This document shows, piece by piece, positions 1 through 64,000 of a DNA stretch of 64,000 nucleotides. The notes below the pieces were generated by a model. The model had not been told where the DNA came from. It searched no databases and worked only from the letters and a program-made list of their open reading frames with translations. Each line of letters begins with the position of its first letter. Within the stretch, counting starts at the first letter, position 1. The stretch is taken from the NCBI GenBank assembly GCA_947642445.1, contig CANRSF010000007.1, positions 1 through 64,000 of the forward strand, given 5' to 3'. The translations under genes were made by a program, and so were the position numbers. This stretch comes from an uncultured Collinsella sp. (lineage in GTDB: Bacteria > Actinomycetota > Coriobacteriia > Coriobacteriales > Coriobacteriaceae).

Positions 1-129
1 TGTCCATCCTCGCAGTATCCGGTTCTCAAGGTGCACGCTCTGCGGCTGATCCGGTTGCACCGGGCCGCGCGGCAAGGAGATATATTGCCAGACCGGAGGG
101 GCGCCGCGGGCGGGAATCTGGGCGTACAC
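1..129 (-). CDS. possible 5' part of a gene running off the left edge
   Basis: A minus-strand frame is open from a GTG to the window edge (43 codons, starting M-Y-A-Q-I-P-A-R-G). An AGGAAA lies just upstream of the GTG and an in-frame TAA lies further upstream. Codon use is GC-rich like the neighbours. I do not recognise the peptide. An overlapping ATG two bases away in another frame is also open, so the frame is uncertain. Confidence 0.3.
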   Translation of the reverse strand, partial: MYAQIPARGAPPVWQYISLPRGPVQPDQPQSVHLENRILRGWT

Positions 130-218
130 ATTTCCTACACAGTTTGGAATCCGACTAACGTTTGCCAGCCGTTAACTACCGCTCGCCGAGCATCTCTTTA
201 TATAAGGCAGTCTCATGG

Positions 219-1619
219 TTAAAGCGGATACGTTCCCCTAGCTAAAGCACAGCCAGCATCGAGCAACTCATCACGTTCTTCCACCGAGAACCCCTCGGCG
301 TAGACGCGCACCACTGGTTCGGTCCCGCTAGGACGGACCAGCAGCCACGTGTCATCCTCGAATGCCAAACGCAAGCCATCCATATGACTAACGTTTTGCG
401 GCACCTTGCCACAAATCGACTTGGGGTTTACGCCCGGCAGCAGCGTTCGTAACGTTTCGGCATCTTCGGCCTCAAGGCGCAAATCGCGTCGACCGTAACT
501 CGTCTTACCAAAACTGTCCTCGAGTTGGTCGACCAGAACGCCCAAAGGCGCGTCCGTCTTTGCCATAAGCTCACACAGAATCAGACAGGCGAGGATTCCA
601 TCGCGCTCGGGCATATGCGCGGCGATGCCGATACCACCGGCTTCTTCGCCGCCCATGAGGACGCCGCCCTTCTTCATCTCCGCCGCTATATATTTGAAAC
701 CGACTGGTTTGACGGTCACGCGGCAGCCAAGCGCCTCGGCAATGCGACGCACGAGCGTCGAGCACGAAAGATTGACGACGACGCGTCCCTCCAAATTACG
801 AAATTGAACCAAGTCGCCCAAAACGAGCGCCATGATCTGATGCGGATGTATATATCTGCCGCGCTCGTCAACCGCGCCGATACGGTCGGCGTCGCCGTCG
901 GTCACCAGGCCAGCGCAAGCTCCGTCCTCGATAACCGTATGCTCGCAAGCGTCCACCCACGGCTCAACGGGGTCGGGGCAGATATCTTCTTGGTCAGGCG
1001 CCTGCCCGGCGTGAATCTCGTGCACCTCAACGCCAAGCTCGCGCAGCAAGTCGGCTAGATAGCCCTGGGCTGCGCCGCCCATGGGGTCAACAACCACGCG
1101 CAGGTGCGCGGCGCGGATGGCTTCGGCATCGACAAACGATGCCACCGCTTGCATATAGTCAGGAATGATATCCGCGGTGCGATATTGCCCCTCGATCCCC
1201 ATTGGCTCGGGAGCCATGGTCTCTTCGAGCTCTTCGATGACATCCTGGTTGGCGGTCGAGCCGTCACCCATGCGAATCTTGAGACACAGATAACCCTGCG
1301 GATGATGGGACCCCGTCACCATGAGCGCGCCGCACGCCTCACCGTCATAAGCCGCCGCCCACGTAAGGGCAGGGGTCGGAACAGGTCGCGAAGCGAGCAC
1401 GGCGTCTAGCCCGTGCGCTGCTAGCACACCCGCCGCAAGCTCAGCGAACTCGCGCGCCAGGGGCCGAGTGTCGAACCCTATATATACCGTTTTGCCCGGA
1501 TTGGTCTTTTGCCACAACTCGCCGACGGCATCGGCGATACGGGCAACGTTATCGGCAGTGAAGTCCTCATCGACGCGAGCGCGCCAACCGTCAGTTCCAA
1601 AATGAATTATCGCGCACAC
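219..1619 (-). CDS. phosphoglucomutase/phosphomannomutase family protein
   Basis: Alpha-D-phosphohexomutase that should interconvert hexose 1- and 6-phosphates for cell-envelope and glycogen sugar supply (cytoplasmic). About 466 aa, normal for the family. The N-terminal FGTDGWR start, the phosphoserine loop TGSHHP (Ser near residue 104), the metal loop DGDADR, the sugar loop GEEAGG and the C-terminal phosphate loop RPSGTEP are all present. The loops are slightly atypical (SHHP for SHNP, GEEAG for GEESG). I chose the GTG start because GAGGTG lies 7 nt upstream; a longer frame to 1703 has no such site. Substrate (glucose or mannose) cannot be told from sequence. Confidence 0.88.
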   Translation of the reverse strand: MCAIIHFGTDGWRARVDEDFTADNVARIADAVGELWQKTNPGKTVYIGFDTRPLAREFAELAAGVLAAHGLDAVLASRPVPTPALTWAAAYDGEACGALMVTGSHHPQGYLCLKIRMGDGSTANQDVIEELEETMAPEPMGIEGQYRTADIIPDYMQAVASFVDAEAIRAAHLRVVVDPMGGAAQGYLADLLRELGVEVHEIHAGQAPDQEDICPDPVEPWVDACEHTVIEDGACAGLVTDGDADRIGAVDERGRYIHPHQIMALVLGDLVQFRNLEGRVVVNLSCSTLVRRIAEALGCRVTVKPVGFKYIAAEMKKGGVLMGGEEAGGIGIAAHMPERDGILACLILCELMAKTDAPLGVLVDQLEDSFGKTSYGRRDLRLEAEDAETLRTLLPGVNPKSICGKVPQNVSHMDGLRLAFEDDTWLLVRPSGTEPVVRVYAEGFSVEERDELLDAGCALARGTYPL

Positions 1620-1744
1620 GCGCAGACACCTCACAGTGTTTGGATCATGGTACGCATGGGGTATACCCGCAACATGCACTCGGCAACCTGCCGGCACCAG
1701 CATTCACCATTTGGGCAAATGCTGCCGAGGACATGCAGGCAATA

Positions 1745-1770
1745 AAAACCGCCCCGTATGGAGCGGTTTT
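1745..1770 (-). terminator. rho-independent terminator
   Basis: Perfect 8-bp stem (AAAACCGC/GCGGTTTT) right after the homocysteine methyltransferase stop codon. Read on the minus strand, it runs into TTTTTATT. Confidence 0.8.
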
Positions 1771-1775
1771 GCCCT

Positions 1776-2669
1776 TTATATCTCGAGCGCCTCGGCCATC
1801 GCTGCCGTAGTGATTGCCGTGGTTCCACAGCAACTGCCCACCATTGCGGCACCGGCATGTCTCCATTCGATGCATGCGCGCGCGAAAGCTTCGGGGTTCT
1901 CGTGCCATACGGGGCCATCCTGAGTCTGGACCGGATCGCCCACGTTGGGACGCACCGTGACGGGAGTAGTCGCCGATGCAACCATCCTGGGCACCGCCGC
2001 GTTCGCGGCCGCAAGCGAACAGCAATTAACACCAACCGAGTTTGCGCCGTGTTTTTCGGCGTACAAAACGGCTGCCTCGATGTTGAGGCCATCGCCCAAC
2101 AGGTCGCCCTTATCGTCAACGACAAAACTCACCAGAACAGGCATGCCGTCGGCGGCATCTCGGGCGCCGGCAAGCATGGGCTGCAAATTACGGATAGACG
2201 TCACCGTCTCGATCAGCAGACCGTCAACACCAGCATTGAGCAAGGCGTGCGCCTGTTCGCGCGCAATGCCTCGGATCTCACGAAACTCGGCCGAGTCCTC
2301 GGCAAACCACTCAATACCGATCGGACCCATCGAGCCCAGCAGCAGCTGAGGGTGCGCCTGGCGGGCATCGTCGACGGCCCCGCGATTGACCTCCGCCACG
2401 GACGGCGCAATCTGGTCGTGCTTGAGGGCATAGCTTGATGCCTGAAAGGTATTGGTAATGAGTACCTGCGCGCCGGCGGCGACATACAAGCGATGGATAC
2501 GAGAAACGGTCTGCGGCTCTGCCAGATTCCAAAACGCCGGTGGAATATCGGCGGCGTCGTACTCACTCAACAGAACACTGCCCATGGGGCCCTGCGCCAA
2601 CAAGGTCTCGCTCGACAAGCGGCGCGTAAGTTCCTCGGCACCAAAGCGATTGTAATAACTCGTATCCAT
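1776..2669 (-). CDS. mmuM: homocysteine S-methyltransferase
   Basis: Transfers a methyl group from S-methylmethionine or S-adenosylmethionine to homocysteine to make methionine. 297 aa, single TIM-barrel domain of the MmuM/BHMT type. The zinc thiolate ligands are visible as GVNCC (around residue 215) and GSCCGT (around 279). It begins 11 nt after the stop of the DtxR-type regulator gene, so the two are almost certainly co-transcribed. A strong terminator follows. The link to a metal regulator fits a zinc enzyme, but that is inference. Confidence 0.88.
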   Translation of the reverse strand: MDTSYYNRFGAEELTRRLSSETLLAQGPMGSVLLSEYDAADIPPAFWNLAEPQTVSRIHRLYVAAGAQVLITNTFQASSYALKHDQIAPSVAEVNRGAVDDARQAHPQLLLGSMGPIGIEWFAEDSAEFREIRGIAREQAHALLNAGVDGLLIETVTSIRNLQPMLAGARDAADGMPVLVSFVVDDKGDLLGDGLNIEAAVLYAEKHGANSVGVNCCSLAAANAAVPRMVASATTPVTVRPNVGDPVQTQDGPVWHENPEAFARACIEWRHAGAAMVGSCCGTTAITTAAMAEALEI

Positions 2670-2679
2670 ATATATCCCG

Positions 2680-3102
2680 CTATTCCTCGACGCTGATTCC
2701 CTGCTTTTCGAGATAGGCGAGCCAGCGGTTCATCGTGTCCTCGGATAGCGCATGCTCCATCATGCAGGCCTCGGAATCGGCTCGCTCAAATTCGACACCG
2801 AGCTCCTGAACCAAAAACGTGCGGACGAGGCGATGACGGTACCAGATAGCCGTGCCAACCTCGCGGCCGCGATCGGTCAGGACTACCTTGCCGTAGTGCG
2901 ATTGCTCGACAAGCTCGGATGCCTTGAGCGCCGAAACCGCTTTATTGACCGATGCCTTGGAGACGCCAAGGCGCTGCGCGATGTCGACCGATCGCACGCC
3001 GTTGGTTTCCCCCTCTTCGCTTTCAATGCGAACCATGCACTCCAAGTAGTCTTCGTTCGCCACCGTTAGATGTAGTTCGCGCGAGCTATTTGTCGTATCC
3101 AT
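2680..3102 (-). CDS. DtxR/MntR-family metal-dependent transcriptional regulator
   Basis: About 140 aa. N-terminal winged helix-turn-helix (RSVDIAQRLGVSKASVNKAVSAL) followed by the Fe/Mn dimerisation domain with Glu, His and Cys ligand candidates (SEACMMEHALSEDTMNRW). There is no C-terminal SH3 domain, so it resembles MntR more than full-length DtxR. I chose the second ATG (start MDTTNSS), with GGAAG and AGAAGGG upstream; an in-frame ATG 7 codons earlier is possible. It is divergent from pepT, with about 120 bp between start codons. Confidence 0.85.
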   Translation of the reverse strand: MDTTNSSRELHLTVANEDYLECMVRIESEEGETNGVRSVDIAQRLGVSKASVNKAVSALKASELVEQSHYGKVVLTDRGREVGTAIWYRHRLVRTFLVQELGVEFERADSEACMMEHALSEDTMNRWLAYLEKQGISVEE

Positions 3103-3222
3103 GATCTTCCGTCCCTTCTGCATTCAATGGCTGATTCTACCCCATCCAAGCGTCGCGGTATGCCGTGGCATACCGTGCTACAGTTCTTGTTGCACACGAC
3201 GACCAAGATTGGAGCGGTCTTT

Positions 3223-4470
3223 ATGGAAAACACCACCACGAGCCCCGATGTCCTCGAGCGCTTTTTGCGCTACGTCCAGATCAACACGCAGTCCGAGGAT
3301 GCAAACTGCGACCAGGTACCCTCGAGCGCCGTTCAGTTTGACCTTGCGAACGTGCTGGTTGAAGAGCTGCGCGAGCTTGGTGCGGAAGATGCCCACGTGA
3401 CCGAGCACGCCTATGTCTGCGCGCATATCCCCGCAAGTGCGGGCGCTGAGGACAAGCCCGCCCTGGGCCTGATCGCCCATCTTGACACCACCGAAGTTGC
3501 ACCGGGCGCCGGCGTGAAGCCGCACATCGTACACTACGAAGGCGGCGACCTGGTCTGCGGCACGGTTGACGGTAAGCCCGTTGCCATGAGTACCGCCAAG
3601 CTTCCCGCCCTGAATGACCTCGCGGGTGAGGACTTGGTCTGCAGCGATGGCACCACGCTGCTGGGCGCAGACGACAAGGCGGGCGTCGCCGAGATCATGT
3701 CGCTTGTCGCGCGTATCGCTCAGGACCCTTCTCTGCCCCATCCCGCACTCGGCATTTGCTTCTGCCCTGACGAGGAGATCGGCCACGGAGCCGAGCTGTT
3801 GGATATCGATGCCTTTGGCTGCAAGTACGCCTACACGGTCGACGGCGGCCCCCTCGGCGAGCTGGAGTGGGAGTGCTTTAACGCCGCCGAGGCGACCGTC
3901 CGCTTTGAGGGCCAGTCCATCCACCCGGGCGACGCTAAGGGCCGTATGGTCAACGCAGGCAATCTGTTCTGCGACTTCAACGCGTTGCTCCCCTACGCGC
4001 AGCGCCCGGAGTATACGGAAGGCTACGAGGGCTTTTATCACCTTGAGGGTGTATCTGCGACCGTCGATCACGCCACAGCGCGCTATATCGTCCGCGACCA
4101 TGACGCCGCCAAGTTCCGGCAGAAACTCGACCTTATTGATGCCGCCGCCTCGATGCTCAACCAGCGTCTGGGTGAGGAGCGCGTGACGGTCGAGATTAAG
4201 CAGCAGTATCGAAATATGGCCGAGATCGTTCGTGACTATCCCGAGCTTATTGATGTTGCCAAGGAAGCCTACCTTGCCTGCGGCGTTGAGCCCCAAGTGC
4301 TGCCGATTCGTGGCGGCACCGACGGCGCTCAGCTGTCGTTCCGCGGTCTGCCCTGCCCCAACCTTTCCACCGGCGGCTATTGCTACCACGGCGTCAACGA
4401 GTTCGTCCCGGTCAGTTCGCTCGTCAAGATGACCGACGTGCTCCAGGAGCTCGTCGCCCGCTTTGCATAA
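3223..4470 (+). CDS. pepT: peptidase T (tripeptide aminopeptidase)
   Basis: Cytoplasmic M20B zinc peptidase that removes the N-terminal residue from tripeptides. 415 aa, typical length. The di-zinc site is visible: HLDT (first His/Asp), DDKAG (bridging Asp) and DEEIGHG (catalytic Glu plus ligand), with a late GGTDGAQLS motif. The ATG is preceded by GGAGCGG; the open frame extends 32 codons upstream without a good ribosome site. It is followed by a strong terminator and is monocistronic. Confidence 0.92.
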   Translation: MENTTTSPDVLERFLRYVQINTQSEDANCDQVPSSAVQFDLANVLVEELRELGAEDAHVTEHAYVCAHIPASAGAEDKPALGLIAHLDTTEVAPGAGVKPHIVHYEGGDLVCGTVDGKPVAMSTAKLPALNDLAGEDLVCSDGTTLLGADDKAGVAEIMSLVARIAQDPSLPHPALGICFCPDEEIGHGAELLDIDAFGCKYAYTVDGGPLGELEWECFNAAEATVRFEGQSIHPGDAKGRMVNAGNLFCDFNALLPYAQRPEYTEGYEGFYHLEGVSATVDHATARYIVRDHDAAKFRQKLDLIDAAASMLNQRLGEERVTVEIKQQYRNMAEIVRDYPELIDVAKEAYLACGVEPQVLPIRGGTDGAQLSFRGLPCPNLSTGGYCYHGVNEFVPVSSLVKMTDVLQELVARFA

Positions 4471-4496
4471 GCCTGGCTGCACAAGTCCAAAAGACG

Positions 4497-4534
4497 AATC
4501 GCCCCGTCCTCAACCGAGAACGGGGCGATTTTTT
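4497..4534 (+). terminator. rho-independent terminator of pepT
   Basis: 11-bp perfect stem (AATCGCCCCGT/ACGGGGCGATT) followed by a six-T run. Confidence 0.85.
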
Positions 4535-4559
4535 GCTGCAATGAGAACAGGTTGACGCA

Positions 4560-4645
4560 CGCCAGCCTCTTAACGCAAGGAGTGTCCCAAACTGCCGGCA
4601 CAAAAGGAACGTCCCCAAGTGCCAAGTGCATCAAGAGTGTCCCCT
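4560..4645. repeat. short repeat phrases shared with 37748-37780
   Basis: Contains CGCAAGGAGTGTCCC and GTCCCCAAGTGCC, phrases that recur upstream of the pyridoxal-kinase gene near 37750. No gene is seen in the stretch between pepT and the structured repeat that ends at 4847. Confidence 0.4.
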
Positions 4646-4696
4646 TTGACCAGTCGTTTAAGAACGTCCCAAATGACTAACGTCGCAGGTTGAGGA

Positions 4697-4847
4697 CGGG
4701 CAGCGAGCGGGTCGCATTTGAGACAAGGTGACGTGAAACGAAAGGGCGCTGACCTTCTGGTCGCGCCCTTGAAGTTGAACGTCAGATTGTCCAAATGCGG
4801 CCCGCGCAGCGTCAAGCGGTTACGCGGTTTGGTAAAACCGCGTAACC
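4697..4847 (-). repeat. structured intergenic repeat, copy A
   Basis: First of four related elements of about 150 nt (others end at 20387, 26393 and 30185). From the LCP stop codon outward it shows a terminal hairpin (GTTACGCGGTTT/AAACCGCGTAAC), the box CGCAGCGTC, then a long interrupted hairpin: outer arm GGGTCGCATTTG/CAAATGCGGCCC, GACAA/TTGTC, GACGT/ACGTC and apical AAGGGCGC/GCGCCCTT closed by TTCT. It ends in CAGCGAGCG. It abuts the LCP stop with no gap. Read on the minus strand, the apical stem resembles a terminator. Confidence 0.75.
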
Positions 4848-6083
4848 CTAGTAGTTGGCTTCGTAGCCGTTGCCGTCGCCGGTGGGCTCTTCGTAGTAGT
4901 CCGAATCGCTCGAATCGCCTGAGTCATCGGAATCGTCAGAGCTGACCGATGAGGTTGCGGTACCGTTTGCGTAGTCGTCAGACGTGTTGTTGTTCAGGTC
5001 GCCGATCGTAGAGCTGGAACCATCGGACATACCCATGGTATTGGGACCCTTGGGATCCTTGCCAGCGTCGACGCGCGCCATCATTTCCTTAAGCTCGTCC
5101 TCGTAAACAAAGACGTAGCTCACGCCGTCGATCATGGTGCTGTCGTCGGCGTACGAGGGCAGGTTGGCCGAGTAGATACCGTCGACATCCATACCGCGCA
5201 TGGCGTTGACCGTAGCCACGATATCCTGAACGCTCATATCGGTTACGAGCATATCGGACAGCGAATTAACCAGGCCAAAGATCTTCGTGGCATCGAAGTT
5301 ATTGAGAATCTGGTTGGCAAGGGCGCCAAGCACCTGACGCTGGTGGCGCATGCGCGTGTAATCGCCGTCGGCATAGGTGTAGCGGCAGCGGGCATAGGTA
5401 AGGGCGGTGGCACCGTCCATATGCTGCTGGCCAGCGGTAATCTTAATATCCAGGTGCTCGGGGTCGTCAACATCATCGGTTGCGTTAATTTCGATACCGC
5501 CAACCGAATCAATCAGCGCCTGCATACCGTCGAAGCTGACCTCGGCATAGTGGGAAATCTGAACACCGCACAGCTCGTTGACCGCCTCGACCATGGCCTC
5601 GGCGCCGCCAACGGTATGGCAGGCGTTGATCTTCATGGTCTCGCCCTTGTACTCGACCTTGGTGTCGCGCGGAACGGAAATGAGCGTCGCCTGCTTTTGC
5701 GTGGGGTCGATGCGTGCCAGGATAATCGAGTCGGCACGATACGTATCCTCGCCCGGACGGCCGTCGGTACCAAGAAGCAGCACGTAGAACGGATCCTTTG
5801 CCTCATCGGTGTCAACCAGAACCCGACGCAGATTGTCGGTAATGACATTAGAATCGCCGAGCTTGCCCATAATGGTGGCAAACCACAGGCCGGCAGCGGT
5901 AGTGGCACTCAGCAGCACGCCAAGCACGACAATGAGCGCGACGTGACGAATCGTGTGGCTACGACGACGCTGGCGAGCGCGCTCGGAATAGCGAGCCACG
6001 TTATCGCGACTGTAGATCTTGGCCTGCGCACCAGTTGAGGGTCTTCGGGTGGTGGTATCCGCGAGGGGCTTTTTATTAAACAT
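4848..6083 (-). CDS. LytR-CpsA-Psr (LCP) family glycopolymer ligase
   Basis: Membrane-anchored phosphotransferase that attaches teichoic-acid-like or capsular polymers to peptidoglycan. 411 aa. A basic cytoplasmic N-terminus (about 45 aa) is followed by one membrane segment (HVALIVVLGVLLSATTAAGLW region) and the LCP domain. The domain has the motifs LLLGTDGR, RADSIILARID, ISVPRDTKV and the arginine-rich RCRYTYADGDYTRMRHQRQ region. The tail of about 60 residues is rich in Ser/Asp and probably disordered. The ATG chosen has AGG 7 nt upstream; a TTG two codons earlier is possible. It lies 12 nt after murA's stop, so both are in one envelope operon. Confidence 0.9.
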   Translation of the reverse strand: MFNKKPLADTTTRRPSTGAQAKIYSRDNVARYSERARQRRRSHTIRHVALIVVLGVLLSATTAAGLWFATIMGKLGDSNVITDNLRRVLVDTDEAKDPFYVLLLGTDGRPGEDTYRADSIILARIDPTQKQATLISVPRDTKVEYKGETMKINACHTVGGAEAMVEAVNELCGVQISHYAEVSFDGMQALIDSVGGIEINATDDVDDPEHLDIKITAGQQHMDGATALTYARCRYTYADGDYTRMRHQRQVLGALANQILNNFDATKIFGLVNSLSDMLVTDMSVQDIVATVNAMRGMDVDGIYSANLPSYADDSTMIDGVSYVFVYEDELKEMMARVDAGKDPKGPNTMGMSDGSSSTIGDLNNNTSDDYANGTATSSVSSDDSDDSGDSSDSDYYEEPTGDGNGYEANY

Positions 6084-6095
6084 AGGCAACCTGTA

Positions 6096-7379
6096 TTAGT
6101 AAATGACGGGATCGGGGACGGTAGCATGCTCGACATGCGCGCCGAGCGCCTGCAGCTTTTCGACAAACTGCTCGTAGCCGCGCTTGATGTGATGGATAGC
6201 CGAAACCTCGGTCGTCCCGTCGGCGATCAAGCCCGCTACGACGAGGGCCGCTCCGCCACGCAGATCGGGCGAGGTAACCTGTGCGCCCGAGAAGCCCTTG
6301 ACGCCATGAATCATGGCATGATGGCTCTCGATACGAATGTCGGCACCCATGCGCACCAGCTCAGAGGCAAACATAAAGCGATTCTCGAAGATGTTTTCGG
6401 TAATAACGGAACTGCCGTCGGCGAGGGCGGAGAGCACCATAATTTGTGCCTGCATGTCGGTCGGGAAGCCGGGGAACGGAAGCGTCTGGATGTCGACCGG
6501 CTTGATGCGCTCGGCGCGATTCACGTGAACGCCGTCGTCGGTACGTTCGCAATCGATGCCCATGAGCTCCATCTTCTTGAGCACCATGCCCAGATGGATG
6601 GGGCAAAAACCCGTGACGTCGACACCGCGATCGTCGGCCATCAACGCACCGGCAACGATAAAGGTACCGGCCTCGATGCGGTCACCCACCACGCGATGGG
6701 TAACGGGATGGAGCTCTTCCACGCCTTCGATAGTCACGACGGGCGTGCCGGCGCCAACAATCTTGGCGCCCATCTCGTTGAGCATGTTGGCGAGATCGAC
6801 GATCTCGGGCTCGCGGGCGGCATTGTCGATAACCGTGGTACCCTTCGCGCGCACGGATGCCATAATGAGGTTCTCGGTCGCACCGACACTGGCGAACTCG
6901 AGCGTGACGGTAGTACCGCGCAGACCTTGGGGCGCATTAGCGTTGATGTAACCGTGGGCGGTATCAAACTCAACGCCCAGGGCCTCGAGACCCAGAATGT
7001 GCATATCGATCTTGCGAGCACCCAGGTTGCAGCCGCCCGGCATGGCGATCTTGGCGCGATGGAAGCGGCCCAGCAGGGGTCCCATGACGGCGGTGGAAGC
7101 ACGCATCTTAGCGACGAGCTCGTAGGGGGCCTCCCAAGAATCGACCTGAGAGGTATCAATCTCGAGTGTGTGCTCGTCGAGAACATCGATCGTAGCGCCC
7201 ATGCCCTTGAGCACCTTGCCCATCACGTGGACATCGGAAATATCGGGCACGTTCTGCAGCGTCGTCTTGCCCGGCGCCAGAAGCGTTGCCGCCATGAGTT
7301 TGAGTGCGGAGTTCTTGGCGCCCGAAATGGGCACGGAGCCTCCGATGGCGTGGCCACCCTCAACGCGGATAATATCCAA
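6096..7379 (-). CDS. murA: UDP-N-acetylglucosamine 1-carboxyvinyltransferase
   Basis: First committed step of peptidoglycan synthesis: transfers enolpyruvate from PEP to UDP-GlcNAc. 427 aa, two EPSP-synthase-like halves. N-terminal [20 protein letters not shown] is canonical. The catalytic cysteine is present in the loop [13 protein letters not shown], which predicts fosfomycin sensitivity. Followed closely by the LCP gene. The terminator of the ATP synthase operon lies about 20 nt upstream of the start codon, so murA should have its own weak promoter or depend on read-through. Confidence 0.96.
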
Positions 7380-7392
7380 GGTCTACCCTTTC

Positions 7393-7431
7393 AAAAAGCA
7401 TGCCCGGGATGGCTGAGCCATCCCGGGCATG
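7393..7431 (-). terminator. terminator of the ATP synthase operon
   Basis: 15-bp perfect stem (CATGCCCGGGATGGC) with a TCA/TGA loop. On the minus strand the stem is followed by a T run (GCTTTTTGA). It lies between atpC and murA. Confidence 0.85.
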
Positions 7432-7467
7432 ATGTGTTCGCAAATGGTCGAACGCTAAATCGTTTGA

Positions 7468-7860
7468 CTATTGGGCAAGCTTGAGCTTACACCATGCGAT
7501 TTCATTATAGAGGTAGGCGCGGCGTGCATCATCCTCCGACAAATTACCCAGCTTCTCTTCAAAACCTTGAATATCAGCTTTAAGCTTGTCGGCATCGACG
7601 GTCGCCAAATCGCAAGCGCGCTCGGCGAGAACGGTCACGACATCGTCCGCAACCTGGGCATAGCCGCCGGCCACGGCAAACGTGTGGTCGACAGTGCCCA
7701 TGGCCTTATCGGAAACGCGAACGTAACCGCGGTCGATCGTGCAGATCTCGCTGGAGTGAGCAGGCAGAACGCCAAACTCGCCATCCGTGGACGGAATCGA
7801 CACAAACGCAGCGTCGCCCTCATAGGCGCAGCTCACGGGGCACACGATGCGGATACGCAT
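7468..7860 (-). CDS. atpC: F1Fo ATP synthase epsilon subunit
   Basis: Central-stalk subunit that couples rotation and inhibits ATP hydrolysis. 130 aa: N-terminal beta-sandwich with GEFGVLPAHS and AVAGGYAQV, then a helical hairpin ending CKLKLAQ. Last gene of the operon; starts 3 nt after the atpD stop. Confidence 0.93.
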   Translation of the reverse strand: MRIRIVCPVSCAYEGDAAFVSIPSTDGEFGVLPAHSSEICTIDRGYVRVSDKAMGTVDHTFAVAGGYAQVADDVVTVLAERACDLATVDADKLKADIQGFEEKLGNLSEDDARRAYLYNEIAWCKLKLAQ

Positions 7861-7863
7861 AAC

Positions 7864-10226
<2,363 letters not shown>

Positions 10227-10231
10227 GGGGC

Positions 10232-11830
10232 TTAGTTCTCCTCTGATCCAGAAACATCCGAATGGTGCTTGGCCATGAACTGCTGCTTGAAGTCGCCGAT
10301 GACGCGCAAGAGCTCAGCCTTGGTGTCATCATCGATCTTCTTGGCGCGAACCTTGTCGAGCAGCGAGCCAAAGCCATTGTCCATGTACTCGATGAGCTCG
10401 GCACGGAAGGGCAGCACGTCGGCGATCTCCAGGTCATCCAGGAAGCCCTCGTTGCCAGCGAACAGCGTAACGATCTGCTCGCCAACCTCAAACGGCTTGT
10501 AACGCGGCTGCTTCAGGAGCTCGGTCATGCGAGCACCATGGGTCAGCTGCTTCTGAGTAGCCTCGTCGAGGTCGGAGCCGAACTGCGTAAAGCCAGCGAG
10601 CTCCTGGTACGAAGCGAGGTCCAGACGGAGGTTGCCGGCGACCTGCTTCATGGCCTTGGTCTGCGCATCGCCACCGACGCGGGACACGGAGATGCCCACG
10701 TCGACTGCCGGGCGCTGACCCTGGAAGAAGAGCTCGGACTGCAGGTAGATCTGACCATCGGTAATGGAAATGACGTTGGTCGGAATGTAGGCCGAGACGT
10801 CGCCGTCCTGGGTCTCGATGATCGGCAGTGCCGTCATGGAGCCGTAACCGTTCTTCTTGGACATCTTGACGGCACGCTCGAGCAGACGAGAGTGCAGGTA
10901 GAAGATGTCGCCAGGATAGGCCTCGCGTCCGGGCGGACGATGCAGCGTCAGCGACATCTGACGGTAGGCCACAGCCTGCTTGGACAGGTCGTCGTAGATG
11001 ACGAGCACGTGGCCGCCGGGGTTGGTCTCGCTGGCGGGCTTGCCGTCCTCGCCGTTGTACATGAAGAACTCGCCGATAGCGGCACCGGCCATAGGCGCGA
11101 TGTACTGCATAGGGGCGGAATCGGCAGCGGTGGCCGAAACGATGATGGTGTAGTCGAGCGCACCGTGCTGAGCGAGGGTCTCGCGGATGTTGGCAACCGT
11201 GGAGGCCTTCTGGCCGATGGCGACATAGATGCAGACCATGCCCTTGCCGCGCTGGTTGAGAATAGCGTCGATGGCGATGGCGGTCTTACCGGTCTTACGG
11301 TCGCCGATGATGAGCTCACGCTGACCGCGGCCAATAGGCACCATGGAGTCGATAGCGAGCAGACCGGTCTGAACCGGCTCGCACACCGGGGTACGGTCGA
11401 TGACGCCGGGGGCCTTGAACTCGATGGGGCGACGGTGCGTGGCGACGATGTCGCCTAGGCCGTCGATGGGCTGGCCGAGCGGATTGACGACGCGGCCGAG
11501 CATGGCGCGGCTCACGGGGATATCCATAATGCGGCCAGTGGTGCGGCACTCGTCGCCTTCCTTGATGGAGTCGACGGCACCGAACAGAACGGCGCCGACC
11601 TCGTCACGGTCAAGGTTCTGGGCAAGGCCGAAGACGGTCTCACCGGTATCGGAGCTCTTGAACTCCAGAAGCTCGCCTGCCATGGCGCTCTTGAGGCCGG
11701 AGACGCGCGCGATGCCGTCGCCTACCTCGTCGACCGTTGAAACCTCATGCGTATCGACCGTCGCGGAGAGGCTCGTGAGCTGCTCCTGCAGTTTCTTGGC
11801 GATATCCTGGGCATTGAGGGTTTCGGACAT
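10232..11830 (-). CDS. atpA: F1Fo ATP synthase alpha subunit
   Basis: Non-catalytic nucleotide-binding subunit. 532 aa. P-loop GDRKTGKT (around residue 170), arginine-finger region and the conserved [25 protein letters not shown] segment are present. The C-terminus carries a slightly long tail ([13 protein letters not shown]). The start overlaps the atpH stop by one base. Confidence 0.97.
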
Positions 11831-12306
11831 TAGGCTTCACCTCCGTACGAATTAGCAGAGTTTGCGAGGGTCTCCTGCGCGATGCGCAGCTGCGTCTTGA
11901 CGGAAATATCACGACGCTCGCCGCGGGCCTCGAGCACCAGGCCGCCCACGATAGACGGGTCGACCTGCTCGATAAGGAATACCTTGCGGCCGAAGTCCTG
12001 CTCGCATTTCTTAGTGATGGTTAGACGCAGCTCGTCGTCGAGCGGGATCGCCGTGGTGACGGTCACGCCCACTACATCCTCGTCTTCCTCGGCAACATAC
12101 TTAAAGGCAGCTGCCACCTTGGGAAGAAGGTCGAGCTGGTCGCGCTTGGACATGGTGTCGAGCACGGCGATGATCTCGGGGCTGGCAGAAGCCAAGCGCT
12201 CGATCATCTCGAGGTCCTCGAACACATGGTTCTCGGCCTTAGCGGCTTCCAGAAGGGAGCGCGCGTAGGTCTCGAGCACCTTGTCCTGATAGCGGCTAGT
12301 CGGCAT
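11830..12306 (-). CDS. atpH: F1Fo ATP synthase delta subunit
   Basis: OSCP-type subunit linking the peripheral stalk to alpha3beta3. 158 aa, short against the usual 175-180. The C-terminal ...[24 protein letters not shown] motif is diagnostic. Overlaps the 3' end of atpF by 11 nt. Confidence 0.9.
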
Positions 12307-12898
12307 TCAGGCTACCTGCTTCCTGGATGTAGCGCTCGATGAGCTTCTTCTGCTCGGTCTCGTCCTCGAGTGCCTCGCCCACGATCTTGGTGGCGACGGC
12401 AACGGACAGGTCGGCGATGGAGCTCGCGGCACCGGCGTAAATGGACTTGCGCTCGTCCTCGACGGTCGTATGGGCCTTGGCGATGATCTCCTCGGCCTCC
12501 TTGTGAGCAGCCTCGATGATACGGGCGCGCTCGGACTCGGCGTCCTTACGGGCCTCGAGAACGATGTCGGCAGCCTGACGACGGGCGTCGGTGACGATCG
12601 AGTCGGACTCAGCGCGCTTGGCGATAGCCTCCTGCTTGGTCTTCTCGGCCTCGTCGAGGCTCTCCTCGATCTTCTTGCCGCGCTCCTCCATGGTTTTCAT
12701 GATGCCCGGCAGGGCGACCTTGGCCAGCACGATCCAGATAATCAGGAAGGCGATAAGCGCCGGGATGAACTCCGCCATCTTAGGGATGAGGATGTCCGCA
12801 CCGGCAGCGCCGTCCTCGGCGAACGCGGAAACCGGCATGAGCAGCGCGGCCGCGGACGCGGAGAGTGCGATCGCGCTCTTCTGGGATGAAAGATTCAT
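12296..12898 (-). CDS. atpF: F1Fo ATP synthase b subunit with N-terminal signal sequence
   Basis: Peripheral stalk subunit. 200 aa. Residues 1-27 look like a cleavable signal peptide (polar start, hydrophobic core, VSAFA then ED). The usual b-subunit membrane helix follows (FIPALIAFLIIWIVLAKVALPG), then a long Ala/Glu/Lys/Arg coiled coil. The extra leader adds about 28 residues to a classical b subunit and would place the mature N-terminus outside. Confidence 0.93.
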   Translation of the reverse strand: MNLSSQKSAIALSASAAALLMPVSAFAEDGAAGADILIPKMAEFIPALIAFLIIWIVLAKVALPGIMKTMEERGKKIEESLDEAEKTKQEAIAKRAESDSIVTDARRQAADIVLEARKDAESERARIIEAAHKEAEEIIAKAHTTVEDERKSIYAGAASSIADLSVAVATKIVGEALEDETEQKKLIERYIQEAGSLNAD

Positions 12899-12913
12899 AC
12901 TTGACGCTCCGTG

Positions 12914-13108
12914 CTATTTAACGATCAGCGCGACAACGAAGCCGATCAGAGCCAGAGCCTCGCCGAAGGCGGAGCCCATGATGAAGACGGTGAACACGCG
13001 GCCCTGGACCTCAGGCTGACGGGCCATAGCACCCGTAGCACCCAGAGCAGACAGGCCGATAGCAAGACCAGCGCCGATAACACCGAGACCGTAACCGATA
13101 ACTCCCAC
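12914..13108 (-). CDS. atpE: F1Fo ATP synthase c subunit (proteolipid)
   Basis: Two-helix hairpin of the rotor ring. 64 aa, short for the family. Helix 1 has the GxGxG packing motif (GVIGAGLAIGLSALGATGAMARQPE with the ARQPE loop). Helix 2 carries the ion-binding Glu in SAFGEALALIGFVVAL. The sodium signature (Gln in helix 1 and Ser/Thr after the Glu) is missing, so proton coupling is likely. GTG start with AAGGAGG upstream. Confidence 0.94.
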   Translation of the reverse strand: MGVIGYGLGVIGAGLAIGLSALGATGAMARQPEVQGRVFTVFIMGSAFGEALALIGFVVALIVK

Positions 13109-13232
13109 GATTCCTCCTTTGTCGTGCGTGTCTTATTTCACGCAGGATAACCTTTTTATAACTGCCGGGCTCCATGGGTACGGGCACCGGCGGTTTAACG
13201 AATTGCCTTACCTTTAAGGCGCGAACGGAAGA

Positions 13233-14036
13233 CTACTCCTCCTCCGCGACCTCCTCTGCCTCGGAGACATACACGGCGGTAAGGACCGTGAAGACGTAAG
13301 CCTGAATGGCGCCGACCACAAGCTCGATCGCATAGATCAGGATGAGGATGGCAAGCCAGGCTAGCGAAGGCAGGGCGCCGACGGCGTGGGCCGCGGAAAC
13401 CTGCTGAAGCAGCGGCTGCATGAACATGCTCGCCATGATGGCGAACGAGCCCATGACCACGTGTCCTGCGAACATGTTGCAGAACAGACGGACGGCAAGC
13501 GTGATGAGGCGCAGGAAGGTCGAGAAAAGCTCGACGACCCACACGAGCACGTTCATCGGGAAGCTCACGCCCTGCGGGGCGAGGCTCTTGATGTAGCCAA
13601 TCACGCCGTGAGCCTTGCATCCGTAGTAGATGAAGTACACGAAGGCGAAAATGGCGAGTGCGGCGGTGGAGCCGATTGCACCGGTGCCGGGCTTCATTCC
13701 CGGGATCAGGCCGATCATGTTATTGATCAGGATGAACAGGAAAAGCGAGCACAGGAACGGGAAGTGCTTCTTCCAGTTCTCACCCACGACACCCTTGCCG
13801 ATATCGTTCTCGACGTACTCGATGATGTACTCGAAACCGTTGACGAAGAAGCCCTTGGGAACCAGGGTCTGCTTCTTCTTGAACACGGCCAGGACGATCA
13901 GGAGCACGATCGTGGAGACGATCAGCCAAAACGAGTACTGCGTGATGCCGCAGCTCAGATCGCCCACGACAGGGGTGGAGCTGAACTCGCTGACCAGATG
14001 ATTAATCTCATCAGGCAGCTTTTCAAAAATTTCCAC
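13233..14036 (-). CDS. atpB: F1Fo ATP synthase a subunit
   Basis: Half-channel stator subunit. 267 aa, multi-spanning. The essential Arg region RLITLAVRLFCNMFAGH and C-terminal YAIELVVGAIQAYVFTVLTAVY are canonical. The 124 nt to atpE hold a leader for the highly expressed c subunit. The acidic tail (SEAEEVAEEE) is unusual but short. Confidence 0.95.
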   Translation of the reverse strand: MEIFEKLPDEINHLVSEFSSTPVVGDLSCGITQYSFWLIVSTIVLLIVLAVFKKKQTLVPKGFFVNGFEYIIEYVENDIGKGVVGENWKKHFPFLCSLFLFILINNMIGLIPGMKPGTGAIGSTAALAIFAFVYFIYYGCKAHGVIGYIKSLAPQGVSFPMNVLVWVVELFSTFLRLITLAVRLFCNMFAGHVVMGSFAIMASMFMQPLLQQVSAAHAVGALPSLAWLAILILIYAIELVVGAIQAYVFTVLTAVYVSEAEEVAEEE

Positions 14037-14039
14037 GAC

Positions 14040-14351
14040 TTACCTTTCGACCTCATGAGGATCTCGCAGCGCCTTGGCGACACGAACCGCGCAGGCGGCC
14101 ATAAAGGCCACGAAGCCGATCGCCTCGCCCAGGAGGAACATGCGAAATGCCTCTCCGAACAACACAAACACAACCAAGGTAAAGACGAGCAGAGCGATTG
14201 CCGAGACCGCCAGACTCACCATACCCTTGAGCATGTCCGCATTCTGCTTATCGTCAAGAACCGGCTTGAGCGTAAAGACAAAGGGAAGGAAGGCAATTGC
14301 GCCCGCGATGGCGCCTGCAACGATAGCGAGCAGATCGGCTATCTGAAACAC
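14040..14351 (-). CDS. AtpI-like small membrane protein at the head of the ATP synthase operon
   Basis: About 103 aa with four predicted membrane helices, directly ahead of atpB (gap 3 nt). This position and topology match AtpI/UncI-type proteins that help build the c ring, but similarity in sequence is not obvious. I chose the GTG with GTGAGG 6 nt upstream. A TTG that lengthens the frame to 14426 would lie upstream of the apparent promoter, so it is unlikely; a GTG at 14363 is possible. Confidence 0.65.
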   Translation of the reverse strand: MFQIADLLAIVAGAIAGAIAFLPFVFTLKPVLDDKQNADMLKGMVSLAVSAIALLVFTLVVFVLFGEAFRMFLLGEAIGFVAFMAACAVRVAKALRDPHEVER

Positions 14352-14412
14352 TGGCGTCCTCACTTTCCTTTTTAACGCCTCACAGAACAGTTCCCGCCAA
14401 ACATTGGTGAAT

Positions 14413-14440
14413 ATTGTACGAGCCAATCGCTAAAGTACAA
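14413..14440 (-). promoter_or_regulatory. candidate promoter of the ATP synthase operon
   Basis: On the minus strand TTGTAC, 16 nt, TACAAT. It points into the operon, and its start site would fall about 50 nt ahead of the chosen first start codon. The rest of the gap back to upp (to 14631) holds a 10-bp inverted repeat (GTGCGCGCGG at 14556 with its complement at 14581), a possible upp terminator without a T run. Confidence 0.5.
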
Positions 14441-14631
14441 CCGAAAAAGCATCGGTTAATACGCACCTGTTCGTTTTCTTAAGACCTTCTTTATGCCGCA
14501 GGTACGGTAATACGTTTTTCTCGAACCCTGCAGGGCAAAACGTCCGTTAACAGGAGTGCGCGCGGTCGCCTTTTGTTCGTCCGCGCGCACCGTTTCTTCG
14601 TATTTGCAGCCGCGGCCGTTTAGCCCAGCGA

Positions 14632-15279
14632 CTAGAGCGTGCCGTAGATGCGGTCGCCGGCGTCGCCCAGGCCGGGAACGATGTAGGCGGCCTCGTTGAG
14701 ATGGTCATCGATGGCGCACGTATAAATATGTACGTCAGGATCCTTCTCGGTCAGCGACTTGAGGCCCTCGGGCGCGGCGACGATGCACAGCATGCGGATG
14801 TCCTTGACACCGCGCTCGCGCAGGTAGCTGATAGCCATCTCGGCCGAACCGCCCGTGGCGAGCATGGGGTCGACAACCAGGCAGATACGCTGGTCGATAT
14901 CCTTGGGCATCTTGCAGTAATACTCATGCGGCTCGTGGGTGACCTCGTCGCGCTCCATGCCGATGTGGCCCACGCGAGCGGAGGGCACCAGGTCGAGGAT
15001 GCCGTCGACCATGCCAAGGCCCGCACGCAGGATGGGCACGATGGCGAGTTTCTTGCCAGCAAGCTGTTTGAACGTGGCGGTAGTGATGGGGGTCTCGACC
15101 TCGACGTCTTCCATAGGCAGGTCGCGCATGGCCTCGTAGCCGTCAAAGAGCGCAAGCTCGCGCACGAGCTGGCGGAACTGGTTGGTGCCGGTGTTTTTAT
15201 CGCGCAGGATCGACAGCTTGTGCTGAACGAGCGGGTGATCGACAAGCGTCACACGGGACGCATCATAGGTGACGGTCAT
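14632..15279 (-). CDS. upp: uracil phosphoribosyltransferase
   Basis: Makes UMP from uracil and PRPP (pyrimidine salvage, cytoplasm). 215 aa. The PRPP loop is seen as [11 protein letters not shown], with [10 protein letters not shown] and the uracil-binding end of the form [15 protein letters not shown] with AAAGGGGC upstream; the frame extends 23 codons further without a site. Confidence 0.95.
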
Positions 15280-15402
15280 GGGTTGATTGCCCCTTTCGTT
15301 GCGGCCGCAAAACGGCCTTGCTGACAAGGCGCGCAGCAATGTCGCCACCGCACGCCATGCATTAGTTTAGCGGTTTGTTGTATCGAGCAGCCCATCGCGG
15401 CT

Positions 15403-16944
15403 CTACTGTGCAGTACTGAGCGAGCGCTTGACTGCATCACGCCAGCCCGTAAGGTTTTGCTCGCGGCGCGCGGCGGACATGTGGGGAAGGAAGGTCCTAA
15501 CGATCTGGGCATTTTGCTCCAGCTCTTCCAGATCTTCCCAATAGCCGACGGCAAGACCCGCCAAGTACGCGGCACCGATTGCCGTGGTCTCCACCGTCTC
15601 GCATTGCAGCACGGGGATATCCAGTAGGTCGGCCTGGAATTGCATGATGAACTCGTTGCGCGAGGCACCGCCATCGACAGACAGGCGCTCGATCGAAAGC
15701 CCCACGTCCTGCTCCATGGCGCGCAGCACGTCGTAGCTCTGATATGCCATGGATTCGCAGGCGGCACGTACGATGGTCGCACGGCTCGAGGCGCCGGTCA
15801 GACCGCACACGATACCGCGGGCATGCGGGTCCCACCAGGGAGCGCCCAGACCCGCAAAGGCGGGAACGAAGTAGCAGCCCTCGTTGTCGCTAATCGAAGC
15901 GGCGAGTTGTGCCGACTCGCTCACGCTCGAGATGATGCCCATGTTGTTGCGAAGCCAGTTCATGGTGGAACCGGCAGCAAAGATGGAGCCCTCGAGCGCA
16001 TAGCTGATCTTCCCGTTCGCAGCGATACCGATGGTGGAGACCAGACCGTTCTTGGATTCGACGATCTCGTCGCCGGTGTTCATGAGCATAAAGCAGCCCG
16101 TGCCATAGGTGTTTTTGGTCTGGCCGGGATGGAAGCAGCAGTGACCGAACAGCGACGCCTGCTGGTCGCCCGCCACACCCATGATGGGCGGCATGTTGGT
16201 CATGATGTCGCTCGCGACGCGGCCGTAGTCGCCCGAGCTCCAGCGAACCTCGGGCATCATGGAACGTGGAACGTCAAAGAGCGCCAGCAGGTCGTCGTCC
16301 CAATCGAGCGTATGGATATTAAAGAGCGCCGTGCGGCTGGCATTGGTGTAGTCGGTGGCAAAGACCTGGCCGCCGGTGAGGTTGTAGATGAGCCAGGTGT
16401 CGATGGTGCCAAACATGAGGTCGCCCGCCGCCGCGCTCTCGCGTGCGCCGTCAACGTTGTCGAGAATCCACTGCACCTTGGAGGCCGAGAAATACGGGTC
16501 GAGCGTGAGTCCCGTGCGGGAGCGCACCAACTCCTCGCAGCCCTGTTCAACCAACGCGTCGATTGCCGGCGCGGTACGGCGGCACTGCCATACGATGGCG
16601 TTATAGATCGGCTGACCGCTCACGCGGTCCCAGACCACCGTGGTCTCGCGCTGGTTGGAGATGCCGATGGCGGCGATGCGGTCAGAATGGATACCGCTCT
16701 TAAACTGGACTTCCATCATGACGGCGATCTGGCTGGCAAGGACCGCCATGGGGTCTTGCTCCACCCAACCGGGACGCGGAAAACTCGTTTTGACGCTGCG
16801 ACGTGCCTGCGCGACGATGCATCCGTACTCGTCGACGATGGTCGCAAGTACCGAGGTGGTGCCGCAGTCGAGCGCCATGATGTAGGAACCGCCAAAGTTA
16901 AACGAGGCATCTTCCATGCCCAGGCTGCCCAGATTCAACGACAT
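15403..16944 (-). CDS. glpK: glycerol kinase
   Basis: Phosphorylates glycerol to glycerol 3-phosphate. 513 aa, FGGY family. Seen: ALDCGTTSVLATIVDEYG (ATP loop), SNQRETTVVWD, WQCRRTAPAID, FGTIDTWLIYNLTGG, GVAGDQQASLFG, NTYGTGCFML and the C-terminal ATP site LSVDGGASRNEF. A roughly 20-residue N-terminal extension precedes the normal start. No glpF, glpD or glpR lies nearby. It follows tsaC by 13 nt. Confidence 0.95.
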   Translation of the reverse strand: MSLNLGSLGMEDASFNFGGSYIMALDCGTTSVLATIVDEYGCIVAQARRSVKTSFPRPGWVEQDPMAVLASQIAVMMEVQFKSGIHSDRIAAIGISNQRETTVVWDRVSGQPIYNAIVWQCRRTAPAIDALVEQGCEELVRSRTGLTLDPYFSASKVQWILDNVDGARESAAAGDLMFGTIDTWLIYNLTGGQVFATDYTNASRTALFNIHTLDWDDDLLALFDVPRSMMPEVRWSSGDYGRVASDIMTNMPPIMGVAGDQQASLFGHCCFHPGQTKNTYGTGCFMLMNTGDEIVESKNGLVSTIGIAANGKISYALEGSIFAAGSTMNWLRNNMGIISSVSESAQLAASISDNEGCYFVPAFAGLGAPWWDPHARGIVCGLTGASSRATIVRAACESMAYQSYDVLRAMEQDVGLSIERLSVDGGASRNEFIMQFQADLLDIPVLQCETVETTAIGAAYLAGLAVGYWEDLEELEQNAQIVRTFLPHMSAARREQNLTGWRDAVKRSLSTAQ

Positions 16945-16957
16945 CGCTTACACCTTT

Positions 16958-17701
16958 CTATTGCATCGGGTCGGACAGGACCCGTTCGATCTCTGATGCG
17001 GGAAGTGCGCCTTGGCGCAGGATCTGGAGCCCGCCGTGCTGGAACGACACGATGGTCGAGGCGTCGCGACACGGGGTCTCACCGGCGTCGACGGCAACAT
17101 CGACCCCCTCCAGGATGCGACCCTCGACGGCGGCAAAGCTTGCCGGCGAGGGCGCGCCGTGCGTATTGGCGCTCGTGCAGGCAAGGGGACTGCCGCAGGC
17201 GCGGATGAGCGCCTGGACCACGGGAGAGGCCGAAGCGCGCAGGGCCACGGTGTCGTCGGCAGCGCGCATAAAGGTCGGCACGCAGGGGGCTGCCTTAATC
17301 ACGATAGTCAGGGCTCCCGGCCAGCATCGTCGCGCGAGTACGCGGGCATCTTCCGGGATATCCACGCCATAGCGGTCGAGCGCTTCGACGCCATCGACCA
17401 GCCAAGCGACGGTTTGCGTGAGTTCACGTTGCTTGAGAGTGAAGATGCGGCGGTAGCCGGTACCGAGCGCAGGGACCGCGGCGCCATTGACGGTGGCTTG
17501 CGGGTCGCGCGGCCACGAGGGGGATTCGCTTGTGTCTTGGGATACGGCGTCCGAGAAGGCATTGACTGCCACGGCGACACCGTAGACTGTCTCGGTCGGG
17601 ATCAGGGCCAGACCGCCGCGGCCGAGCACCTCGGCCGTACGCTCAACAGCGAGCCGATGCGGCTCACGCGCTCCCTCGAATACCCGATAGACCGTCTGCA
17701 T
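16958..17701 (-). CDS. tsaC: L-threonylcarbamoyladenylate synthase (TsaC/Sua5/YrdC)
   Basis: Makes the threonylcarbamoyl-AMP intermediate for the t6A37 modification of ANN-decoding tRNAs. 247 aa. YrdC fold motifs: LIPTETVYGVAV, an IFTLKQRE segment in place of KxR, CWPGALTIVI, VALRASASP, PLACTSANTHGAPSP and AGETPCRDASTIVSF. About 35 residues rich in Ser/Pro/Asp are inserted between the first motif and the IFTLK segment. No Sua5 C-terminal domain. Confidence 0.88.
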   Translation of the reverse strand: MQTVYRVFEGAREPHRLAVERTAEVLGRGGLALIPTETVYGVAVAVNAFSDAVSQDTSESPSWPRDPQATVNGAAVPALGTGYRRIFTLKQRELTQTVAWLVDGVEALDRYGVDIPEDARVLARRCWPGALTIVIKAAPCVPTFMRAADDTVALRASASPVVQALIRACGSPLACTSANTHGAPSPASFAAVEGRILEGVDVAVDAGETPCRDASTIVSFQHGGLQILRQGALPASEIERVLSDPMQ

Positions 17702-17835
17702 GTGTATGCCAGCCCCTTACGTTCTGGTGAAAGTTTGTTTACTGTGGGGCATTCTCGCACGAAACGTTCAACCTATTTGCCCAGAGCGCATGTTGGTTTG
17801 GTGAGCGGCTCTAGTAGTCGGTGAAAGTGAGGGGG

Positions 17836-18282
17836 TTATTGGACTGCGACGAACTTCTTTGGCCTGCCGGCGTGGCGTTCTTGGGCGGCGTAGCGCTCGA
17901 TGCTGTCTATCGTTATCATCCGACGGCCGTCGACGAGTTCAACATCGAGCTTTCCGGCTTTGACCAGCGCGGTAATCCGCGGGGCGGAGACTTTGAGGTC
18001 CAGCGCTGCGTCTTTAAATGTTCGGCACGCCGCTTCCCGAGCGTCCTCGTGGTCGATTTCGACCGAAAGGGCCACGACCTCGGCCGAGCGTTCGTACCCC
18101 GCCGGAGTCAAACCGTTGTTGAGGTCATCGGCCAAAAACGCCATCAGCGCCTCGGTGGCATGGGCAATAGCTTCTTCGCGCGTATCGCCATCGGCAAAGG
18201 CGCCGGGAATCTGCGGGAAGCTAGCGCAGTAACCATCGTCTTCTTTTATGAGAACGCAGTCATAGGTAAATCGCTGCCTCAT
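17836..18282 (-). CDS. hicB: HicB-family antitoxin
   Basis: 148 aa. N-terminal HicB RNase-H-like fold (YDCVLIKEDDGYCASFPQIPGAFADGDTREEA), then an uncommon C-terminal part with a helix-turn-helix-like segment (SAPRITALVKAGKLDVELVDGRRMITIDSIERYA). Neutralises HicA and should bind its own operator. Starts 12 nt after hicA; an upstream in-frame start inside hicA is less likely. Confidence 0.85.
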   Translation of the reverse strand: MRQRFTYDCVLIKEDDGYCASFPQIPGAFADGDTREEAIAHATEALMAFLADDLNNGLTPAGYERSAEVVALSVEIDHEDAREAACRTFKDAALDLKVSAPRITALVKAGKLDVELVDGRRMITIDSIERYAAQERHAGRPKKFVAVQ

Positions 18283-18293
18283 TTTGCCTCCAA

Positions 18294-18479
18294 CTACCAT
18301 CCAGCTTGGCGACGAATACTTGCCCACGTGCCCTTCTTTGGTCGATCACCACCAGAGCCGTTCACGGTGACAACGCGGTCACCAGAAACATACTTAGCAT
18401 GGCTACCGACTTGCGCGACCTTCACGAATCCATCGTGCTTGAGTAGGGCAATGATTTCCCGAAAGGTAGGAGGTTGCAT
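18294..18479 (-). CDS. hicA: HicA-family mRNA interferase toxin
   Basis: 61 aa double-stranded-RNA-binding-like fold. Motifs are REIIALLKHDGF, the active-site His in GSHAKYV, and the KKGTWASIRRQAG end. It degrades mRNA when free of HicB. The ATG with AGAGGTC upstream is preferred to one 7 codons earlier. The promoter and an operator-like palindrome lie immediately upstream. Confidence 0.87.
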   Translation of the reverse strand: MQPPTFREIIALLKHDGFVKVAQVGSHAKYVSGDRVVTVNGSGGDRPKKGTWASIRRQAGW

Positions 18480-18503
18480 GGGCCGACCTCTTTCAGCCAT
18501 CCT

Positions 18504-18533
18504 AATTATAAACTACTTTATAATTTTTGCTAA
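18504..18533 (-). promoter_or_regulatory. hicAB promoter with operator palindrome
   Basis: Minus strand: TTAGCA, 17 nt, perfect TATAAT. A perfect 9-bp inverted repeat AATTATAAA-CTAC-TTTATAATT covers the -10 and spacer, a good site for autorepression by HicB. This AT-rich patch stands out from the GC-rich surroundings. Confidence 0.7.
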
Positions 18534-18547
18534 CCAGTTAATAAATA

Positions 18548-19798
18548 TTACTGGCGCTGCTTGGGCTCGGCGACGATGGCTCGGACGATGCGGGGGCGAT
18601 CGGTGAGGTCGCGGACGATGCGCACATCCGATAGACCCGCCTGGCGGCAGAGCTCGGCCGCAGCGTCGAGCGCGCCCTCGTAGAGCTCGCAGGCAAAGAG
18701 GCCGCCAGCGCGCAGCATATAGGGCGCCGCATTGAGCAGGCGGCGGAAGATATCGAGACCGTCGGCACCGCCCTCGAGAGCCAAATCGGGCTCAAAGTCC
18801 TTGACCTCGTGCGGTAGCGAGCGCATGACGTCGGTCGGGATGTAAGGTGGGTTGGAGACGAGCACGTCGAAGGTGCCCCACTCGTCGTGGGGAATGGAGC
18901 TCACCAGGTTGGTGAGGCTGAAGGCAACCTCATCTGCCGTGAGGCCGAGCGCGTCGCGGTTTTTGGTGGCCAGATCGATAGCGCGCGGCTCGATATCGGT
19001 TGCGGTGCAGGTGACATGGCCGCGGCGCTCCCAGGCAAGGGAGAGCGAAATGCAGCCCGTGCCGCAGCCGACCTCGAGAACGCGGGCAGTGCGGGGCTCG
19101 ACCGGAGCGGGCGCGGCGGCATCCTGAGCTGAAGCCGTCTCCTGGTCGGCACCCTCGCTGGCGATGCCGTATTCGTCGAGCTCGGGCTCGGCGGCTTCCG
19201 CAGTCTCGGCTTCCGCCGCCTGCGCAGCGGCTTGTTCGGCCTCGCGGTCGGCCAGTTCCTCGGCATAGGCGCGGCTGCCCAGCACATCGCCGCCTAGCGC
19301 CGCCTCGTCGGCAGCTGTGAGGTTGGCGGCACGGCGCTCGGCCGTCGCTCGCTCGTCGGCCAATGCGGCTTCGGCTTTGCGCGCTTGCTCGACTTCATCG
19401 TTCCAGGGCAGCTCAACGCGCTGACGGGCGACAGCCTCGGGGCTCAGCACCTCGGCATCCAGATAATTGAGGACTTCCTCGACGAGCATCTCGGTCTCGG
19501 GGCGCGGGATGAGCACACCTGGGGCGCACGCGACGTCGATCATGCGAAACTGCGTGCTGCCCGTGATGTATTGCAGCGGCTCGCCCTTAGCGCGGCGGAC
19601 AACGGCCGCGTGCATGGTCTCGAGCTGGGCCGCGTTAAGCGTCTCGTCCATGCGCATATATAAGTCGATGCGTGCCAAACCCGTGGCAGCGCACAGCAGC
19701 CACTCGGCAGAAAGACGGGGATGCTCCTCGCCGCGCTCGGCCAGGTACTCCTTGGTCCACTCGAGACAACGCTTGATGGTCCAGATCTCGTTTGCCAT
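18548..19798 (-). CDS. prmC: peptide chain release factor N5-glutamine methyltransferase with a large insertion
   Basis: Methylates the GGQ glutamine of release factors. 416 aa against about 280 usual. N-terminal substrate domain (residues 1-110, with IPRPETEMLVE), Rossmann domain from about 237 (LEVGCGTGCISLSLA) and catalytic NPPY at 316-319. Residues of about 115-236 are an insertion rich in Ala, Glu and Arg with a predicted coiled coil and an acidic tail. The start MANEIW has GGGAGGG upstream. It lies downstream of prfA as in most bacteria, but 589 bp away. Confidence 0.9.
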   Translation of the reverse strand: MANEIWTIKRCLEWTKEYLAERGEEHPRLSAEWLLCAATGLARIDLYMRMDETLNAAQLETMHAAVVRRAKGEPLQYITGSTQFRMIDVACAPGVLIPRPETEMLVEEVLNYLDAEVLSPEAVARQRVELPWNDEVEQARKAEAALADERATAERRAANLTAADEAALGGDVLGSRAYAEELADREAEQAAAQAAEAETAEAAEPELDEYGIASEGADQETASAQDAAAPAPVEPRTARVLEVGCGTGCISLSLAWERRGHVTCTATDIEPRAIDLATKNRDALGLTADEVAFSLTNLVSSIPHDEWGTFDVLVSNPPYIPTDVMRSLPHEVKDFEPDLALEGGADGLDIFRRLLNAAPYMLRAGGLFACELYEGALDAAAELCRQAGLSDVRIVRDLTDRPRIVRAIVAEPKQRQ

Positions 19799-19937
19799 GG
19801 GGCCCTCCCCTCTTAAGCGCCGGACGGCGCGCGAATGTCGGAGCAGATTGTACGCGAGGCCAGCGCATGGCAAGGGGCGATTGAAGGCGATTATCGAGAA
19901 TCAGCCCAGAATTTTGCTTGGAGCCTGCCTAGAGTGT

Positions 19938-20111
19938 TCATTCGTCGACGTCTAGATTTGCATTCGTCAAGCTTTTGGCAAGGTTGCCCGTAAACTGACC
20001 AATATCTAACCAAGAACTTGCCACATCGCTTGACGCACGACCCATCAAAAATCGCTCCGCGACTTCTTGAACGATATTTTGAGCAATATTTTCGATAGCG
20101 GACTTATGCCG
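19938..20111 (-). pseudogene. possible remnant of a protein-coding gene
   Basis: A 57-codon open stretch without a proper start, flanked by stops. The peptide looks protein-like: it opens RHKSAIENIAQNIVQEV, continues with AERFLMGRASSDVASSW and ends NANLDVDE. Base composition is lower in GC than neighbours. I do not recognise it. The stretch from 19799 to 20218 otherwise shows nothing I can name. Confidence 0.3.
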
Positions 20112-20218
20112 TCAATTACCTTAAGTAGGTAAGCAGCTCAAATGACATCACAGCCGACTGAATAAAATATCAAGGCAATGTCACCAATGACTCCCTACGG
20201 ATCATTTGACAACCAAGG

Positions 20219-20387
20219 AAACGCCGATGTTTTGGCAATGTCAGCGAGCGACGTCCAGAGCGAACAAGTTGGCATGAAAAAGGCAAGGCATAGACCTTCT
20301 GGTCATGCCTTGCCTTTTGAATGACAAATTGTCGCTCTGGGCGGCGCGCAGCGTCGAGTCGTTACACGGTTTGTAAAACCGCGTAAC
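20219..20387 (-). repeat. structured intergenic repeat, copy B
   Basis: Same family as 4697-4847. Outer arm CCAGAGCG/CGCTCTGG, ACAA/TTGT, apical stem AAAAGGCAAGGCAT/ATGCCTTGCCTTTT closed by GACC-TTCT-GGTC, box GCAGCGTCGA, and a terminal hairpin around ACGGTTTGTAAAACCGCG that abuts the prfA stop codon. Nearly identical to copy C for about 100 nt. Read on the minus strand, the apical stem is followed by TTTTT, a good terminator for prfA. Confidence 0.78.
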
Positions 20388-21455
20388 CTACACGGCCTGT
20401 GCCAGCTTCTCGGCTCGCTCGGCGGCGGCGAGCGCCTCGATGACGATGCCGAGCTGGTCGCCCAGAAGAACGCCGTTGTAGGTGGAGTTGAAGCCGATGC
20501 GGTGATCGGTCACGCGGTCCTGGGGCTGGTTGTAGGTGCGGATCTTCTCGGAACGGTTGCCGTGGCCGATCTGGCTCTGGCGCTCGGCACCGAGCTCTGC
20601 CTGCTGCTTCTCGAGCTCCATCTCGTACAGACGGGCACGCAGCATCTGCATGCAGACCTCGCGGTTCTGGATCTGGGAACGCTGCTCCTGCGACTGCACC
20701 ACGGTGTTGGTGGGCAGGTGAGTGATGCGCACGGCGGAGTAGGTAGTGTTAACGCACTGACCGCCAGGGCCGGAGGCGCAGTAGGTGTCGATGCGCAGGT
20801 CAGACTGGTTGATCTGGACGTCAATCTCCTCGGCCTCGGGAAGCACGGCGACGGTTGCCGTGGAGGTCTGGATACGGCCCTGGGACTCGGTCTTGGGAAC
20901 GCGCTGGACGCGGTGCACGCCGGACTCGAACTTCATGACGGAGTAGACGCGGTCGCCCTCGACCTTGAACTCGATGGACTTAAAGCCGCCGGCCTCGCTA
21001 GGGCTGGAGTCGAGCACGGTGGTCTTCCAGCCGCGCGACTCGCAGAAGCGCTGGTACATCTTGTACAGATCGCCGGCAAAGATGGCCGCCTCGTCGCCAC
21101 CGGCGGCGGAGCGGATTTCGACGATAGTGTTCTTGTCGTCGTTGGGATCGCTCGGGATGAGCATGTACTTAATGTCTTCCTCGAGCTGGGGAAGCTTGGC
21201 CTCGTTTTCGGAGATGTCCATCTGGAGCATCTCCTTCTCATCGGCATCGGTGGTATCGTGCAGCATTTCCTTGGCAGCCTCGATGTCATCGAGCGCACCG
21301 ATGTACTCGCGCGAAGCGGCGATGAGGTCGGACTGGTGCGCGTACTCCTTGTTGAGACGCGTGAACTCCTTAATATCGGAGGCGACGGCCGGGTCGGAGA
21401 GCTTCTTCTCGAGCTCCTCGTAGGCCTTGATAATCTTTTCGAGCTTGTCGCGCAT
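20388..21455 (-). CDS. prfA: peptide chain release factor 1
   Basis: Terminates translation at UAA/UAG. 355 aa. The GGQ loop is seen as SGPGGQCVNTTYSAVR. The anticodon-like PxT tripeptide is RVPKT (PKT, not RF2's SPF). PrmC, which methylates this GGQ, is the next gene on the same strand. No frameshift site, as expected for RF1. Confidence 0.96.
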   Translation of the reverse strand: MRDKLEKIIKAYEELEKKLSDPAVASDIKEFTRLNKEYAHQSDLIAASREYIGALDDIEAAKEMLHDTTDADEKEMLQMDISENEAKLPQLEEDIKYMLIPSDPNDDKNTIVEIRSAAGGDEAAIFAGDLYKMYQRFCESRGWKTTVLDSSPSEAGGFKSIEFKVEGDRVYSVMKFESGVHRVQRVPKTESQGRIQTSTATVAVLPEAEEIDVQINQSDLRIDTYCASGPGGQCVNTTYSAVRITHLPTNTVVQSQEQRSQIQNREVCMQMLRARLYEMELEKQQAELGAERQSQIGHGNRSEKIRTYNQPQDRVTDHRIGFNSTYNGVLLGDQLGIVIEALAAAERAEKLAQAV

Positions 21456-21650
21456 GGCGGGACTCCTTTATATGCGTGAAGGTGAAAATCGGCAGAATTG
21501 ATGGGGCGCGGGGCGCCGATGCGGGGGTAAGCCCGGCTAGAACATGTCGATCTTCAGATACATGCGCATCCCTTCGCGTATGGGGTACATAGTTGCGGTC
21601 TAATCCATACATGATAGCGTGCGCAGGCAAACCTGCATATAACCCGCACG

Positions 21651-21687
21651 GAATCCGACAAAGGGAGAGTCCCTTTGTCGGATTCTA
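21651..21687. repeat. GACAAAGGG palindrome at the M20 peptidase stop codon
   Basis: 16-bp perfect arms GAATCCGACAAAGGGA/TCCCTTTGTCGGATTC with a 3-nt loop. The last arm base is part of the TAG stop codon. Member of a small palindrome family (see 28407, 33437, 45640, 63086). Confidence 0.75.
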
Positions 21688-23100
21688 GAGCGTATGGAGC
21701 AGGGCGATGAGGAAGCGAACACCCTGGAGGTAGGCGCGGCGGGTGATGCGCTCGTTGGTGCCGTGGACGCCGCGGTCGCACTCGTCATCGTCGACCACAA
21801 ACGCCGAAAAACGAATGCATTCGGAGCAAATGTGCTGGTAGTTGGCAGCGTCGGTCGCGCCGATCACGGTCGAGGGGACAATCGCCAACGGCTCGGATGA
21901 TCCGTTTTCCTCCGTCCCCTTTGGATCGCAGAAATAGCGGGCGGCGATGGAGCGAACCGCCTCGAGGCCGGGACCACCGATGCGCGGGGACGGCGAGGGC
22001 TCGGAGCTGCCGGGGCCCAGCTCCACTTCGACACGACCGGCAAGGTCCGCCCCGGCAACCGCCTCACGGCAGCGCGCCACAACGTCGGCCACACTCGTGC
22101 CCTCGAGCATGCGGAAATTGATACTGGCCCACATATCCTGCGGCATCACGTTAGCACCGGTGCTACCGCCCTCGATTTGGGTCGGTGCACAGGTGGTGGT
22201 CACGAGCGGATAGAGCTTCTTGCTGGCAAGGCACTCGCGCACGATGGCGTCCTTGTTGGAGGCAATCTCGTCGGCCGTGCAGAGTCCCAGCTCGACGAGC
22301 TGTGCGACAAGCAGGTCCGTGACGCGCGTCGGCCATTCGATATCGCAGATTGCGGCGATGGCACGGCCGAGCACCTCGAGCGACGTGCCGCCGTAGGGGT
22401 TGGAAGAATGTCCGCCCTCGCTACGCGTCCTCAACACGATATCGGCGTAGCCCTTCTCCGCGAGATCGGCATGCATAAGCCAGCCCTCGCCCGCGCCGTA
22501 CTCGGCAGCCGGAACGATGCGGTAGTCGCCCTCGTCGATCAGGTACTCAAGCTCAATGCCGCGCTCCTCGAGCGCGCGGCCGATGGCGCCTGCGCCGTAC
22601 TGCGTCGTCTCCTCGTCCTGACCAAAGGCCAGGAGCAGCGTGCGCTCGTGCTGCCAACCGTGCGCCAGCGCATACTCAACCGCCTCGAGAATACCTGCGA
22701 CCTGGTCTTTCATGTCGATGGCACCGCGGCCCCAAATGTAGGCGTCGTCCACGTGCCCGCTAAAGGGGGCGTGCGTCCAGTCGGCCTCGGTACCCGGCAC
22801 CACGGGGACCACGTCCATGTGGCCCATGAGCATAACGGGCTTGAGAGCAGGGTCGGAGCCGACAAGCGTCACCAACAGCGAGTGGTCGATAAGCTCGACC
22901 TCGCCCGCCGCAAACACGCGCGGCCAGGCCTGCTGCATATAGGCGCGCAGGTCGTCGAAGGGCTGCCAGTCCACCGCCTCGGCATCCATGCTCGAAATGG
23001 TCGGAAACGACAGCACGCGGCCCAAGCGCTCGCACGCGCCGGCCTCGTCTATATCGGCAAAATCATCCTCATGCGCAAAGAAGCGCCAAACCTCGGCCAT
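21685..23100 (-). CDS. M20 family zinc peptidase (carboxypeptidase-like)
   Basis: 471 aa, M20A/CPS1-like. Di-zinc site: GHMDVVP (His/Asp), GRGAIDMKDQ (bridging Asp), GQDEETTQYGA (catalytic Glu pair) and SEGGHSSNP in the dimer lid. The late HGTNER supplies the last His. Probably frees amino acids from small peptides or N-acyl amino acids in the cytoplasm; there is no signal peptide. It follows the ABC importer ATPase by 72 nt on the same strand, which suggests the operon takes up and trims peptides or amino-acid derivatives. Confidence 0.85.
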   Translation of the reverse strand: MAEVWRFFAHEDDFADIDEAGACERLGRVLSFPTISSMDAEAVDWQPFDDLRAYMQQAWPRVFAAGEVELIDHSLLVTLVGSDPALKPVMLMGHMDVVPVVPGTEADWTHAPFSGHVDDAYIWGRGAIDMKDQVAGILEAVEYALAHGWQHERTLLLAFGQDEETTQYGAGAIGRALEERGIELEYLIDEGDYRIVPAAEYGAGEGWLMHADLAEKGYADIVLRTRSEGGHSSNPYGGTSLEVLGRAIAAICDIEWPTRVTDLLVAQLVELGLCTADEIASNKDAIVRECLASKKLYPLVTTTCAPTQIEGGSTGANVMPQDMWASINFRMLEGTSVADVVARCREAVAGADLAGRVEVELGPGSSEPSPSPRIGGPGLEAVRSIAARYFCDPKGTEENGSSEPLAIVPSTVIGATDAANYQHICSECIRFSAFVVDDDECDRGVHGTNERITRRAYLQGVRFLIALLHTL

Positions 23101-23172
23101 GACATCCTTTCGATTGTGATGACGAGGGCCGCCCCACCGGAGCGGCCCTGCCACATAAGCGTTTGCAATCGG

Positions 23173-23958
23173 TTATTTGTCCTCGAGATAACGCGAGAGG
23201 AACTCGCGGGTGCGCTGGTGTTTGGGATTGCCAAAGAGCTCGGCCGGCGCGGCGTCCTCGAGTACCACGCCCTTGTCCATAAAGACCACGCGGTCGGACA
23301 CGGTTCGGGCAAAGGCCATCTCATGCGTGACGACGACCATGGTCATGCCGTCGGCAGCGAGCTTGCGCATGACCTCGAGCACCTCGCCCACGATCTCGGG
23401 GTCGAGCGCTGAGGTCGGCTCGTCAAACAGCATGATCTGCGGATTCATGCACAGGGCACGAGCGATGGCCACGCGTTGCTTTTGACCACCGGACAGGCGA
23501 CCCACGGCGGCGTGCGCGAACTTTTCGAGTCCCACGCTGGTCAGATGCTCCATCGCGACCTTCTCGGCCTCGACCTTGCTCATCTTTTTGAGCGTGACGG
23601 GCGCGAGCGTGCAGTTGTCGAGCACGTCCATGTTGTTGAACAGGTTGAAGCCCTGGAACACCATGCCGATGTCCTCGCGCAGTTTATTGATATTGCAGCG
23701 CTCGGCCGTGAGGTCCTGGCCGTGGAACCAGATGTGGCCCGCGTCCGGGGTCTCGAGCAGGTTGAGGCAGCGCAGGAAGGTCGACTTGCCCGAGCCCGAG
23801 GCGCCGATGATGGTGACGACCTCGCCGGGATTGACGGACAAGTCGATGCCCTTGAGTACCTCGAGCGAGCCAAAGCTCTTGCGCAGGCCCTCGACGCGGA
23901 TAAGCGGCTCTTGGTTTTGCACGGCTGCCGCAGTGCCGGTAGTGGCGGTATCTGCCAT
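23173..23958 (-). CDS. polar amino acid ABC transporter ATP-binding protein
   Basis: 261 aa. Walker [11 protein letters not shown]-loop VFQGFNLF, signature LSGGQ, Walker [13 protein letters not shown] and H-loop VTHEMAFAR. Closest in style to GlnQ/HisP. The ATG MADTATT has GGAGAA upstream and overlaps the 5' frame of no other gene; the permease stop lies 23 nt before it. Confidence 0.93.
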
Positions 23959-23980
23959 GATGATTCTCCTCGTCTTAAGC

Positions 23981-25129
23981 CTAGTTAGAGCTGGGCAGCG
24001 TGGCCGGAGCCTCGGCACCGAGCTTTTTGCCAAAGGCCTCGAGCAGGCGGCTCGCCACGAGCGTCAGGATCAGATAGACCACAAGCGCCACGCAGTAGAC
24101 CTCCATCTGGCGGTAGTACACGCCGGCGACGGTGGTGGTGGCGTACATGAGGTCGAACACGCCGATGACCGAGAGCACCGACGAATCCTTGATGTTGATG
24201 ATGAGCTCGTTGGTGAGCGCCGGGATCGCGTTTTTAATACCCTGAGGGAACACGACCTTGCGCATAGCCTGCCACTGCGACAGGCCCAGCGAGCGCGCAG
24301 CCTCGGCCTGGCCGGGATCGATGGACTCGATGCCGCCGCGCAGGACCTCCATCATGTAGGCGGTAGAGTTGAGCGAGATGGTGACGAGGCCAGCAGTGAA
24401 GGTACTCCAGATCTGGTTGGCCTGGGCGGTCTCGAAGCCCATGCCGCGCAAAACGGTGAAGCCCGCGTAATAGATGAGTAGGCCCTGGACCATCATGGGC
24501 GTGCCACGCACGATGGTGGAGTAGATGGTCGCAAAGCCTCGGCCAATGCTCTTAAAGAAGCGCACCAAGTCGTTGTCCACGCGATCGAAGGTCTGAATGC
24601 GCAAAAACACAAAGAGCAGCGCAAGGAAAAAAGCGATGACGGTACCGAAGGTCGCAAGTGCGATGGTGATCTCGATGCCGCGGATAAAGAAGTCCCCGCT
24701 CTTGTAGGTCATGTAGACCAGGCTCGACAAAAAGTCGCTGGGGTTGGAGTCCGAGACAATACTCACCTGCACCAGGTCGATAAACGACATGACGCAGCGG
24801 TCGACAAAGAAGATCGCCGCGATGACGACCACGACATAGCTGCCCAGGCGCGCGCCGCGACGGAAACGCTCGGATGCAAACGGTGACTTTTCGCGATAGT
24901 CGCTCCAGTGCATAACCTTGGTGACGAGCGCTGCCGCCGACACGACGATCCAGGCCCAAAGAATCGCCCAAAGGCAATCTTGGAAGATGCCGGTGGGCGC
25001 CAAAAAGCTCAGCGGCGTGGGGTTGCGCTGGCTAAATGCCAAGCCGAGCGCCGCGATAACGCTCGTGCCCAGGTACACATAACGGTGGTCGGCCTTGATA
25101 AAGGAGGCCAGACGATTGATGCCTTTCAT
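23981..25129 (-). CDS. polar amino acid ABC transporter permease with extended N-terminus
   Basis: 382 aa. The C-terminal 220 residues are a standard HisM/GlnP permease with the EAA-like loop [21 protein letters not shown]. The first 160 residues add three or so extra membrane helices and a basic cytosolic stretch, unlike the 220-residue relatives. One permease gene only, so a homodimer is expected. Confidence 0.9.
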
Positions 25130-25138
25130 GCTGCCTCC

Positions 25139-26065
25139 CTATGCCGGCTGACGGTCGAGGCACGCGTCCCACATCTGGTCGCGCTCCTCCTGGCTGATGC
25201 CCTTGAGCGTCTTATCGATAAGTTTGAGCAGCTTGTCCGAGCCCTTGCGGCAGCCGACGTTTGCCGTAACCTCCTGCTTAAAGCCCTCGCCCTCCGCAAA
25301 GCGAATGGGCACGATGCCCGGGTTTTGGGCCATATAGCCCTTCTCGTTTTCGGTGTTGTAGGTCACAGCGTCACAAGTGCCCTGCAGCAGGTTCGAGAAC
25401 ACCGTGGGTACCGAATCGACCGGATTTTTGTGGACGACGCCCGGGATCTCGTCAATGACGGTGTCGAGCATCGTGTCCTTTTGGCCGAGCACCGTGGCGC
25501 CGCTAAAGTCGCTGAGCTTGGTCGCGTTTTGGTAGGGCGAGCCCTCTTTTACGAATAGGCCAAAGTAGCCGATAAAGTACGGATCGGAAAAGCCGACGGA
25601 CTCCTCGCGCTCGGGCGTGGCGCTCATGCCGGCAATGATGAGGTCGATCTGGCCATTGTTAAGTGAATCGATGAGGCCCGAGAAGCTCTGCTTGACGGCA
25701 ACGGGCTCACCGCCAAGGGCCTTGCAGACGATCTTGGCGATCTGCACGTCGTAGCCGTCGGCATAAGCGCCCTGCACGTTATCGATGGGGATCGTGAACT
25801 CGCTGGCCTCGGAAACCTGCCAGTTGTACGGGGCGTAGGCCGCCTCCATGCCAATGCGGATCTTATCCTTGCCGATAACGGAATCGGACAGGTCGTCGCG
25901 ACCGCCGCCTGTCGTGGGCTGAACTACTTCCAGCGTGGAGGGGCGCTGGCAACCGGCAAGTGCGCCGGCGACGACAGAAGCGCTCGCAGCGAGAGCGCTA
26001 CCCAAGAAGATGCGACGACTGCACACCGGCTGTGGATGCGCGTCGCGTTGATGGGGAGAATGCAT
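25139..26065 (-). CDS. amino acid ABC transporter substrate-binding lipoprotein
   Basis: 308 aa. SBP_bac_3 family with KIRIGMEAAYAPYNW, GYDVQIAKIV and the region with IAGMSATPEREESVGFSDPY. The N-terminus has a twin-arginine-like motif (CSRRIFLG) and a lipobox (AGALAGC), so it may be exported by Tat and lipid-anchored. The ATG MHSPHQ has GGAAGG upstream. First gene of the importer operon. Confidence 0.9.
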   Translation of the reverse strand: MHSPHQRDAHPQPVCSRRIFLGSALAASASVVAGALAGCQRPSTLEVVQPTTGGGRDDLSDSVIGKDKIRIGMEAAYAPYNWQVSEASEFTIPIDNVQGAYADGYDVQIAKIVCKALGGEPVAVKQSFSGLIDSLNNGQIDLIIAGMSATPEREESVGFSDPYFIGYFGLFVKEGSPYQNATKLSDFSGATVLGQKDTMLDTVIDEIPGVVHKNPVDSVPTVFSNLLQGTCDAVTYNTENEKGYMAQNPGIVPIRFAEGEGFKQEVTANVGCRKGSDKLLKLIDKTLKGISQEERDQMWDACLDRQPA

Positions 26066-26174
26066 AATCTGCCTTCCCTGTTGAATCGTATGCTGACGAC
26101 TTAACAGGATATACGCCAGCGACCAGCAGCGCAGCACAAGCTCGAAAAATTAATAGACACACGGTAGTCATTGG

Positions 26175-26393
26175 GAACGTCGATGTTTTGGCGATGCCAG
26201 CGAGCGACGTCCAGAGCGAACAAGTTGGCATGAAAAAGGCAAGGCATAGACCTTCTGGTCATGCCTTGCCTTTTGAATGGCAAATTGTCGCTCTGGGTGG
26301 CTCGCAGCGTCGACCGGCCCGCCGTTCGTCAGAACGGCGAAACCTAAGGGCGCAGCGTCGACCGGTCCGTCGTTCGTTAGAACGGCGGAACCT
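26175..26393 (-). repeat. structured intergenic repeat, copy C (terminal module doubled)
   Basis: Shares about 100 nearly identical nt with copy B. Unlike the others, its terminal module (GCAGCGTCGACCGG then a CCGTTCGT-AGAACGG hairpin and AACCT) occurs twice in tandem, at about 26308 and 26351. The second unit ends beside the TAG of the epimerase gene. Confidence 0.75.
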
Positions 26394-27287
26394 CTAGAGC
26401 AGGGTGACGCTAAAGCTGCGGACGTCCGTCTCGCCCGGCGCCAGCGTGATCGTGTTGACCTTGTGCTCAAAAACGTCGTCCTCGGTGTCCATGGTGGTAT
26501 GACCGGTCCAGGGCTCGAGCGCCACAAACGGAGCGTCGTTGGCGGCAGACCACACGCCGATGTACTTAAAGCCCTCAAAGTCGATCTTGACGCCGTGGCC
26601 CGACTTGCGACCGCGCAGCGTGAGCGTGGAGTCCGGGGTATCGGTGAACATGATGGCGTCGTTATCGAAGCTGCGGTGCGTGATGGGCAGCACGTCCGAG
26701 TTGTCGGGGGCCTTGTAGCTGCCCTCGAACGTCATAAGGCCATCGGGCGTGATGATGGGGGCCTCGTTCGTCCAGGCCTCGGTAAACGCCAGCTCGTAAT
26801 CCTCGAATGCCTCGTCCTCGGCACCGGGGGCGGGCACGTTAAACGCGGGGTGGCCGCCCACCGAGAACGGCAGGTCCACGTCGCCGGTATTGGTGACGGC
26901 AAAGGTCTGTGTGAGCGTGGCGTCGCCGGTCAGGGCATAGGTCATGTTGAGCTTAAAGTGGAAGGGGAACGCCTGGAGCGACTCGGGCGTGTCGGTGATC
27001 TCGTAGGTGACGGACGAGCCGTCCTCGGAGACCTCGGCCAGCTTGTGCTCCACGATACGCGCGACGCCGTGGCGCGGCATCTCGCAGGTGCCGGCCGCAG
27101 ACGTCGCCGTGTTGTTACGCAGCGATCCCACGATGGGGAACAGGATAGGCGCATGCTTGCCCCAAAAGGCCGGGTCGCCCTGCCACAGATACTCGTTGCC
27201 GTTGAGGGCAAGGCTCGTGAGCTGGGCGCCCATGGAATCGATGGCCGCGGTGAGGCCGCCGCGCTTGATGGTAGTGACGGTGGACAT
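26394..27287 (-). CDS. aldose 1-epimerase family protein (LacX-like)
   Basis: 297 aa galactose-mutarotase fold. Seen: GAQLTSLALNGNEYLW, PILFPIVGSL, PRHGVAR (substrate-contact Arg/His region), SVGGHPAFNVP with the catalytic His, and the late LEPWTG. Acts on sugar anomers or hexose phosphates; exact sugar unknown. ATG with GGAGGAAG upstream. Monocistronic. Confidence 0.87.
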   Translation of the reverse strand: MSTVTTIKRGGLTAAIDSMGAQLTSLALNGNEYLWQGDPAFWGKHAPILFPIVGSLRNNTATSAAGTCEMPRHGVARIVEHKLAEVSEDGSSVTYEITDTPESLQAFPFHFKLNMTYALTGDATLTQTFAVTNTGDVDLPFSVGGHPAFNVPAPGAEDEAFEDYELAFTEAWTNEAPIITPDGLMTFEGSYKAPDNSDVLPITHRSFDNDAIMFTDTPDSTLTLRGRKSGHGVKIDFEGFKYIGVWSAANDAPFVALEPWTGHTTMDTEDDVFEHKVNTITLAPGETDVRSFSVTLL

Positions 27288-27366
27288 GCTACTTCCTCCA
27301 ATAGTAAACAACGGTGTCGAGGGCTATTGTCCCACTCTTGGCGGCGGGGTTGAGCGACAGGTGCAG

Positions 27367-28236
27367 TTATTGAGCAATAGCGTAAAGGTCAAACCCGCCC
27401 TGCGGCGTGCTATCGACCGTATCGGGCGCCTGTGAATTAAAACTCACCGGAACCATGCGCTTTGAGGCACGGTAACGCGTGCCGTCGGTGGCGACGGGCG
27501 GCTCATCGACCGTGAGCTCGTAGTCGCCGGGCTTGAGCTCGATGCCGTCACCTTCGGAATTGACGTATTGGTACTCGTCGATCGCTTGCCCCTTGAGCGT
27601 GCGACCCACGATATGGACGAGCATCTGGCTGTCGCCGCGCGCGGTGTCCCACGTCGCGCCGTCCTTGACCTCGACCGATACATGCACCGAGCGCGTGCGG
27701 CTGAGCGATTGTTCGACGGACATCTCGACCTTGGCGGCGTCTTTTCGTTGTTGTTCAACATGGCTCCAGACGTTTCCAATTACCGAGCATGCGATAACGC
27801 CGGCCATGAAGGCGATGAGGATGGGGCCGAGCGGAGAGCGACGGCCCGCGTCCTCCTCGCGAGCCAGGTCGGGGCGACGTGTGGGCGCGGGTGCTTGGGC
27901 ACCCTGCGAGGGCACGTCGAGAATGCTGAAGGATGCCGTACTGCCGGGGTCGATGTTATGGCGCGGCTGCGGGATCTTGGCCGGCGAGATGGACATGTCC
28001 GCCGGCTCACCGAGTGTGGCCGTGGCATCGGCCTTAGCTTCATCGGCCTCGGCTTGGGCCCAAGCCTGCTCAAAGGTCAGGGGCTCGGCGGCATCGGAGG
28101 CAGCTTCAGGCTCGACAGCGGCATCGCTGCCGGTCCCGCCCTCGTCGCTCGACACGTCACACGGCGCGGGCTCGTCCCACTCCTCGTCCGGAGCCTCGCC
28201 CTCGCTATACCACCATTCAAAGTTATCGATATCCAT
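27367..28236 (-). CDS. single-pass membrane protein of unknown function
   Basis: 289 aa. The first 150 residues are acidic, low-complexity and likely disordered in the cytoplasm (many Glu, Ala, Pro). A membrane helix follows (ILIAFMAGVIACSVIGNVW), then about 130 extracellular residues with a beta-rich look (ADGTRYRAS-like, GDYELTVDEPP). No family recognised. The ATG chosen begins MDIDNFEWWYSEGE. Confidence 0.6.
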   Translation of the reverse strand: MDIDNFEWWYSEGEAPDEEWDEPAPCDVSSDEGGTGSDAAVEPEAASDAAEPLTFEQAWAQAEADEAKADATATLGEPADMSISPAKIPQPRHNIDPGSTASFSILDVPSQGAQAPAPTRRPDLAREEDAGRRSPLGPILIAFMAGVIACSVIGNVWSHVEQQRKDAAKVEMSVEQSLSRTRSVHVSVEVKDGATWDTARGDSQMLVHIVGRTLKGQAIDEYQYVNSEGDGIELKPGDYELTVDEPPVATDGTRYRASKRMVPVSFNSQAPDTVDSTPQGGFDLYAIAQ

Positions 28237-28326
28237 ACGGGGCGCCCCCTTGGCCTCGCAAATAAACACTTGCTAGCCTTATACCCCCAGATGACACGGG
28301 AGCTCGCCGGCACAGACAGGAAAAGC

Positions 28327-28381
28327 GTCACAACATTCGACGCTTTTCCTCGTTTTCGAGATTTTCATCGAATGTTGTGAC
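28327..28381. repeat. GTCACAACATTCGA inverted repeat, copy 1
   Basis: 14-bp perfect arms around a 27-nt centre. The same 55-nt sequence occurs at 33372-33427 in the same orientation with one mismatch in the centre. Followed in both places by a GACAAAGGG palindrome. Confidence 0.8.
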
Positions 28382-28406
28382 GGTTTGGGCGGCAGCCATG
28401 CCGCGA

Positions 28407-28437
28407 ATGTGACAAAGGGACTGTCCCTTTGTCACAT
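28407..28437. repeat. GACAAAGGG palindrome overlapping the MerR stop codon
   Basis: 15-bp perfect arms ATGTGACAAAGGGAC/GTCCCTTTGTCACAT. On the minus strand the arm supplies the last codon ATG and the TGA stop of the MerR gene. Confidence 0.8.
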
Positions 28438-29301
28438 CTGGAGGGTAACGGGGATTTGGATGCAGCAAAAGTCCTCTTGGTGGGACTCGTCGTAGCTCGT
28501 GGTATCGAGGTAGCAAAAGTCGAAAGCGTTGCCAACGGGCTGGAGCGCGTGCTCGTCCATGCAGGCAACGATGGCGCGGATGCCCTCGGGCTCGTACGGC
28601 ATACCCCAGCGGCTCATGCACAGGTATGTGCCCTCGGGCAGCACCTCGATGCCGATCTCTGCCAGCTCGGCGGGATCGCTCGGCAGCAGTTCCTCGACAC
28701 CGCGCGGCAGCACGGCAAAGGAGCCCGCGCCGGCGATAGGGTCGTCGGAATGCAGCGCCTCGCGACGCAGCATGGCGCCCCAACCGCGCATGGGGCGCGT
28801 GCCCGTCAACGTACGCATGCGCAGGATTGCCCGCATGAGCGTAGGGTGAAGCATCGAGCGGCCGCGCTCGATATCGCCCGGAAACTCCTCAAAGACCACG
28901 TAGCGACGCTCGAATTGCTTGAGCTCCGGCTTGCCCTCGCGCTCGCGCCAGTAAACCGCCTCGTCGTAAAAGCTCAGGCGCTCCTGCACGCTCGCGCGCT
29001 CGGCTTTGAGCCCGGCAATCTGCTCGTCGAGCGCCTGCACCCGTGAGCGCAGGTGATCGGTCATTTCGCCAATGTCGAACGTCGAGGTCAGACGGTCAAT
29101 CTCATCGAGCTCGAGCCCCAGGTCGCGCAGCATGCAGATCAGGCGCATGAGCGGGATCTGCGTGGGCGAATAGAAACGGTAGCCCTTTTCGTTCACCACG
29201 GCGGGCTTAAACAGACCGATCTTGTCGTAGTAGATGAGCGTTTGGCGCGAAACATTAAACAAGCTCGCCATCTCGCTAATCGCATACATGCCCGTCTGCA
29301 T
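28432..29301 (-). CDS. MerR-family regulator with effector-binding domain
   Basis: 289 aa. N-terminal MerR wHTH (MYAISEMASLFNVSRQTLIYYDKIGLFKP, then YRFYSPTQI), central coiled coil (about 75-110) and a C-terminal GyrI/BltR-like effector domain. Starts MQTGMYAIS with GGGAGGAC upstream. It is the last gene downstream of ubiX and is probably the regulator of the decarboxylase cassette; the candidate operators are at 33301-33331 and 34442-34472. Effector, possibly an aromatic acid, is inferred. Confidence 0.87.
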   Translation of the reverse strand: MQTGMYAISEMASLFNVSRQTLIYYDKIGLFKPAVVNEKGYRFYSPTQIPLMRLICMLRDLGLELDEIDRLTSTFDIGEMTDHLRSRVQALDEQIAGLKAERASVQERLSFYDEAVYWREREGKPELKQFERRYVVFEEFPGDIERGRSMLHPTLMRAILRMRTLTGTRPMRGWGAMLRREALHSDDPIAGAGSFAVLPRGVEELLPSDPAELAEIGIEVLPEGTYLCMSRWGMPYEPEGIRAIVACMDEHALQPVGNAFDFCYLDTTSYDESHQEDFCCIQIPVTLQM

Positions 29302-29332
29302 AGGTCCTCCCGACACATCCCTTTGATGCACA

Positions 29333-29361
29333 AAGCCCGCCGCCCACAGGGGCAGCGGGCT
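29333..29361 (-). terminator. candidate terminator downstream of ubiX
   Basis: Stem AGCCCGC-CGCC/GGC-A-GCGGGCT with a short T tract on the minus strand, between ubiX and the MerR gene. Confidence 0.5.
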
Positions 29362-29393
29362 CAAACACTCCTCGTATCCTACCCTAAAGACGC

Positions 29394-29972
29394 CTATGAC
29401 CAGCGCTTATAGTTTTCACATGACACGCCGACGGCCTCGAGCGCCTTGGCGGCGATGTGATGCACCGCGTCGTCGAGCGTGGCGGGGCCGTTGTAAAACG
29501 TGAGCATGGGCGGCATGAGCATGACGCCCGGCACGCGCGCCAGGCGCGCCATGTTGTCGACGTGAATGGCGCTGAAGGGCGTCTCGCGCACCATGAGCAC
29601 CAGGCGGCGTTGCTCTTTCATCTGCACGTCGGCCGCACGCAGCAACAGGTTTTCGCTGTAGCCGCTCGCGATGCCGGCGAGCGTCTTCATGGAGCAGGGC
29701 GCCACGATCATGCCGTCGACCGGATAGGTGCCGCTTGCGATGGAGGCGCCGATGTTCTTGTTGTCGTAGACCACATCGGCATAGCACGCAAACTCGTCGA
29801 GCGTCATGCCGAGCTCCTGCTCGATGGTAATCTCTCCCCCGCGCGTGACGACGAGCGCCGACTCGGCGCCGGCCTGGCGCAGGCATTTGAGGCACTCAAG
29901 GCCCAGCGCGGCACCGCTGGCGCCAGACACGCCAACGACAATGCGACGAGGACGGACAGAAGACTCAGGCAT
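29394..29972 (-). CDS. ubiX: flavin prenyltransferase UbiX (LpdB-like)
   Basis: 192 aa. Joins a dimethylallyl group from dimethylallyl phosphate to FMN to make prenylated FMN, the cofactor of UbiD decarboxylases. Seen: VGVSGASGAALGLECLKCL (FMN phosphate loop), APCSMKTLAGIASGYSENLLLRAADV (the SM.T.A.IA.G signature) and RRLVLMVRETPFSAIHVDNM (substrate phosphate site). The start has AAGGAG upstream. It lies about 200 nt after the ubiD stop, with a structured repeat in between. Confidence 0.95.
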   Translation of the reverse strand: MPESSVRPRRIVVGVSGASGAALGLECLKCLRQAGAESALVVTRGGEITIEQELGMTLDEFACYADVVYDNKNIGASIASGTYPVDGMIVAPCSMKTLAGIASGYSENLLLRAADVQMKEQRRLVLMVRETPFSAIHVDNMARLARVPGVMLMPPMLTFYNGPATLDDAVHHIAAKALEAVGVSCENYKRWS

Positions 29973-30035
29973 GACAACTCCTTGACTACTTGGTAGGGCT
30001 TACCAGCAACAACAAAATGGCGGCTATAGGTCGGG

Positions 30036-30185
30036 CAATGTCAGCGAGCGCGCGCCTGGCGAGACAAGGTGCCCCGAAACAAGAAGGCATAGGGCTTATG
30101 CCCATGCCTTCGCAGCTGGGGGGCAGATTGTCCGCCAGGCGCGGGCGCAGCGTCGACCGGTGCGGCGTTTGTTAAAACGCCGCAA
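30036..30185 (-). repeat. structured intergenic repeat, copy D, overlapping the ubiD stop
   Basis: Same layout as copies A-C with different stems: outer CGCGCCTGGCG/CGCCAGGCGCG, GACAA/TTGTC, TGCCCC/GGGGCA, apical GAAGGCAT/ATGCCTTC, box GCAGCGTCGACCGG and terminal hairpin GCGGCGTTT/AAAACGCCGC. Here the ubiD stop codon TAA lies inside the terminal hairpin, so the repeat encodes the last residues (AAF). Confidence 0.78.
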
Positions 30186-31662
30186 TCTCCCTAGCCCACT
30201 TGTCCTTGTCGATCTCCATGAACTGCGAGCGGATGAAGTTCTTCTTAAGGTTGAACGGGACCGTGCAGTCGAAGATGGCCTTGCAGGCGATGCCGTGCTC
30301 GCGAATCGACGGATCGAACGCGGGGTCGTTGGACGGGTCGAGCACGTGGCAGTGGCAACCGGGGATGGTGATAAGGTCCACGTCGGCCTGGAAGCGCGTG
30401 GTCATCGCCCACATCACGTCGCTCATATCGAAGATATCGACATCCTCGTCGACCAGAATCACATGCTTGAGCTCGGAGAATGCCGAGAAGGCGAGCATGG
30501 CGGCGTTGCGTTGACGGCCCTCGTCATTTTTGCTCGACTTCTTGAACTGCATGATGGCAACGAACTTGCCGCCGCCGCAGGGAGCAGCGTGGACGTTGAG
30601 CAGGCGACCCGGGATAGCGGTCTCGACCATCTTGTAGATGGAAGCCTCGGTGGGGATACCGGCCATGGAAACGTGCTCGTGCGAAGGGCCGATGCAGCTC
30701 TCCATGATGGGATTGACGCGCGTGGTGACGGCGGTGATCTTGATCACCGGGCAGACCTTGGCGCCGCCGGTGTAGCCGGGGAACTCGGGCATGGCGTAGC
30801 CGTGGCCGTTGACATCCTCGTTGATGGTCTCGTCGTGCATGAGATAGCCCTCGAGCACGTACTCGGCATTGGCAATGCACTTCTGCGGAACGGTGACGCA
30901 GTCGGCGAGCTCGACAGCACGGCCGCGCAGGGCGCCGGCGATCTGCAGCTCGTTGAAGCCGAGCGGCGTGGTGGGAGCCTCGAAGCCGCAGCACATGTAC
31001 ACGGCGGGATCCAGGCCGATGGAGATGGAGATGGGCATGTCCTCGCCGCGCTGGCAGTACTCGTCGAAGAACGCGCCCAGGTGACGGCTGCCCGGGGTGA
31101 TCCACATGGCAAGCTTGTCCTTGTCGACGCAGGAGAAGCGGTGGATGGTCACGTCGGACTGGGAGCCATCGGGGCTCGTGCCGTAGGCGAGGCCCATGGT
31201 GATGTAGGGGCCGCCGTCGACGGGCGTGTTGGTGGGAGCGGGGACGATCTTGCGCAGGTCAAAGCCCTCGTCGGTCGCCTTGTACACGACCTCCTGGCAG
31301 TCGACATGCTTGCCCTCGGCGATCTGCTCGGGCGCGATCAGGTTCTCGAAGCGCTTACCGATCTCGAGGCCCAGGTGCTCCTCATCCAGGTCGAGCAGGG
31401 CGGCAACGCGCTTGCGGCTGGCAAGCATGCCGATGCAGACCTTGGCGTCGTCAAAGCCCTTGACGTTGTTGAAGACCATCGCCGGACCCTCTTTGGTCGG
31501 ACGCATAACGGTGCCGCCGGCACCGACGTGGCGATAGACGCCCGAGACCTCGGCATCGGGATCGACCTGGGTGTCGGTCTCGAGCAGCTGGCCCGGCATC
31601 TTGCGCAAAAAGTCGAGTGCGGAGCGCAGGTCGTGGATCTGGGAAGCATCGGTAGTGGACAT
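30172..31662 (-). CDS. lpdC: UbiD-family decarboxylase, gallate decarboxylase (LpdC)-like
   Basis: 496 aa, prenylated-FMN-dependent. From memory it follows Lactiplantibacillus LpdC closely: SGVYRHVGAGGTV, RPTKEGPAMVFNNVKGF, ATDEGFDLRKIV, PTNTPVDGGPYIT, SDVTIHR, a cofactor-site acidic segment near EDVNGHGYAMPEFPGYTGG, EHVSMAGIPTEASI and DEDVDIFDMSDVMW. Likely removes CO2 from a hydroxylated aromatic acid. The substrate (gallate, protocatechuate or other) cannot be read from sequence. ATG MSTTDAS with GGAG upstream. Lies between the transporter and ubiX. Confidence 0.88.
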   Translation of the reverse strand: MSTTDASQIHDLRSALDFLRKMPGQLLETDTQVDPDAEVSGVYRHVGAGGTVMRPTKEGPAMVFNNVKGFDDAKVCIGMLASRKRVAALLDLDEEHLGLEIGKRFENLIAPEQIAEGKHVDCQEVVYKATDEGFDLRKIVPAPTNTPVDGGPYITMGLAYGTSPDGSQSDVTIHRFSCVDKDKLAMWITPGSRHLGAFFDEYCQRGEDMPISISIGLDPAVYMCCGFEAPTTPLGFNELQIAGALRGRAVELADCVTVPQKCIANAEYVLEGYLMHDETINEDVNGHGYAMPEFPGYTGGAKVCPVIKITAVTTRVNPIMESCIGPSHEHVSMAGIPTEASIYKMVETAIPGRLLNVHAAPCGGGKFVAIMQFKKSSKNDEGRQRNAAMLAFSAFSELKHVILVDEDVDIFDMSDVMWAMTTRFQADVDLITIPGCHCHVLDPSNDPAFDPSIREHGIACKAIFDCTVPFNLKKNFIRSQFMEIDKDKWAREIAAF

Positions 31663-31759
31663 AGCGTGCTCCTTTCGGGAGAGTGCCCGGCGGCGGGAGT
31701 GCCGCCGGACTGGGGAACGTAGTGGGGCCATGGCGCCCATAGATGGAGCGCTCGGCCGC

Positions 31760-33216
31760 TTACATCAGGCCAAAGAGATGGAACCAGGCGGCCTCGACCA
31801 GCACGACGATAAAGACGACCGCGGTGAGGGGAATGCCCATGCGCATGGCTTCTTTGGAGGTGTAGCCGCCGGCGTCCTTGCCCTCGCCGATAAGGATCGG
31901 CAGGTTATGGAACGGCAGGATGTAGTGGATGTTGATGGACGTGAAGACGATGAGTGCCACGGCGAGCGGGCTCACGCTGGAGCCGGCCGCGAAGCTGATG
32001 AACGCCGGCACGCACACGCCGAGTACGGCCATGACCGAGCCCATGAACATGTGGATGATCATGGAGAGCGCGGCGACAAGCAGGGCGAACAGGAAGATGT
32101 TCTCGGGCACGGAGCTGGGAAGCACGACGTCGGCGATCCAGGCGTTCATGCCGGTGGCACCGCCCACAGAGCCTACGGCCATGGCGGCCGTCAGGAACAT
32201 GAGGGACTTGATGTCGACAGCATTCCAGCTGGCGGGGGTGAGGACCTCGCCGATGACGGGCATGGCGAGGCAGACGCCGATGGCCAGGGTGACCCAGCCG
32301 ATGTAGTCGCCCGAGACGGTGAGCCACAGCGCAATGGCGATGACAAGCCACACGATGGTGCGGATCTCCTTGACGGAGAGCTTGCCGAGCGCGGCCTGCT
32401 TGGCCACGATCTGCTCGCGATCGTAGACGAGCTCCTTGCTGGGCTTAAAGAGGAAGAGGCCCAGGAACAGGGTGCACAGCAGCGCGACCAGCATGGGCAC
32501 GCTCATGTACAGGAACCAGTCGACGAAGGACGGGCTCATGCCGCCGGCCTCGGCGCTGTACTGCGCAACGAGCGGGTTGAGCGTGGAGTCGCCCGTCAGG
32601 AAGAACATGGAGCCAGGGCGGCAGCGGCAAACACGAGGAAGCCGAGCTTGCCGCGGTCGTCGTCACCGTAGCCGGCGGACTCGGCGATAACCGAGACGAC
32701 GGCGAGGATGAGGAAGGCGCGGGGGAACGGATGCGGGATCAGCAGCGACAGCACAAAGGTGAGCGCGAAGATCGAGATGATGAGCGACTTGGCGTCGCGC
32801 ACGAACTTGAGCATAAACGCATAGGCGATGCGCTCGCCCAGGCCCGACTCCTTGACCGCGCTGGCGATGAGGTAGGCGCCGATGACGAGCCACATGGTGG
32901 CCTTGGTCCACGAGCTAAACGTGGAGGCGACCGTCGCCGAGATGCTCGCGGCGCCCGTGTCGTCCACGCACACCTTGAACAGAACGAGCAGCGCGCAATA
33001 GAGCAGGCCCACAAAGCCCGGCTGTGCCACGCCACACGCCCAGAACACCACCGTGGCGAGCGTCAACGCCAGACAGGTCTGACCGCCGACCGTAAGCTCG
33101 ACCGTCGAGCTCAGCTCCGCCAAAGGAAGAAACTTCACTAGCAAAAAGACAACGATACCCAGCACAAAGCCAATTTCGCGCTTGGTGATCTTAAACGCCT
33201 TCTTTTCCGCTTCCAT
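31760..33216 (-). pseudogene. DASS-family anion:sodium symporter, split by a one-base frameshift
   Basis: Divalent anion/sodium symporter-like (SLC13/CitT type), expected 485 aa. The first frame (from MEAEKKAFK, AGGTGGGG upstream) runs to a TGA at 32596; the second resumes at MFFLTGDSTLNPLV. Adding one base in the CCC run at 32616-32618 restores A-A-P-G-S-M-F-F-L-T-G-D, exactly the family's second conserved helix-break motif. Around ten membrane helices in all. First gene of the operon transporter-ubiD-(repeat)-ubiX. Either a sequencing error or a recent inactivation; no slippery site is seen. Confidence 0.85.
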
Positions 33217-33267
33217 CTCCCCACCTTTCTTGTTGGGGGCGCTCCGGATTCGCAGCCACGTTGCCAC

Positions 33268-33300
33268 TTAAAAAGGGGCGCCCGTTATCGGACACCCCTT
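33268..33300 (-). terminator. candidate terminator between the lpdD-like gene and the transporter
   Basis: On the minus strand AAGGGG-TGT-CCG-ATAA-CGG-GCG-CCCCTT and a T run. It begins directly after the -10 region of the transporter promoter, so it would stop transcripts from the upstream gene rather than those from that promoter. Confidence 0.55.
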
Positions 33301-33331
33301 ACGTTGCGCTGTGTTGCGGCAATACAGTCAA
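33301..33331 (-). promoter_or_regulatory. candidate MerR-type promoter of the transporter-ubiD-ubiX operon
   Basis: Minus strand: TTGACT, 19-nt spacer, CAACGT. The dyad CTGTATTGCCGCAACACAG fills the spacer and overlaps the -35. It matches 16 of 19 positions with the dyad at 34450-34468. The long spacer with an internal dyad is the hallmark of MerR-controlled promoters. The -10 is poor by itself. Confidence 0.6.
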
Positions 33332-33367
33332 GCGGGATTTTTGGATGAGAAGCGATCCTCTGGGCAA

Positions 33368-33432
33368 AAACCGTCACAACATTCGACGCTTTTCCTCGAT
33401 TTCGAGATTTTCATCGAATGTTGTGACGGTTT
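33368..33432. repeat. GTCACAACATTCGA inverted repeat, copy 2
   Basis: 19-bp perfect arms AAACCGTCACAACATTCGA and complement, with an inner CTCGA/TCGAG. Copy of 28327-28381 in the same orientation. Confidence 0.8.
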
Positions 33433-33436
33433 GGAT

Positions 33437-33466
33437 ATGGCAAAGGGACTGTACCTTTGTTACATA
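33437..33466. repeat. degenerate GACAAAGGG palindrome at the lpdD-like gene stop
   Basis: TATGGCAAAGG/CCTTTGTTACATA. On the minus strand it supplies the terminal ATG TAA of the gene, as the palindrome at 28407 does for the MerR gene. Confidence 0.6.
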
Positions 33467-34407
33467 GCGAGGGCCGTACGGATGGATGGGTCGCTGAGTG
33501 CCTCGCGGAGCCAGGGGGCCAGCTGCTCGGGGTGACCCTGCAGGTAGCCTTTGAGCTCGGACGGGGCCACGCGACGCACCTCCGAGATCTCCTCTTGGTT
33601 GATATGCAGCTCGCCCGGCTCAACATGGGCTGCGAACACCTCGCACCATTCGCACTCGCAGCGGCCGTCGCCGTGATCCTCGCGATACACCACGTGACCG
33701 AGGTGCTTGAGCTGGTCGGGCTCGCGCGCAATGCCAAGCTCTTCGTTGATGCGACGCGCCGTGGCGGCCGCGACGTCTTCCCCGGGGAGCGGATGGCCGG
33801 CGCAGCTATCGGCCAGCACCCCGCCCCACAGGCGCTTGAGCGGACTGCGGCGGCAGAGCAGCAGGCGCGCGTCCTCGCCCTGGCCCTCGACCAGAAGCGT
33901 CAGAAATGCCTGATGCAGGATGCCCTCGCCGGCATGTGCCTCGATGCGATCGACAGGGCCAAGCGCCTCGCCGGTCGCGGCATCGACCGCCACGACCTCG
34001 GCGCCTGCACCGCCCTCATCCCAGCCGGCGCGCAGGATGCGCGCGGCGGCCTCCTCGAGCGCGGCGATGAGCTCCTTGGTGGTAGCGAGCACGCGCTGCA
34101 GATCGTCCGCAGTCGCATGCTCCACATGAAAGCCCGTGCTTGCAACTACCGGCACGCCAAAGCGCGTGGCCAGCGCCGCCGCGATATCGTGCGCCGGGAT
34201 CTCATCTCGATGGCACGGAACGGCCAGGATGCTCACGGTCGCCGTGCGACCGGGCTCAGGGCGCGGAATGGCCTGCGCCGTGGCGCCCAGATGCGCGTAC
34301 TCCGGCGAGCAGGCGTACACCACCATGCCGCGCGGCGTCACCGTCAACTGGGCCTCGAGCGCAAACTTGCCCTCGCCCACTGCAACCTTTGTCGTGTGCA
34401 TACCCAT
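33460..34407 (-). CDS. fusion of LpdD-like prenyl-flavin chaperone domain and IPP-isomerase-type NUDIX domain
   Basis: 315 aa. Residues 1-120 match the small LpdD protein of gallate decarboxylase clusters (VPCHRDE at 63-69, VASTGFHVEHATADDL around 90). Residues of about 150-300 are an Idi-1/NUDIX fold. Aligned by eye to E. coli Idi, the metal ligands are kept: H158 and H165 with the same 7-residue spacing (AHAGEGILH), H205 (AGHP), E251 and E253 (ECEWCEVF). The NUDIX helix is RRINEELGI. The catalytic Cys67 position is Ala203; a Cys sits one residue earlier (DSCAGHP). ATG chosen for AGGAG 5 nt upstream. Function may be dimethylallyl phosphate supply or cofactor loading; this is inference. Confidence 0.8.
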   Translation of the reverse strand: MGMHTTKVAVGEGKFALEAQLTVTPRGMVVYACSPEYAHLGATAQAIPRPEPGRTATVSILAVPCHRDEIPAHDIAAALATRFGVPVVASTGFHVEHATADDLQRVLATTKELIAALEEAAARILRAGWDEGGAGAEVVAVDAATGEALGPVDRIEAHAGEGILHQAFLTLLVEGQGEDARLLLCRRSPLKRLWGGVLADSCAGHPLPGEDVAAATARRINEELGIAREPDQLKHLGHVVYREDHGDGRCECEWCEVFAAHVEPGELHINQEEISEVRRVAPSELKGYLQGHPEQLAPWLREALSDPSIRTALAM

Positions 34408-34441
34408 GGGATCTCCTGTCGCCCGCGATGTACCTGAGACC

Positions 34442-34472
34442 ATCTTCGCCTGTATTGCGACTATACAGGCAA
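34442..34472 (-). promoter_or_regulatory. candidate MerR-type promoter of the LpdD-NUDIX fusion gene
   Basis: Minus strand: TTGCCT, 19-nt spacer, GAAGAT, with the dyad CTGTATAGTCGCAATACAG over the -35 and spacer. The start site would lie about 28 nt ahead of the ATG. The twin of 33301-33331. It is in the 161-bp gap shared with the divergent MFS gene. Confidence 0.62.
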
Positions 34473-34568
34473 GCGCAGCCTGCGACAAAGGGGGCAGGCA
34501 CCTGACACATTCTGTTAGAGTTGCAGGGATTGAATCCCGCTTATTCATGCGACATTGGAGTGACAACC

Positions 34569-35804
34569 TTGACCGCCGCAACCACGCCTAAAAGTAAGTC
34601 AACCGCCGCCGCGCTCTCCCCCGCGCGCACCAAGCTCTGCCTGGCGCTGCTCGTGCTGTTGGGCTTCTCGCTCGGCTGCTCGGAGTTCGTGGTCATCGGC
34701 ATCGAAAGCGACTTGGCAACGGAACTCGGCGTATCACTTGCCACTGCGGGCCAGCTCATCAGCGTGTTCGCGCTCGTCTACGCTATCGCCACGCCGGTGC
34801 TCGCGCTCAGCACGGGGCGATTCCGCCGCTACCAGCTGCTCGTGTGCTACAGCATCGTTTTTGTGCTCGGCAACCTGGTCATGGCGTTGGCGCCCAACTT
34901 CCAGGTGCTGTTTATCTCGCGCATTGTCCTGGGCTCCGTCTCGGGCGCACTGCTCGCCGTGGGTGTGACGTACATCCCCGAGCTGCTGTCCCCACAGCAA
35001 ACCTCGCTTGCCATCTCGGTGGTATATGGTGCGTTTTCCGTGGCAATGGTCTTTGTGACCTCGATCGGCAAGTTCGTGGCCGACACGCTCGACTGGCACG
35101 TGGCCATGTACGGCACGCTGACCTTTGCCGTTCTGATCTGCGGAGCGCTCGTGGCGTTTATGCCGCGCGCTGGGCAAACCGATGAGCCTGCCACCTTTCG
35201 CGAGCAGGCGGGTCTGCTGCGCGAGCCGAGCATCATCACCGGCATGCTCATCTTTTTGTTTGGCGTAGGCTCGGTCTATGTGTTCTACGGCTACGTGACG
35301 CCTTATCTTGAGCAGGTGCTGGGTATGGGAACCGTTCAGGCGAGCACCACGCTTATGGCCTACGGCGTGTTCTGCCTGATCTCGAACATCCTGGGCGGAT
35401 GGATCGATGCGCGCTTTGGCATGAAGGCGCTGCTTGTGACGTTTGTGCTGCAGGCCGCGGCGTTACTCGGGCTGTTTGCTGTGGGCGGCACCATGCCGCT
35501 CGCGCTGGTCTTTGTTTTTAGCTTGGCACTGCTCATGTACCTGTTCTCGGTGTCGTGCATCACGCACTTTATGGACGTGGCACGCAGCCGCCATCCCAAG
35601 TCGATGGTACTCGCAAGTTCGGTTGAACCCATGGCGTTTAACGTCGGCATTTCGTTTGGCACCGCGGTAGGCGGAGCCGTGGTGAGCAGCATTGGCATTG
35701 CACACGTGGGCGCCGTGGGCGCCGCGTTCTCGCTTGTGGCCTGGGCGCTTACGCTGGTGACGATTAAGCTCGCCCGTTGGGAGCGCAAGCGGGCGAGAGC
35801 GTAG
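34569..35804 (+). CDS. MFS transporter, drug/arabinose-efflux type
   Basis: 411 aa, 12 predicted membrane helices. FSLGCSEFVVIGIESDLATELGVS at helix 1 and the motif-A-like loop LSTGRFRRYQ are typical of the AraJ/YdhP/CmlA-type DHA1 group. TTG start proposed because GGAG lies 8 nt upstream; GTG or TTG starts further up are weaker. Divergent from the fusion gene, so it might be co-regulated and export a product such as the phenol, but this is inference. Confidence 0.85.
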   Translation: MTAATTPKSKSTAAALSPARTKLCLALLVLLGFSLGCSEFVVIGIESDLATELGVSLATAGQLISVFALVYAIATPVLALSTGRFRRYQLLVCYSIVFVLGNLVMALAPNFQVLFISRIVLGSVSGALLAVGVTYIPELLSPQQTSLAISVVYGAFSVAMVFVTSIGKFVADTLDWHVAMYGTLTFAVLICGALVAFMPRAGQTDEPATFREQAGLLREPSIITGMLIFLFGVGSVYVFYGYVTPYLEQVLGMGTVQASTTLMAYGVFCLISNILGGWIDARFGMKALLVTFVLQAAALLGLFAVGGTMPLALVFVFSLALLMYLFSVSCITHFMDVARSRHPKSMVLASSVEPMAFNVGISFGTAVGGAVVSSIGIAHVGAVGAAFSLVAWALTLVTIKLARWERKRARA

Positions 35805-35861
35805 GCTTAGGCTTAGCTGCGATACTCGAGCTCGATGATGGCGATCGAAAGGAAACCGCAT

Positions 35862-36308
35862 ATGCAACGTGTACTGTTTATCTGCCACGGCAACATCTGC
35901 CGCTCGACCATGGCCGAGTCGGTGTTTACCGAGCTGGTGCACCGCGCCGGGCGCGCGGGCGAGTTTGTCATCGATTCCGCAGCGACCTCAACTGAGGAGA
36001 TCGGCAACCCGCCGCATCATGGCACGGTCGCCAAGCTGCGCGAAGTCGGGATTCCCGTCGTTGCGCACCGTGCCCGCCAGGCGCGTCGAGCAGAGTATGG
36101 CAACTGGGACCACATTGTCTATATGGATGCTGAGAACACGCGTGGCCTGCGTCGCATCTTTGGCGACGACCCCGACGGCAAGATTACGCGCTTGCTCGAT
36201 TGGACCGGGCGCCCCGGCGACGTGGCCGATCCCTGGTACACCGGCAATTTCGATGCCACCTACCGCGACGTGCTCGCCGGTTGCGCCGCTATGCTCGAGC
36301 AGCTGTAG
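35862..36308 (+). CDS. low-molecular-weight protein-tyrosine phosphatase
   Basis: 148 aa. P-loop CHGNICRST close to the N-terminus (C-x5-R-S/T) and general-acid Asp in ADPWYTG. Also related to arsenate reductases of this fold, but the DPWY motif favours phosphatase. The start MQRVLF has AAAGGAAA upstream. It is 57 nt after the MFS gene and may be co-transcribed. Confidence 0.9.
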   Translation: MQRVLFICHGNICRSTMAESVFTELVHRAGRAGEFVIDSAATSTEEIGNPPHHGTVAKLREVGIPVVAHRARQARRAEYGNWDHIVYMDAENTRGLRRIFGDDPDGKITRLLDWTGRPGDVADPWYTGNFDATYRDVLAGCAAMLEQL

Positions 36309-36373
36309 GAAAGCGAGGTCGCAGGCCACGCCTTCGGCGCGAAACGAGCGTGGATAATCTCCCGCATGAAAAA

Positions 36374-36439
36374 TGAGCGTGGATTTTCTCCCACTTTGAG
36401 CATTCAAGTGCGCTCTAAACGGGAGAAAATCCACGCTCA
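36374..36439. terminator. convergent terminator-like palindrome
   Basis: 19-bp perfect arms TGAGCGTGGATTTTCTCCC/GGGAGAAAATCCACGCTCA between two convergent genes. The left half is preceded by a second degenerate copy (GAGCGTGGATAATCTCCC, near 36346), so it may be a repeat element that serves as terminator. Confidence 0.6.
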
Positions 36440-36440
36440 C

Positions 36441-36770
36441 CTATTCGTCGACGATCTCGGCAAGCCAGACGTTGAGGGTGTCGACCTCGGGGCAGCAGAA
36501 CTTTGCCGTACCAGGCTCGTTGCCAGGCACGGTTCCGCCGTAGCGCAGGATATCGATATAGGGAAAGCCCACATGGCAGGCCATGGCGCACATCTTGCCG
36601 CGGTCTCGGTCGAAGTCAAAAACGTCGCCCGGCTTGTGACCATGGTGGCAGCGGCACGCACCTAGCTGGTCCACGCAGCTCACGCGGATACGCGGACGCT
36701 TGCCACGCGGCGCGCCGAGCGGCTTGTTCTCGCCCGCAGGCTTGACGCCGCCCTCGCCAGCATTACTCAT
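36441..36770 (-). CDS. TIGR04076-like small cysteine-rich protein
   Basis: 109 aa. After 25 Pro/Gly/Lys-rich residues come VSCVDQLGACRCHHGHKPGD, KMCAMACHVGFPYIDILRYGG and a late FCCPEVDTLNVWLAEI. The C..GH..GD and CP pairs match the small uncharacterised TIGR04076 group, probably metal-binding or redox. The start ATGAGTAA overlaps the stop of the kinase gene upstream, so translation is coupled. Function unknown. Confidence 0.65.
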   Translation of the reverse strand: MSNAGEGGVKPAGENKPLGAPRGKRPRIRVSCVDQLGACRCHHGHKPGDVFDFDRDRGKMCAMACHVGFPYIDILRYGGTVPGNEPGTAKFCCPEVDTLNVWLAEIVDE

Positions 36771-37587
36771 GGTCGATCACGTCCAAGCAGGCCTCGATGG
36801 GCAGGCCGGCCGACTTGTCCTCTTGATCGGCATTGCGCTCGATAAGCTCAGCCACCACACGCATGGCGTCGGCCGTGGCGCGCTGCAGACTCCAGCCTGC
36901 CATAACGCGGCCGACGAGCACCGCCGAGAACGTGTCGCCCGTGCCCGGGAAATAGACCGGAATGAGCTCAAAGGGAATCGTGGAGTACTCCCCCGCCACA
37001 TGGTCGTAACCGATAACCGCGTTCGTGCCATTGACCACGGCGCTCGTAATGACCACCGACTTGGCACCCAGCTCGCGCACGGCGTCCACAAGAGCGCGGG
37101 CCTCGTCGGGCGTGATCTGCTCTGCAATAGGCGTATCGGTGAGCAGACAGGCCTCGGTGTAGTTGGGCACCGCGTAGTCTGCGCACTCCAGCAGGTGCCG
37201 CATAAGGCCAATCGTGGACTCGGGCACACCGGCATAGAGCTTGCCGTTGTCGCCCATGATGGGATCGACGAACACCTTGGTGCCCTTTTGCGCACGGCGG
37301 TGGCAAAAGTCCGAGATGATGCGCGTCTCTTCCTCGGTCACGATAAAGCCGGTCGAGATGGCGTCGAACTCAAAGCCGAGCTCCTCCCAGATAGCGAGGC
37401 TTTGGCGCACGTACTCGGTGGTGTCGTGGATGTAGAACTTGGGGTAGTTGAGCGTGTCGGAAACGAGCGCCGTCGGCAAGTTATGGATACGGTAGCCCAT
37501 GTGCGACAGCACCGGCAGCATGGCGGAAAGCGCGACCTTGCCGTAGCCGCACATATCGTTGATCAGCAGCAGCTGAGTGTTCTTCAT
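36763..37587 (-). CDS. pyridoxal kinase family protein (PdxK/PdxY-like)
   Basis: 274 aa ribokinase fold. Seen: NDMCGYGKVALSAMLPVLSHMGY (substrate end), VDPIMGDNGKLY, PNYTEACLLTD and the phosphate anion hole PGTGDTFSAVLVG. Makes pyridoxal 5'-phosphate or an analogous phosphorylated pyrimidine. The ATG MKNTQL has GGGAGA upstream; the frame upstream is open for 75 codons but lacks a site. Confidence 0.87.
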   Translation of the reverse strand: MKNTQLLLINDMCGYGKVALSAMLPVLSHMGYRIHNLPTALVSDTLNYPKFYIHDTTEYVRQSLAIWEELGFEFDAISTGFIVTEEETRIISDFCHRRAQKGTKVFVDPIMGDNGKLYAGVPESTIGLMRHLLECADYAVPNYTEACLLTDTPIAEQITPDEARALVDAVRELGAKSVVITSAVVNGTNAVIGYDHVAGEYSTIPFELIPVYFPGTGDTFSAVLVGRVMAGWSLQRATADAMRVVAELIERNADQEDKSAGLPIEACLDVIDHE

Positions 37588-37801
37588 GAGGGTCTCCCTT
37601 GTTTCGGGCGCGGCGCGCAGCGCCACAGTGCGACTAAGTGTAGCGCAGGGAACGTTGCGAGCGGAGTCGAGCGGTACGAAGGGCAAATTGTTGCGGAAAG
37701 GTTTCGAAATTGCTCCGTTTACCTCCGCCCCCCTACGAATCACCGGTAAATGGCGCAAGGAGTGTCCCCAAGTGCCGCTCGAACATAATAAGTTTGGTAC
37801 C

Positions 37802-37860
37802 TTGACATTCATTTCTCATGCTCCTAGATTAGTTAGGCACAAAACAATTCAACTACCTAA
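37802..37860 (+). promoter_or_regulatory. promoter and candidate MarR operator
   Basis: TTGACA, 17 nt, TAGATT, then TTAGTTAG at 37829 and CTACCTAA at 37853 as imperfect inverted repeats just after the -10. That placement suits autorepression by the MarR-type regulator encoded next. Confidence 0.65.
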
Positions 37861-37885
37861 ATAAAGAAAGGAGCGGCACTAATTC

Positions 37886-38392
37886 ATGTGCGATGAACCT
37901 CTTAGCCTTTGTTCGCACGAGCCCGGCGGCGACCCGTCACAGCCGGCGGATGTACCCGAAGCGGTCAGCGCCGAAGACAAACTCGCCAAGCGCATCCTGA
38001 GCGGCCTGGGCTTTTGCGGCCATTACATGCATTTTCATGGCGGAGGCGTGTCCGGCAAGGCGCCCATCATCTGCCTGCTGGCCAAGCAACCCGGCGGCGA
38101 GATGTCGCAGCAGGAGCTCGGCATGCACTTCGACCTCAAGCCGGGATCGCTTTCCGAGATCCTGTCCAAGCTCGAGCTCAACGGCCTCATCGAGCGCAGC
38201 CGTAACCCCAAGGATCGACGGCAGCTCACCATTCGCCTGACCGAAACCGGCCGGGAAAACGCCCGCATCGACCAGGCAGCCCGCATTCGCTTTAGAGAGC
38301 AGGCCTTTAGCGCGCTCACCCATGACGAGCGCGAGGACCTCGCCGAAATGCTCGATAAAATCCGCGTAACCTGGGAGGAACTGGATGATTAA
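37886..38392 (+). CDS. MarR-family transcriptional regulator
   Basis: 168 aa. A 35-residue acidic leader, then the winged helix: MSQQELGMHFDLKPGSLSEILSKLELNGLIER and the wing RNPKDRRQLTIRLTETGRE. It ends 8 nt inside the start of the first ABC exporter gene, so all three are one operon, a usual MarR-controlled drug-export layout. Confidence 0.9.
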   Translation: MCDEPLSLCSHEPGGDPSQPADVPEAVSAEDKLAKRILSGLGFCGHYMHFHGGGVSGKAPIICLLAKQPGGEMSQQELGMHFDLKPGSLSEILSKLELNGLIERSRNPKDRRQLTIRLTETGRENARIDQAARIRFREQAFSALTHDEREDLAEMLDKIRVTWEELDD

Positions 38393-40199
38393 AACCCTCA
38401 TGGGCAGCATCCGCGACTATATGAAAGTCACCGTTGCCACGCCGTTGCTCGTGCTTGGCGAGGTGCTCTGCGAGATGCTGATTCCATTCATCACCGCCAA
38501 CCTGATCGACGCTATCAAAGACGGCGCCACCGTAGCCGAGATGCTTCCCACCGCAGGCTTTTTGGTGCTCATCGCGCTGACGTCGCTTGCTTTTGGCGCC
38601 GCGGCCGGCGTCACCTGCAGCCATGCGAGCTGCGGGTTCGCCAAGAACCTGCGTCACGACCTGTTCTACAAGATCCAGACGTTCAGCTTTGCCAACATCG
38701 ATGAGTTCTCGAGCTCCTCACTCGTCACGCGCCTGACCACCGATATCAACAACGTGCAGCAGGCCTTTATGATGATCATCCGTATTGCCGTGCGCGCGCC
38801 GCTGGTATTGATCTTCGCCTTTACCATGGCGTTTATCATGGGCGGCAGCGTCGCCATGGTCTACCTGGTCATCATTCCGCTGCTGGGCTTTGGACTGTTC
38901 TTTATCATCTTTAAGGTGCGCCCCATCTTCTCGCGCGTGTTCCACAAGTACGACGCCCTTAACGAGTCCGTTGAGGAAAACGTCACCGGCATGCGCGTGG
39001 TCAAGAGCTATGTGCGCGAAGACTTTGAGAAGGAGAAGTTCGCGACCGCCGCGCGCGACGTCCAGATGGACTTCACCCGCGCCGAGAAGCTGCTCGCCTT
39101 TAACAACCCCATGATGAACATCTGCGTCAACGGCGCGTTTGTCGTCATCATCTACCTGGGCTCCAAGCTCATCATCACGAGCCAGGGCACGCTGTTCGAC
39201 GTGGGCCAGCTCTCCTCGACCTTTACCTATGGTTTCCAGATTCTCATGAGCCTGATGCAGCTGTCGATGATCTTTGTCATGGTGACCATGGCCGACGAAT
39301 CGGCACACCGCATTGCCGAGGTGCTGGCCGCCGAGCCCACGATCGCCGATCCCGCCGAGCCCGTGCTCGAGGTTGCCGACGGTTCCATCGACTTTGACCA
39401 CGTGAGCTTTAAGTATTCCGCGCATGCGAAACGCCAGGCGCTCGACGATATCGACCTGCACATTACGAGCGGCGAGACCATCGGCATCATCGGCGGCACC
39501 GGCTCGGCCAAGTCCACGCTCGTCAACCTCATCGCCCGCCTGTACGACACCACCGAAGGCGCTGTGCGCGTGGGCGGCGTGGACGTGCGCGACTACGACC
39601 TGGACGCGCTGCGTCACCAGGTCGCCATGGTGCTGCAGAAAAACGTGCTGTTTAGCGGCACCATCGCCGAGAACCTGCGTTGGGGCGACCCGAACGCCAC
39701 CGACGAGGAAGTCCGCGAGGCGGCACATCTGGCCTGCGCCGACGAGTTTGTCGACGGCTTCCCCAAGGGCTACGACACCTGGATCGAACAGGGCGGCTCT
39801 AATGTTTCGGGCGGTCAGAAGCAGCGCCTGTGCATTGCACGCGCCCTGCTGCGTCGCCCCAAAATCTTGATCCTGGACGACTCCACCAGCGCCGTCGACA
39901 CCAAGACCGACGCCAAGATTCGCGCAGGGCTGGCAAGCTATCTGCCCAACACGACCAAGCTCATCATCGCCCAGCGCATCAGCTCCGTGCAGGACGCAGA
40001 CCGCATCATCGTCATGGAGGGCGGCCGCATCGCACAGATCGGCAACCACGAAGAGCTGCTTAAGACAAGCGAGATCTACCGCGAGACCTTTACCTCGCAG
40101 AACAAGATGTCTGCCGAGGGCGAAGGGGCCGTCGAGGCCAACACCGAGGCATCCGCAACGCAAACTCAGACCCAGGAAGGAGGCGAGGCACATGAGTAA
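38385..40199 (+). CDS. ABC exporter subunit, degenerate-site half
   Basis: 604 aa: six-helix membrane domain (1-310) and NBD. Walker A GGTGSAKST, signature VSGGQKQR, Walker B ILILDDSTSAVD. The catalytic glutamate is Asp (DD in place of DE), as in one subunit of heterodimeric exporters such as TM287/288 and BmrCD. Its stop overlaps the next start (ATGAGTAA). Confidence 0.92.
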   Translation: MIKTLMGSIRDYMKVTVATPLLVLGEVLCEMLIPFITANLIDAIKDGATVAEMLPTAGFLVLIALTSLAFGAAAGVTCSHASCGFAKNLRHDLFYKIQTFSFANIDEFSSSSLVTRLTTDINNVQQAFMMIIRIAVRAPLVLIFAFTMAFIMGGSVAMVYLVIIPLLGFGLFFIIFKVRPIFSRVFHKYDALNESVEENVTGMRVVKSYVREDFEKEKFATAARDVQMDFTRAEKLLAFNNPMMNICVNGAFVVIIYLGSKLIITSQGTLFDVGQLSSTFTYGFQILMSLMQLSMIFVMVTMADESAHRIAEVLAAEPTIADPAEPVLEVADGSIDFDHVSFKYSAHAKRQALDDIDLHITSGETIGIIGGTGSAKSTLVNLIARLYDTTEGAVRVGGVDVRDYDLDALRHQVAMVLQKNVLFSGTIAENLRWGDPNATDEEVREAAHLACADEFVDGFPKGYDTWIEQGGSNVSGGQKQRLCIARALLRRPKILILDDSTSAVDTKTDAKIRAGLASYLPNTTKLIIAQRISSVQDADRIIVMEGGRIAQIGNHEELLKTSEIYRETFTSQNKMSAEGEGAVEANTEASATQTQTQEGGEAHE

Positions 40200-42111
40200 G
40201 GCAACGACCGCCGAGCGCGCGCTCAACCGCAAGGGCGGCACCATGTCGCGCCTCATCAAGACGCTCTTTGGCTTCTATCCTGTGCTTTTGCCCCTCGTCG
40301 TCGCCGGCGTGGTGCTCTGCGCCATCATCAACTCCATCGGCGCGACCTTCCTGCAGAGCGCCCTGCAAATTATTAGCGAATCGTGGCAGTCGGGCGATTG
40401 GGAAGCCGCACAGCCCAAGATCGCACAGCTCGTGACCACCCTCGCCTGCATCTACGGCGTCGGCGTCCTGTCCTCGCTCTTCTGGAACCGCGCCATGGCT
40501 ATCGTCACGCAGGGCTCGCTCGAGAAGCTGCGCGAGATGATGTTCAACCGCATGCAGGACCTGCCGATCCGCTACTTCGACACGCACCAGCGCGGCGATA
40601 TCATGAGCCACTACACCAACGACATCGACACGCTGCGTCAGATGATCAGCCAGTCGCTGCCCAACCTGCTCATGACGATCATCATCATCGTCACGGTGTT
40701 CTTTATCATGCTGTACTACAGCGTGTGGATGTGCTTGGTCATCATCGCCGGCGTCGCCTTTATGACCTTTATGACCAAGCTGCTCGGATCCAACTCCGCG
40801 CGCTTCTTCATTGCGCAGCAGACCGAGCTTGGCGTGGTCGAGGGCCATATCGAGGAGGTCATGAACGGCCAGAAGGTCGTCAAGGCGTTCTGCCACGAGT
40901 CTGCCGCCGAGGCCGATTTTGACGAGCGCAACGAAAAGCTCTTCGAGGTCTCCCAGAAGGCCAACATGTACGCCAACATCCTCATGCCCATCCTTATGAA
41001 CCTGGGCAACCTGCTCTACGTGCTGGTCGCACTGGCGGGCGGCATTTTCCTGGCGCTGGGCGTGCCCAACCTGAGTATCTCGGGCATGGCGCTGTCCATC
41101 GCCGTCGTGGTGCCGTTCCTCAACATGACCAAGCAGTTCTGCGGACAGATCGGCCAGATCTCGCAGCAGATCAACGCCGTGGTCATGGGCCTCGCCGGCG
41201 CCGACCGCATCTTTGAGCTCATCGACGAGAAGCCCGAGGCCGACGAAGGCTACGTGACGCTCGTCAACGCACAGGTGAACCCCGAGACTTGGGAGTTCGA
41301 GGAGGCTGACCACCACACCGGCATGTGGGCATGGAAACATCCGCACCGCGCAACCGGCGAGATCGAGTACGTGCCGCTGCGCGGCGATCTGGTTATGGAC
41401 AACGTGGACTTTGGTTACACGCCCGACCACGAGGTGCTGCACGGCGTGTCTGTGTTTGCCAAGCCGGGCCAGAAGGTCGCGTTTGTCGGCGCAACCGGTG
41501 CCGGCAAGACGACCATCACCAACCTCATCAACCGCTTCTACGACATCGCCGACGGCAAGATCCGCTACGACGGCATCAACGTCAACAAGATCCGCAAGGC
41601 CGATCTGCGCCGCTCGCTGGGTGTCGTGCTGCAGGACGTGAACCTGTTCACCGGCACCGTGATGGATAACATCCGCTACGGCAACCTGGATGCGACCGAC
41701 GAGGAGTGCATCGCGGCGGCCAAGCTCGCGGGCGCGGACGACTTTATCACCCGCCTGCCCGACGGCTACGACACCATGCTCACCGGTAACGGTGCCCAGC
41801 TGTCGCAGGGCCAGCGCCAGCTGATTTCGATTGCGCGCGCCGCCGTCGCCGATCCGCCGGCGATGATTCTGGACGAGGCCACCAGCTCCATCGACACCCG
41901 CACCGAGGCTATCGTGCAGGCGGGCATGGATAAGCTCATGGAGGGCCGCACGACGTTTGTCATCGCGCACCGCCTCTCCACCGTGCGCAACTCCGACGCA
42001 ATCATCTGCCTGGACCACGGCCGCATCATCGAGCGCGGCAACCACGACGAACTGATCGCCAAGCGCGGGTATTACTACCAGCTCTACACGGGTGCGTTTG
42101 AGCTGGAGTAG
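40192..42111 (+). CDS. ABC exporter subunit, consensus-site half
   Basis: 639 aa. Membrane domain then NBD with Walker A GATGAGKTT, signature LSQGQRQL and intact ILDEATSSID. Pairs with the preceding subunit. A roughly 55-residue insertion between the two domains (around 360-400) is charged and aromatic. The pair is expected to export lipophilic drugs or lipids. Confidence 0.92.
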   Translation: MSKATTAERALNRKGGTMSRLIKTLFGFYPVLLPLVVAGVVLCAIINSIGATFLQSALQIISESWQSGDWEAAQPKIAQLVTTLACIYGVGVLSSLFWNRAMAIVTQGSLEKLREMMFNRMQDLPIRYFDTHQRGDIMSHYTNDIDTLRQMISQSLPNLLMTIIIIVTVFFIMLYYSVWMCLVIIAGVAFMTFMTKLLGSNSARFFIAQQTELGVVEGHIEEVMNGQKVVKAFCHESAAEADFDERNEKLFEVSQKANMYANILMPILMNLGNLLYVLVALAGGIFLALGVPNLSISGMALSIAVVVPFLNMTKQFCGQIGQISQQINAVVMGLAGADRIFELIDEKPEADEGYVTLVNAQVNPETWEFEEADHHTGMWAWKHPHRATGEIEYVPLRGDLVMDNVDFGYTPDHEVLHGVSVFAKPGQKVAFVGATGAGKTTITNLINRFYDIADGKIRYDGINVNKIRKADLRRSLGVVLQDVNLFTGTVMDNIRYGNLDATDEECIAAAKLAGADDFITRLPDGYDTMLTGNGAQLSQGQRQLISIARAAVADPPAMILDEATSSIDTRTEAIVQAGMDKLMEGRTTFVIAHRLSTVRNSDAIICLDHGRIIERGNHDELIAKRGYYYQLYTGAFELE

Positions 42112-42125
42112 GAACGATTACTGAC

Positions 42126-42232
42126 GGAGGGTTCCCCGGGGCGGCGGGGTAACTCCTCCGTGCTCAAACATTCTCGCTGCGCTGCGAAACTGCGCGCGGA
42201 GGAAATACACCGCCGTCCACGGGGCACCCTCC
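42126..42232 (+). repeat. long imperfect palindrome after the exporter operon
   Basis: Arms GGAGGGTtCCCCG..GGCGGgGT..TCCTCCG and CGGAGGA..ACaCCGCC..CGGGGcACCCTCC, about 35 nt each, enclose 36 nt. Unrelated in sequence to the other repeats. Confidence 0.6.
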
Positions 42233-42275
42233 TACGCGTGATCAGCCCGTCGTTTAAAACGGAATAAAGGTTAGT

Positions 42276-42308
42276 GAGGCCCTGGCCGTTTGGCCAGGGC
42301 CTCGTTTT
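42276..42308. terminator. bidirectional terminator
   Basis: Perfect 12-bp stem GAGGCCCTGGCC/GGCCAGGGCCTC with a 4-nt loop, followed by GTTTT. It is between the exporter operon and the convergent lysR gene. Confidence 0.8.
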
Positions 42309-42315
42309 GTGTGAG

Positions 42316-43194
42316 CTACTTGAGGAGTTGGGCAATGGCGTTGACGAATTTTTGGACTTGGAGGGTGGGCTCGAGCGGGTAGTGCAAATAGACCGGCACC
42401 TCGCGGCCGCACAAAAACGGTACGCCCACAAAGGCCGGGTGCACGCCCGACCATGCGCCGCAGGTGAGCACCGCGTCGCCCTTTTCCTCCGCCTCGTTAA
42501 AGAGCGCAAAGTCAAAACTGTCCACGTCGATCACGTCCACGCCGCCATCGGCCAAAAGATCGATGCGCAGGCTGTCCATGGCGTCGTTGCCGTGGCGCAG
42601 TACGCGCAGACGCATACCCTCCAAGTCGGCAACCGTAATGCGATTCTTGCGCGCCAGCGGGCTCGTGCGCGGCAGATCGATATAAAACGGCACGTTGACA
42701 ATGCGGAGCTTTTGGCAGGCATCACCCCAGCGTGGGGTAGAAAAACTCGATTGCACCACATCGACCTCGCGGCCCAAGCTACGCATGACGGTCTCGCGCT
42801 CGTCGTAGAGATCGCTTACCGGCACGATTTCAAATCGCAGCGACGGTTCCAGATCGTGGATGCCCGACCACATCGACAGCGTTTGGCGCCCCGGGCACAT
42901 CATCGACACGCCCAGGCGCACGGCACCGCCATCGCCCGCCGCGCGTCGGGCACGGCGCAGCGCGTCCTCGGACTGCCGCATGATCGAGCGCGCGTCGTCC
43001 ACCAGTAGTGCGCCGGCCGGCGTCACTTTGACGCCCGAGTGCGAGCGTTCGAACAGCGTGATGCCGAACTCGGCCTCGAAGCCCGACACCTGCTTGACGA
43101 GCGCCGGAGTCGACACGCGCAATTGTGCCGCCGCACGCGAGAAGCTTCCCAGCTCCGCAGCGGCCGATATGGCCTCAAGTCGTCGATCGTACAC
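42316..43194 (-). CDS. LysR-family transcriptional regulator
   Basis: 292 aa. N-terminal wHTH (YDRRLEAISAAAELGSFSRAAAQLRVSTPALVKQVSGFEAEFGITLFERS) and a periplasmic-binding-like effector domain. GTG start with GGGAG 6 nt upstream; an ATG at 43227 has no site. Divergent from the SDR gene and probably its activator. The 233-bp gap should hold its operators, but I could not define them. Confidence 0.88.
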   Translation of the reverse strand: MYDRRLEAISAAAELGSFSRAAAQLRVSTPALVKQVSGFEAEFGITLFERSHSGVKVTPAGALLVDDARSIMRQSEDALRRARRAAGDGGAVRLGVSMMCPGRQTLSMWSGIHDLEPSLRFEIVPVSDLYDERETVMRSLGREVDVVQSSFSTPRWGDACQKLRIVNVPFYIDLPRTSPLARKNRITVADLEGMRLRVLRHGNDAMDSLRIDLLADGGVDVIDVDSFDFALFNEAEEKGDAVLTCGAWSGVHPAFVGVPFLCGREVPVYLHYPLEPTLQVQKFVNAIAQLLK

Positions 43195-43427
43195 GTCAAT
43201 CTCCCGTTTTCGCGCCCGTGGCCACATGGTGCCACAGGAGGTTGTTTTCGCAGGTCATGCGCTCAATTGAGAATAAACTGCATCGCACAGTGTATACCTA
43301 TGGTTAACGCCATTCTAACAAATATGCAATTCACCTGCGCAAATGCAAAGCATACGATAACCAGCGAAAACCACGTGGGTCGGTTAATGGGAGCGACCCA
43401 CCGGGAGGCATAAGAAGGGAAGTTCCT

Positions 43428-44309
43428 ATGAGCAATTGGCTTAAGCTCGAGGGCGATGTCTGCGCTGTGACTGGAGCGCTCGGCGGCATGGGCGTCGAGA
43501 TTTGCCGCGAGTTCGCCCGCAATGACGCCAACGTCGTCCTGCTCGACCTGGACGAGGAGAAGGTCAAGGCCGCTGCCGCCGACCTCGCTGCCGAGTTTGG
43601 CATCCATGCCGAGGGCTACAAGATGAACGCCACCGACGAGGCCGAGGTTCAGGCCGCCGTCGACGCCACCATCGCCAACTTCGGCCGCGTCGACGTTCTC
43701 GTCAACACCGCCGGCATCCTGCGCTTCGCAGCCATGGAGGACCTGCCGCTCTCCGACTGGAACGAGGTCATCAACGTCAACCTCACCGGCTACTTCATCA
43801 CCTCGCAGCGCTTTGGTCGCGAAATGATCAAGGCTGGCCAGGGTCGCCTGGTGCACATCTCGACCGTTGCCAGCCACTCCCCCGAGACGTTCTCGGGCGT
43901 GTACAGCTCCACCAAGGCCGGCGTCAACATGATGTCCAAGATGCTCGCCGCCGAGTGGGGCCCCTACGGCGTGCGCTCCAACTGCGTCGAGCCCTGCTTT
44001 GTTAAGACCCCGATGTCGGCGAGCTTTTACGCCGACCCCGAGGTCGAGAAGAGCCGCAGCCGCCTCATCGCCACGCGCCGCATCGGCGAGGTCAGTGATA
44101 TCGCCAACGCCGTCATGTTCCTGGCGTCCAAGCGCTCGGACTTTACCACCGGCGACGCCATCAAGGTCGATGGCGGCTTCTCCAATATGATGGGCGACCT
44201 CACCGCCAAGCCCGGCGGCCGTCGAGCCTTTGCCGACAACTACCTCAAGAACAAGGGTGTCGAGCTTTGGTCCGACGAGTCTGGCGTCGCAAAGCCCACT
44301 GACCAGTAA
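43428..44309 (+). CDS. short-chain dehydrogenase/reductase
   Basis: 293 aa. TGALGGMGVE (cofactor loop), NTAGIL, catalytic Ser in HISTVAS and YSSTKAG (Tyr/Lys). The cofactor-specificity loop LLDLDEEK has an Asp after the second strand, which favours NAD. The C-terminal 35 residues are longer than usual. First gene of the SDR-MFS-Gfo operon. Confidence 0.9.
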   Translation: MSNWLKLEGDVCAVTGALGGMGVEICREFARNDANVVLLDLDEEKVKAAAADLAAEFGIHAEGYKMNATDEAEVQAAVDATIANFGRVDVLVNTAGILRFAAMEDLPLSDWNEVINVNLTGYFITSQRFGREMIKAGQGRLVHISTVASHSPETFSGVYSSTKAGVNMMSKMLAAEWGPYGVRSNCVEPCFVKTPMSASFYADPEVEKSRSRLIATRRIGEVSDIANAVMFLASKRSDFTTGDAIKVDGGFSNMMGDLTAKPGGRRAFADNYLKNKGVELWSDESGVAKPTDQ

Positions 44310-44374
44310 ACCAGCCTGACAGGGAGGCTCGCGGTGACGCCTGCCCCTCCCCCGCATCGATTAGAAAGAGTCCA

Positions 44375-45631
44375 ATGGCTTCCACCAACTCCAACAAGGG
44401 TCGCGCCGTCGTGCTTTCCGCCGCGTGCGTCACCATGTTCTTCATCAGCTCCATCGCGCTGTATTCCGTCGTGAGCAAGAACCTGCTCGCCGTCTACCCC
44501 GAGTGGTCCAGCGCCCTCACCTGGGCTTTCCCGGTCTTTCAGACCATCATGGCCGTAACGGGCATCTTCGCCGGCCGCATCTCCGATAAGATCGGCCCGC
44601 GCAACGTCGTGATCGCCGCCGCCGTGTGCTACGGCCTGGGCTGGTTCATGTCCGGCACCGTTACCGAGCCGTGGCAGTTCTACCTGTGGTTCTCGCTCGT
44701 CGCCGCCATCGGTAACGGTCTGGGTTACAACCCCGCGCTCACCACCGGCCAAAAGTGGTTCATCGACAAGAAGGGTCTCGCCTCCGGCATCACCCTTGCC
44801 GCTTCGACCGCCGGCCCCGCCGTGCTGTCCCCGGTGCTCGCCTCGCTGCTCATCCCGAGCCTGGGCATCTTTGGCGCCCTCAAGGCACTCGGCGTCATCT
44901 TCTTTGTGACGATCGCCGCCTCCGCCCTGTTCCTGAAGGCCCCCGAGGCCGGCTGGCTACCCGAGGGCTTCGAGGCCCCCAAGGGCGGCGCGCACGCCGG
45001 TACCTTCGGCGACCTCACCCCGGGCGAGATGGTCAGGACCCCGCGCTTTTGGGTCCTCATCGTCACCTTCGCCTTTGCCGCCACCGCGGGCACCCTGCTC
45101 GTGGGCAAGGTTGCCTCCATCGCCGCCGTCCAGCTCTTCGCCGACCCCACGAGCGCCGCGGCCGTCGCCCTCGGCGGCGTGGTCGTCTCCGTCAACACCT
45201 GCGCCAACCTGGTCGGTCGTCTGTCCTTTGGCCAGATCATCGACAAGCTCGGCGCCTACAAGTCGCTGCTCATCAGCCTTGTCGTCACCATCGTCGCGCT
45301 CGTTATCATGTCGATGAGCTTTACGCAGAGCATGTTCTTTGTGGCGCTCGCCCTGCTCGGCTTTAGCTTTGGCGCTCTGCTCGTCATCTACCCGCCGCTC
45401 ACCGGTGGCGCCTTTGGCACCAGCAACATCGGCGTCAACTACGGCATCATGTTCCTGGGCTACGCCGCTTCTACCTGGATCAGCCAGCCCATCACCGCTG
45501 TGCTGTATCACGCCGAGGCCGGCAGCGCCGCCTACCAGCAGTCCTTCTACGGCGCCATCGTAATCGCCGCCATCGCCGTCGTGCTCACCGTCTACATGAT
45601 GGTCTCCGACAGCAAGAAGAAGTCCGCCTAG
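44375..45631 (+). CDS. MFS transporter, oxalate/formate antiporter (OFA) type
   Basis: 418 aa, 12 helices. Motif-A-like GRISDKIGPRNV, GLGYNPALTTGQKWF (OFA-type helix 4/5) and GNGLGY. Likely imports the acid or polyol handled by the flanking oxidoreductases. The start lies 65 nt after the SDR gene. Confidence 0.87.
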   Translation: MASTNSNKGRAVVLSAACVTMFFISSIALYSVVSKNLLAVYPEWSSALTWAFPVFQTIMAVTGIFAGRISDKIGPRNVVIAAAVCYGLGWFMSGTVTEPWQFYLWFSLVAAIGNGLGYNPALTTGQKWFIDKKGLASGITLAASTAGPAVLSPVLASLLIPSLGIFGALKALGVIFFVTIAASALFLKAPEAGWLPEGFEAPKGGAHAGTFGDLTPGEMVRTPRFWVLIVTFAFAATAGTLLVGKVASIAAVQLFADPTSAAAVALGGVVVSVNTCANLVGRLSFGQIIDKLGAYKSLLISLVVTIVALVIMSMSFTQSMFFVALALLGFSFGALLVIYPPLTGGAFGTSNIGVNYGIMFLGYAASTWISQPITAVLYHAEAGSAAYQQSFYGAIVIAAIAVVLTVYMMVSDSKKKSA

Positions 45632-45639
45632 TTTTACCG

Positions 45640-45671
45640 ATGCGACAAAGGGGCAGCCCTTTTGTCGCATT
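45640..45671. repeat. GACAAAGGG palindrome
   Basis: GATGCGACAAAGGGG/CCCTTTTGTCGCATTC, nine bases past the MFS stop. Same palindrome family as at 21651, 28407 and 63086. Confidence 0.7.
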
Positions 45672-45700
45672 CCACCGGTCACCAGTATTAAGGAGTCGAA

Positions 45701-46741
45701 ATGTCTGAGCTCAACCCCGTCCGCATTGCCGTTATCGGCGCCGGTGCCATGGGCCGCAACCACATCCGCTTTGTCACCGAGGAGCCCGAGGCCGAGCTCG
45801 TCGCCATCGCCGACGCCTTTGAGGGCGCCCGCGCCACGGCCGAGGCCGCTGGCGTGCCGTTTTACACCGATCCCGCCCAGATGATGGACGAGGTCAAACC
45901 CGAGGCCGTCATTATCGCCACCCCCAACGACCTGCACCTGGGCGTTGCTCGCGAGGCCATCAAGCGCAACATCGTGCCGCTGGTCGAAAAGCCGATCTCC
46001 AACGATCTCGAGGATGCCCAGGCTTTCGCCGCCGAGGCCGAGACCGCCGGCGTGCCCGTGCTCGTGGGTCAGCACCGTCGCCACAACCCCTTCGTCAACA
46101 AGGCCAAGGAGATCATCGAGTCCGGCGAGCTGGGCAAACTCACCGTGTCGAGCTTCCACTACATGATCTATAAGAACGACGAGTACTTCGATGTCGAGTG
46201 GCGCCGCAAGAAGGGTGCCGGCCCGATCCTGGTCAACCTGGTGCACGACGTCGACCTGCTCCGCTACCTGCTGGGCGAGCCCGTCGCCGTCCAGGGCATG
46301 CAGTCCAGCGCCGCCCGCGGTTTTGAGACCGAGGACTCCGCCGTGGCCAACGTCCGCTTTGCCGACGGCGCGCTCGCGAGCATGACCATTTCCGACGCCA
46401 CCGCCAGCCCCTGGAACTGGGAGGCGACCGCTCGCGAGGACCCGCAGTACCGTCCCTTCGACGCCGACGCCTACTTTATCGGCGGAACCTTGGGTGCCCT
46501 TTCGCTGCCCCGCCTGCATCAGTTCTCCTACGACGGCGCCTCCAACTGGCACAAGCCGCTGCAGATGGAGATTCCGGCCGTCGATCCGGCGCTGCCGCAC
46601 AAGATGCAGCTCAAGCACTTTGTGAAGGTCGTCCGCCGCGAGGTCGAGCCCGTCGTAACCCCCGCCGACAACGTCAAGACGCTCACGCTTCTCAACGCCA
46701 TCAAGGAGGCCGCCGAGACCGGCCAGCTCGTCGAGCTGTAG
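45701..46741 (+). CDS. Gfo/Idh/MocA-family oxidoreductase
   Basis: 346 aa. Nucleotide loop VIGAGAMGRNHI, IIATPNDLHLGVAREA, EKP triad (VEKPI) and the catalytic His pair region VNLVHDVDLL. NAD(P)-dependent dehydrogenase of sugars, inositols or related polyols. Last gene of the operon; TSS-like features were not found ahead of it. Confidence 0.9.
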   Translation: MSELNPVRIAVIGAGAMGRNHIRFVTEEPEAELVAIADAFEGARATAEAAGVPFYTDPAQMMDEVKPEAVIIATPNDLHLGVAREAIKRNIVPLVEKPISNDLEDAQAFAAEAETAGVPVLVGQHRRHNPFVNKAKEIIESGELGKLTVSSFHYMIYKNDEYFDVEWRRKKGAGPILVNLVHDVDLLRYLLGEPVAVQGMQSSAARGFETEDSAVANVRFADGALASMTISDATASPWNWEATAREDPQYRPFDADAYFIGGTLGALSLPRLHQFSYDGASNWHKPLQMEIPAVDPALPHKMQLKHFVKVVRREVEPVVTPADNVKTLTLLNAIKEAAETGQLVEL

Positions 46742-46813
46742 CACCTTAGGACAGGCCGCGGCAGAAACCCCATGCCGGGCCCCTCGGTCCGCCACAAATA
46801 AGCCCCTCTTCTT

Positions 46814-46850
46814 TGCCCCGCGAGCAGCTTCCTGCCCGCGGGGCATTTTG
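46814..46850 (+). terminator. terminator after the SDR-MFS-Gfo operon
   Basis: Perfect 8-bp stem GCCCCGCG/CGCGGGGC followed by ATTTTGC. Confidence 0.75.
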
Positions 46851-46911
46851 CTACGTTGCCAATGATTTTTCTGGGACGGGGGACTTTTTGCACCTTAGCT
46901 TGATTCGTTCG

Positions 46912-47069
46912 CCACGAAATGTGCCTATCTACTACGTTTAACCAATCACCCTCATCCATACAGAATTTCGCGAAATAAAAACCGCAGGTAAACGGCTTGC
47001 GCATTTTCGGAAAACCGGGGGATGGTCGACCCACACGGTTCAAACGTAGTAGATAGGCCGCTTTCGTGG
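46912..47069. repeat. MITE-like element with inverted terminal repeats
   Basis: Arms CCACGAAA...GCCTATCTACTACGTTT and AAACGTAGTAGATAGGC...TTTCGTGG (17-bp perfect core, about 30 bp overall) enclose about 95 nt, including ATTTCGCGAAAT. It lies 93 nt ahead of tex. No open reading frame inside. Confidence 0.65.
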
Positions 47070-47161
47070 TTCCGCGCCAAAACAGTCTTTTTTGGGCGAA
47101 GTGGCAGGTGGTATCCTTGGTAGCTCTGTGCTGCAAACGCACCTTAAACGCAAGGAGTCCC

Positions 47162-49309
47162 ATGGATCTTATCGCCCAGCTCGCCCGCGAGCTCAACCTT
47201 AAGGCCGCCAACGTCGAGGCGGCCGTCAAGCTCATCGACGAGGGAAACACCATTCCCTTTATCTCGCGCTACCGCAAGGAAGCCACGGGCGGCATGGACG
47301 ATGTCGCCCTGCGCGCGCTCGACGAGCGCCTGTCCTACCTGCGTAATCTTGAGCAGCGCAAAGAGGACGTCATTCTGCTCATCGGCGCCCAGGGCAAGCT
47401 CACGCCCGAGCTCGAGCAACAGATTCGCGAGGCCACACAGCTCCAGCGTGTCGAGGACCTCTACAAGCCCTACCGCAAAAAGCGCATGACCCGCGCGCAG
47501 AAGGCCCGCGAGGCCGGCCTGGAGCCACTCGCCAACATGATCATCATGCAGGCTTCGGCCAAGGGCAGCGCGCTCGACGCCGCCGCGGACTACCTCAACG
47601 AGGAGGCCGGCTTCGACACGCCCGAGAAGGCGCTCGCCGGCGCCGCCGACATCGTGGCCGAGACGGTGGCCGAAGATCCCGAGAACGTCGCCGACCTGCG
47701 CGCCTTTACGCAAAACACCGCCGACATCGTCGTCGAGGCCACCGACCCCGCCGAGAAGACCCCCTACGAGCCCTACTACAACTTTGACGAGCCGTTGCGC
47801 CGTATACCCAACCACCGCGTGCTGGCTATCGACCGCGGTGAGCGTGAGGGCAAGCTCCGCGTGCGCGTGAACGTCGACGGCGCTGCCGCTACGGCACGCC
47901 TCGGCAGCCGCTGGCCCCGTCGCCAGGGCGTGTTTGCTCCCGTCTTTAATGCCGCCATCGCTGACGGTTACAAGCGCCTCATGGCCCCCTCGCTGGAGCG
48001 CGAGGCCCGCGCCAAACTCACCGTTCGCGCCCAGACCGAGGCCATCAACGTCTTTGCCAAGAATCTCGAAGGCCTGCTCTCGGCGCGCCCCGTGCGCGGC
48101 GCCCGCGTACTCGCGCTCGATCCGGGCTACCGCACCGGCTGCAAGGTCGCCGTCATGGACGAGACCGGCAAGCTGCTCGACCACGGCGTGGTCTACCCCA
48201 CCAAGCCGCGCCACGACGTCGCCGGCACCAAGCGCGAGCTCGCCCGCCTCGTCAAGAAGGACAGCGTCAACACCATCGTCATCGGCAACGGCACCGCCAG
48301 CCGCGAGACCGAGGAAGTCGTCTCGGAGTTTATTGCCGAGCAGGCGCCCAGCCTTCGCTACACCATCGTCAACGAGGCGGGCGCGTCGGTGTACTCCGCC
48401 TCCGAGCTCGCGAGCCAGGAGTATCCCGATCTGGATGTCACCGTACGTGGCGCCATGAGCCTGGGCCGCCGTCTGCAAGACCCGCTGGCAGAGCTCGTCA
48501 AGATTCCGCCCCAGTCCATCGGCGTTGGCCAGTACCAGCACGACCTTGACCAGGCCGAGCTTTCGCGCACCTTGGGCCACGTGGTGGAAGACGTCGTCAA
48601 CCGTGTGGGCGTCGACGTCAACACCGCGAGCGCAAGCCTGCTGGGCTACGTGTCGGGCATTACGCCGAGCGTAGCCAAAAACATCGTGGCCTACCGCGAG
48701 GAAAACGGCGCCTTTACCGATCGCCGCCAGCTCAAGAAGGTCCCCAAGCTGGGACCCAAGGCGTACCTCAACGCCGCAGGTTTCCTGCGCATCAGCGGCG
48801 GCAAGAACCCGCTCGACGCGACAAGCGTCCACCCCGAAAGCTACGAGGTGGCCACGGCCGTCCTGGAGCGCGCCGGCGTTGCGGCAAGCGAGCTCAGCCG
48901 CGGCGGCGTGCCCGATATCGAGCGCCGCCTGGGCAGCATCTCGGCGCTGGCAAGCGACCTGGACTGCGGTACCCTCACGCTCATCGACATTGTCAACGAG
49001 CTCAAGAAGCCCGGCCGCGACCCGCGAGACGACGCGCCCGAGGTGGTCTTTAGCCGCTCGGCACTTTCCATCGACGACCTGGAACCCGGCATGGAGCTCA
49101 AGGGCACGGTGCGCAACGTCGTCGACTTTGGCGCCTTCGTCGACGTGGGCGTGCACCAGGACGGCCTCGTGCACATCTCCAAACTGGCCAACCGCTTCGT
49201 CAAGCACCCAAGCGACGTGGTGCGCGTCGGCGACACGGTCAAGGTGTGGGTCGAAAAGGTCGATCGCGACCGCAAGAAGATCTCGCTCACCATGGTGCAG
49301 GGGAAATAA
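47162..49309 (+). CDS. tex: Tex-family transcription accessory protein with S1 domain
   Basis: 715 aa, RNA-binding. Tex N-terminal helices (LIDEGNTIPFISRYRKEATGGMDDV), YqgF/RNase-H-like centre (ALDPGYRTGCKVAVMD, IGNGTASRETE), helix-hairpin-helix (VNTASASLLGYVSGITPSVAKNIV) and a C-terminal S1 domain (GMELKGTVRNVVDFGAFVDVGVHQDGLVHISKL). ATG MDLIAQ with AAGGAG upstream. Confidence 0.94.
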   Translation: MDLIAQLARELNLKAANVEAAVKLIDEGNTIPFISRYRKEATGGMDDVALRALDERLSYLRNLEQRKEDVILLIGAQGKLTPELEQQIREATQLQRVEDLYKPYRKKRMTRAQKAREAGLEPLANMIIMQASAKGSALDAAADYLNEEAGFDTPEKALAGAADIVAETVAEDPENVADLRAFTQNTADIVVEATDPAEKTPYEPYYNFDEPLRRIPNHRVLAIDRGEREGKLRVRVNVDGAAATARLGSRWPRRQGVFAPVFNAAIADGYKRLMAPSLEREARAKLTVRAQTEAINVFAKNLEGLLSARPVRGARVLALDPGYRTGCKVAVMDETGKLLDHGVVYPTKPRHDVAGTKRELARLVKKDSVNTIVIGNGTASRETEEVVSEFIAEQAPSLRYTIVNEAGASVYSASELASQEYPDLDVTVRGAMSLGRRLQDPLAELVKIPPQSIGVGQYQHDLDQAELSRTLGHVVEDVVNRVGVDVNTASASLLGYVSGITPSVAKNIVAYREENGAFTDRRQLKKVPKLGPKAYLNAAGFLRISGGKNPLDATSVHPESYEVATAVLERAGVAASELSRGGVPDIERRLGSISALASDLDCGTLTLIDIVNELKKPGRDPRDDAPEVVFSRSALSIDDLEPGMELKGTVRNVVDFGAFVDVGVHQDGLVHISKLANRFVKHPSDVVRVGDTVKVWVEKVDRDRKKISLTMVQGK

Positions 49310-49315
49310 ACCGCC

Positions 49316-49534
49316 AAAGCAAGGGTACCCCCTGTAGCAGCGTGCAAAATCGCGAGTATTCTGCAATTTCCGCCGCTCCGAACGCTCCTCAGAGGCAATA
49401 AAGTCACAAACAGCCCCCGTTTTAGCGTCGTCAGAGCCAAAACGGGGGCTGTTCCGTGCTTCAACCAGCTGGTAAAAGCCTTTACCTTGCTGAATACTCT
49501 CAATTTTGCACGTCGCAGGCGGGGGTACCTTTGC
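49316..49534. repeat. nested palindromic element between tex and the transaldolase
   Basis: Outer arms of about 45 nt (GCAAGGGTACCCCC...GTGCAAAAT...GAGTATTC..GCAA and complement) enclose a perfect inner 13-bp hairpin CAGCCCCCGTTTT/AAAACGGGGGCTG. Serves as terminator in both directions. No gene seen. Confidence 0.65.
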
Positions 49535-49535
49535 C

Positions 49536-49711
49536 TACGGCAGGATATGGAAGCCGAGTGCTAACTTGCCGGCAAGCTCGTGTCGGCAGCCCCGGCCTTT
49601 CCTTTACCTAGCGCGACCCTCGCGAAGCGCGTGAGCGATAGGGAAAGGAAAGGCCGGGGCGAACAACCCGCGGCGCAGCCAGTGTTCGCGTTACGGCAGG
49701 ATATGGAAGCC
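49536..49711. repeat. palindromic insertion with 20-bp direct repeats at the transaldolase 3' end
   Basis: TACGGCAGGATATGGAAGCC at 49536-49555 recurs at 49692-49711. Between them lies a 136-nt element with a hairpin of arms CCCCGGCCTTTCCTTT/AAAGGAAAGGCCGGGG. The left copy encodes GFHILP-stop on the minus strand, the end of a transaldolase gene, so it is a leftover of the former end. Confidence 0.7.
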
Positions 49712-50395
49712 CAAAGCGGCGATATCCTTGGCAAAGCCGCGCACGGTATCGAGCGAAACCTCATACGGGTCGCGCCCGATGTTCTTGCGCTTGGCCAGGA
49801 TACTGTTGGGCACCGTGATGATCTGACAACCGCAGGCCTCGGCCTGGTAGATGTTGATGAGCTCGCGCGTGGATGCCCACAGGACCTCGCAGTTGGGCTT
49901 GGCGGCGGCCGTCTTGACCGACTCCGTCACAAACGGAATGGGATCGACGCCGGTGTCGGCGATGCGACCGGCAAAGAGCGAGATGATGGACGGCGTCTCG
50001 GCGTCAACGGCCTCGACCATCTCGTCGACCTGCGTAGGCGTAAAGATGGTGGTGACGTTGACCTTGATGCCGTCGGCCGAAAGCTTGTGCACCAGCTCGG
50101 CGGTGGACTCGCCCTTGGTGGTCACGCACGGAATCTTGACGTAGACGCTCTCGGCCCAGGCAGCAATCTCGCGGGCCTCGACCTCCATGGTCTCGACGTC
50201 GTCGGCAAAGACCTCAAACGACACGGACACATCGGTGATGTGGGCCAGGACCTCCTTGGCAAACGCGCGGTAATCCGTCACGCCGCCCTTCTTCATAAGG
50301 GACGGGTTGGTCGTGAAACCCTGAACGTTGCCGCTCTCGTACATGTCGAGCATGCCCTCGAGGTTTGCACCGTCAGCGAACACCTTGATTGCCAT
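49691..50395 (-). CDS. transaldolase/fructose-6-phosphate-aldolase-like protein 1
   Basis: 234 aa. Class I aldolase with Schiff-base Lys in VYVKIPCVTTKG and TTNPSLMKKGGV, VTTIFTPTQVDE. About the size of FSA/TalC-type enzymes. It resembles its paralogue at 52990 along the whole length (about 78% by eye). It lies past a terminator from the PTS genes, so it may have its own promoter. The stop (TAA) seems to come from an inserted repeat. Start MAIKVFAD with AAAGGAAT upstream. Confidence 0.87.
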   Translation of the reverse strand: MAIKVFADGANLEGMLDMYESGNVQGFTTNPSLMKKGGVTDYRAFAKEVLAHITDVSVSFEVFADDVETMEVEAREIAAWAESVYVKIPCVTTKGESTAELVHKLSADGIKVNVTTIFTPTQVDEMVEAVDAETPSIISLFAGRIADTGVDPIPFVTESVKTAAAKPNCEVLWASTRELINIYQAEACGCQIITVPNSILAKRKNIGRDPYEVSLDTVRGFAKDIAALGFHILP

Positions 50396-50628
50396 CTGCC
50401 TGATTCCTTTCGTTAGCATACGGCCGATAAACTGCTAAACACTTTATCTACGTTTATCAAGGCGTGAACTGCGGTTTTTTATCTTCTCGGCGAACGGTTT
50501 TGCAGATTTACCATTTTTATATCGACGCCCCAGCGGCAAAACGTTTTTGCCGATCATTGCGTTTGATTCCGTTCACGGAACAGAAGCAGCGCCTCGCCGG
50601 CTCATATTCACAATCGCTCCAAAGCAAA

Positions 50629-50662
50629 AAGCGGTGACGCCTCGATTGAGACGTCACCGCTT
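50629..50662 (-). terminator. terminator of the PTS operon
   Basis: 11-bp stem AAGCGGTGACG/CGTCACCGCTT, followed on the minus strand by TTTTTG. The gap 50396-50719 shows nothing else that I can name. Confidence 0.8.
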
Positions 50663-50719
50663 CCGTGTAGGAGCCGGTTATCGGAGCTCCGCCCGATTAG
50701 GGCTTAACGTATGCCTGGA

Positions 50720-52111
50720 TTACTCTTCCTCAACGTGATTGATCACAGCACCCTTGGTGTGGATGAAGTTGGGGACGAAGGCAACGACCAGAAGGACAGC
50801 GAGAATCGCGTAGACACCGGTGGTACCGAAGGCCTCGGCAGCGCGGCCAAGCGTAATACCAATGACGGAGAAATCGAAGTCGCCGAACGTAGTGTTCTTG
50901 AAGCCAAAGACGTCAAGAACGGGCAGGAGCAGGGCCGGGGCAAAGGTGATGAGCAGGCCGTTGACGAAAGCGCCAAGAGCTGCGCCCTTGCGACCGCCGG
51001 TAGCATTGCCGTAGATGCCCGCGGTAGCACCGCAGAAGAAGTGGGGAACCATGCCCGGGATGATGAAGATGCCCAGGGTAGCGCCCACGATGAACATACC
51101 GACCACGCCACCGATAAAGGAAGCGACAAAGCCGAGGATGACGGCGGTGGGAGCATAGGGGAAGAAGACGGCGCAGTCGACGGCGGGGATGGCACCGGGG
51201 ATCAGCTTGTTGGAGATGCCCTGGAAAGCCGGGACCAGGTCGGCAAGGATCATACGAACGCCGTTATAGACGATGGTGACACCAACGGCGAAAGACAGAG
51301 CGCAGGTCAGGGCATAGACAATCACGTTGTCGCCACCAGCGGTCTTGGTAACGACCGCAGGATCTGCAATGTAAGCGGCGAAAGCGGTAACCAGGTAGAA
51401 GAAGGCCATGGTAAGAGCCGTGGAGATGGTAGTGTCGCGCAGGAAGGCGAACTTCTCGGGAACCTCGATCTTCTCGGTGCTGTTCTCCTCGGCGTCCTTA
51501 GCAAAAAGCGTACCGACTGCAGCGGAGATGTAATAGGCGAGTGAACCGAAGTGGCCCATGGCGATTTCATCGCCATCGGTAACCTTCTCGGTGAAACGCT
51601 GACCAACGGCGGGAAGCATAGCGCTCACGAGGCCCAGGAACATGCCGCCCACGATGACAAGCTGGACATCCTGGAAGCCAGATGCCTGCAGAACGGCAGA
51701 CAGCAGGCAGGCCATAAACATGCTGTGATGGCCCGTCAGGAAGATGTACTTAAACTTGGTAAAGCGGGCAATGATAATGTTCACGACATAGCCGAGAATC
51801 AGGATCATCATGGTCTGAACGCCGAGGACGCTCTGAGCCATCGAAACGACGACCTCGTTGTTGGGCACGACGCCGGTGATGTGGAAACCGGTCTCGATGA
51901 AGGTACCCAGCGGAGCAAGGTTCTCCTGAACAACAGCGGCGCCGGCAGACAGCATGATGTAACCAAGAATGGGCTTCAGGGTGCCCGTCATCACCTTGTG
52001 GGCAGGACGCTTAAGCGCGACAAGGCCCACAAAGGCAAATAGACCCATAATCCACGCTGGCTTGGTCAGAATCGATTGGATAAACTCAAGTATGGGAAGG
52101 ATGGCTTGCAT
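50720..52111 (-). CDS. PTS EIIC, ascorbate-specific (UlaA/SgaT) type
   Basis: 463 aa, about 11 membrane helices. LTKPAWIMGLFAFVGLVALKRP near the start, IIPGMVPHFFCGATAGIYGNATGGRKGA and an NxV-type repeat in the middle mark the UlaA family. Substrate may be ascorbate or another acidic sugar. ATG MQAILPILEF with GGAAG upstream. Confidence 0.88.
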   Translation of the reverse strand: MQAILPILEFIQSILTKPAWIMGLFAFVGLVALKRPAHKVMTGTLKPILGYIMLSAGAAVVQENLAPLGTFIETGFHITGVVPNNEVVVSMAQSVLGVQTMMILILGYVVNIIIARFTKFKYIFLTGHHSMFMACLLSAVLQASGFQDVQLVIVGGMFLGLVSAMLPAVGQRFTEKVTDGDEIAMGHFGSLAYYISAAVGTLFAKDAEENSTEKIEVPEKFAFLRDTTISTALTMAFFYLVTAFAAYIADPAVVTKTAGGDNVIVYALTCALSFAVGVTIVYNGVRMILADLVPAFQGISNKLIPGAIPAVDCAVFFPYAPTAVILGFVASFIGGVVGMFIVGATLGIFIIPGMVPHFFCGATAGIYGNATGGRKGAALGAFVNGLLITFAPALLLPVLDVFGFKNTTFGDFDFSVIGITLGRAAEAFGTTGVYAILAVLLVVAFVPNFIHTKGAVINHVEEE

Positions 52112-52182
52112 CTGCGCTTCCTTTCTCTCTAACGTGGGCGCGTTTCCCTCTTCCACAGGGAACCGCCCTTTTTTGTGCCGCT

Positions 52183-52458
52183 TTAGGCGTTAGCGGCGGC
52201 CGCCTTGATTGCCTCGAGGGCGTCTTCGCGGATCTTCTTCTTGTTCACATAGCTGCGAACGATCACAACGTTGCCGTGGAGCTCGGGGGCGAGTTCCTTA
52301 ACGGTGATGAACAGATCCGGATTTGCGGAAGAAGCACCGTTCAGGTCCATAGACTCAACGTCGGCCTTGATGCCCTCCTCTTCGCAAAGCTCCTCGACTT
52401 TGCCAGCGAGCATCAGGCTAGACCCGATGCCGTTTCCGCATACGGTGATGATATGCAT
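52183..52458 (-). CDS. PTS EIIB, ascorbate/lactose-type
   Basis: 91 aa. Phosphocysteine loop CGNGIGSSLML near the N-terminus. Receives phosphate from IIA and passes it to the sugar through IIC. Confidence 0.9.
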   Translation of the reverse strand: MHIITVCGNGIGSSLMLAGKVEELCEEEGIKADVESMDLNGASSANPDLFITVKELAPELHGNVVIVRSYVNKKKIREDALEAIKAAAANA

Positions 52459-52533
52459 GACAACCTTCCTCTCCTACACGTGACGGTTTTCCGTCTATCC
52501 AAAAGCGGCGACGCATCGCCGTGCCATTAAGGC

Positions 52534-52980
52534 CTAAAAGAATGAACGCATGGTCTCCAAAACCTGCTCGGGCGTATCGCATGCGCTGAGCTTGGCAACG
52601 CAGTCCTCGTCCTCGAACATCTGCGAAAGCTCCGCCAAGCAGCCAAGATGAGCCTTGGGGTCGGGCGCGCAAATACCCACGAGCACGTGAACCGGATCGA
52701 AATCCTCGTGTCCAAACGCAATGGCAGGGTCAAGTGTGACGATACAGATCCCCGCTTCACTCACATTGCCATCTGCCTGAGCATGGGGCATAGCGATGCC
52801 CTCTTCCAAGACCATATAGGGGCCGAATTTGTGAACCGATGAAATCATGGCGTCAACATAGCTCTGGTCGCATTTGCCAGCGTCTACGAGCAACTTACCG
52901 CATGCCCTGATCGCTTCCTCCCAGTCGGAGGCCTCGACGTGGCAGGCAACAAGCTCGGGCTTAAGAAGATCGGTCAGCAT
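52534..52980 (-). CDS. PTS EIIA, mannitol/fructose/ascorbate-type
   Basis: 148 aa. Active His in EEGIAMPHAQADG and the VLVGICAPD strand after a second His (AFGHEDFDP). Phosphorylated by HPr; donates to IIB. 9 nt downstream of the transaldolase 2 gene. Confidence 0.9.
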   Translation of the reverse strand: MLTDLLKPELVACHVEASDWEEAIRACGKLLVDAGKCDQSYVDAMISSVHKFGPYMVLEEGIAMPHAQADGNVSEAGICIVTLDPAIAFGHEDFDPVHVLVGICAPDPKAHLGCLAELSQMFEDEDCVAKLSACDTPEQVLETMRSFF

Positions 52981-52989
52981 GCTCGTCCC

Positions 52990-53700
52990 CTACTCCTCGG
53001 GCAGGATATGAAAACCAAGCGCCTGAATGTCGCGGGCAAAGCCCTTGACCGTATCAAGCGAGTACTCAAGCAAATCTTTCCCGAAATTCTTGCGCTTGGC
53101 AAGAAGGGCATTGGGGACCGTAATGATCTGGCATCCAACGGACTCCGCCTGGAAGATATTGAGGACCTCGCGCGTAGACGCCCAGAGAACCTCGGCAGCA
53201 GGCTTAACGGCAGCCTTCTTTACGGACTCCGCCATGAGGGGCAGCGGATCGACGCCGGTATCGGCAATGCGACCGGCAAAGATGGACAGAATAGAGGGGG
53301 TCTCAGCAGAGACGGCATCGACAAACTCGTCGACCTGCTCGGGCGTGAAGATAGTGGTGACATTCACCTTGATGCCGTCGGCAGAAAGGCGCTTGACCAG
53401 CGCGGCAGTGGACTCACCCTTGGTGTTGAGCGCCGGGATCTTAACGTAGACGTTGTCTGCCCAGGTTGCGATCTCGCGAGCCTCGGCTTCCATACCCGCC
53501 TCGTCGTCGGCGAATACCTCAAAAGAGACCGACACATCAGTAATGTGCTCAAGAACCGTCTTGGCAAAAGCGCGGTAGTCGGTCACGCCGCCGGCCTTCA
53601 TAAGGGAAGGATTGGTCGTGAAGCCCTGAACGTTGCCATTGTCATGCATGTCAAGCATGCCCTCGAGGTTAGCGCCGTCGGCAAACACCTTGATCGCCAT
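52990..53700 (-). CDS. transaldolase/fructose-6-phosphate-aldolase-like protein 2
   Basis: 236 aa. Same motifs as the paralogue (VYVKIPALNTKG, TTNPSLMKAGGV). First gene of the operon transaldolase-IIA-IIB-IIC. Start MAIKVFAD with GGACC upstream. Two additional C-terminal Glu residues compared with the paralogue, which ends at LGFHILP. Confidence 0.88.
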   Translation of the reverse strand: MAIKVFADGANLEGMLDMHDNGNVQGFTTNPSLMKAGGVTDYRAFAKTVLEHITDVSVSFEVFADDEAGMEAEAREIATWADNVYVKIPALNTKGESTAALVKRLSADGIKVNVTTIFTPEQVDEFVDAVSAETPSILSIFAGRIADTGVDPLPLMAESVKKAAVKPAAEVLWASTREVLNIFQAESVGCQIITVPNALLAKRKNFGKDLLEYSLDTVKGFARDIQALGFHILPEE

Positions 53701-53728
53701 GTTCGGTCCTTTCTCATCTAACACTATT

Positions 53729-53806
53729 GCTATCGAAAGCCTTCTTCTTTGTTTCAAAAGCTTTTCGGTTTTCTTTTATAAACTATTTCAAAAGCTATCG
53801 AAAGCT
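53729..53806. promoter_or_regulatory. candidate DeoR operators in the divergent PTS/regulator gap
   Basis: GCTATCGAAAGC at 53729 and 53794 (65 bp apart), TTTCAAAAGC at 53752 and 53786, and a TTTCGATTACGAAA dyad near 53996. This 348-bp AT-rich gap separates the PTS operon from its divergent regulator. TTGACA on the minus strand at 53811 could be part of a promoter but lacks a clear -10. Confidence 0.5.
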
Positions 53807-54048
53807 CAATTGTCAACTTTCCGTGAACGGTCGAATATCGGGCGTGAACGTACTTCTTTTGGGCGGCACCTTCAGAATGAGACTCTTTATAGCCCGTTTA
53901 CGTGCGAACTATCTGCTACGCATGCATTTGTGACATGCCATTCCGTTCTTTTGATTCATTCGAATTTGCCTTGTTCTTTTCATATCGATACGTTATATTT
54001 CGATTACGAAAGGCGCATCTTTTACCTTTTGTTCAAAAGGAGCGGCAT

Positions 54049-54840
54049 ATGGCATCTACTTCCGACCTTTCACCGGCCGAGCGTCAGCGATTTATCATGA
54101 ATTGGCTGGCCGAAAAGCCAAATATCTCGGTATCCGACATCGTTCGCCGTTTTTCGGTTTCGGAAGTCACCGCACGACACGACCTCATCTCGCTGGAATC
54201 CGAAGGCAAGCTGCGTCGCGTACGCGGCGGAGCGGTATCGCTTTCTCGCTCCAACGCAATCTCGTATCCCGAGGAGCGCATCAATGTCCAAGTCGAGGCC
54301 AAGGAGGCCATCGCCGCAACCGCAGCAACTCTTGTTGATGATGGCGATGTTCTGGTAATTGATATCGGCACCACAGGCTTTTACTTCGCTAAGGCCCTCA
54401 TGGACAAGCGTGAGATCACCATTATCACCGGCGATCTTGCAATCGCGAACTACGCCAGCTTCAATCTCCCCAATGCTTCGGTAGTGCTGCTGGGCGGCTC
54501 CGTGCGCAAGGGCCACCTCTATCTCGCGGGCGCACTGACGCTCGACTGCATGAGCAAACTACATGCCGACAAGGCGTTTGTCAGTGCTGACGGATTCCAC
54601 CCCGACCACGGTTTTACCGTCGAGCACGACTTCTCGGCCATGATCAAGCATATGTACCTTACCAACTCAAACCAGGGCTACATGATGGTTGACCAGGGAA
54701 AGTTCAACAAGACCAGTTTTTATCAGTCCGCGCAGATCGATGACCTCGACGGCATCATCGTTGATGGAGACAACGAGGGCATCATGACGGCGGCGATCGA
54801 GAGCAGTCGCAGTCATCCCAAGCTCTATATTGCAAAATAG
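54049..54840 (+). CDS. DeoR-family transcriptional regulator
   Basis: 263 aa. wHTH: NISVSDIVRRFSVSEVTARHDLISLESEGKLRRVRGGAV; C-terminal sugar-phosphate sensor with IDIGTTG and GADGFHPDHGF-like SADGFHPDHG. Likely represses the divergent PTS operon; inducer would be a phosphosugar. ATG with AAAGGAG upstream; upstream codons are AT-rich non-coding. Confidence 0.9.
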   Translation: MASTSDLSPAERQRFIMNWLAEKPNISVSDIVRRFSVSEVTARHDLISLESEGKLRRVRGGAVSLSRSNAISYPEERINVQVEAKEAIAATAATLVDDGDVLVIDIGTTGFYFAKALMDKREITIITGDLAIANYASFNLPNASVVLLGGSVRKGHLYLAGALTLDCMSKLHADKAFVSADGFHPDHGFTVEHDFSAMIKHMYLTNSNQGYMMVDQGKFNKTSFYQSAQIDDLDGIIVDGDNEGIMTAAIESSRSHPKLYIAK

Positions 54841-54843
54841 CTC

Positions 54844-54884
54844 AAATGGCCGGGTCGCCCCCACTGCGGGCGACCCGGCCATTT
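54844..54884. terminator. bidirectional terminator
   Basis: 17-bp perfect stem AAATGGCCGGGTCGCCC/GGGCGACCCGGCCATTT between the convergent deoR-type and Cof genes. Confidence 0.85.
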
Positions 54885-54885
54885 A

Positions 54886-55713
54886 TTAAATCAACCCAAA
54901 ATGCTGCATCGCTGTGACGGTGCCGTCGTGTGCGACATCGTCGGTCACGTAGTCGGCGACCGCCTTGACCTCGGGCATGGCGTTGCCCATGGCCACGGCC
55001 GTCTCGACAGCAGCGAGCATGCCCAGGTCGTTGCCAGAATCGCCAAAGCCAAAGGTGCGCGCATTTCCCGCGCGACCCAGATACTCCAGCGCCCGCGCCA
55101 CGCCCACGCCCTTGTCGATGCCCTTGGGGCTCAGCTCGCGATTCTGACCACCGGTGTTGCACAGCTCAAACTCGCGCTCGATAAAGCCGTCATCGTTGGC
55201 TACGCGAGCCAGGTCGCACGCGTTAATGCACACCTTGCCTACGCGCAAGCGGCCATCGACGCGCATCTGATCAACGCCATGCACCACGCCGGCGCCTAGC
55301 AGAAATGACTGTTCGACACCAACTGGCTCAAGTGAATAGGTGGCACCGTTCGTCTCGAACAACGCCTCGCCGCCCGCCACAGTAATGCGACGCGCGAGCT
55401 CCTCAACAATGTCCTCGTCAATGCAGTCCTCGTGTGCCACGCGGCCCTCGACCTCTAGCGTGGCCCCCGCCATGGCAACGATACCCGCCGGGTTCAGCGC
55501 GCGCAGGCCATCGGCAATCAGCCACAAGGGGCGACCCGTGCAGATAAATGCCTGGTGACCCGCATTGCGCAGGCGACCAAATGCATCGACAACGGCCTTC
55601 GACGGATGGATTGCATTGAAGTCCTTATCGGTCATATCGTCGGGATCGAACGACGTCAGCGTGCCGTCCACGTCAAAAAAGAGCACAGCGGGTTCGGGAC
55701 ACGCATCAATCAT
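54886..55713 (-). CDS. Cof-type HAD-superfamily phosphatase
   Basis: 275 aa. DVDGTLT nucleophile/acid motif at 14-20, ICTGRP, Lys in VGKVC and GFGDSGNDLGML. Dephosphorylates sugar phosphates, FMN or other small phosphates. ATG MIDACPEP with GAAAGGA upstream. Confidence 0.9.
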   Translation of the reverse strand: MIDACPEPAVLFFDVDGTLTSFDPDDMTDKDFNAIHPSKAVVDAFGRLRNAGHQAFICTGRPLWLIADGLRALNPAGIVAMAGATLEVEGRVAHEDCIDEDIVEELARRITVAGGEALFETNGATYSLEPVGVEQSFLLGAGVVHGVDQMRVDGRLRVGKVCINACDLARVANDDGFIEREFELCNTGGQNRELSPKGIDKGVGVARALEYLGRAGNARTFGFGDSGNDLGMLAAVETAVAMGNAMPEVKAVADYVTDDVAHDGTVTAMQHFGLI

Positions 55714-55788
55714 ATGGGTTCCTTTCGAGGATAAGGGCAAACGAAGCATCCATCATATAATGGAGCGACGCAACCAGAGAGGTCACCC

Positions 55789-58359
55789 ATGGAATTTTAC
55801 GCAAGCTGCCCCGAGGGCTTTGAGTCCGCACTCGCCGATGAGCTTAAACGCCTCGGGCTTTCGCATGTCCGCCGCCTGAAGGGCCGCGCTACATTTGAGG
55901 GCGAGCTCGAAGAAGGCTATCGCGCCTGTCTGTGGTCGCGCCTGGCCAGCCGCGTGTTCGTGGTACTCGGGCGCTTTGAGGCGCAGGATGCCGATGAACT
56001 GTACGATAGCGTTTACGACATCGCCTGGGAGAGCATCGTCCGCCCGGGCGCTACCATCGCCATCACCGCCCGCGGCGTGACCGAGCAGCTGCGCAACACG
56101 CGCTTCTCGGCCCTGCGCGCCAAGGACGCATTGTGCGACCGCCTGGCCGAGACCACGGGCCGTCGCGCCGATGTCGATGCTGCCGACCCCGATGTTCACC
56201 TGCTGCTTTCGCTGCGCCAGCGCCGCGCGAGTATAAGCCTGGACCTTTCGGGCGACCCGCTGTTCAAGCGCCTGCCGCCCGCCGCGACTCGGGCCGGCGA
56301 GGGCGCGCACGTGCTGCGCCCCGACTACGCCGCCCTGGTACTGGCGCAGGTCGGCTGGACCGCGCTGTGCGAGCGCGAGCTGACGGCCGACGACTACGAA
56401 AACGAGGCCCTGCCTACGCTGATCGACGCCTCGTGCGCCGGCGGTGGCCTGCTGCTAGAGGCCGTGAACATTCTGACCGACCGTGCCCCGGGCGCTGCAC
56501 GCGAGCGCTGGGGCTTTGAGGGCTGGCGGCTGCACGACGCCACTCTGTGGGAGCAGCTGCTCGCCGAGGCACGCGAGCGCGAGGCGGCAGCGCGCGAGCG
56601 CCAGGCGCGCATCGTGGCCGTAGATATCGACCCCGCCGCCCGCAAGACCGCCGAGCGCATGGTCAAGTGTGCCGGCTACAAGCGCTTTGTCGATTTTTGC
56701 GCCGCCAAGCCCGCCACCGCGCTGGACCATGCGGGCGCTGTCGCCGGCGCCGCCGTGGTCGCGGACACCACCGAGACGCCGCTTTCGCTCATGCACGACG
56801 CCATGACGCTCATCGGCGAGCTGCGCCGCGCGCCCGAGCTTGCCGCGGCGCCGGTCGCCGCGCTCACCCGCGACGGCCTTATGGCCCGCGCGCTCCATGC
56901 CGAGCCCGCGCGCTCCATTGCCGTCATGCCCAACAACGAAGAGGCGACTATCGAGGTTTGGCCCTCGCTCGACCACGCCGCCGCAGCGTTTGAGGCTGCG
57001 ACCAGCGCGGATGCCGAGGCCGAGGTTGCGGATGCCAACGACGTCATCAGCGACGAAGCCGCCGCTTCCGCCATGCCCGAGCCTGCCGCCATGCTCGACC
57101 TGGGCGACGGCAAGCCGCTGCCCGTGCTCATCCCCGAGTCGGAGCAGTTCGCCAACCGCCTGCGCAAGAACGCACGCCTGCGCCGCAAGTGGGCCAACCG
57201 CGAGGGCGTGAGCTGCTACCGCGTCTACGATGCCGACCTGCCCGATTACTCCGCCGCCATCGATCTGTACGAGGGCTGCCCGCAGACGCCGGGTCGCTGG
57301 CTCGTCATCGCCGAGTACGCCGCACCCAAGACCATCGATCCTGCGCTGGCCCAGGCCCGCATGCTCGACATCTTGGCCATCGCGCCGCGCATCCTGGATG
57401 TTCCGGCCGAGCACGTGCACGCCAAGGCCCGCATGCGTTCGCGCGGCGGCTCGCAGTACGGCAAGCAGGGCGCCGGCAAGGGCGGCCCGGGCGAGCGCGC
57501 CAACATCGCGCGCCGTCGCCTGCCGCTCATCGAAGAGGGCGGGCTCACCTTTGCCGTCAACTTTGACGACTATCTGGATGTGGGCATCTTCCTGGACCAC
57601 CGCGTCACCCGCAACCTAGTGCGCGAGCACGCCAAGCAGGCGCGCCGCTTCCTCAACCTGTTTGCCTACACCGGCACTGCCACCTGCTATGCGGCAGACA
57701 GCGGCGTCGAGGAGACCGTGACGGTCGACCTCTCCAACACCTATCTGGACTGGGCCGAGCGCAACATGCGCCAGAACGGCTTTGTGGGGCCTCAGCATCA
57801 TTTTGTGCGCGACGACGTGCTCGCCTGGATTCGCGACCAGCGCCAGACGCGCAACCGCTGGGACCTGATCTTTGTCGACCCGCCCACGTTCTCGAACTCG
57901 TCCAAGATGGGCCGTCGCACCTGGGATGTTCAGCGCGACCATGTTGAGCTTTTGGCCGGCGTATCGCGCCTGCTCGCGCAGGGCGGCCATGCCATCTTTA
58001 GCTGCAACCTGCGCGGTTTCCGCCCCGAGACGCGCAAGCTTGCGCGCGCAGGCGTGGTGCTGGAGGACATTACGGAGCAGACCATCCCCGAGGATTTCGC
58101 GCGCAACCAGAAGGTGCACCACTGCTACATCGTGCGCCGCCTGCCCATCGAGGACGCCATGGCCGAGGTCGGCTTTAGCGCCGAGGAAATTGCTGAGCGC
58201 GTCGAGGAACTGCGCAACCCCGGAGCCCGCAAGCCTCGCGCAGCATCGCCCGCGCACGCGCAGGCCGGCGTCCGAGGACCGCACGGCGACGACAAGCCCG
58301 CCTGCTCAGGCAAGCCCAAAAAGAAGAAGTTCTACGCCAGCAAGCCCAAGGGCAAATAA
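55789..58359 (+). CDS. rlmL: fused 23S rRNA methyltransferase RlmKL with a degenerate N-terminal half
   Basis: 856 aa. THUMP domain (1-160), RlmL-type domain with RPDYAALVLAQVGW and SCAGGGLLLEAVN, then an Ala/Glu-rich link (330-430) and the RlmK half with LFAYTGTATCYAAD, DLSNTYLDWAERN and DPPTFSNSS. In the RlmL half the NPPY-class motif is missing: the place reads VVADTTETPL (around residue 323). RlmK (m7G2069) looks active while RlmL (m2G2445) may not be. Confidence 0.88.
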   Translation: MEFYASCPEGFESALADELKRLGLSHVRRLKGRATFEGELEEGYRACLWSRLASRVFVVLGRFEAQDADELYDSVYDIAWESIVRPGATIAITARGVTEQLRNTRFSALRAKDALCDRLAETTGRRADVDAADPDVHLLLSLRQRRASISLDLSGDPLFKRLPPAATRAGEGAHVLRPDYAALVLAQVGWTALCERELTADDYENEALPTLIDASCAGGGLLLEAVNILTDRAPGAARERWGFEGWRLHDATLWEQLLAEAREREAAARERQARIVAVDIDPAARKTAERMVKCAGYKRFVDFCAAKPATALDHAGAVAGAAVVADTTETPLSLMHDAMTLIGELRRAPELAAAPVAALTRDGLMARALHAEPARSIAVMPNNEEATIEVWPSLDHAAAAFEAATSADAEAEVADANDVISDEAAASAMPEPAAMLDLGDGKPLPVLIPESEQFANRLRKNARLRRKWANREGVSCYRVYDADLPDYSAAIDLYEGCPQTPGRWLVIAEYAAPKTIDPALAQARMLDILAIAPRILDVPAEHVHAKARMRSRGGSQYGKQGAGKGGPGERANIARRRLPLIEEGGLTFAVNFDDYLDVGIFLDHRVTRNLVREHAKQARRFLNLFAYTGTATCYAADSGVEETVTVDLSNTYLDWAERNMRQNGFVGPQHHFVRDDVLAWIRDQRQTRNRWDLIFVDPPTFSNSSKMGRRTWDVQRDHVELLAGVSRLLAQGGHAIFSCNLRGFRPETRKLARAGVVLEDITEQTIPEDFARNQKVHHCYIVRRLPIEDAMAEVGFSAEEIAERVEELRNPGARKPRAASPAHAQAGVRGPHGDDKPACSGKPKKKKFYASKPKGK

Positions 58360-58363
58360 ACAA

Positions 58364-58430
58364 AGTTGCGGTGGAATAGTCCCTAAAAATGCCTGGTAAA
58401 AGCCCAAACAGGAACTATTTCACCGCAACT
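58364..58430. terminator. convergent terminator-like palindrome
   Basis: AGTTGCGGTGGAATAGT/ACTATTTCACCGCAACT, one mismatch in 17 bp, 33-nt loop. Between rlmL and the convergent response regulator gene. Confidence 0.65.
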
Positions 58431-58454
58431 CATATTGGGATGATGGTTGGCGAT

Positions 58455-59168
58455 CTAGCCTTGGGTGACCAGGCGATAGCCGATACCCACGTGCGTCTGG
58501 ATATAGCGCGGGTGCGCGGGATCGGACTCGATCTTTTTGCGCAGCGTACCCATAAAGACGCGCAGGCTCGCCAGGTCGCTCTTGGTCGCCGTACCCCAAA
58601 TCTCGTGCAGGATAAATTGGTGCGTCAGCACCTTGTCGGCGTTGTGCGCCAGCAAGCAGAGCAACTTATACTCGATCGGCGTCAGATGCAGCTCCTCGCC
58701 ATCCATCATGGCGATGCCAGCATCAAAATCGATATGCAGCTCACCGGTATTAAACGAGCCCTCGGAGGCAACGCCGCCCGTTTGCGCATACGAAAGGCGC
58801 CTGAGCGTGGTGCGGATGCGCGCAAGCAGTTCCTCGACCGAAAACGGCTTGGTCAGGTAGTCGTCGGCACCGGCATCGAGCGCTCGGATCTTGTCCGCGT
58901 CCTCGCTGCGCGCCGAAACCACGATGATCGGCATGCCCGACCACGCGCGCACCGACTCCACCACCTTGACGCCGTCCATATCGGGCAGGCCCAGATCGAG
59001 CAGCACAATGCTCGGCGCCTGCGACGAAGCGGCGGCGATGGCGGCGTGGGCGGTCTCCACAGCCATATGGCGCAAACCGTGCGCCTCGAGCGCGGCGACG
59101 ATAAGGTTGCGGACGGCGGGATCGTCCTCAACGACCAAGATGAGCGGTTTCACGGCAGAGTTCGGCAC
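58455..59168 (-). CDS. OmpR-family response regulator, KdpE-like
   Basis: 237 aa. Receiver with phospho-Asp in LLDLGLPDMDG, Lys in LTKPF and a C-terminal winged helix (LTPIEYKLLCLLAHNADKVLTHQFILHEIWG). The last 60 residues and the partner kinase are of the KdpE type. GTG start with AGGAG 7 nt upstream; overlaps the end of the kinase gene by a few bases. Confidence 0.88.
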   Translation of the reverse strand: MPNSAVKPLILVVEDDPAVRNLIVAALEAHGLRHMAVETAHAAIAAASSQAPSIVLLDLGLPDMDGVKVVESVRAWSGMPIIVVSARSEDADKIRALDAGADDYLTKPFSVEELLARIRTTLRRLSYAQTGGVASEGSFNTGELHIDFDAGIAMMDGEELHLTPIEYKLLCLLAHNADKVLTHQFILHEIWGTATKSDLASLRVFMGTLRKKIESDPAHPRYIQTHVGIGYRLVTQG

Positions 59169-59172
59169 AGCG

Positions 59173-60798
59173 CTACTCCTTATCAAACGAAACGTCGGCG
59201 GCGGGAAGCTCAATCGTAAAGACCGAACCGTGCGGGTCCGCCGCGGTAACCTCTATGCTACCGCCATGTGCCAGCGCAATGGAGCGGCAGAGCGAAAGCC
59301 CCAAGCCCACACTGCGGCAGCTGTCGGCCAGGCCATGGTTGGCGGTGTAGAACGACTCAAAGATCCGCTCGCGGTCCTCGGGCGCAATGCCCGGGCCATC
59401 ATCAGCAACCGAGCACGCCACGCATCCATCATGGACGCCAATCGAGATTACGATATGCGAGCCCGCGGGCGTATAGGCAATGGCGTTGTTCACCAGATTG
59501 ACCACCAGCTGCACCATCAGGCGCGCGTCGACGTTGACGAGCGCCGGCTCATCGCACGCCACCACCTTAAGGTCGTGCTCGCGCACGGCCGGGTTCACGT
59601 GGCGCAGCGCCTCCTCGACGATATCGTCCATGAGCTCGAGCGTGGTCGACAGGCGCATACCGCCACCCTCGAGCTTGGTGATGGCGAGCAGATTCTCGAC
59701 AGTGGCGTTGAGCCATTGCGCGTCCGAGCGAATGGATAGGAGCATGCCGCGGCGTGTCTGGTCGTCGAGCACGGCCGTGCCGGTCGAGCCCTGGTCGAGC
59801 AACACGTCGGCATTACCCGAAATACTGGTGAGCGGCGTACGCAGATCGTGCGAGATGGAGCGCAGCAAGTTGGCACGCAGCTGTTCGTTTTTGGCGAGCA
59901 CCGCCGCTTCCTCGCGAGCCTCCATGGCGCGGGCGCGATCGAGCGCCAGCTCGCCTTCGCTCACGATGGCATCGGCAAGCGTCCGCTCCTCGGGCGTCAG
60001 CGCATCGGGCTCGGCGACAATGGCGAACACCCCCACCACCGAGGCGGGATCGCCCGCGCGCACCATGGTGTCGCCCGAGCGCACGGTCAGGTATATGCCG
60101 TAGAACGCCGAGGCGCCATAGGTGGCATCGAGTGGCGTTCCCACATAGGCGGACGCCGAGAGCCGCGGCGGCATCTGGGGCGCCAGCTGGTGTACCGGCG
60201 CGGCATCGCCCACGGCCGTGTACGTCGTGCGCGGCAGCAGGTCATCGTTATCGGCATCGGCGCTATACCACACGACCGGACAGTCCGAAAGACGCGCCAG
60301 CTGCGTTGCCATAGCGTGCACAATCTGTTGCTGATCGCCACACCGCTGCAGCATGCGGTTGGTCTCGAGCACCATCTGCGTGCGACGGTCGCTGGCGGCA
60401 GCCTGCGCCAAGGCGCGGCGCAGGGCCAGCGCGATCGAGCTCGATACGAGCGAGACCGCAAACATGATAAAGAACATGCCGGGATAGACGCGGTCGATAA
60501 ACGATAGCGCGTAGCGCGGGTCGACAAACAAGAAGTTGTAGAGCGCCACGGCGGCAGCCGAGCTCAGCAGGCAGTACAGGCGGCTCCAGGTAAAGAAAGC
60601 GCACAGCTGCACGGCAAACACATAGACGATCATGATGCTCGGCGCGAGCCCCGGATGGTCGAGCAGCGCGCCCACAATCGTCGCCGCGGCTAGCAGCCCC
60701 GCCGATACGCAGGCGTCATACAGAGGGCTGCGACGCGTCAGCGTTGTACGCCGCCACCAAAAGTTCTCGGCAATATCGCCGTCCGCACGGACGTCCAT
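59173..60798 (-). CDS. KdpD-like sensor histidine kinase lacking the N-terminal KdpD domain
   Basis: 541 aa. Four-helix DUF4118 membrane bundle (30-130) with the FLFVDPRYALSF segment typical of KdpD, GAF domain, HisKA with SISHDLRTPLTSI and a full HATPase (NLVNNAIAYTP, DDGPGI). The approx. 400-residue N-terminal KdpD/USP cytosolic part found in E. coli is absent. Confidence 0.88.
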   Translation of the reverse strand: MDVRADGDIAENFWWRRTTLTRRSPLYDACVSAGLLAAATIVGALLDHPGLAPSIMIVYVFAVQLCAFFTWSRLYCLLSSAAAVALYNFLFVDPRYALSFIDRVYPGMFFIMFAVSLVSSSIALALRRALAQAAASDRRTQMVLETNRMLQRCGDQQQIVHAMATQLARLSDCPVVWYSADADNDDLLPRTTYTAVGDAAPVHQLAPQMPPRLSASAYVGTPLDATYGASAFYGIYLTVRSGDTMVRAGDPASVVGVFAIVAEPDALTPEERTLADAIVSEGELALDRARAMEAREEAAVLAKNEQLRANLLRSISHDLRTPLTSISGNADVLLDQGSTGTAVLDDQTRRGMLLSIRSDAQWLNATVENLLAITKLEGGGMRLSTTLELMDDIVEEALRHVNPAVREHDLKVVACDEPALVNVDARLMVQLVVNLVNNAIAYTPAGSHIVISIGVHDGCVACSVADDGPGIAPEDRERIFESFYTANHGLADSCRSVGLGLSLCRSIALAHGGSIEVTAADPHGSVFTIELPAADVSFDKE

Positions 60799-60827
60799 CA
60801 GCGCCCCGCCCCTCTCTCAAAAACAAA

Positions 60828-60868
60828 AACCACCACAAAGGGGACTGGCACCTTTGCGGTGGTGGCCT
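60828..60868. repeat. palindrome between kup and the two-component genes
   Basis: CCACCACAAAGG/CCTTTGCGGTGG arms, then a second GGTGGTTT. About 130 bp between the genes; likely terminator for kup. Confidence 0.55.
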
Positions 60869-60934
60869 CCTTGTGGTGGTTTCAAGTGTATAGCCTTTGC
60901 AGCCTGCGGTCGCTAGACAAACAGCAGACGTCGA

Positions 60935-62962
60935 CTACGGACGCTCGTCGGGAGCCAGGCGCTGCATCTTGCTCACGGCCTTAAACTTGGTGAACAGCGG
61001 CACATACTCAAAGCTCACGTTGGAGTTCTCCAGGCCGTACCAGCGCGCAGGCGTGCCGGCGGCGCGGCGGATGATGTACTTGAGCGTGATGGCCGTACGC
61101 TCGCTGGGCTCCACGTCGCTTTCGGGCGCCAGCAGCTTGCGGATCATGACGAACTTAAACGTACCGATGTTGCCCGGGTCCTTGTAGACCGAGTAGTCAT
61201 GCGTCTGCGCCGGCAGCTCGCCGCTGGCAGCCAGGTCCTGAACAACCTGGCGCAGGTAAGCATTGACGCGCTGGTTGATCTTATAGCCCAGGTACAGATG
61301 CACGCGGAATACGTAGTCGGTGCCGAACGTCTCGACCGAGTAGGCAAAGGTATGCGGCTCCTCCATGGTCTCGACATTCACGAACCACCAGGCACGAGCG
61401 CGCTTGGGGTGCTTGTCCAAAATCGAGTAGACGATATCGCGGTCGATATAGTCGGTGTTGGTGTCCTTGGTCAGGTACACGATGTTGTCGCTCATGAGCT
61501 CGTAGCGATCGTCGTCGCGCAGGCGTTTGAGCTGCGGCAGATAGCTGCGCAGCGGCAGCAGCGTAAACTGACGTTGCTCGACCGCCGTGCCGTTGTACCA
61601 GCACACCATGATGCCCATGATGAGCGCGGCCATAAGGATGGTGAAATAGCCGCCGTGGAAGAACTTGGTGAGCGAGCTCACAAAGAAGAAGCCCTCGAGC
61701 ATAAGGAAGAAGGCGGCAAAGATCCACGGCGCGACCTTGAGATTGCGCTCCACGTGCAGATAGAAGAAGAGCAGCATTGTCGTGCACATCATGGTCAGGG
61801 TAATGGCCAGGCCGTACGCGGCCTCCATGTGCGCCGAGTTCTGGAACAGCAGCACCACGACGACGCAGCCCACGAGCATGACGTTGTTGACCATGGGGAT
61901 GTAGAGCTGGCCCTTGGTCTCGGCAGGATAGAAGACCTGCATATGCGGCATGAGGTCCAGGCGGCTGGCCTCGGACACCAGCGAGAATGCGCCGGTGATG
62001 AGCGCCTGCGAGGCGATGATGGCCGCGACGGTGGAAAGGCCGACGGCAAAGGGGCGCAGACCCGGGGCGAGCATCTGGTAGAAGGGGTTGAGGTCGGCGA
62101 TACCCATGAGCTCCGGGTTGCCGGCGTTGTTGATAAGCCACGCGCCCTGGCCCATGTAGGACAGCAGCAGGCAGCACTTAACGAACGGCCAGGTGGCATA
62201 GATGTTGCCGCGGCCCACATGGCCCATGTCGGAATAGAGCGCCTCGGCACCGGTGGTAGCGAGGAAGCAGCTGCCCAAAATCATGATGCCCGCATGGTTG
62301 TTGGGGCTCAGCAGAAAAGCGATGCCACGCAACGGGTTGAGGCACAGCAGCACCGCGGGATACTGGCAGACAAAGAACAGGCCCGTGCCGCCCAGGAACA
62401 AAAACCACAGCGTCATGATGGGGCCGAAGGCGTGACCGATCTTGGCCGTGCCGATGCGCTGCACCAAGAAGAGCGCGATGATGATGGCAAGCGTGATGGC
62501 GACGACACGACCCTGGTCGTCACCGAGCACGGCATGGACCGCCGGGATGGTGCGCAGGCCCTCGATGGCCGTGGTGACGGTAACGGCAGGCGTCAGGATG
62601 CCGTCGGCGAGGAGCGCCGCGCCGCCCAGCATGGCGGGGATGATGAGCCACTTGCCGCAGCGCTTGACCAAGCTGTACAGGGCAAAGATGCCGCCCTCGC
62701 CGTGGTTGTCGGCGCGCAGCGAGATCAGCACGTACTTGACGGTCGTCAGCAGCGTGACCGTCCACACGACAAGGGAGAGCGCGCCGAGCACGAACTCCTG
62801 CGTGACGCTTCCGATGCCGCCGTTGCCGGCAACGAGCGCCTTGGTTACATACATGGGGCTGGTGCCGATATCGCCATACACCACGCCCAGCGTGACGAGC
62901 ATCGCCGAGATGCTCACAGGAATCGCAGCGTGCGAGGCTACTTCCTTTGCCTTTTGTTCCAT
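60935..62962 (-). CDS. kup: Kup/Trk-type potassium uptake protein
   Basis: 675 aa, 12 membrane helices then a cytosolic tail of about 200 aa. LVTLGVVYGDIGTSPMYVTKAL and GGIFALYSLVKR are hallmarks. Proton-driven K+ import. ATG MEQKAKE with GGGAGG upstream. Upstream leader is short; no ydaO-type (c-di-AMP) riboswitch seen. Confidence 0.94.
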   Translation of the reverse strand: MEQKAKEVASHAAIPVSISAMLVTLGVVYGDIGTSPMYVTKALVAGNGGIGSVTQEFVLGALSLVVWTVTLLTTVKYVLISLRADNHGEGGIFALYSLVKRCGKWLIIPAMLGGAALLADGILTPAVTVTTAIEGLRTIPAVHAVLGDDQGRVVAITLAIIIALFLVQRIGTAKIGHAFGPIMTLWFLFLGGTGLFFVCQYPAVLLCLNPLRGIAFLLSPNNHAGIMILGSCFLATTGAEALYSDMGHVGRGNIYATWPFVKCCLLLSYMGQGAWLINNAGNPELMGIADLNPFYQMLAPGLRPFAVGLSTVAAIIASQALITGAFSLVSEASRLDLMPHMQVFYPAETKGQLYIPMVNNVMLVGCVVVVLLFQNSAHMEAAYGLAITLTMMCTTMLLFFYLHVERNLKVAPWIFAAFFLMLEGFFFVSSLTKFFHGGYFTILMAALIMGIMVCWYNGTAVEQRQFTLLPLRSYLPQLKRLRDDDRYELMSDNIVYLTKDTNTDYIDRDIVYSILDKHPKRARAWWFVNVETMEEPHTFAYSVETFGTDYVFRVHLYLGYKINQRVNAYLRQVVQDLAASGELPAQTHDYSVYKDPGNIGTFKFVMIRKLLAPESDVEPSERTAITLKYIIRRAAGTPARWYGLENSNVSFEYVPLFTKFKAVSKMQRLAPDERP

Positions 62963-62997
62963 AAGCCGGTTTCCTCCCAATTTTAACGTTCGACGGG

Positions 62998-63003
62998 ATT
63001 ATA
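62998..63003 (-). promoter_or_regulatory. kup -10 box candidate
   Basis: TATAAT on the minus strand about 35 nt before the kup ATG. The -35 is weak. Confidence 0.35.
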
Positions 63004-63085
63004 TGTAATCAGCACATATTTTAATGGCACCGTTTTCCCAGCTAGATAAACATTTATGCGGCCTTTAGGCCACCGCGGCGATATG

Positions 63086-63120
63086 GAATGTGACAAAGGG
63101 ACGCCCCCTTTGTCACATTC
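63086..63120. repeat. GACAAAGGG palindrome next to the nitroreductase stop
   Basis: 15-bp perfect arms GAATGTGACAAAGGG/CCCTTTGTCACATTC, one base before the TGA codon. Confidence 0.75.
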
Positions 63121-63121
63121 G

Positions 63122-63943
63122 TCATTTTCCGAGCCAGTTTTTGAACCACCACTCCATAGAGCGGCTCATCTCGGCCATAAAGGGGCTCGTGTGCTTACGG
63201 GTGTAGATGTCGATGACGCGCTCGCCCACCTCGCGGGCGTGCGGGCGAAACATCGCATCCATCTCGGCCACCTGCGCATCCATCGTCGCGGCGTCGGCGC
63301 GACAATAACGCTCCTCGTGCACCAGGTTCACCACGGGATGCGCGATTGCCGGGCGCTCCTTACGGGGCGTGCCGATGATGAGCATCGACAGCGGCATGGT
63401 ATAGGCAGGCAAGTCCAGCAGTGCGGCAACTTCCTCGGCGTTCTCGACGATATCACCGATGTAGCAGCTCCCCAGCCCCAGGGCCTCGGCGGCAACCACG
63501 GCGTTTTGAGCGGCGATCACGGCATCCTGCGCCGCGATGGCAAAGTCGCCCAAACCCGGCGCGGGGCGGGGCGCCTTGCCCGTGCGCTCGACAAACTCGG
63601 GCTCAAAGCAGCCCACGTGCTCAAACAGATCGATCCACTTGGCATAATCGACCACAAATATAAGTGCCCAGGGCGCCTTGGCGATCATGGGCTGGTGATC
63701 GCACAGGTCGGCCAGACGGTCCAGCGTAGCCTGCTCGCGAATGCTCACGATGGAATACATCATCATGGCGCCCGCCGACGGCGCGCGACTCGCCGCATGC
63801 AAGATCGCCGCCCGCTGTTCGTCGGTCACCGCCACGGGACGGTCGTTGTCATCGCGCGCAAAGGCACGCGTGGACGAACGGTGCTCCAAAATGTCCAGTA
63901 CCGCGTTGCCCGTAGTCTCGACCGAATAGCCGTACGTATCCAT
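63122..63943 (-). CDS. nitroreductase family protein
   Basis: 273 aa (or 290 from an upstream ATG at 63994). FMN-binding HRSSTRAFA, RAPSAGAMM and a late EALGLGSCYIGDI. NAD(P)H-dependent reduction of nitro groups or quinones. I prefer the ATG MDTYGYS, with GGAG 8 nt upstream; the upstream one has AGGG close to the window edge. Confidence 0.83.
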   Translation of the reverse strand: MDTYGYSVETTGNAVLDILEHRSSTRAFARDDNDRPVAVTDEQRAAILHAASRAPSAGAMMMYSIVSIREQATLDRLADLCDHQPMIAKAPWALIFVVDYAKWIDLFEHVGCFEPEFVERTGKAPRPAPGLGDFAIAAQDAVIAAQNAVVAAEALGLGSCYIGDIVENAEEVAALLDLPAYTMPLSMLIIGTPRKERPAIAHPVVNLVHEERYCRADAATMDAQVAEMDAMFRPHAREVGERVIDIYTRKHTSPFMAEMSRSMEWWFKNWLGK

Positions 63944-64000
63944 GCCCGCAGCTCCGTCGCCGCCCATGTCCGCCTCGCAAACCTGCTCGCTCATCGCCCT

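Follow-up and report, generated by a model that had tools for sequence, protein, structure and literature searches.

A fusion of an LpdD-type domain with a Cys67-less IPP isomerase-like domain in a UbiD/UbiX cluster of Collinsella, and its probable link to prenylated FMN supply

We analyzed a stretch of 64,000 nucleotides (the window) of contig CANRSF010000007.1 from an uncultured Collinsella sp. (assembly GCA_947642445.1). It contains a gene, P0001, whose product joins an LpdD-type domain to a NUDIX domain of the type I isopentenyl diphosphate (IPP) isomerase (Idi-1) type; a first-pass annotation of the sequence had placed its reading frame correctly (Table 1). Downstream on the same strand follow genes for a DASS symporter, a UbiD-family decarboxylase, a UbiX flavin prenyltransferase and a MerR regulator, so that the neighborhood of UbiD and UbiX named in that annotation was found as well. 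The frame of the DASS gene is broken at 32596-32608 (minus strand), where one base is missing in comparison with the nearest relative (L032). Programmed frameshifting was ruled out, since the relatives have a single intact frame and the window is one base short; the deletion arose either by recent mutation or through an error in the assembly. In a number of related clusters (L034, L035, L036, L042 and L043, and likewise L046, L048-L050 and L052), a second, divergent UbiD-family gene with 26-28% identity to the window UbiD is present, which mostly adjoins DASS symporter genes. The host genome encodes one UbiD, one LpdD and one Idi-1-like protein, and neither a type II Idi above the cut-off nor a further Idi-1 was found in it. 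Therefore, the accessory genes serve, if anything, that UbiD.

Table 1 Features of the fusion gene and its neighbors in the window
Feature	Position	Strand	Details
LpdD-Idi fusion gene (P0001)	33460..34407	-	315 aa, ATG start at 34407
LpdD/PAC_bac domain (PF21758)	34051..34374	-	metal-site residues H39, H66, D68 and invariant H94
Idi-1-type NUDIX domain	33466..33999	-	kept: H158, H165, R187, K191, H205, R219, E223, Y241, E251, E253, W299
Codons of C202 and A203	33799..33804	-	alignment to E. coli Idi
DASS/SLC13-type anion symporter	31760..33267	-	two frames from one-base deletion relative to the nearest relative
UbiD-family decarboxylase	30172..31665	-	nearest relative of known structure: AroY protocatechuate decarboxylase (5o3m, 560 bits)
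UbiX flavin prenyltransferase	29394..29972	-	His at PaUbiX-181 position
MerR-type regulator	28432..29304	-	downstream of ubiX

Both halves of the fusion were recognized in profile searches. Residues 12-119 matched the Pfam family PAC_bac/LpdD (PF21758) with 68.8 bits (E = 4e-19; cut-off, 27 bits), and residues 165-298 matched the NUDIX family PF00293. With the NCBIfam model NF002995 for isopentenyl-diphosphate delta-isomerase, residues 137-312 scored 129.9 bits (cut-off, 127 bits); the score with TIGR02150 was 75.5, under its cut-off of 105.8 bits. The AlphaFold model of P0001 had a pLDDT of 89, with a low-confidence linker at residues 131-134. In structure comparisons with this model, residues 3-128 corresponded to LpdD from L. 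plantarum (8po5/8pzh) with Z scores of 15.9-16.2 over 117-120 residues, and residues 136-315 to E. coli Idi (1hx3) with a Z score of 23.7. The nearest folds of the NUDIX domain were IPP isomerases without exception. The earlier assignment of residues 1-120 as LpdD-like and of the C-terminal part as an IPP isomerase-type NUDIX domain is thus borne out by both profile and fold. As the fusion was uninterrupted in 18 genomes of the sampled family and the dN/dS ratio among Collinsella was about 0.13-0.15 for both domains, we conclude that it is neither a chance event nor an assembly error. Both halves are under purifying selection, and this includes the comparisons with two Collinsella genomes that lack UbiD (G108 and G235).

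In the LpdD half, H39, H66 and D68 correspond to H35, H61 and D63, the residues of the Mn site in L. plantarum LpdD, a protein that binds prFMNH2 and activates UbiD (PMC10865409); the Mn ligands are therefore retained. Besides these residues, P0001 has the fold and the adjoining UbiD and UbiX in common with this chaperone of the L. plantarum gallate decarboxylase (8po5), but the identity is 12-13%, and in P0001 the domain is joined to an Idi-type NUDIX domain. Stand-alone LpdD proteins of related loci (L067, L069, L070 and L073) are 68-73% identical to the LpdD half of the fusion and have no UbiD within about 9 kb; in one of these genomes (G096), UbiD was not detectable.

In E. coli Idi, Cys67 serves as the catalytic acid/base. 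Alignment of P0001 to this enzyme placed H158, H165, H205, E251 and E253 at H25, H32, H69, E114 and E116, and Ala203 at Cys67, in agreement with the first reading of the sequence, and Cys202 at V66; the assignment of residue 203 is based on the gap-free alignment around H205. All of H25, H32, R51, K55, H69, R83, E87, Y104, E114, E116 and W161 of the E. coli enzyme are retained. We then compared 15 Cys67-less domains with 49 canonical Idi domains. Position 67 was Ala in 14 and Ser in one of the former, and Cys in all of the latter, whereas the metal and substrate ligands were common to both groups. Among the Cys67-less domains, R51, K55, H69, Y104, E114, E116 and W161 were invariant, and H25 and R83 were retained in 14 of the 15, one relative having Tyr at position 25. 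The two groups were cleanly separated at K21R, N64D, C67A/S and position 118, as well as at positions 57, 58 and 68, and N64D was fixed jointly with C67A, the equivalent of N64 in P0001 being Asp200. The Cys one residue before Ala203 had drawn attention as a possible shifted catalytic residue. This was ruled out, since both cysteines are present in 45 of the 49 canonical Idi proteins of the class and the alignment register is set by H205. Because it is retained in both types, Cys202 is, judging from the alignment, the ancestral neighbor of the catalytic Cys in a CC-S/G-HP motif. To summarize, P0001 shares with the type I IPP isomerase of E. coli (1hx3, 1nfs) the fold, the metal/diphosphate ligands, Y104, W161 and the Idi-type Nudix box, and differs from it in the replacement of Cys67 by Ala and of N64 by Asp, in the fused LpdD domain and in its location in a UbiD cluster.

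The Nudix pyrophosphohydrolase box GX5EX7REUXEEXGU is not matched by P0001, where the segment reads GHPLPGEDVAAATARRINEELGI, with RR replacing RE. Its box is thus of the Idi type (RRxxEE) and not of the hydrolase type (REUXEE), and R219 occupies the position of the hydrolase Glu, the same as in true isomerases. A regained hydrolase Glu (RxxEE) was dropped as a marker of the Cys67-less type, since EE occurs in canonical domains too. All cluster UbiX proteins readable at the PaUbiX-181 position, including that of the window, have His there, and the window UbiX resembles the UbiX of E. coli O157, which shares this His. The O157 enzyme is active with DMAP and gives a higher yield with DMAPP, although the residue at position 181 is not the sole determinant of donor specificity (PMC12359138).

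Across the class, LpdD was carried by 52 of the 398 genomes surveyed, and in 31 of these 52 an Idi-like gene was fused to it or located no more than about 5 kb away. The Cys67-less type was present in 26 genomes, with an AroY-type UbiD close by in 23, as compared to 9 of 49 canonical Idi genes near UbiX/UbiD (Fisher p = 3.5e-9, uncorrected for kinship; because of the kinship among genomes, the true number of independent linkage events is small). The search of Coriobacteriia genomes for this domain pair, suggested by the first-pass annotation, thus returned intact fusions with conserved UbiD linkage. When 84,980 species genomes were scanned with the motif AD[ST]CAGHP, 18 relatives were found, in Collinsella, Enorma and MAGs labeled Coriobacteriia or Actinobacteria/Actinomycetes; the last-named MAGs are class genomes already sampled, so that among these species no such Cys67-less form occurred outside the Coriobacteriia.

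In the tree, the Cys67-less type formed a single clade (support 100/96). The fusion of Idi with LpdD arose at least twice, each time with LpdD first and Idi second: once in the Coriobacteriaceae branch of the Cys67-less clade, and once in G338 (L039), where the CCSHP motif is intact and Cys67 hence retained. In other families of the class, canonical Cys67 Idi is linked to LpdD and was fused to it once. The sister group of the Cys67-less clade, with Ser67 (L142, L143 and L144, in genomes G501, G481 and G617), lies outside the class and within the same phylum; its three genomes have no UbiD, and the neighboring genes are unrelated. This suggests that the loss of Cys67 probably preceded the link to UbiD and the recruitment for prenylated FMN (prFMN). 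Three Collinsella genomes are also without UbiD: the fusion is intact in G108 (L033) and G235 (L106) and broken in G232 (L040).

RibBA is a bifunctional riboflavin enzyme. Its gene sits in the UbiX/LpdD/UbiD operons of L046 (8943-10193), L050 (9445-10836), L051 and L052, where it directly precedes the Cys67-less gene; in L050-L052, UbiD and LpdD stand directly before this gene pair. In two lineages (L046 and L050), the coding sequences of RibBA and the Cys67-less protein overlap by ATGA, which may be taken as a sign of translational coupling. No RibBA was present in the Collinsella clusters examined, including the window. With RibBA in the operon, the flavin half of prFMN is covered and, we infer, the prenyl half as well.

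We consider it likely that the fusion is part of a dedicated prFMN-supply module, whatever its chemistry; this estimate covers the whole supply role, with which hydrolysis and isomerization as discussed below overlap. The link to prFMN supply had been proposed in the first-pass annotation, and this part of the proposal is supported by the conserved linkage, the two independent fusions and the RibBA genes in the operons, whereas its route to DMAP by cleavage is less supported. Counting against the supply role, the linkage of the Cys67-less type traces to few independent events, the fusion is intact in the UbiD-less G108 and G235 and broken in the UbiD-less G232, and the three genomes of the Ser67 sister group have no UbiD either.

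Within this role, the Idi-derived C-terminal domain would bind Mg/Mn-DMAPP as the prenyl donor. Having lost Cys67, it would no longer run the normal isomerase reaction and could instead hold or present DMAPP for UbiX, while the LpdD domain may take up the prFMNH2 product and help to load the adjoining AroY-type UbiD. Binding of the prenyl donor, one of the options raised earlier, fits best, because every metal/diphosphate ligand is retained while the catalytic Cys is gone, and donor binding without isomerization would explain the retention of all but Cys67. If the prFMN role is accepted, we place binding and delivery of DMAPP first, at somewhat under an even chance, its hydrolysis to DMAP second, as rather unlikely, and a residual isomerase activity third, as slightly less likely; this order follows from the missing hydrolase box and from the His that the cluster UbiX shares with the O157 enzyme. 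The complete scheme, in which the Cys67-less domain passes DMAPP to UbiX and LpdD carries prFMNH2 to UbiD in one polypeptide, would represent a new class of prFMN-assembly protein, and we put it forward as a tentative idea that is, taken as a whole, doubtful.

The leading alternative to donor binding is hydrolysis of DMAPP by the NUDIX domain to DMAP, the monophosphate donor of many UbiX enzymes. NudJ, NudB, NudF and NudI of E. coli are Nudix hydrolases. They were reported to convert DMAPP to DMAP for prFMN (PMC12359138) and are thus, like P0001, Nudix proteins tied to prFMN; unlike P0001, they are not Idi-like, not fused and encoded outside UbiD operons. A DMAPP site apparently retained in a domain without the isomerase Cys would be consistent with this activity, but the REUXEE box is missing, with R219 in place of its Glu, and the adjoining UbiX resembles an enzyme with a better yield on DMAPP, although its His alone is not decisive. 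For these reasons, we regard hydrolysis as unlikely.

The protein could also still be an IPP isomerase that uses another acid, for instance Asp200 (N64D), and would then raise the DMAPP level beside UbiX. The NF002995 score above the cut-off, the joint fixation of N64D with C67A and the linkage of canonical Idi to LpdD in other families, including the one fusion, point in this direction. In contrast, the catalytic acid/base itself is replaced in all 15 domains. Moreover, IspH makes DMAPP directly in the MEP pathway, and its gene is present in the host genome, therefore no isomerase is required for DMAPP there. We find a retained isomerase activity improbable. That the NUDIX domain has nothing to do with prenyl donors, and instead has a flavin or another diphosphate as substrate, acts as a scaffold or has a UbiD-independent role, would agree with the RibBA gene adjoining the Cys67-less gene in relatives, the intact fusion in two UbiD-less genomes and the Ser67 sister group, but is equally improbable given the invariant or nearly invariant Idi residues and the IPP isomerases as closest folds throughout.

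UbiD decarboxylases are sought for the production of fuels and chemicals, and many of them are difficult to activate in a heterologous host, since little is understood of how prFMN is supplied and loaded. LpdD belongs to the few UbiD helpers known, and its fusion to a relative of IPP isomerase, together with RibBA in some operons, points to a missing donor-supply or donor-channeling step. In the literature searched (prenylated flavin, chaperone, decarboxylase and Nudix jointly), no paper paired LpdD with Idi or NUDIX proteins, and the LpdD paper (PMC10865409) mentions neither Nudix nor isomerase. As far as this search reached, the fusion, the Cys67-less clade and the operon partners are undescribed; both domain families were already known. 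The prFMN maturase PhdC, likewise encoded in a UbiD/UbiX operon, is an accessory protein and acts on prFMN as well, but it has a flavin reductase fold, oxidizes the prFMN radical and belongs to a separate protein family (PMC13040415). The fusion also provides a naturally occurring variant, without Cys67, of a textbook enzyme; several E. coli Idi sequences in the PDB (1ow2, 1hx3) have Ala at position 67 too.
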